Of a stretch of 20,114 nucleotides of DNA, positions 1 through 20,114 are shown in pieces. Position 1 is the first letter of the stretch, and each line of letters begins with the position of its first letter. The notes below the pieces were generated by a model. It did not search any database and was not told the origin of the DNA. It saw only the letters and a program-made list of their open reading frames with translations. A program made the translations under genes and the position numbers. The stretch comes from an uncultured Clostridia bacterium (GTDB lineage Bacteria; Bacillota_A; Clostridia; TANB77; CAG-508). The stretch is from the NCBI GenBank assembly GCA_944393295.1, contig CALXZR010000076.1:1-20114 (forward strand). The letters run 5' to 3'.

Positions 1-692
1 CAGATTTAAGACATTGGTTTTTACAAAGAGTTGATATAACAAAAGTATTTGATTTAAATACTAATGAAAATGTTCGAGATTATATAAATAATTTAAGTTT
101 TTGTAGATATCCTAGAAGAAAAATAAAACATTATAATGATGAAAGTATTTATATGTCTGGAACAACTACTACACTAAAGATTTATAATAAATTAATAGAA
201 TTTAGAAAACATGATATGAAAAAGCTTAATGACAATGGTTTTCCTGTATTTGAGTTTTTACCAATTATACAAGGCTTTATTAGATTTGAGTGTGAGATAA
301 AAAAGAAAAAATTAGAAGAAGTATATAAAAGTAAATATATAAGAATAAGAAATATAAATTATAAAGAATTAGAGAAAATTTGGAGTGATGAATTTATGAA
401 AATGATAAGATTATTTGAAAAAGATTTAGAAGTTGTAAGAAAAAAGCAAGATGTAGAAAAAAGATTAAAAACTTTATATAAAGAAACTAAAGCAAATATA
501 TTATATAATTTTTATTTATCTGTAATGGTTGATGGTTTAGAAAATGTGAAGAAAAGAACTACTAAAACTACATATTATCGTAATTTAAAATTACTTAAAG
601 ACGCGAATGTAGATTTTTCACAAAGTACTAATATCAATTTTGACGAACACTTTATTGACTTCGACCCTTTTTCATATCCTGAGGTAGTTTAA
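1..692 (+). CDS. Phage/plasmid replication protein, gene II/X family (5' partial)
   Basis: The frame is open from the left edge (first full codon at base 3) to the TAA at 690-692, so the ATG at 153 is internal and the N-terminus is missing. The readable part carries the usual pattern of the Phage_CRI/G2P N-terminal domain: an RVDIT strand motif, then RYPRRK, then YMSGTTTTLKIYNKLIE, then RFECEIKKKKL. Proteins of this family nick the phage or plasmid plus strand and start rolling-circle replication. The C-terminal part is lysine-rich and helical, and is less conserved in the family. The stop codon is 1 base before the recombinase ATG, and the recombinase ribosome site lies inside this gene, so the two are probably translated together. 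Family assignment is fairly sure; the replicon type is not. Confidence 0.75.
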   Translation, partial: DLRHWFLQRVDITKVFDLNTNENVRDYINNLSFCRYPRRKIKHYNDESIYMSGTTTTLKIYNKLIEFRKHDMKKLNDNGFPVFEFLPIIQGFIRFECEIKKKKLEEVYKSKYIRIRNINYKELEKIWSDEFMKMIRLFEKDLEVVRKKQDVEKRLKTLYKETKANILYNFYLSVMVDGLENVKKRTTKTTYYRNLKLLKDANVDFSQSTNINFDEHFIDFDPFSYPEVV

Positions 693-693
693 A

Positions 694-1593
694 ATGAGAA
701 TTTTAGATGCAATAAATGAATATTTAGAACATCAAGAAATTATTGGTAATACTCCTGTAACAATTCATCACAATAAAATACATCTTTACCTTTTTGTTAA
801 ATGGGCTGGAAATATAGAAATGAAAAATTTTACCTATGATACTTATAAAAATTATATTTTATTTTTACGACATAAGAAAAGTATTAAAACTAAAAAACAT
901 CTTTCAAGCAGAACTATTTTTACATACGCAGAATGTTTGAAAGCTTTTATACATTTCTGTGAAAATTCTAATATTATAGATAATGATATTTTCTCACAGA
1001 TACAGCTTCCTCGCTATCAAAAGAAGGTAATTCGAATTTTAAATGAAAATGAAATAATATCTATTTTAAATTATTTTGATAGTAGTTCATTTTATGGTGC
1101 TAGAAACAACTTAATAATTAGTCTTATGTTAGATTGTGGTTTAAGACTTAGCGAAGTTATAAATTTAAAATTTACAGATTTTCAAAAAGATACAAAACTT
1201 ATTTTGGTAAATGGTAAAGGACAAAAACAACGATTTGTTCCATTTTCAAAAAATACACAAATTTATTTTGATAATTATCTTAGATTTTTTGAAAATAAGT
1301 TTGTTCCTTCTGAACAATTTTTTGTAGATGTAGTAGGTTTTCCTATTACAACAGAGGCCATTCAATCATTTCTAAAAAGAATGAGAGAAAAATTGCAAAT
1401 TCAAGACTTACATCCACACTTATTAAGACATACATTTGCTACTACTTTTCTTATGAATGGTGGCGACCCCTTGCATTTACAACTAATTCTTGGACATAGT
1501 ACTCTTACAATGACTGAACATTATGTTCATATTGCTGGACAACTTAAAATCTCTGAACAAATGAAATATAGTCCACTTGCAAATATAAAATAA
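694..1593 (+). CDS. XerC/D-like tyrosine recombinase (integrase), 299 aa
   Basis: A site-specific recombinase with an N-terminal SAM-like core-binding domain (about residues 1-100) and a C-terminal catalytic domain. All six expected catalytic positions are visible: R151 (GLRLSEV), K175 (GKGQK), H242 and R245 (HPHLLRH), H268 (LGHST) and Y277 (EHYVH). Length and motifs match Xer-type enzymes rather than the longer lambda-type integrases with an arm-binding domain. GAGG ends 9 bases before the ATG, within the end of the replication gene. The link to a rolling-circle initiator and the nearby tRNA-Asn suggest it integrates this element. It is unlikely to be the housekeeping XerC or XerD, given the context, but that was not tested. 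Confidence 0.85.
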   Translation: MRILDAINEYLEHQEIIGNTPVTIHHNKIHLYLFVKWAGNIEMKNFTYDTYKNYILFLRHKKSIKTKKHLSSRTIFTYAECLKAFIHFCENSNIIDNDIFSQIQLPRYQKKVIRILNENEIISILNYFDSSSFYGARNNLIISLMLDCGLRLSEVINLKFTDFQKDTKLILVNGKGQKQRFVPFSKNTQIYFDNYLRFFENKFVPSEQFFVDVVGFPITTEAIQSFLKRMREKLQIQDLHPHLLRHTFATTFLMNGGDPLHLQLILGHSTLTMTEHYVHIAGQLKISEQMKYSPLANIK

Positions 1594-1620
1594 AGAAGTA
1601 GATTTTACTCTACTTCTTTA
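1591..1620 (-). terminator. Shared hairpin terminator between convergent recombinase and 63-aa ORF
   Basis: A perfect 12-bp stem (1591-1602 with 1609-1620, loop TTTTAC). On the minus strand it is followed by a T-rich run (TTTTATATTT), so it should end the 63-aa ORF transcript. The + strand side has only a weak T-rich tail. The TAA of the recombinase is the first stem triplet, and the TAA of the minus-strand ORF lies in the loop. Confidence 0.7.
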
Positions 1621-1796
1621 AATTTTATGTTGTAAAACATATCAATTTCACAATTATATTTTTCTTCTAATTCTTTTATTAGTTCTATTTTATCTTGAAA
1701 AACATAATTTTTATTGTAGTAAGGATTTGTAATTGCTATTTCGTCAAATCTTTTTAGAGTTTCTATTATTTTTCTTTCTATTTCTTCTCTTTTCAT
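1605..1796 (-). CDS. Small hypothetical protein, 63 aa
   Basis: Not recognised. AAGGAG sits 6 bases before the ATG and a terminator hairpin overlaps the stop, so it looks like a real gene. The protein is charged and mostly helical (KREEIERKIIETLKRFDEIA, later ELEEKYNCEIDMFYNI). It has no signal peptide, membrane segment or obvious helix-turn-helix. It is convergent with the recombinase and starts just beside the long inverted repeat, so its promoter must lie in or beyond that repeat. A role in element control (for example a directionality factor) is possible from its position only; it could also be a host gene at the junction. Confidence 0.6.
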   Translation of the reverse strand: MKREEIERKIIETLKRFDEIAITNPYYNKNYVFQDKIELIKELEEKYNCEIDMFYNIKFKEVE

Positions 1797-1810
1797 ATTT
1801 TTCTCCTTTC

Positions 1811-1959
1811 ATAACTATTATTAATTTTTCAATGTGCTTAATTTTATATAATTAAAAACTGATTATAAAATCAATTTTTTTCTTTTTTTAGGTTTATGAC
1901 TTTGATTTTTTAATCAGTTTTTAATATACTTTTATTGACTTTGAAAAATTAATAGTTAT
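1811..1959. repeat. Long imperfect inverted repeat (about 150 bases) beside the recombinase and tRNA-Asn
   Basis: Outer arms 1811-1832 and 1941-1959 are reverse complements except for a 3-base insertion on the left. Inner arms 1852-1874 and 1902-1924 match at 22 of 23 positions. Between the outer and inner arms (1833-1851 and 1925-1940) pairing is poor, leaving an internal bubble. The tip is a T/C-rich loop at 1875-1901. As single-stranded DNA or RNA it would form one long stem with a bubble. No coding frame is supported here. Confidence 0.8.
1898..1955 (+). repeat. Two direct copies of a GACTTTGA-N5-TAAT motif in the right arm
   Basis: TTTATGACTTTGA followed by five bases and TAAT begins at 1893, and TTTATTGACTTTGA followed by five bases and TAAT begins at 1931. 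The shared GACTTTGA cores are at 1898-1905 and 1937-1944, 39 bases apart. Weaker inverted matches (TCAATGTG near 1829, TCAATTTT near 1872) occur in the left arm. They could be protein-binding sites for the recombinase or an accessory factor, or simply a consequence of the inverted repeat. Confidence 0.4.
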
Positions 1960-1970
1960 TGCAAAAGAAA

Positions 1971-1995
1971 AAAGTAGAGAAAAAATCTCTACTTT
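1971..1995 (-). terminator. Terminator after tRNA-Asn
   Basis: A perfect 10-bp stem AAAGTAGAGA (1971-1980) with 1986-1995 and a 5-base loop. On the minus strand it is followed by TTTCTTTTGC and starts 3 bases after the tRNA CCA end. Confidence 0.75.
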
Positions 1996-1997
1996 AT

Positions 1998-2073
1998 TGG
2001 CTCCTCGTGTAAGACTCGAACTTACGACATTTCGGTTAACAGCCGAACGCTCTACCGACTGAGCTAACGAGGA
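1998..2073 (-). tRNA. tRNA-Asn (anticodon GTT)
   Basis: On the minus strand the 7-bp acceptor stem TCCTCGT/ACGAGGA closes a full cloverleaf with D-loop (AGTCGGTA), anticodon loop CTGTTAA (anticodon GTT, Asn) and T-loop TTCGAGT. The discriminator is G and the CCA end is encoded at 1998-2000. It has its own promoter and terminator. Its 3' end faces the integrated element, making it a plausible integration target. Confidence 0.95.
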
Positions 2074-2112
2074 ATATTAATTTTACATGTTAGTATTTCT
2101 AACTTCTTTAAA

Positions 2113-2141
2113 ATTATACCTAATAATATTCTTAAATTCAA
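2113..2141 (-). promoter_or_regulatory. Promoter of tRNA-Asn
   Basis: Minus strand: -35 TTGAAT (2136-2141), 17-bp spacer, -10 TATAAT (2113-2118), about 40 bases before the tRNA 5' end. Confidence 0.7.
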
Positions 2142-2181
2142 GTATTTATGCATAAATTTATATTTCATTTTTATTACAAAA

Positions 2182-2208
2182 AAGTCATCTATGTTTTATA
2201 GACGACTT
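2182..2208 (-). terminator. Terminator of the thyX-folA operon
   Basis: An 11-bp stem (2182-2192 with 2198-2208, one G-T wobble on the minus strand), loop of 5, followed on the minus strand by a T-rich run. It lies 9 bases after the folA stop. Confidence 0.75.
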
Positions 2209-2216
2209 CTTTATAT

Positions 2217-2711
2217 TTATTTTTCTATTCTTTCGTAAGTTACATACTCATATTCTAAATTATTCTTTTCGTTTTTTACTCCAGCTTCTCTTTTTACTGC
2301 TTGCCACTCATCTAAATTTATTTTTGGAAAAAGTGCATCTCCTTCAAAATCTTGATTTATTTCTGTAACATACATTTTATTTGTGTATGGTAATAGCAAA
2401 CTATATATCATTGCCCCACCAATTACAAAATTTTCATTTTCATCATCTATATATTGTTTAATTTCAAGCATTGAATGTACTATTTCTACATTTTCATCTT
2501 CTACTTTAAAATCTGGATTTTGTGTAAAAACAATATGTTTTCTATTTGGCAAAACTCTTCCTAAAGACTCAAAAGTTTTTCTTCCCATAATTATTGTGTG
2601 TCCTGTTGTTATCTCTTTAAATCTTTTTAAATCTTCTGGCAAAGACCATAAAAGCTTATTATTTTTACCAATTATATTATTTTTAGCTTTTGCTACTATT
2701 ATACTTAACAT
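2217..2711 (-). CDS. folA: Dihydrofolate reductase, 164 aa
   Basis: Reduces dihydrofolate to tetrahydrofolate with NADPH in the cytoplasm. The sequence shows the family order: IIVAKAKNNIIGKNNKLLW at the N-terminus (Met20-loop region; LLW where many enzymes have LPW), LPEDLKRFKEIT with the substrate-binding acidic residue, IIMGRKTFESLG, then FVIGGAMIYSLLLP for cofactor binding and TEINQDFEGDALFP near the end. The length is typical. It lies 42 bases after thyX on the same strand with no terminator between, so the two form an operon. The pairing is unusual in that ThyX yields tetrahydrofolate directly and does not itself create a need for this enzyme. No second thymidylate synthase is visible. 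Confidence 0.95.
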   Translation of the reverse strand: MLSIIVAKAKNNIIGKNNKLLWSLPEDLKRFKEITTGHTIIMGRKTFESLGRVLPNRKHIVFTQNPDFKVEDENVEIVHSMLEIKQYIDDENENFVIGGAMIYSLLLPYTNKMYVTEINQDFEGDALFPKINLDEWQAVKREAGVKNEKNNLEYEYVTYERIEK

Positions 2712-2753
2712 TTTATCTCCATAATATTCTATATTTTACAAAGTGATTAATTT

Positions 2754-4172
2754 TTATAGTTTTTTATTATCCATATCTAATAATTTATCTATTAATCCAC
2801 AAGATTCTCTTCCTTCTCCACAATATCTATCTGTAATACAAGTTGGTCCAAGCCCTTTTCCTATAAGAGGTGCTACTTCTTTTACTTGTCTTGCTATTTC
2901 TTGAGCTATAAATCTAATTTGCCATTGCGCTTTATTACAACAACGTAATCTTAAAACCCATTGTAAATTTCTTGCAGACATTGTTGTAACAACATTTAAC
3001 ATTTGTGCTCCAATATAAAAATATATTAAATCTTCTTCTGCAATTCCTTCTGCTTTAAATTCTTCAAACATTTTTAAATTTGTTTCTACAGCTTTTTGAT
3101 AGATATCTTTTGCCTTACTTTTGATAGTCTCTGGTACTATATAATTTTTCATATTCCATAATGGTACAAATTCTGGTACTAGTAAAGAATGCATTCTATG
3201 TCTGGTTAAATGTGTTAATATTGAAAGTGAAATTGGAATTTGAAAACTAAAACTTACCTGTTCCAATTCTCTTCTTTCTTCTTTATGTAAAATATTATTC
3301 ATTAATTTTTCTTTAGCCTCTGGGTCTTTTTGTATCATTTCGTTTAATATTTCATTTGCTTTTTCACTTGAACATTGATAATGATACATTATATTACTTT
3401 TTATAACAATGTCATCAGCATTTGGAGTATAACTCAAAAGTTTCGGTTTATCTATAATTTTTATTTCTGGTCTTTCTATCGTATCCTCAAGATATTGAAA
3501 AACATTTTCATCATTCTTTTCAGCATTTTTTATATTCATTTTCAGATATGGAACTTTTTCTTTTATTATCTCGTATAAATTTTCTCCTAGTTCTTTTAAT
3601 TCTTGAATTCGACTTAGACGACCATACATTAATGAAATAACTAATTTTTCTAATTCTCTAGCATCTAATCCCATTATCATATTGCTATGAAAACAATATG
3701 GTAATATAAATCTTGCATCTTCAACATCTACTTCTCTATCTACAATTTCTCCATATGTATTAAAAAGATATTGCATATGTTTTTTATACTTTTCTTTTAA
3801 TTTTTCATTATCTTTATGTATATTTAAATTTTTATCTCTAAAGTCTGGTACATAAAAACCAACAGTTCTAAAGTCAACTTCTCTTCTAGATTTAACTGTA
3901 AATGACGTTAATCTATTTCCTATTATAGTTTGCTCTACTATAGGTGTAACATCACATATAGCAAAAACTAAATAATCATGTTCTATTATAGATTTATGTC
4001 CCATTTTTATAATTCTTTTTATTAATTTTAAATTACTTTCATAATCATCACAGCTTTCTAAAACTTCAAATACATTACCATTAAATCTAGATAATTTACC
4101 AGCAGCTGCAACTCTTTGAACTCTATTTTCTAGTTCTTCTTTAGTACATCCACCTAATAATTCAATTTTCAT
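2754..4172 (-). CDS. thyX: FAD-dependent thymidylate synthase, tandem two-domain form, 472 aa
   Basis: ThyX methylates dUMP to dTMP using methylene-tetrahydrofolate and FADH2. Typical ThyX is about 220-250 aa and works as a homotetramer; this protein is about twice as long and has two ThyX-like halves. N-half (about 1-215): GHKSIIEHDYLVF, then NRLTSFTVKSRRE at 86-98, then DARELEKLVISLMYGRLSRIQEL. C-half (about 290-472): QIPISLSILTHLTRHRMHS with RHR at 324-326, then SARNLQWVLRLRCCNKAQWQ with R410, then a Cys-rich tail (C445, C451, C458). The signature RHRxxSxNExSxRY is split: the C-half keeps RHRxxS, the N-half keeps S90, S95 and R97. The start has GAGG 6 bases upstream. ThyX membership is secure; activity of the fused form is inferred. 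Confidence 0.88.
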   Translation of the reverse strand: MKIELLGGCTKEELENRVQRVAAAGKLSRFNGNVFEVLESCDDYESNLKLIKRIIKMGHKSIIEHDYLVFAICDVTPIVEQTIIGNRLTSFTVKSRREVDFRTVGFYVPDFRDKNLNIHKDNEKLKEKYKKHMQYLFNTYGEIVDREVDVEDARFILPYCFHSNMIMGLDARELEKLVISLMYGRLSRIQELKELGENLYEIIKEKVPYLKMNIKNAEKNDENVFQYLEDTIERPEIKIIDKPKLLSYTPNADDIVIKSNIMYHYQCSSEKANEILNEMIQKDPEAKEKLMNNILHKEERRELEQVSFSFQIPISLSILTHLTRHRMHSLLVPEFVPLWNMKNYIVPETIKSKAKDIYQKAVETNLKMFEEFKAEGIAEEDLIYFYIGAQMLNVVTTMSARNLQWVLRLRCCNKAQWQIRFIAQEIARQVKEVAPLIGKGLGPTCITDRYCGEGRESCGLIDKLLDMDNKKL

Positions 4173-4215
4173 AATATACCTCTTTTATCGAAAAAATTAC
4201 TTTATCAACAAAATT

Positions 4216-4244
4216 AATATATCATAGTAAATATTAAAATTCAA
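4216..4244 (-). promoter_or_regulatory. Promoter of thyX-folA
   Basis: Minus strand: -35 TTGAAT (4239-4244), 17-bp spacer, -10 TATATT (4216-4221) preceded by TGA, an extended -10. It starts a leader of about 40 bases before thyX. Confidence 0.6.
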
Positions 4245-4283
4245 TAAAATTTATCTTCTTTATTAAAAAATATTCTTATAAAC

Positions 4284-4310
4284 AAAAAAGGAATGTATTT
4301 CTACATTCCT
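4284..4310 (-). terminator. Terminator of the coiled-coil protein gene
   Basis: A perfect 9-bp stem AGGAATGTA (4289-4297) with 4302-4310, loop of 4. On the minus strand it is followed directly by TTTTTTG. Confidence 0.85.
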
Positions 4311-4325
4311 AAAAATATTTATCTA

Positions 4326-5306
4326 TTAAAAATTATCTCCTCTTCCTTCTGGTAGAGCTGGGTAATCAAGAACAACTTTAATTTGCATTATGTATTTAAT
4401 AGTTCTAACAAATTTGCTGTTTTTAATTCTTTGCCATAATGAAGGTTTGGTTTCAAATCTAGTTTCTTCAATAAATGCTGCTTGTTCTTCAGCTTGAGAA
4501 ACCTCTTCCTTAATAGTCTCTGGTATAATTTCAGATTTAACTTCTGCTTTTTTAGCTTCAACTTTTACTTCTTTTGGCATTATAATTTCTGACTTAGAAA
4601 TATTTTCTTCTTTCTTTTCTTCAGTTTGTACAACAGCATTTGTAACAGGTTCTTCTTTTTGAACAAATTCTTCAATTGGTGCTGGAATATATTTTAAAGC
4701 TTCTGCTATTTCAATTCCAATATAACTTAAAGCTTTTGATCTATCTTCTATTCTTTCCATATCTATTTCGATATGTAGATTTGCTTCTAAATTATTTATT
4801 TTAGCATCTATTAATTTGCAAGCGCCAACATATTCATCTGATTCTTTATCTTTTGATCCCCCAATTATATTTAAAGCTTCTGCAACATCAGCTGGATATT
4901 TAGTTTGTAATTTTTTAACAATTTCCTTCCAATTTTTTGCTCTTGCTTTTACAGCAGCAGTTGCATCTCTTAATACACTAGCCAATTTTATATTTTTTTC
5001 TCTTTTACGAATTAAGTCTTCAATCTTCTTTGTATTTTCTTCAAATTGGTTAGTTGCATATTCAACTAAATCGTAAGCAGCTTTATATACACTTCTTGGG
5101 AAATTCTTCTTTTTTGGATATTCTAAAAGATATGTTTTAATAGATTCTACTAAATCTTTAAAATAAGAATCATCCTCTAGTTGAACAATTTGCTTCTTGC
5201 TATTTGGATTTATTAACTTTTGAACTTTATCTATATTAGATAAAATTTTTTCTTCCGTGATTACCATTTTCACGTTTACTATGCCTGATTTATGAAAAAA
5301 TGACAT
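4326..5306 (-). CDS. Hypothetical coiled-coil protein with acidic linker and conserved-looking tail, 326 aa
   Basis: Not recognised. Residues about 15-210 are mostly helical with charged heptad-like stretches (for example IEDLIRKREKNIKLASVL). Residues about 215-290 form a low-complexity linker rich in E, K and V (EEKKEENISKSE, KVEAKKAEVKSE). The last about 38 residues (from SLWQRIKNSKFVRT to DYPALPEGRGDNF) are aromatic and basic and look like a docking or targeting motif. No signal peptide or membrane helix is present, so it is probably cytoplasmic. GGAGG lies 11 bases before the chosen ATG. It is a single-gene transcript with its own promoter and terminator. A scaffold role is only a guess from architecture. 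Confidence 0.8.
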   Translation of the reverse strand: MSFFHKSGIVNVKMVITEEKILSNIDKVQKLINPNSKKQIVQLEDDSYFKDLVESIKTYLLEYPKKKNFPRSVYKAAYDLVEYATNQFEENTKKIEDLIRKREKNIKLASVLRDATAAVKARAKNWKEIVKKLQTKYPADVAEALNIIGGSKDKESDEYVGACKLIDAKINNLEANLHIEIDMERIEDRSKALSYIGIEIAEALKYIPAPIEEFVQKEEPVTNAVVQTEEKKEENISKSEIIMPKEVKVEAKKAEVKSEIIPETIKEEVSQAEEQAAFIEETRFETKPSLWQRIKNSKFVRTIKYIMQIKVVLDYPALPEGRGDNF

Positions 5307-5361
5307 TTGTAAACTTACCTCCTTCGTACTGTTTCCCTAATACTTTATCAATACTAAAATA

Positions 5362-5390
5362 ATTATACTTTGTTTTGCTTTTCATTTCAA
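5362..5390 (-). promoter_or_regulatory. Promoter of the coiled-coil protein gene
   Basis: Minus strand: -35 TTGAAA (5385-5390), 17-bp spacer, -10 TATAAT (5362-5367). The leader is about 50 bases. Confidence 0.7.
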
Positions 5391-5479
5391 GTGATTTTCG
5401 ACTTTTTTCTATTACATTTTCGTTACATTTTGTAAACATTTATTATAAATTGCTTTTTTAAGTCTATTTTTAAACAAAT

Positions 5480-5517
5480 AAAAAAGGTATTAGAATTTTA
5501 AAATCTAAACCTTTTTT
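5480..5517 (-). terminator. Terminator of tetR-acyl-CoA ligase operon
   Basis: Stem of 14 bp with a single bulged base (5480-5494 with 5504-5517) whose outer part is an A-tract/T-tract, so on the minus strand it ends in a T run. It lies 12 bases after the ligase stop. Confidence 0.75.
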
Positions 5518-5528
5518 ATTAACTATTT

Positions 5529-7265
5529 TTATACTCTTTTTATTTCTTCAAATCTTTTTACTTTAAGAGTTGTAGTTTTTATTAATTCTTCCTCTGTAAT
5601 TTTAATTTCTTTTACATATTTATAAGTTGGCATTTTTCTATTAATATTTTTTACTTCTTGCCATAATTTATTTTTAATATCTTCTTCTTTTGTTAGTCCA
5701 TATTCATTTTCAAAAATTTCTCTATCATATACTAATTTAGCACAAATTTTTAAATCATCTTTATCTTCATTGTCTGATTTCCCATAAACAAATGATTCTT
5801 TTACTCCAGGAATATCATTTATTAAAGTTTCTAGTTCCTCTGGATAAATATTTTTACCATTTTTTAAAACTATTACACTTTTCTTTCTACCAGTAATAAA
5901 AATATAATCATCTTTATCAAAATATGCTAAGTCTCCTGTTAAAAACCATCCATCTTGTATAGCTGCTTTTGTAGCTTCCTCATCATTATGATATCCAAGC
6001 ATTACACAAGGTCCTTTTACAGCAAGTTCGCCTATTCCTTGTTCGTTTGGTTCTACTATTTTTCCTTCAAAACTTGGGAATAATTTTCCTATTGAGCCTA
6101 CTTTTACACATTCTTTATGTTCAGCCGCAACAACTGGTGATGTTTCTGTTAATCCATATCCTTGATAAGTTTCTACACCAAAATTGTTAAATCCTTTTTC
6201 TGCTTCTGGATTAAAAGCTGCGGCTCCAGCAACAAATAATCTTAATTTTCCTCCTAAATTATCATGAATTTCTTTAAATATTTTTCTTCTTATATCAATT
6301 CCAAATTTTAGTAAAAAATTGCTTAATTTCATTGCAAATTTTACCTTTTTAGTTTTTCCTTGTTTATCTATATTTTTCAAAATTTGTTTATACATACTTT
6401 CAAATAATATAGGAACTGCTATCATTACACTTACATGATATTCTTTTATATTTTGAGCTATATGTCTTAAACCTTCGCAAAAAGTTACACAAGCACCTAC
6501 ACTAACTGGATATAAGAAACCTACTGTAGATTCAAAAGTATGATGTAAAGGTAAAAATGATAAAAGAGTATCATTTGAGTTTACATCAAACACAGTTGAT
6601 ATATCGTAAATGTTTGAACATATATTTTTATGTGACAAAGCAACAGCTTTAGATTTTGAAGTAGTTCCAGAAGTAAATAACATTATTGACATTTTTTCAT
6701 TATCAATTTCTGCATCTAAAAAGCTTCTTGCTCCGTTTTTTAATAAATCCTTTCCTATTTTTACTAACTCTTTTTGTGAATAAATTTGATCTTTTGTTTC
6801 ATTTGCATCCATAGAAATAAAGAATTTTATTTTTCCTAGTTTTTGATCCTTAACTTTTTGCATAACATCGTTATACTTTTCAGAATAAAAAATAGCCTCT
6901 ATTTCTGAACGTTCAATTAAATTTAATATTTCATTATCAGGTAAAGCTTTATCTAATGGAACAACTATACCTGTCCCACATACAATTGATAAATAGCTAA
7001 GTTGCCATTCTTTTCTATTTTCTCCTATAATCCCTATTCTTTTATCTTTTAAGCCAATACTTATAAGTGCTGTTCCTAGACTATTTACCTCATCTATATA
7101 ATCTTTATATGAAATTTCTTTAAACTCACCTTCTTTATCAGTTTTCATTTTAAAAGCTGGTTTATCTCCAAACTTTTCTTGTGAATTGTTTATTATTTCT
7201 TTTATGTTGTTAAACTTTTGTGGATCATATAATTTTTTTGTACAAGTATGTTTTCTTTCTCCCAT
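5529..7265 (-). CDS. Long-chain fatty acid-CoA ligase (AMP-forming), 578 aa
   Basis: ATP-dependent activation of a carboxylic acid, probably a fatty acid, to its CoA thioester. The adenylate-forming core motifs are complete: the phosphate-binding loop LFTSGTTSKSKAVAL (196-210), YQGYGLTETSP (367-377), the ribose-binding GDLAYFD (444-450), the hinge GRKKSVIVLKNGKNIYPEE (459-477), and a C-terminal lysine region TTTLKVKRFE. The length fits bacterial FadD/FAA1-type ligases. No signal peptide; such enzymes act at the inner face of the membrane. It lies 35 bases after a TetR regulator gene on the same strand, which suggests the regulator senses an acyl-CoA or fatty acid. Substrate chain length cannot be read from sequence. 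Confidence 0.88.
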   Translation of the reverse strand: MGERKHTCTKKLYDPQKFNNIKEIINNSQEKFGDKPAFKMKTDKEGEFKEISYKDYIDEVNSLGTALISIGLKDKRIGIIGENRKEWQLSYLSIVCGTGIVVPLDKALPDNEILNLIERSEIEAIFYSEKYNDVMQKVKDQKLGKIKFFISMDANETKDQIYSQKELVKIGKDLLKNGARSFLDAEIDNEKMSIMLFTSGTTSKSKAVALSHKNICSNIYDISTVFDVNSNDTLLSFLPLHHTFESTVGFLYPVSVGACVTFCEGLRHIAQNIKEYHVSVMIAVPILFESMYKQILKNIDKQGKTKKVKFAMKLSNFLLKFGIDIRRKIFKEIHDNLGGKLRLFVAGAAAFNPEAEKGFNNFGVETYQGYGLTETSPVVAAEHKECVKVGSIGKLFPSFEGKIVEPNEQGIGELAVKGPCVMLGYHNDEEATKAAIQDGWFLTGDLAYFDKDDYIFITGRKKSVIVLKNGKNIYPEELETLINDIPGVKESFVYGKSDNEDKDDLKICAKLVYDREIFENEYGLTKEEDIKNKLWQEVKNINRKMPTYKYVKEIKITEEELIKTTTLKVKRFEEIKRV

Positions 7266-7300
7266 TTTATTTTCCCCTTCTAAAATAAATCTATATCTTA

Positions 7301-7867
7301 TTATTTCCCTAACAAATTAAAAAAAGTCAATTCATATTCATTTTCTAATTCTTTAATCTGTAATTCCTTACTTGTTTTTCTAATATATATTAAACTAGTA
7401 CAAGTTAATGAAAATATTTGAGAAGCCATAACTTCACTATTACATTCTCTAATATCACCTTTTGTTAGTCCTTCTTCTATTATTTTTTGTATAACATTTA
7501 TATATTCAATTACTTTTTCTCTACAAAAAACATTTCTAGAACCAGTTCCAAACATCTGGCTTAAAACTATTGTTATAATATTTTCGTATTTAAAAATAGT
7601 TTTTAATTGAATAATAGAAACAGCTTTTAATTTATCAATTGTATTATCACATTTAGACGTTTTTATTTCTATACTATTTTTTAAAAGCTTCATTCCTTCT
7701 TCTACAAGAAAATTAAAAATTTCCTCTTTACTTGAAAAATGATAATATAAAGTTCCCTTTGCAACTCCAACAACAGAAGTTATCTCTTCGATACTTGTTG
7801 CATCATATCCTTTTTCTGCAAAGAGCTTCATCGACGTTTCAAAAATTTTCCTCTTTGTTTTATTCAT
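7301..7867 (-). CDS. TetR/AcrR family transcriptional regulator, 188 aa
   Basis: The N-terminal DNA-binding domain has the TetR pattern: KIFETSMKLFAEKGYDATSIEEI, then VVGVAKGTLYYHFSSKEEIF. The C-terminal domain (about 60-188) is a helical ligand/dimer domain with no assignable ligand. A GTG at 7876 would add three residues but overlaps the AGGTGG ribosome site (7873-7878); the ATG at 7867 is 5 bases after that site and is preferred. It is the first gene of an operon with the acyl-CoA ligase, so it probably represses both. An inverted repeat TTGCA-AAAA-TGCAA overlaps its own -35 box and is a candidate operator. Confidence 0.88.
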   Translation of the reverse strand: MNKTKRKIFETSMKLFAEKGYDATSIEEITSVVGVAKGTLYYHFSSKEEIFNFLVEEGMKLLKNSIEIKTSKCDNTIDKLKAVSIIQLKTIFKYENIITIVLSQMFGTGSRNVFCREKVIEYINVIQKIIEEGLTKGDIRECNSEVMASQIFSLTCTSLIYIRKTSKELQIKELENEYELTFFNLLGK

Positions 7868-7895
7868 AAATTCCACCTAACTCAAATTTATGATA

Positions 7896-7924
7896 ATTAT
7901 ATAATTTTTATTGCATTTTTGCAA
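7896..7924 (-). promoter_or_regulatory. tetR promoter with candidate operator
   Basis: Minus strand: -35 TTGCAA (7919-7924), 17-bp spacer, -10 TATAAT (7896-7901). The -35 box is the left arm of the inverted repeat TTGCA-AAAA-TGCAA (7911-7924), a position where a bound repressor would block RNA polymerase. Confidence 0.6.
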
Positions 7925-7976
7925 GATTTTTTTAAAATTTGAACTAAACTTCGATAATGAGATTTTATATAAAAAA

Positions 7977-8000
7977 TAAAAGTAGCCCATGCTACTTTTA
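7977..8000 (-). terminator. Terminator of the ABC transporter/GntR operon
   Basis: A perfect 10-bp stem TAAAAGTAGC (7977-7986) with 7991-8000, loop of 4, followed on the minus strand by TTTTTTATAT. Confidence 0.8.
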
Positions 8001-8042
8001 TTTTATTATTTCATTAATTTTCATAATTTCAATTTTATAAAT

Positions 8043-8390
8043 CTATAATTTTTTCTTTATTTCCTCTTCTGTTAAACCTAATTGTTTAATTTCTTTAATA
8101 ATTTTTCTAATTTCATTTAATTTCTCTTCTATTTTTTCTTCTACTATTTTTTTCGTATCATATGCTATAAAAGTGCCTTTTGTTGATATAGTTACTGTAA
8201 CTCCTCTTCTTTCTAATTCAGTATAAGCTTTTTTTACAGTGTTTGGATTTATTCCTAAAGTGGTTGCCATATCTCTTACAGAGGGCAATTGTTCTTCTGG
8301 TTTTAAAATTCCAATAGCAACATATCTTTCTATTTCTTCAACTATTTGTTCATAAATAGGAGTTCTACTTTGATAGTCTAAATTAATCAT
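8043..8390 (-). CDS. GntR family regulator, YtrA subfamily, 115 aa
   Basis: The winged-helix domain (residues about 5-72) has the YtrA-type pattern: SRTPIYEQIVEEIERYVAIG, LPSVRDMATTLGINPNTVKK, AYTELERRG, then a short helical tail (KKIVEEKIEEKLNEIRKII) instead of a large ligand domain. That short form and the neighbouring ABC transporter genes define the YtrA group. A GTG nine bases upstream overlaps the GGAG of the ribosome site; the ATG at 8390 is 8 bases after GGAG and is the better start. The gene is the last of the operon (15 bases after the permease), whereas many ytr-type operons carry the regulator first. It probably represses the operon through the palindrome at 11349-11362. Confidence 0.9.
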   Translation of the reverse strand: MINLDYQSRTPIYEQIVEEIERYVAIGILKPEEQLPSVRDMATTLGINPNTVKKAYTELERRGVTVTISTKGTFIAYDTKKIVEEKIEEKLNEIRKIIKEIKQLGLTEEEIKKKL

Positions 8391-8405
8391 ATATATCACT
8401 CCTTT

Positions 8406-10412
8406 CTAACTTTCTAAATTAATATTAGAATTATTTACAATTTCTGATTCTTCAATTTCTGGGCTAGAAAACTCCTCCTCATATTCATATTCAATATCAT
8501 TTGCTACCAGTTGCATAAATTCTTCAACATTATTGGTATAAAAACACATACTATAATATTGTTTTCCTGAAACAGATATAACAATTTCTATATAATTATT
8601 ATCTTTATTTACTTCTTGATTAGTATTTTTTACAAAATTAACAATTTTTTTGCTAACATCATTAGTTATTCTATAATATTCAGATAATTTTTTCTCTGGA
8701 TTATAAAGTCTTATTGTATAATACAAACTCATTTTTTCGTTACTTTTTTCTAGTTTATTTAATGTCTCTAGTGTTAATTTATTAGATAACTTCATACAAT
8801 ATTGCTGTAATTCATCATTGATTTCTATCGGAAGTTTTAAACAATATACTCTATGATTTTTATAATAATAACATCTTACAAATTTTGAATATTGATAATA
8901 ATCTACTTTATTATTAAATTCTTTATAATTATCTTTAATTGTGCTATTAATTAAATTAATAATTTTGCTTTTATCTTCGCCAGTTATTTTTTTATTTTCA
9001 TATATAATAGTATAATTTTTTGTGTCTTCTATTTTTAGATCTTCATCTAATGCTTCTTGATAATTATTATCATTATCTAAATACTCCATTATTTTATTAT
9101 AATTATCTTTCTTTAAAAATACTTGTGAAAAAATTTCTTTTCCATCTTTTAAACTAATTTTTACATAAGTATAATTATAGTTTAAAGAAGAACTATTTGA
9201 ATCACTTAATCCATTATAAAATACATCAATTAAATCAGCATCTTTTATCTCGTAATTTATTTCTTCTAAATCATATATATTGTCATCATCATAATATTCT
9301 TTAAGTTCCGCTATACCAAAGCTTTTTATATCTGCTCTTGCATATTCTTTAATATTTTCTTCCTTATAATTTTTTGCAAAGAATAAGCCTCCAAAAAGAA
9401 TTGCTACAGTTAAAGCAAATACTGGTATTTCTATTTTTAATTTAACTTTTCTATTTGTTAAAATATCATATACATAGTAATACACAAATATAATCGCAAA
9501 ATATAATATCATATTGCTTATAGTTGCTTCTGATAGAACTACTAATGCTACCATTGGAACTAATGTTAAGCCTTTTATTAAAAGATGTATGCAAGTATTT
9601 GAAAAAGCTTCTTCTGTATTTTCCATTTTTCTCTTTTGGAATAACTTACAAGCTATAATCGCATATATCGCACTAAGAATAATCATCTTTATAAAAACTC
9701 TATTTGAAAAAATAATATCATTATAAATATAATTTCTAAAGAAATTATATGGAATTGTATAGTATTTAAAGTTTTCATTCGAAATTGATATATTTTCCAT
9801 TCCACTTTGAACAAATTCAATTTTTTCATAAAAATCAAATCCAGATATTGCATCTACTGTAAAAGGCACTAAAAACAATACTAACATAGTTACTACAATT
9901 TGAGTAATTAAGTTTCCTGCAATAGCCATTCCTATACTAGTTGCTGAAAAAACAAACACATAGGAAATTGTTCCTATTATAAAAGTATCTAAAAGCATAT
10001 TAAAATTAATTATAGTATTTGGTAAAACTAATAAAGTAATTGTAGAAAATATAAAAGTTAAAATTTGTATTAATAAAATTAATAAAATTCCACCTATAAA
10101 ATTAGTTAAAAATATTGTTTTTCTATTAATCGGCATAGAGCCTATAAAATCTACACTTTTTCTTTTAAATATATATCCAAACAATACTTGTGAAATTGCA
10201 ATAGGAATAATATACATTCCCAAAAGATTTATAATATTAAAAGCTTGAGCTGAATTTTCATAACTTACACTTGTAGTATTTTCTATATGTAAATTTATTA
10301 ATACTAAAACAGTTAAAATAGGTACTATTGCAATAGTAATTCCAAATAAAGTTTTAGACTTTTTTAAATTTTGAATAAAATAATTTTTATTAAATAACTT
10401 CGTTAAATTCAT
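8406..10412 (-). CDS. ABC transporter permease with large C-terminal extracytoplasmic domain, 668 aa
   Basis: The N-terminal about 350 residues hold about nine hydrophobic segments, for example LFGITIAIVPILTVLVLI, NFIGGILLILLIQILTFIF, ITQIVVTMLVLFLVPF, ILYFAIIFVYYYVYDIL and FALTVAILFGGLFF. The remaining about 300 residues have none and are rich in Y, N, D, E and K. With an odd number of helices and the N-terminus inside, this domain would face outside the cell. Such permeases with a soluble C-terminal domain are known beside YtrA-type regulators. The ATG at 10412 is used because GGAGG (within the end of the ATPase gene) is 9 bases upstream; an in-frame ATG at 10433 precedes that site. It overlaps the ATPase gene by 23 bases. 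The substrate is unknown; antimicrobial peptides or cell-envelope stress agents are typical for this group. Confidence 0.85.
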   Translation of the reverse strand: MNLTKLFNKNYFIQNLKKSKTLFGITIAIVPILTVLVLINLHIENTTSVSYENSAQAFNIINLLGMYIIPIAISQVLFGYIFKRKSVDFIGSMPINRKTIFLTNFIGGILLILLIQILTFIFSTITLLVLPNTIINFNMLLDTFIIGTISYVFVFSATSIGMAIAGNLITQIVVTMLVLFLVPFTVDAISGFDFYEKIEFVQSGMENISISNENFKYYTIPYNFFRNYIYNDIIFSNRVFIKMIILSAIYAIIACKLFQKRKMENTEEAFSNTCIHLLIKGLTLVPMVALVVLSEATISNMILYFAIIFVYYYVYDILTNRKVKLKIEIPVFALTVAILFGGLFFAKNYKEENIKEYARADIKSFGIAELKEYYDDDNIYDLEEINYEIKDADLIDVFYNGLSDSNSSSLNYNYTYVKISLKDGKEIFSQVFLKKDNYNKIMEYLDNDNNYQEALDEDLKIEDTKNYTIIYENKKITGEDKSKIINLINSTIKDNYKEFNNKVDYYQYSKFVRCYYYKNHRVYCLKLPIEINDELQQYCMKLSNKLTLETLNKLEKSNEKMSLYYTIRLYNPEKKLSEYYRITNDVSKKIVNFVKNTNQEVNKDNNYIEIVISVSGKQYYSMCFYTNNVEEFMQLVANDIEYEYEEEFSSPEIEESEIVNNSNINLES

Positions 10413-11286
10413 ATCCAAGTACCTCCATTTCATATATAAAAATCTCCTCTAGTGTTAAGGTTAAAAAGTCTAAAATCAAAGGATTTTTTTCTTTCAAATA
10501 TTCTTCATATTCTTCTTTTTCTCCTTTTACAATCATTGTTGCAACACTACCTGTTTTTTTGAAATTTAAAATATTTAATTTTTCAAAATCCTTTTCTGAA
10601 AAATCTTCTTTTAATGAAATTTGTACTTTAAAGATATTTGTTTTTAAAGAATCTACCTCACTTTCAAATAAAATGCCACCTTTATATAAAAGTCCTAAAT
10701 TATCACAGATATCCTCTAACTCTCTTAGATTATGACTAGTCATTATTATAGTGGTATTTTTTGCCTCCATTTGTTTTGCTAAAATTTTCTTCATCAAATT
10801 TCTTACTACTGGATCTAATCCATCAAAAGTTTCATCAAAAAACATATAATCTGCATTTGTTGCTATTGCGCAAATTAAACTACATTGTCTTTTCATACCT
10901 TTTGAAAAATTTTGAACTTTTTCATTTAGATTTAATTTTAAAATTCCAGCAAGTTCCTCTAAATATTTCATATCAAAATTTTTGTACATAGCTTGGTAAA
11001 ATTTTGCCATGTCTTTTAAAGTATATGATGGAAAAAAATATAAATCATCTGGAACAAATACAAGTCTTTGCTTTAAATCTTGATTATCTTCAATTTCTAT
11101 ATCGTCAATTAATATAGTTCCTTCATCTCTTTTAAAAATATCATTTACAATTCTAAGCAATGTTGATTTTCCTGCACCATTTGCACCAATTAATCCATAA
11201 ATTGAACCTGTTTTTATATTACAATTTAGCTTATCTAACACTTTTTTATTTCCATATGATTTACTTAAGTTTCTTATTTCTATCAT
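10390..11286 (-). CDS. ABC transporter ATP-binding protein, 298 aa
   Basis: Nucleotide-binding subunit. Motifs from the chosen start: Walker A GANGAGKS (34-41), signature FSKGMKRQ (127-134), Walker B YMFFDE (147-152) followed by TFDGLDP, and the H-loop histidine in MTSHNL (H185). The usual Q-loop glutamine is replaced in VFVPDDLYFF, as is common in YtrB/BcrA-like exporters. The C-terminal about 90 residues form the typical accessory domain ending in LEEIFIYEMEVLGYE. A TTG at 11304 is in frame but lies before the ribosome site; GGGAGGG is 7 bases before the ATG at 11286. It is the first gene of the operon with the permease and GntR genes. Confidence 0.92.
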   Translation of the reverse strand: MIEIRNLSKSYGNKKVLDKLNCNIKTGSIYGLIGANGAGKSTLLRIVNDIFKRDEGTILIDDIEIEDNQDLKQRLVFVPDDLYFFPSYTLKDMAKFYQAMYKNFDMKYLEELAGILKLNLNEKVQNFSKGMKRQCSLICAIATNADYMFFDETFDGLDPVVRNLMKKILAKQMEAKNTTIIMTSHNLRELEDICDNLGLLYKGGILFESEVDSLKTNIFKVQISLKEDFSEKDFEKLNILNFKKTGSVATMIVKGEKEEYEEYLKEKNPLILDFLTLTLEEIFIYEMEVLGYEFNEVI

Positions 11287-11348
11287 ATAAAAACCCTCCC
11301 ACAAAATTATTAATAATAAAATCCAAATCTGAAAATTATCTGTACTAT

Positions 11349-11362
11349 TTGTACTAGTACAA
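11349..11362 (-). promoter_or_regulatory. Candidate GntR operator, 14-bp perfect palindrome
   Basis: TTGTACTAGTACAA is its own reverse complement. It begins at the last base of the -10 box and is centred on the expected transcription start of the ABC operon. TGTACT recurs at 11341-11346. GntR-family repressors bind short palindromes of this kind; binding by the operon's own GntR protein is inferred. Confidence 0.6.
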
Positions 11363-11390
11363 TTTTATTATAATACTATATTTTTGTCAA
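11362..11390 (-). promoter_or_regulatory. Promoter of the ABC transporter/GntR operon
   Basis: Minus strand: -35 TTGACA (11385-11390, exact consensus), 17-bp spacer, -10 TAAAAT (11362-11367). The palindrome sits directly downstream. Confidence 0.7.
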
Positions 11391-11444
11391 TATATTTAAG
11401 AAAAACTTAAGAAAGTAATACAATTTTTATAAATAAAGAAATTT

Positions 11445-11484
11445 ATATAACAAAAGCCATTCAAACGAATGGCTTTTGTTATAT
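11445..11484 (-). terminator. Terminator of the carAB-PHP operon
   Basis: A perfect 18-bp stem (11445-11462 with 11467-11484), loop AAAC, only 3 bases after the PHP gene stop. The tail on the minus strand is A/T-mixed (AAATTTC). Confidence 0.8.
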
Positions 11485-11487
11485 TCT

Positions 11488-12372
11488 TTAAATCTTTCTT
11501 ACTGTATTTATCCAACTTTCTACAAAATCTTTTTGAATAATTATATTTTTATTTATACCAGTTCCCATAAAAGTTGTAGGTTTATTTTTTCCATGATAAT
11601 CGGAACCCCCAGACATAAACTTATTGTATTTTTTGCATAGTTTTATCATAAATTCTTTTTCTTCCTTGTTAAATAATGGATATATACACTCTAATCCATC
11701 TATATCAGTTGTTTTCAATATTTCTTCTATAGAATATCTTTTATTCTCAAATGAGTATATTAATCCATGTGCTAAAAAAGCTAATCCTCCTGCTTTATGT
11801 ATTTTATCTATTAAGGTTTGGCAATCATCATAATATTTTGAAGTATTGTAATAAAAAGGACTATTCTTATTTCCTTCATGTTCTCTATAAAAGGTATTTC
11901 TATTTATCTGTCCTAAACTTTTTAATATTTGTTCATTTTCTTTATATTTAATTATATCATCACAAAAAACCCAACATGCATATACTTTATTAGGATCTTT
12001 TATATCTACTTTTATATTTTCATCTACTTTTATTCCAAGACTTTTAGCAACTTTTATAAAATGTTTTAAAATATCATTTTGTACTTGTGTTTTATTTTCT
12101 TTCTTTATATTTATATTTTTATAATTAATTCCATAAGCTAAAATTTCTATATTAATATCATTAAAAATTGCCTTTATTTCTGAACCAATTACAATTTCTC
12201 CGCTAAATTTTCTTCTCATTTCTGGATTTTTTTCTAATTCATAATATGCACCTACAGAATTATGATCAGTAATTGAAATAATTTCAATTTTTTGTCGTTC
12301 TGCATTTTCCAATAATTTTTCCACAGAATCAGTTCCATCTGAATGATTCGTGTGTAAATGTAAATCTATCAT
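11488..12372 (-). CDS. PHP-domain phosphoesterase, 294 aa
   Basis: The metal-binding motifs of the PHP (polymerase and histidinol phosphatase) fold are present in order: HLHTNHSDGT (H5, H7, D12), SITDHNS (D36, H37), GSEIKA (E65), FLAHG, and the C-terminal SGGSDYHGK. This single-domain layout is like RNase AM/YciV-type 5'-3' exonucleases and nucleoside bisphosphate phosphatases, cytoplasmic metal-dependent enzymes. The exact substrate cannot be fixed. It follows carB by 48 bases with no terminator between and its own AGGAG site 8 bases before the ATG, so it is probably the third gene of the carAB transcript. A nucleotide-recycling role would fit that setting but is inferred. Confidence 0.85.
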   Translation of the reverse strand: MIDLHLHTNHSDGTDSVEKLLENAERQKIEIISITDHNSVGAYYELEKNPEMRRKFSGEIVIGSEIKAIFNDINIEILAYGINYKNINIKKENKTQVQNDILKHFIKVAKSLGIKVDENIKVDIKDPNKVYACWVFCDDIIKYKENEQILKSLGQINRNTFYREHEGNKNSPFYYNTSKYYDDCQTLIDKIHKAGGLAFLAHGLIYSFENKRYSIEEILKTTDIDGLECIYPLFNKEEKEFMIKLCKKYNKFMSGGSDYHGKNKPTTFMGTGINKNIIIQKDFVESWINTVRKI

Positions 12373-12420
12373 TTTATATTCTCCTATTTTTTATTTTAAA
12401 CAATTTTACAATAATTATTT

Positions 12421-15400
12421 TTAAATCTTAGTTATATCAACTACTTCTAAATCTTTTTCTTCTACATTGTCGTCAATTGCTTTGTATAAAGCATTTACTG
12501 TATCTAGTGATGTAAAGCAAGGTATTTTGCACTCTACTGTTAATCTTCTTATTTTAAATCCGTCACGATTAGCTTGTTTTCCTTTAGTTGGTGTATTTAC
12601 AACAAAATTTATTTTTCCAGATTGAATTAAATCTATAATGCTGTCTTTTCCTTCCCAAATTTTCTCTACTACTATTGCATCAATTCCATTTTCTTTTAAA
12701 AATTTAGCTGTTCCTATTGTTGAATAAATTATAAAACCTTTTTCTTTAAACTTTTTAGCAATTGGTAGCATCTCTGGTTTATCTTTATCTCTAACAGTAA
12801 TAAGAATACTTCCAGTTTTAGAAACATTAGCTCCACTTGCTATAAAAGCTTTCAATATAGCATTTTCAAAGTTTTTATCTACTCCTAAAACTTCTCCAGT
12901 TGATTTCATTTCAGGACCTAAACTTGTATCTGCATTCTTTATTTTTTCAAAAGAAAATACTGGCATTTTTACACAAACATATTCACTTTTTTTATACAAG
13001 CCTGTTCCATATGGCATATTTTTTAATTTTTTTCCTAGAATTACATCTGTTGCAATATCTATCATAGGTAAATTTGTAACCTTGCTAATATATGGAACTG
13101 TTCTACTAGAACGTGGATTTACTTCAATAATATATACTTTGTCATTACTTACTATAAATTGTATATTTAAAATACCTATTACATTTAGTTCTTTTGCGAT
13201 TTTTTCCGTATATTTTATTATTTCCTTTTCATATTTTAAATCTAAAGTTTGTGTTGGATAAACTGAAATACTATCTCCAGAATGTACACCTGCTCTTTCT
13301 AAATGTTCCATTATTCCTGGAATTAAAATATCCTCTCCATCACAAATAGCATCCACTTCTACTTCTTTTCCCAAAATGTATTTATCTACTAAAATAGGAT
13401 GTTCTTGTGCAACCTCATTAATTTCATTAACATATTCTTCTATTTCTTTATCATCATAAGCTATTGCCATTCCTTGACCTCCTAAAACATAAGAAGGTCT
13501 AACAAGTACAGGATAGCCCAGATTATTTGCAACTTTTTTTGCTTCTTCTACTGTAAAAATTGTACTTCCTTTTGGTCTTAAAATTCCACAATTATTTAAA
13601 GCTTCATCAAACTCTTTTCTATCTTCTGCTCTATCCATATCAACTTCTTGAGTTCCTAAAATTTTTACTCCCATCTCTGTTAAAGCTTTAGTTAATTTAA
13701 TTGCTGTTTGACCTCCAAATTGAACAATAGCACCATAAGGCTTTTCTACATCCACTATATTTTCTACATCTTCGGCAGTTAAAGGCTCAAAATATAGTTT
13801 ATCAGCTATATCAAAATCTGTACTAACTGTTTCTGGATTGTTATTTACAATTATAGTTTCATATCCAGCTTTCTTTAATGACCATACTCCATGAACACTG
13901 CAATAATCAAATTCAATTCCTTGTCCTATTCTTATTGGTCCAGAACCTAAAACTAAAACCTTCTTTTTATCGCTAGTTTTTGTTTCGTTTTCTTCATCAT
14001 AGCTTGAATAATAGTATGGTGTTTGTGCTTCAAATTCTGCACTACAAGTATCTACCATTTTAAAATTTGCAACAATTTTATTTCCTAGTCTAATTGCCTT
14101 TATTTCTTTAATGTCCTGTTTTGAAAGCTCTGAAATTACTTTATCTGTAAATCCAAATTTCTTAGCTTTTCTAATTAAATTTGCATTCAACTCTTTCGTT
14201 TGCAAATCTTTTTCCATATTTACAATTTTGCTTACAATTCCAATAAAAAATTTATCGACTGTTGTAATATTATGAATCTCTTCAACAGATATATCTCTTC
14301 TTAAAGCCTCTGCAATTACAAAAATTCTTTCATTATCTACCTTTTTTAATTTTTCTTCTATTTCTTCTCTTGTAAATTCTTTTAGCTTAGGTAAAATTAA
14401 AGAATCCAAATTTTCTTCTAAAGAACGAACTGCTTTCATAATTCCTGCTTCTAAATTTGGTGCAATAGCCATTACTTCTCCAGTTGCTTTCATTTGAGTC
14501 CCTAAATCTCTACTTGCTGTTAGGAACTTTTTAAATGGCCATTTTGGTATTTTTACAACTACATAATCTAAAACTGGTTCAAAGCAAGCATAAGTTTTTC
14601 CAGTTACAGAATTTATTATTTCGTCTAAAGAATATCCTATAGCTATTTTTGTGGCTACTTTGGCAATTGGATATCCAGTTGCTTTTGAAGCTAAGGCTGA
14701 AGATCTACTTACTCTTGGATTTACTTCAATTACTGCATATTCAAAACTATTTGGATTTAATGCAAATTGAACATTGCAACCACCTTCTATTTTCAAACTA
14801 GAAATTATTTTTATAGCAGAAGTTCTAAGCATTTGATACTCTTTATTTGCAAGTGTTTGTGAAGGAGCAACTACTATACTATCACCTGTATGAACTCCAA
14901 CAGGATCAATATTTTCCATATTACAAATAGTAATACAATTGCCTTTTCCATCTCTCATTACTTCATACTCTATTTCTTTCCAACCAGATATACATTTTTC
15001 AATTAAAACCTCGTGTACTCTAGACATACGAAGACCACTTGAACAAATTTCTTCTAGTTCCTCTATTGTATAAGCAATTCCTCCTCCTGTTCCGCCTAAT
15101 GTATAAGCAGGTCTTACTATTACAGGTAGTCCAATTTTGTTTGCAAATTCAACTGCATCTTCTACATTGTATACAACCTTACTAGATATGCAAGGCTCCC
15201 CAATTTCTTCCATCATATCTTTAAAAGCTTGTCTATCTTCTGCTTTTTTTATTCCTTCAGCTTTAGTTCCTAAAAGTCTTACATTATATTCTTCTAAAAA
15301 ACCATTTTCAGCAAGTTCCATTGCTAAATTTAAGCCTGTTTGTCCACCTAAATTAGGAAGTATGCTATCTGGTCTTTCTTTTTTTATTATCTTTTTTACA

Positions 15401-15618
15401 GTTTCTACTGTTAATGGTTCTAAATAGATTTTATCAGCCATATTTTTATCTGTCATAATAGTAGCTGGATTTGAATTTACTAAAACAACTTCAATTCCTT
15501 CTTTTTTTAGCTCTCTACAAGCTTGTGTTCCTGCATAATCAAATTCTGCTGCTTGCCCTATTATAATAGGACCAGAGCCAATTACTAAAACCTTTTTTAT
15601 ATCTTTATTTCTTGGCAT
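12421..15618 (-). CDS. carB: Carbamoyl-phosphate synthase large subunit, 1065 aa
   Basis: Makes carbamoyl phosphate from bicarbonate, ATP and ammonia supplied by CarA, feeding pyrimidine and arginine synthesis. Both duplicated synthetase units are visible: [18 protein letters not shown] near the start and [18 protein letters not shown] around residue 560. Each is followed by an ATP-grasp domain ([36 protein letters not shown]). The C-terminal MGS-like allosteric domain (about 935-1065) contains STIGTAKFL and [19 protein letters not shown], the region where UMP and other effectors bind in this family. Full length. It starts 32 bases after carA with an AAAGGA site 8 bases before the ATG. It is controlled with carA from the attenuated leader upstream. 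Confidence 0.97.
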
Positions 15619-15650
15619 TTTTTATTTCCTTTCTTCAATTAATTTTTGAT

Positions 15651-16712
15651 TTATAACATTTCAACAAATTCATCAAATAAATATGCTGTATCTTCTGGTC
15701 CAGGACAAGCTTCTGGATGAAATTGTACAGTAAATATTTTTTTGTTTTTATATCTAATTCCTTCTACTGTATTGTCATTTAAATTTATATGTGATACTTC
15801 AGCAATTTCAGGATTTAAACTTTCAGCAACAATATAATAGCCATGATTTTGTGAAGTGATATATACTCTGTCATTTTTTAAATCTTTTACTGGATGATTT
15901 GGTCCTCTATGTCCATATTTTAACTTTGCTGTTTTAGCCCCAGTTGCTAATCCCATTAATTGATGACCTAAACATATACCAAAAATAGGAATATTAGTTT
16001 TATATAATTTTTTAATTATTTCAATTTCTTCAGTGCAATCTTCTGGATTTCCTGGTCCATTTGAAAGCATTATTCCGTCTGGTCTTGTTGCTAATATCAT
16101 TTCTACTTTTGTATTATTTGGGTATACTGTTACTCCAACTCCTCTTTTTAGCAAAGAATTTACTATATTATCTTTTGCACCAAAATCTAAAAGTGCTACT
16201 TGCTTAGCTTTTGTTCTTCCATAAGTTACTATTTTATCAGTTGAAACCTCTTCTACAACTTTTCCAATTTCATATTTTTTTATTATTTCTTGTATAACAT
16301 CTAAATTTTCTATATTCGAAGTTAGATATCCACGCATTGTTCCACTATCTCTTAATATCTTTGTTAATTTTCTAGTATTAACACCCTTTAATCCTGGAAC
16401 ATTATTATCTTTTAAAAATTTGTCTAAATTTTCTTGCGTTCTAAAATTACTTTCATATTCTCCAATATCATGTACAAATATTGCTTTAGCCCATATTCTT
16501 TTAGACTCACAATCTTCCAAGCATACACCATAGTTACCTATAAGTGGATATGTCATTACTATTCCTTGTCCTGCATAAGAAGGATCTGTAAAAGTTTCTA
16601 CATAACCTACCATACCAGTATTGAATACTACTTCACAAGCTGTATCTTGGTTACTTCCAAATCTCTCTCCTTCGAAAATTTGTCCATTTTCTAAAACTAA
16701 ATAGCCTTTCAT
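15651..16712 (-). CDS. carA: Carbamoyl-phosphate synthase small (glutaminase) subunit, 353 aa
   Basis: Hydrolyses glutamine and passes ammonia to CarB. The N-terminal CarA domain opens with KGYLVLENGQIFEGERFG and contains NTGMVGYVETFTDPSYAGQ. The class I glutaminase domain has the catalytic triad: C247 in GICLGHQLMG, H332 and E334 in FHPEACPGP. The ATG at 16712 is chosen because AAAGGAG lies 5 bases upstream; the in-frame ATG 15 bases earlier overlaps that site. An intrinsic terminator ends only about 27 bases before the start, inside the carAB leader, so expression depends on polymerase reading through it. Confidence 0.96.
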   Translation of the reverse strand: MKGYLVLENGQIFEGERFGSNQDTACEVVFNTGMVGYVETFTDPSYAGQGIVMTYPLIGNYGVCLEDCESKRIWAKAIFVHDIGEYESNFRTQENLDKFLKDNNVPGLKGVNTRKLTKILRDSGTMRGYLTSNIENLDVIQEIIKKYEIGKVVEEVSTDKIVTYGRTKAKQVALLDFGAKDNIVNSLLKRGVGVTVYPNNTKVEMILATRPDGIMLSNGPGNPEDCTEEIEIIKKLYKTNIPIFGICLGHQLMGLATGAKTAKLKYGHRGPNHPVKDLKNDRVYITSQNHGYYIVAESLNPEIAEVSHINLNDNTVEGIRYKNKKIFTVQFHPEACPGPEDTAYLFDEFVEML

Positions 16713-16741
16713 TTTAGCTCCTTTCATTATTAAATTCTAAA

Positions 16742-16774
16742 AAAAAACACTAAATAAAAAATTTAGTGTTTTTT
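16742..16774 (-). terminator. Attenuator hairpin in the carAB leader
   Basis: On the minus strand a perfect 14-bp stem (16761-16774 with 16742-16755), 5-base loop, with nine consecutive T at 16739-16747 (partly in the stem), about 27 bases before the carA ATG. It lies after the promoter and before the structural gene, so it works as an attenuator if it terminates. The stem is AT-rich (core CACTAAAT) and may be only partly efficient. Confidence 0.7.
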
Positions 16775-16860
16775 GAATTTGTATTAGCAAAAAATGAGAT
16801 AATAAAAAAAGATGAATTTGCAATCTTTTTTATTTTATTATTTTTAGCAAAATACATCAT
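16750..16860 (-). CDS. Leader peptide of the carAB attenuator, 36 aa
   Basis: A short ORF starting MMYFAKNNKIKK and ending NTKFFI. GGAGG (16871-16875) lies 10 bases before the first ATG. The TAG stop (16750-16752) is inside the second arm of the terminator hairpin, so a ribosome that reaches the end covers the hairpin. The peptide has no arginine and seven phenylalanines that simply reflect U-rich RNA, so it is unlikely to sense an amino acid. The arrangement matches the PyrL leader of E. coli pyrBI, where slow polymerase at low UTP lets the ribosome catch up and block termination. Confidence 0.65.
   Translation of the reverse strand: MMYFAKNNKIKKIANSSFFIISFFANTNSKNTKFFI
16787..16831 (-). 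promoter_or_regulatory. U-rich putative pause region with upstream hairpin in the carAB leader
   Basis: In the transcript, a 9-bp stem (16823-16831 with 16805-16813, 9-base loop) runs into a 27-base stretch (16813 down to 16787) with 18 U, including runs of 7 and 6. It lies inside the leader ORF and ends 12 bases before the terminator hairpin. U-rich stretches slow RNA polymerase when UTP is scarce in E. coli pyrBI; a pause here is inferred. Confidence 0.5.
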
Positions 16861-16902
16861 TTTTTTATTTCCTCCATTCGACTTTTTACTACATTGTATT
16901 AA

Positions 16903-16931
16903 ATTTTACTATAGATTTTATTAAATGTCAA
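16903..16931 (-). promoter_or_regulatory. carAB promoter
   Basis: Minus strand: -35 TTGACA (16926-16931, exact), 17-bp spacer, -10 TAAAAT (16903-16908). The start would be near 16896, giving a leader of about 184 bases before carA. It begins 22 bases after the stop of the phosphatase gene. Confidence 0.75.
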
Positions 16932-16952
16932 TGGGAACAATTATGTCTCACT

Positions 16953-17492
16953 CTATTTAAAAGTATATTTACCAATTTCACAATTATCTAATCCAAGTCC
17001 TGTCAAATTTTCAATATCCGGAATTCCTTCAAAATAACATCTAAAAGGAATACTTACACCACCATGTGCAACAATTAAAATTCTTTTGTCTTTATATTTT
17101 TCTTTAATATCATCTAAAAAATTATAAATTCTTTCAAAAAAATCCTGTATTTTCTCTGCTTTTTCATAATTTTCTGCTTTTTTATAACTCCAAAAGTCTT
17201 CAAAACTAAATTCACTTTTGTTTTTTCCTTCAAATTCACCGAAATCTCTTTCTGCAATTCTATCATCTATTATTAGTGGTATGTTTCTTCCTTCATTTAT
17301 AATCTCAGCAGTTTGTTTTGCTCTTTTTAGCGGAGAACATATAATTAGGTCTATTTTTTCATTTTCTAGTTTATTTTTGGCTATTTTTGCTTGTTCTATT
17401 CCAGTTTGGTTTAACTCAATATCTGCTTTTCCTTGCAATTTCTCTTGCACATTCCAATCAGTTTGTCCATGTCTTGTTATTAAAATTTCCAT
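16953..17492 (-). CDS. Histidine phosphatase family protein (phosphoglycerate mutase-like), 179 aa
   Basis: Branch 1 histidine phosphatase. The phospho-acceptor motif TRHGQTDWN opens the protein (H8 in RHG). SPLKRAKQTAEII carries the second arginine, ERDFGEFEGK holds the acidic proton donor region, and VAHGGVSIPFR has the second catalytic histidine. At 179 aa it is shorter than glycolytic GpmA (about 230-250 aa) and fits broad-specificity phosphatases of the PhoE/CobC/GpmB group; the substrate is not readable. GGGGAG lies 5 bases before the ATG. No clear promoter was found in the 67 bases upstream, which hold the preceding gene's terminator, so it may depend on read-through. No terminator is visible before the carAB promoter. 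Confidence 0.9.
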   Translation of the reverse strand: MEILITRHGQTDWNVQEKLQGKADIELNQTGIEQAKIAKNKLENEKIDLIICSPLKRAKQTAEIINEGRNIPLIIDDRIAERDFGEFEGKNKSEFSFEDFWSYKKAENYEKAEKIQDFFERIYNFLDDIKEKYKDKRILIVAHGGVSIPFRCYFEGIPDIENLTGLGLDNCEIGKYTFK

Positions 17493-17525
17493 CTTTTCTC
17501 CCCATCTCTTACATACATAAAAATA

Positions 17526-17550
17526 GAACGGTGCTATTAAAGAACCGTTC
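17526..17550 (-). terminator. Terminator after the 110-aa membrane protein gene
   Basis: A 7-bp GC-containing stem GAACGGT (17526-17532) with ACCGTTC (17544-17550), 11-base loop, followed on the minus strand by TATTTTTATG. It lies 9 bases after the stop codon. Confidence 0.7.
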
Positions 17551-17559
17551 CATCTTTTA

Positions 17560-17892
17560 TTATTTAGATTCCCATCTAAGCATTTTTATATCCTTATATT
17601 TATCTAAAACTTTCATATATTTTTGATATTCTTCTTCCCATAGTGCATCTGGAACTTTATCAAATGCTTCAAAAATTTTATCTGCTTCTTGCATAAAAAT
17701 TATTTGTTGTTGTGGAGTTAACTTTTCATATTTTATACTAAATGCATATAATTTATCTAAAGTTTCATTTGCTTTAATAAAAGACCAAAAATCTGTTACA
17801 TTCATTCCTGCCATTTTAATTTGCGCAACTGCTAAAACTGTTAAAAATAATATTACTGTAAATAGTATAAAAATAACTGCTAAAAATTCCAT
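17560..17892 (-). CDS. Small hypothetical membrane protein, 110 aa
   Basis: Not recognised. The N-terminus is one hydrophobic helix (EFLAVIFILFTVILFLTVLA, about residues 2-24) without a clear cleavage site, so a membrane anchor is likelier than a secretion signal. The rest is helical and acidic, with TPQQQIIFMQEADKIFEAF and a tyrosine/lysine-rich end (EEEYQKYMKVLDKYKD). The ribosome site is weak (GGTG, 4 bases before ATG). It has its own strong promoter and a terminator, so it is expressed as a single gene. Position next to the surface protein gene does not establish a shared role. Confidence 0.7.
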   Translation of the reverse strand: MEFLAVIFILFTVILFLTVLAVAQIKMAGMNVTDFWSFIKANETLDKLYAFSIKYEKLTPQQQIIFMQEADKIFEAFDKVPDALWEEEYQKYMKVLDKYKDIKMLRWESK

Positions 17893-17922
17893 ATTACACC
17901 ATCTTTCTTTTGTTCTTTGAAA

Positions 17923-17951
17923 ATTATAACATATACTATTTTTTTATTCAA
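17923..17951 (-). promoter_or_regulatory. Promoter of the 110-aa membrane protein gene
   Basis: Minus strand: -35 TTGAAT (17946-17951), 17-bp spacer, -10 TATAAT (17923-17928) preceded by TGT, an extended -10. It lies in the 69-base gap after the surface protein gene, where no terminator for that gene is visible. Confidence 0.75.
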
Positions 17952-17961
17952 TATTTTTTCT

Positions 17962-20114
17962 TTATTTTGCTTTTCTTCCTTCATTTTTTCCGTATAATAT
18001 ATAGTGCTCATAGTATAATAACATGTCATTTCCATAAGCTTTTCTTAAGTCAGAGTAATTTGCTTTATATACTGTAACTTTAAAGTCACTACTAGCATTT
18101 CTTCCCTCTTTCATACCGATATTTGCAAAATGATTTAAAGCTGCTGAATAAGTATTTCCATAAGCCTTTTTCAAATCCGAATTATTATTTAAATAATATT
18201 TTACATCAAAATATAAAGATGCTCTTCTTCCTTCATTAATTCCATAACTTATAAAATGGTCATATGCTGCTTTATAGTCATTTCCAAAGGCTTTTTTCAA
18301 ATCACTATTAGTTGATAAATAGTAATTAGCATCAAATACTAAAGAAGCAATTCTACCTTCCTTAATTCCATTATTTATATAATGTGACTTAAGTGCTGCT
18401 TCATTATATCCAAAAGCATTTCTTAAATCTTGATATAAATCATAATAAAGTTTTGCATTAAATAATGAGTTTGTTATGTCTTCTGGTCTTGCATTACTAT
18501 TTTCTGATGTAGGCTCATTAGCCTTTCTTCCTTCATTTTTTCCAAATCTTAAATAATGTTCTATTAGCTGATAGCCATTCATATTTTTTAAATCAGAGTT
18601 ATTATTTTTGTAATATTCACCCCAATATAAATTTGAGCTTTTTCTTAATTCTTTATATCCATTTGAAATAAAGTGATTGTAAGCCGCTTCATAATTATTT
18701 CCAAAGGCAGATTTTAAATCACTATTATTTGCTAAATAGTAGCTTGGATTAAATACACTTGAAGGTTCTCTACCTTCTTTAATTCCACTATTTAAATAAT
18801 GTGATTTAAGTGCCGCTTCATTGTATCCAAAAGCAGCTTTCAAATCTGGATATTTATCTGCATAATATTTATAGTCAAAAATTAAATTTGCAACTTGTGC
18901 TGCTGTATAGTTTATACTTTGATTTGTATTATTATTATTATTATTATTATTATTGTTGCTTCCTCCATTTGTCTCAGATACAAAAGTTAAATTAATAGTT
19001 TCAGTAGCAGGTCCAAGTTTAATTATTAAATTTGCTGTTCCAGCTCCAACACCTTTCATATTACCATTTTTATCAATAGTCATTACTGATGTATTTGAAC
19101 TAGACAAACTAACTTCTGTTGGTAAAAGTGATATTCTAGCACCTTTCCAAGCTACATTTACTAAATAAGGAACAACCTTTACAGTTTCTCCTACTTTATA
19201 GTTCTTTGAACTACTCAAATTTGAACTTAATGTATCAGCATAATAGTAATACAATAATTTTGTTTTAGTTACTTTCTGTACTGTAGTATTTACACTTCCT
19301 TCACCATTTGCTGTTCCAAATAATTGAACCCAATAAAGTATTCCATCTTTTTCGAAACATCCAATTCCTATAGATTTATAATTCTTACCTAATATATTGT
19401 TCTTATGTGTTGTTGAATTCATCCAGCTATTCATAACATTTTCTGGACTGCTTTGACCACCAGCAATATTTTCAGCCATTGCCTTAGAACTTATAGTAAA
19501 ACAATCACCAGTTCCTGGTCTACTATGTTCAAAATATAAACTTATTTCTAAAGCTCTTTCCATTGCAGCTTCTGTTAATTCTTTATCTATAGTTACATTT
19601 CCTAAACCATTAGAGCTTCTTTCTTTATTTACTAAATTTACAACTTGATTAACAAAGTCGTATCTATTAGTTCCTGAAATTGTTAGTTTTACATTTTTAA
19701 TATAGTTTCCACTTTCAGCCATCTCTATTCCATCTGGCATATCTATATTAGTTAACTTTTCGCTATCTAAATCAAAATCTTTTTCTATTAATAGTATAGA
19801 ATCTGGAATTGTTAATGTAGTTAAACTATCGCAATCTGCAAAAGCACCTTCTCTTATACATTCTAGTTTTGAAGGTAATTTAACTTGTGTTAATTTTGTA
19901 CATTCTTTAAAAGCATCATCATTTATTAAATTAGTTGTACAATTTGTTGCATCAACACTTACTAAATTGGTACAACCTTTAAAACAACTATGTGGTATTG
20001 ATGATGTTTGTGTATTAATAACAACATTTTTTAAACTAGTAGCCATTTCAAAACATGAAAATTCCATTTTTGTTATACTACTTGGTAATACAATACTTGT
20101 TAAAGCCTCTGCTT
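17962..20114 (-). CDS. Secreted or surface protein: BspA-type LRR, CAP domain, Big-like domain, seven 40-residue repeats (N-terminus missing)
   Basis: The frame stays open past the right edge, and the residues before the ATG at 20067 (EALTSIVLPSSITK) continue the repeat pattern, so that ATG is internal and the gene is partial. Counting from it: BspA-type leucine-rich repeats (1-115, for example FKGCTNL, FADCDSLTTLTIPDSI); a CAP/SCP domain (about 137-252; H181, E199, H221; MAENIAGG, HKNNILG); a Big/Ig-like domain (about 265-365, VSLSSSNTSVMTIDKNG); ten asparagines (371-380); then seven repeats with the pattern YY....SDLK.AFG...AA..H....G..EGR to the end. There is no LPXTG or membrane anchor at the C-terminus; secretion depends on the unseen N-terminus. 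A role in adhesion or wall association is inferred from BspA-type proteins. Confidence 0.85.
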   Translation of the reverse strand, partial: AEALTSIVLPSSITKMEFSCFEMATSLKNVVINTQTSSIPHSCFKGCTNLVSVDATNCTTNLINDDAFKECTKLTQVKLPSKLECIREGAFADCDSLTTLTIPDSILLIEKDFDLDSEKLTNIDMPDGIEMAESGNYIKNVKLTISGTNRYDFVNQVVNLVNKERSSNGLGNVTIDKELTEAAMERALEISLYFEHSRPGTGDCFTISSKAMAENIAGGQSSPENVMNSWMNSTTHKNNILGKNYKSIGIGCFEKDGILYWVQLFGTANGEGSVNTTVQKVTKTKLLYYYYADTLSSNLSSSKNYKVGETVKVVPYLVNVAWKGARISLLPTEVSLSSSNTSVMTIDKNGNMKGVGAGTANLIIKLGPATETINLTFVSETNGGSNNNNNNNNNNTNQSINYTAAQVANLIFDYKYYADKYPDLKAAFGYNEAALKSHYLNSGIKEGREPSSVFNPSYYLANNSDLKSAFGNNYEAAYNHFISNGYKELRKSSNLYWGEYYKNNNSDLKNMNGYQLIEHYLRFGKNEGRKANEPTSENSNARPEDITNSLFNAKLYYDLYQDLRNAFGYNEAALKSHYINNGIKEGRIASLVFDANYYLSTNSDLKKAFGNDYKAAYDHFISYGINEGRRASLYFDVKYYLNNNSDLKKAYGNTYSAALNHFANIGMKEGRNASSDFKVTVYKANYSDLRKAYGNDMLLYYEHYILYGKNEGRKAK
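17965..18885 (-). repeat. Seven tandem 40-residue protein repeats in two related blocks
   Basis: Each unit ends in a G..E.R motif (GIKEGR, GYKELR, GKNEGR, GIKEGR, GINEGR, GMKEGR, GKNEGR). Unit 1 is closest to unit 4 (both contain AFGYNEAALKSHY), unit 2 to units 5 and 6 (SDLK.AFGN.Y.AAY.HFIS), and unit 3 to unit 7 (GKNEGRKA). An S/N/P/E spacer separates units 3 and 4. The order suggests duplication of a three-unit block, followed by one extra unit. Confidence 0.8.
18928..18954 (-). repeat. ATT trinucleotide tract encoding polyasparagine
   Basis: Nine perfect ATT copies on the + strand (AAT codons on the coding strand), which with one AAC codon encode ten asparagines between the Big-like domain and the repeats. 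It is in frame, so copy-number changes would alter linker length only. Confidence 0.9.

Follow-up and report, generated by a model that had tools for sequence, protein, structure and literature searches.

Introduction

The pyr operons of Firmicutes are normally controlled by PyrR-dependent attenuation (RF00515). In E. coli a different arrangement is described: in the part of the literature cited here, polymerase that is short of UTP pauses within pyrL and the coupled ribosome prevents the terminator (PMC10135430), and pyrBI attenuation needs this coupling (PMC5021804). In the sections of a 2010 survey drawn on here, ermC stands as the sole known leader-peptide system outside Proteobacteria and Actinobacteria, and a histidine leader is proposed in bacilli (PMC2965389). 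Later systems outside those phyla are known, such as B. subtilis tlrB, in which, according to the portions of the two sources used here, a NusG pause gives time for translating a short leader (PMC12288461) and the response to tylosin is brought about by ribosome stalling (PMC6851288). Coupling itself is reported to be loose in B. subtilis and, in the cited part of the same study, loose coupling is suggested for many bacteria from the distances between stop codons and terminators (PMC7858274).

Here we describe a leader ahead of carAB in an uncultured Clostridia bacterium; the window denotes the whole 20,114-nucleotide stretch of DNA that was analysed. Among the literature matches listed, titles and abstract openings contain no report of such a carAB leader. 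We propose that it is probably a transcription attenuator of carAB acting through coupling of the leader ribosome to polymerase, like E. coli pyrBI, and we infer UTP as the signal.

Results

Layout of the carAB leader

A preliminary description of the window had placed a promoter, a ribosome site, a 36-codon ORF, a U-rich stretch and a terminator in this order ahead of carA, and the order is borne out, with all elements on the minus strand (Table 1). The 14-bp terminator stem with its T run is present as described, and the TAG stop of the ORF (16752..16750) indeed lies within the second arm of the hairpin. The U-rich stretch is likewise present, its richest 27 nt having 19 U rather than the 18 first counted. 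From the promoter spacing, the leader RNA is expected to start near 16897; promoter-like sites overall are not above chance in this region (17 found vs 15 ± 3.8 in shuffles). Of 200 dinucleotide shuffles of the leader, 199 fold less well than the leader itself (z -4.19). A generic terminator scan found none and did not list the leader hairpin, because the hairpin has two G-C pairs and the scan requires three.

Table 1. Positions of the carAB leader elements and the genes that follow them in the window
Feature	Positions	Strand	Details
Predicted sigma-70-type promoter	16903..16931	-	TTGACA-17-TAAAAT, 11/12 matches
5' RNA segment	16881..16891	-	UAGUAAAAAGU; could pair with 16785..16795 (tentative)
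Shine-Dalgarno of leader ORF	16871..16875	-	GGAGG
Leader ORF	16750..16860	-	36 codons, MMYFAKNNKIKKIANSSFFIISFFANTNSKNTKFFI; TAG stop within terminator
Putative pause hairpin	16805..16831	-	9 bp; ends 30 nt ahead of terminator hairpin
U-rich tract	16786..16812	-	19 U in 27; within leader ORF
Intrinsic terminator	16739..16774	-	14-bp stem (hairpin 16774..16742), 5-nt loop, T run
carA	15651..16712 (longer ORF call from 16727)	-	Carbamoyl-phosphate synthase small subunit
carB	12421..15618	-	Carbamoyl-phosphate synthase large subunit; after carA

For carA, the start at 16712 is more likely than the longer ATG at 16727, judging by Shine-Dalgarno spacing. The terminator hairpin is separated from the 16712 start by 29 nt, which leaves too little room for a carA promoter in the window.

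We note that the window carries ATGTAG, a start codon with an immediate stop, near 16893, and that leader RNA starts in relatives often carry ATG or GTG with an immediate stop (ATGTAA, GTGTAA; for example L045, L057 and L063). Elsewhere in the window, a replication-protein-like ORF and an integrase-like ORF, presumably a tyrosine integrase, lie beside a tRNA gene (3..1593 and 2001..2073), and the region is possibly one end of an integrated element. At 2217..4172, a dihydrofolate reductase-type gene adjoins a gene for a ThyX-type thymidylate synthase of 472 aa, which matches its own family in two stretches.

Distribution of the leader among relatives

Searching genome contigs for carA yielded 43 loci, and the leader, comprising ORF, U-rich tract and terminator, was seen in 11 of them (L001, L003-L009, L014, L015, L035). 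In wider draws, carA was matched in 47 of 53 genomes of the genus at 1e-60 (6/53 without), in 229 of 390 genomes of the family at E 0.001, and in 78 of 287 genomes of the order at 1e-60; upstream regions were fetched and read for part of the carA-matching genomes. The curated collection holds 70 leaders including that of the window; a diverse subset of 42 has pairwise identities below 80%. Outside this collection, L171, L174 and L185 show the leader.

In the genus of the closest relatives, 40 of the 47 carA-bearing genomes have a curated leader and three more show one: L112, L074, which is truncated by a contig end, and L196, whose hairpin is weaker. Three of the 47 have no leader (L109, L194, L195), the gene preceding carA there being what we take to be greA, and in one of the 47 (L046) the upstream region is cut by a contig edge. 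The closest carA relatives of the window, G001 and G222 (76% identity), both belong to this genus, and a second carA lineage (~50% identical) also has the leader. In other branches no leader was seen, and carA stands behind what is presumably tsf or behind a plain promoter. In a class-wide sample of 30 fetched loci, the position of carA could be established in 18; in one of these, L222, an ORF runs into a hairpin ~209 nt upstream of carA, an arrangement that we did not judge to be a leader. These 30 were the top-scoring loci among the carA matches, which came from 199 of 291 genomes, and sampling beyond the order is therefore thin.

An alignment check across relatives had been suggested, and it finds the ORF, the U-rich tract and the stop in the hairpin kept while the peptide varies. 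The expectation of a conserved ORF length did not hold, as curated leaders ending at the hairpin span 25-50 codons.

In 11 of 16 loci examined (L027, L029-L031, L033-L035, L037-L040), carA, and often carB as well, is split between frames. An in-frame CGG lies within 30 nt of all 27 frame junctions, the shift is +1 at 26 of the 27, and reading resumes at a GGN where intact relatives have Gly (three kinds of site, assigned by eye). Seven in-frame CGG also occur within matched stretches, and five other loci have no junction. The sequence pattern resembles a +1 shift, or a four-base decoding step, at a CGG codon that is unassigned. None of the 6079 codons in the window is CGG. In Mycoplasma capricolum CGG is an unassigned codon, according to the cited part of PMC8629427.

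Pyrimidine genes in the leader-bearing group

The window leader had been said to lack a PyrR-type loop, and indeed an Rfam scan gives no PyrR match in the window. A PyrR-type antiterminator, whose discovery would have spoken against the proposed reading, was also sought in relatives: the PyrR RNA site (RF00515) was found in 0 of 28 draft genomes (3 of 14 controls matching, 2 of 14 over cut-off). The PyrR protein was over cut-off in 0 of 23 draft genomes, a set to which the leader-bearing genus contributes 12 (controls 6/14); sub-cut-off matches in 20 of the 23 are presumed to be other phosphoribosyltransferases. Ornithine carbamoyltransferase was over cut-off in 0 of 30 draft genomes (controls 13/14), with sub-cut-off matches in 29 of the 30, mostly at pyrB positions. 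Aspartate carbamoyltransferase was over cut-off in 26 of 28 draft genomes and argG in 4 of 30. Given that PyrR, its RNA site and ornithine carbamoyltransferase were not found in these drafts, whose completeness is not stated, carAB appears to serve pyrimidines, with carbamoyl phosphate going there; and as ornithine carbamoyltransferase was not found, pyrimidines are the logical signal for the leader and arginine an unlikely one.

At pyrB in the same genomes, where 25 of 27 upstream regions were located, no such leader was found (one match to the rule given below, not U-rich). Upstream of pyrB in L117-L119, L122, L123, L128 and L140 we note, by eye, a small recurrent element: a stretch resembling a promoter comes with the first codons of a small ORF, which reads MRWF or MRWFLN..., with an MR-stop-like variant in L140; the small-ORF start is followed by AAAATCCCCAAAT and then by a variable hairpin. 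The ORF after pyrB in L123 is presumably pyrI.

Constraint on frame, U content and stop placement

The leader peptides differ widely: that of the window begins MMYFAKNNKIKK..., whereas L179 of the second lineage has MKNYLKKTNCINISAVFLIVVLFSFAF. Among the 42 diverse leaders, which were picked for having an ORF and thereby favour this count, the leader frame is open in 42 of 42, compared with 0 and 2 for the two alternative frames and 2.3 expected by chance. This conservation of frame suggests that the ORF is translated. The T content of the U tract differs from that of carA windows (p 1e-25), and T-ending codons make up 148 of 221 in the U tract vs 713 of 1333 in carA windows selected in the same way (p 1.9e-4).

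A translated leader could sense amino-acid supply or the general translation rate rather than UTP. Codons for Phe, Ile, Leu and Lys abound in the leaders, the first three being candidates for such a role, and where a ribosome stands relative to the hairpin would likewise reflect how fast it translates. However, the U preference just described extends to synonymous sites, and, compared by eye across clades, the peptides have no residue past the start in common. The window peptide has no Arg, and the listed leaders of relatives have no run of Arg codons, such as an amino-acid leader-peptide attenuator for arginine would have. Furthermore, the window fold shows no antiterminator structure competing with the terminator, and thus a ribosome stalled upstream would not spare carA. 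Together, these observations make a signal other than UTP unlikely.

The placement of the stop codon is also kept. In all 42 diverse leaders, against 4 of 21 ordinary genes with terminators, the first base of the hairpin lies no later than the final base of the stop codon; the hairpin starts in this comparison were partly placed by eye. When hairpin edges are set automatically, 39 of the 42 stops overlap the hairpin, those of L106 and L189 adjoin it within 1 nt, and that of L176 comes after it; L176 is the sole curated leader that reads through the terminator hairpin, as E. coli pyrL does. Among all 70 curated leaders, L062 has its stop 3 nt ahead of the hairpin. We applied a rule requiring an ATG ORF with a Shine-Dalgarno sequence that ends in a terminator, and calling the ORF U-rich if 27 nt hold at least 15 U; it was set after leaders had been inspected and was used alike on carA, control genes and pyrB. 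The rule matches 60 of 111 carA upstream regions (window included), 54 with a U-rich ORF, in a count that omits L110, L112, L113 and L046 and in which some regions come from close kin. It matches 3 of 146 other genes, 2 of them U-rich; in L035, one of these two U-rich cases is in fact the initial fragment of carA. Among 25 pyrB upstream regions it matches 1, which is not U-rich.

These counts bear on the possibility that the ORF is an ordinary small gene with its own terminator, and that carA is expressed by constant leaky read-through and is unregulated at this point. Stops near terminators are reported, in the cited part of the source, for bacteria with runaway transcription (PMC7858274), and the 4 ordinary genes above overlap their hairpins as well. 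Against this stand the much more regular placement of the leader stop, the unconserved peptides, the occurrence of the pattern ahead of carA but rarely ahead of other genes, and the lack of space for a carA promoter in the window, and we regard an ordinary gene as quite improbable. Frame, U content (also at synonymous sites) and stop placement are thus what is kept across the leaders, whereas the peptides diverge.

Putative pause hairpin, NusG and possible pairing of the 5' end

The pause hairpin of the window is significant against shuffles of its own leader (p 0.01 and 0.022). In subclade B, a sister subclade, it is significant in 8 of 9 or 9 of 9 leaders (two runs), and two base pairs are changed on both sides, with 92.3% of cells paired; the covariation score exceeds that of all 500 shuffles, and the number of such pairs is not above shuffles. 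In group A, the first group taken more widely, it is significant in 1 of 19 leaders, the window itself, and in 1 of 14 of group C, the second lineage. Over the 42 leaders less than 80% identical the overall p is 2e-4, driven by subclade B; a first test on 40 leaders, giving p 3e-7, was inflated by related sequences and was discarded. The pause hairpin is thus supported in one subclade and the window only.

An Asn-Thr pair at the site of N81/T82, which marks pro-pausing NusG in the cited part of PMC12288461, is present in NusG of all 7 relatives checked. The NusG motif TTNTTT is not above composition in the leaders (34 of 42 vs 35 in shuffles).

Pairing between the 5' end of the RNA and the U tract had looked striking by eye and proved weak against shuffles and partner swaps. 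Over 40 leaders, it gives a Fisher p of 0.03 and a permutation p of 0.016, with 3 of 40 individually below 0.05 and the window at p 0.375, and we regard the pairing as tentative. That an RNA-binding protein or a small-molecule riboswitch of unknown identity acts on the terminator, the ORF being incidental, could draw on this suggested pairing and on the covarying hairpin of one subclade, but an Rfam scan of the leader gives no family match at E 1 and the hairpin is not common to the clades whereas the ORF and the U tract are, so that this explanation is very improbable.

Discussion

The conserved layout of the leaders, and the fact that PyrR was not found in the genomes searched, support the reading of the preliminary description, a pyrBI-like attenuator of carAB, for this group of gut clostridia. 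In such an attenuator, polymerase supplied with ample UTP would cross the U-rich tract fast and leave the ribosome behind, the terminator hairpin would fold, and transcription would halt ahead of carA. When UTP is low, polymerase would slow in the U-rich tract, perhaps aided in the window by the pause hairpin and a pro-pausing NusG, and the ribosome would catch up and reach the stop codon at or in the hairpin. As the stop is so placed, a ribosome that keeps up to it would presumably cover the hairpin, and polymerase would read on into carAB. In this scheme, leader translation, pausing at low UTP, occlusion by the ribosome and the direction of regulation are deductions.

With loose coupling reported for B. 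subtilis and suggested for many bacteria, a nearby terminator by itself means little, and the leader would have to create coupling locally. If loose coupling holds here, this local creation of coupling would be the most interesting, and is the least tested, part of the proposal. We can also sketch a fuller scenario, which we hold tentatively and consider doubtful as a whole: a UTP switch of the pyrBI type had an independent origin on carAB, among clostridia that lack PyrR and in a phylum whose polymerase presumably outruns the ribosomes, the pause in the U tract rebuilds coupling locally, and the emerged U tract pairs with the 5' end of the RNA, closing the window for late ribosome loading.

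If the attenuator operates as proposed, control of pyrimidine genes by UTP through coupling would not be confined to enteric bacteria, the UTP-coupling switch could also sit on the other pyrimidine operon, carAB, and a coupling-based switch would work in a phylum for which loose coupling is assumed. The leader also provides a natural setting in which to ask if coupling can be restored by pausing.

Among known systems, PyrR attenuation resembles the carAB leader in being attenuation of pyrimidine genes in the same phylum, and differs in its regulator, with PyrR over cut-off in none of 23 genomes and its RNA site in none of 28. B. subtilis tlrB shares the mark of a pro-pausing NusG, as judged from the relatives checked; unlike tlrB, the carAB leaders show no TTNTTT enrichment, and the tlrB signal is tylosin. 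The closest likeness is to E. coli pyrBI, in which a leader ORF (44 codons in pyrL, 36 in the window) also overlaps the terminator, a U-rich tract also precedes it, and a pyrimidine gene also comes next. The same scripts find within the pyrL ORF a 6-bp hairpin (p 0.05) that ends 38 nt before the terminator; the putative pause hairpin in the window ORF ends 30 nt before. The widely different leader peptides would fit indifference to the peptide, a pyrBI trait. The clostridial switch differs in sitting on carAB instead of pyrBI, in being richer in U (19 vs at most 13 U in 27 in pyrL), and in that the window ORF stops inside the hairpin through which the pyrL ORF reads. Since the position of the stop is thus a variant, we do not file the carAB leader as the E. 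coli element itself, and compare it with pyrBI as a proposed attenuator of the same kind.
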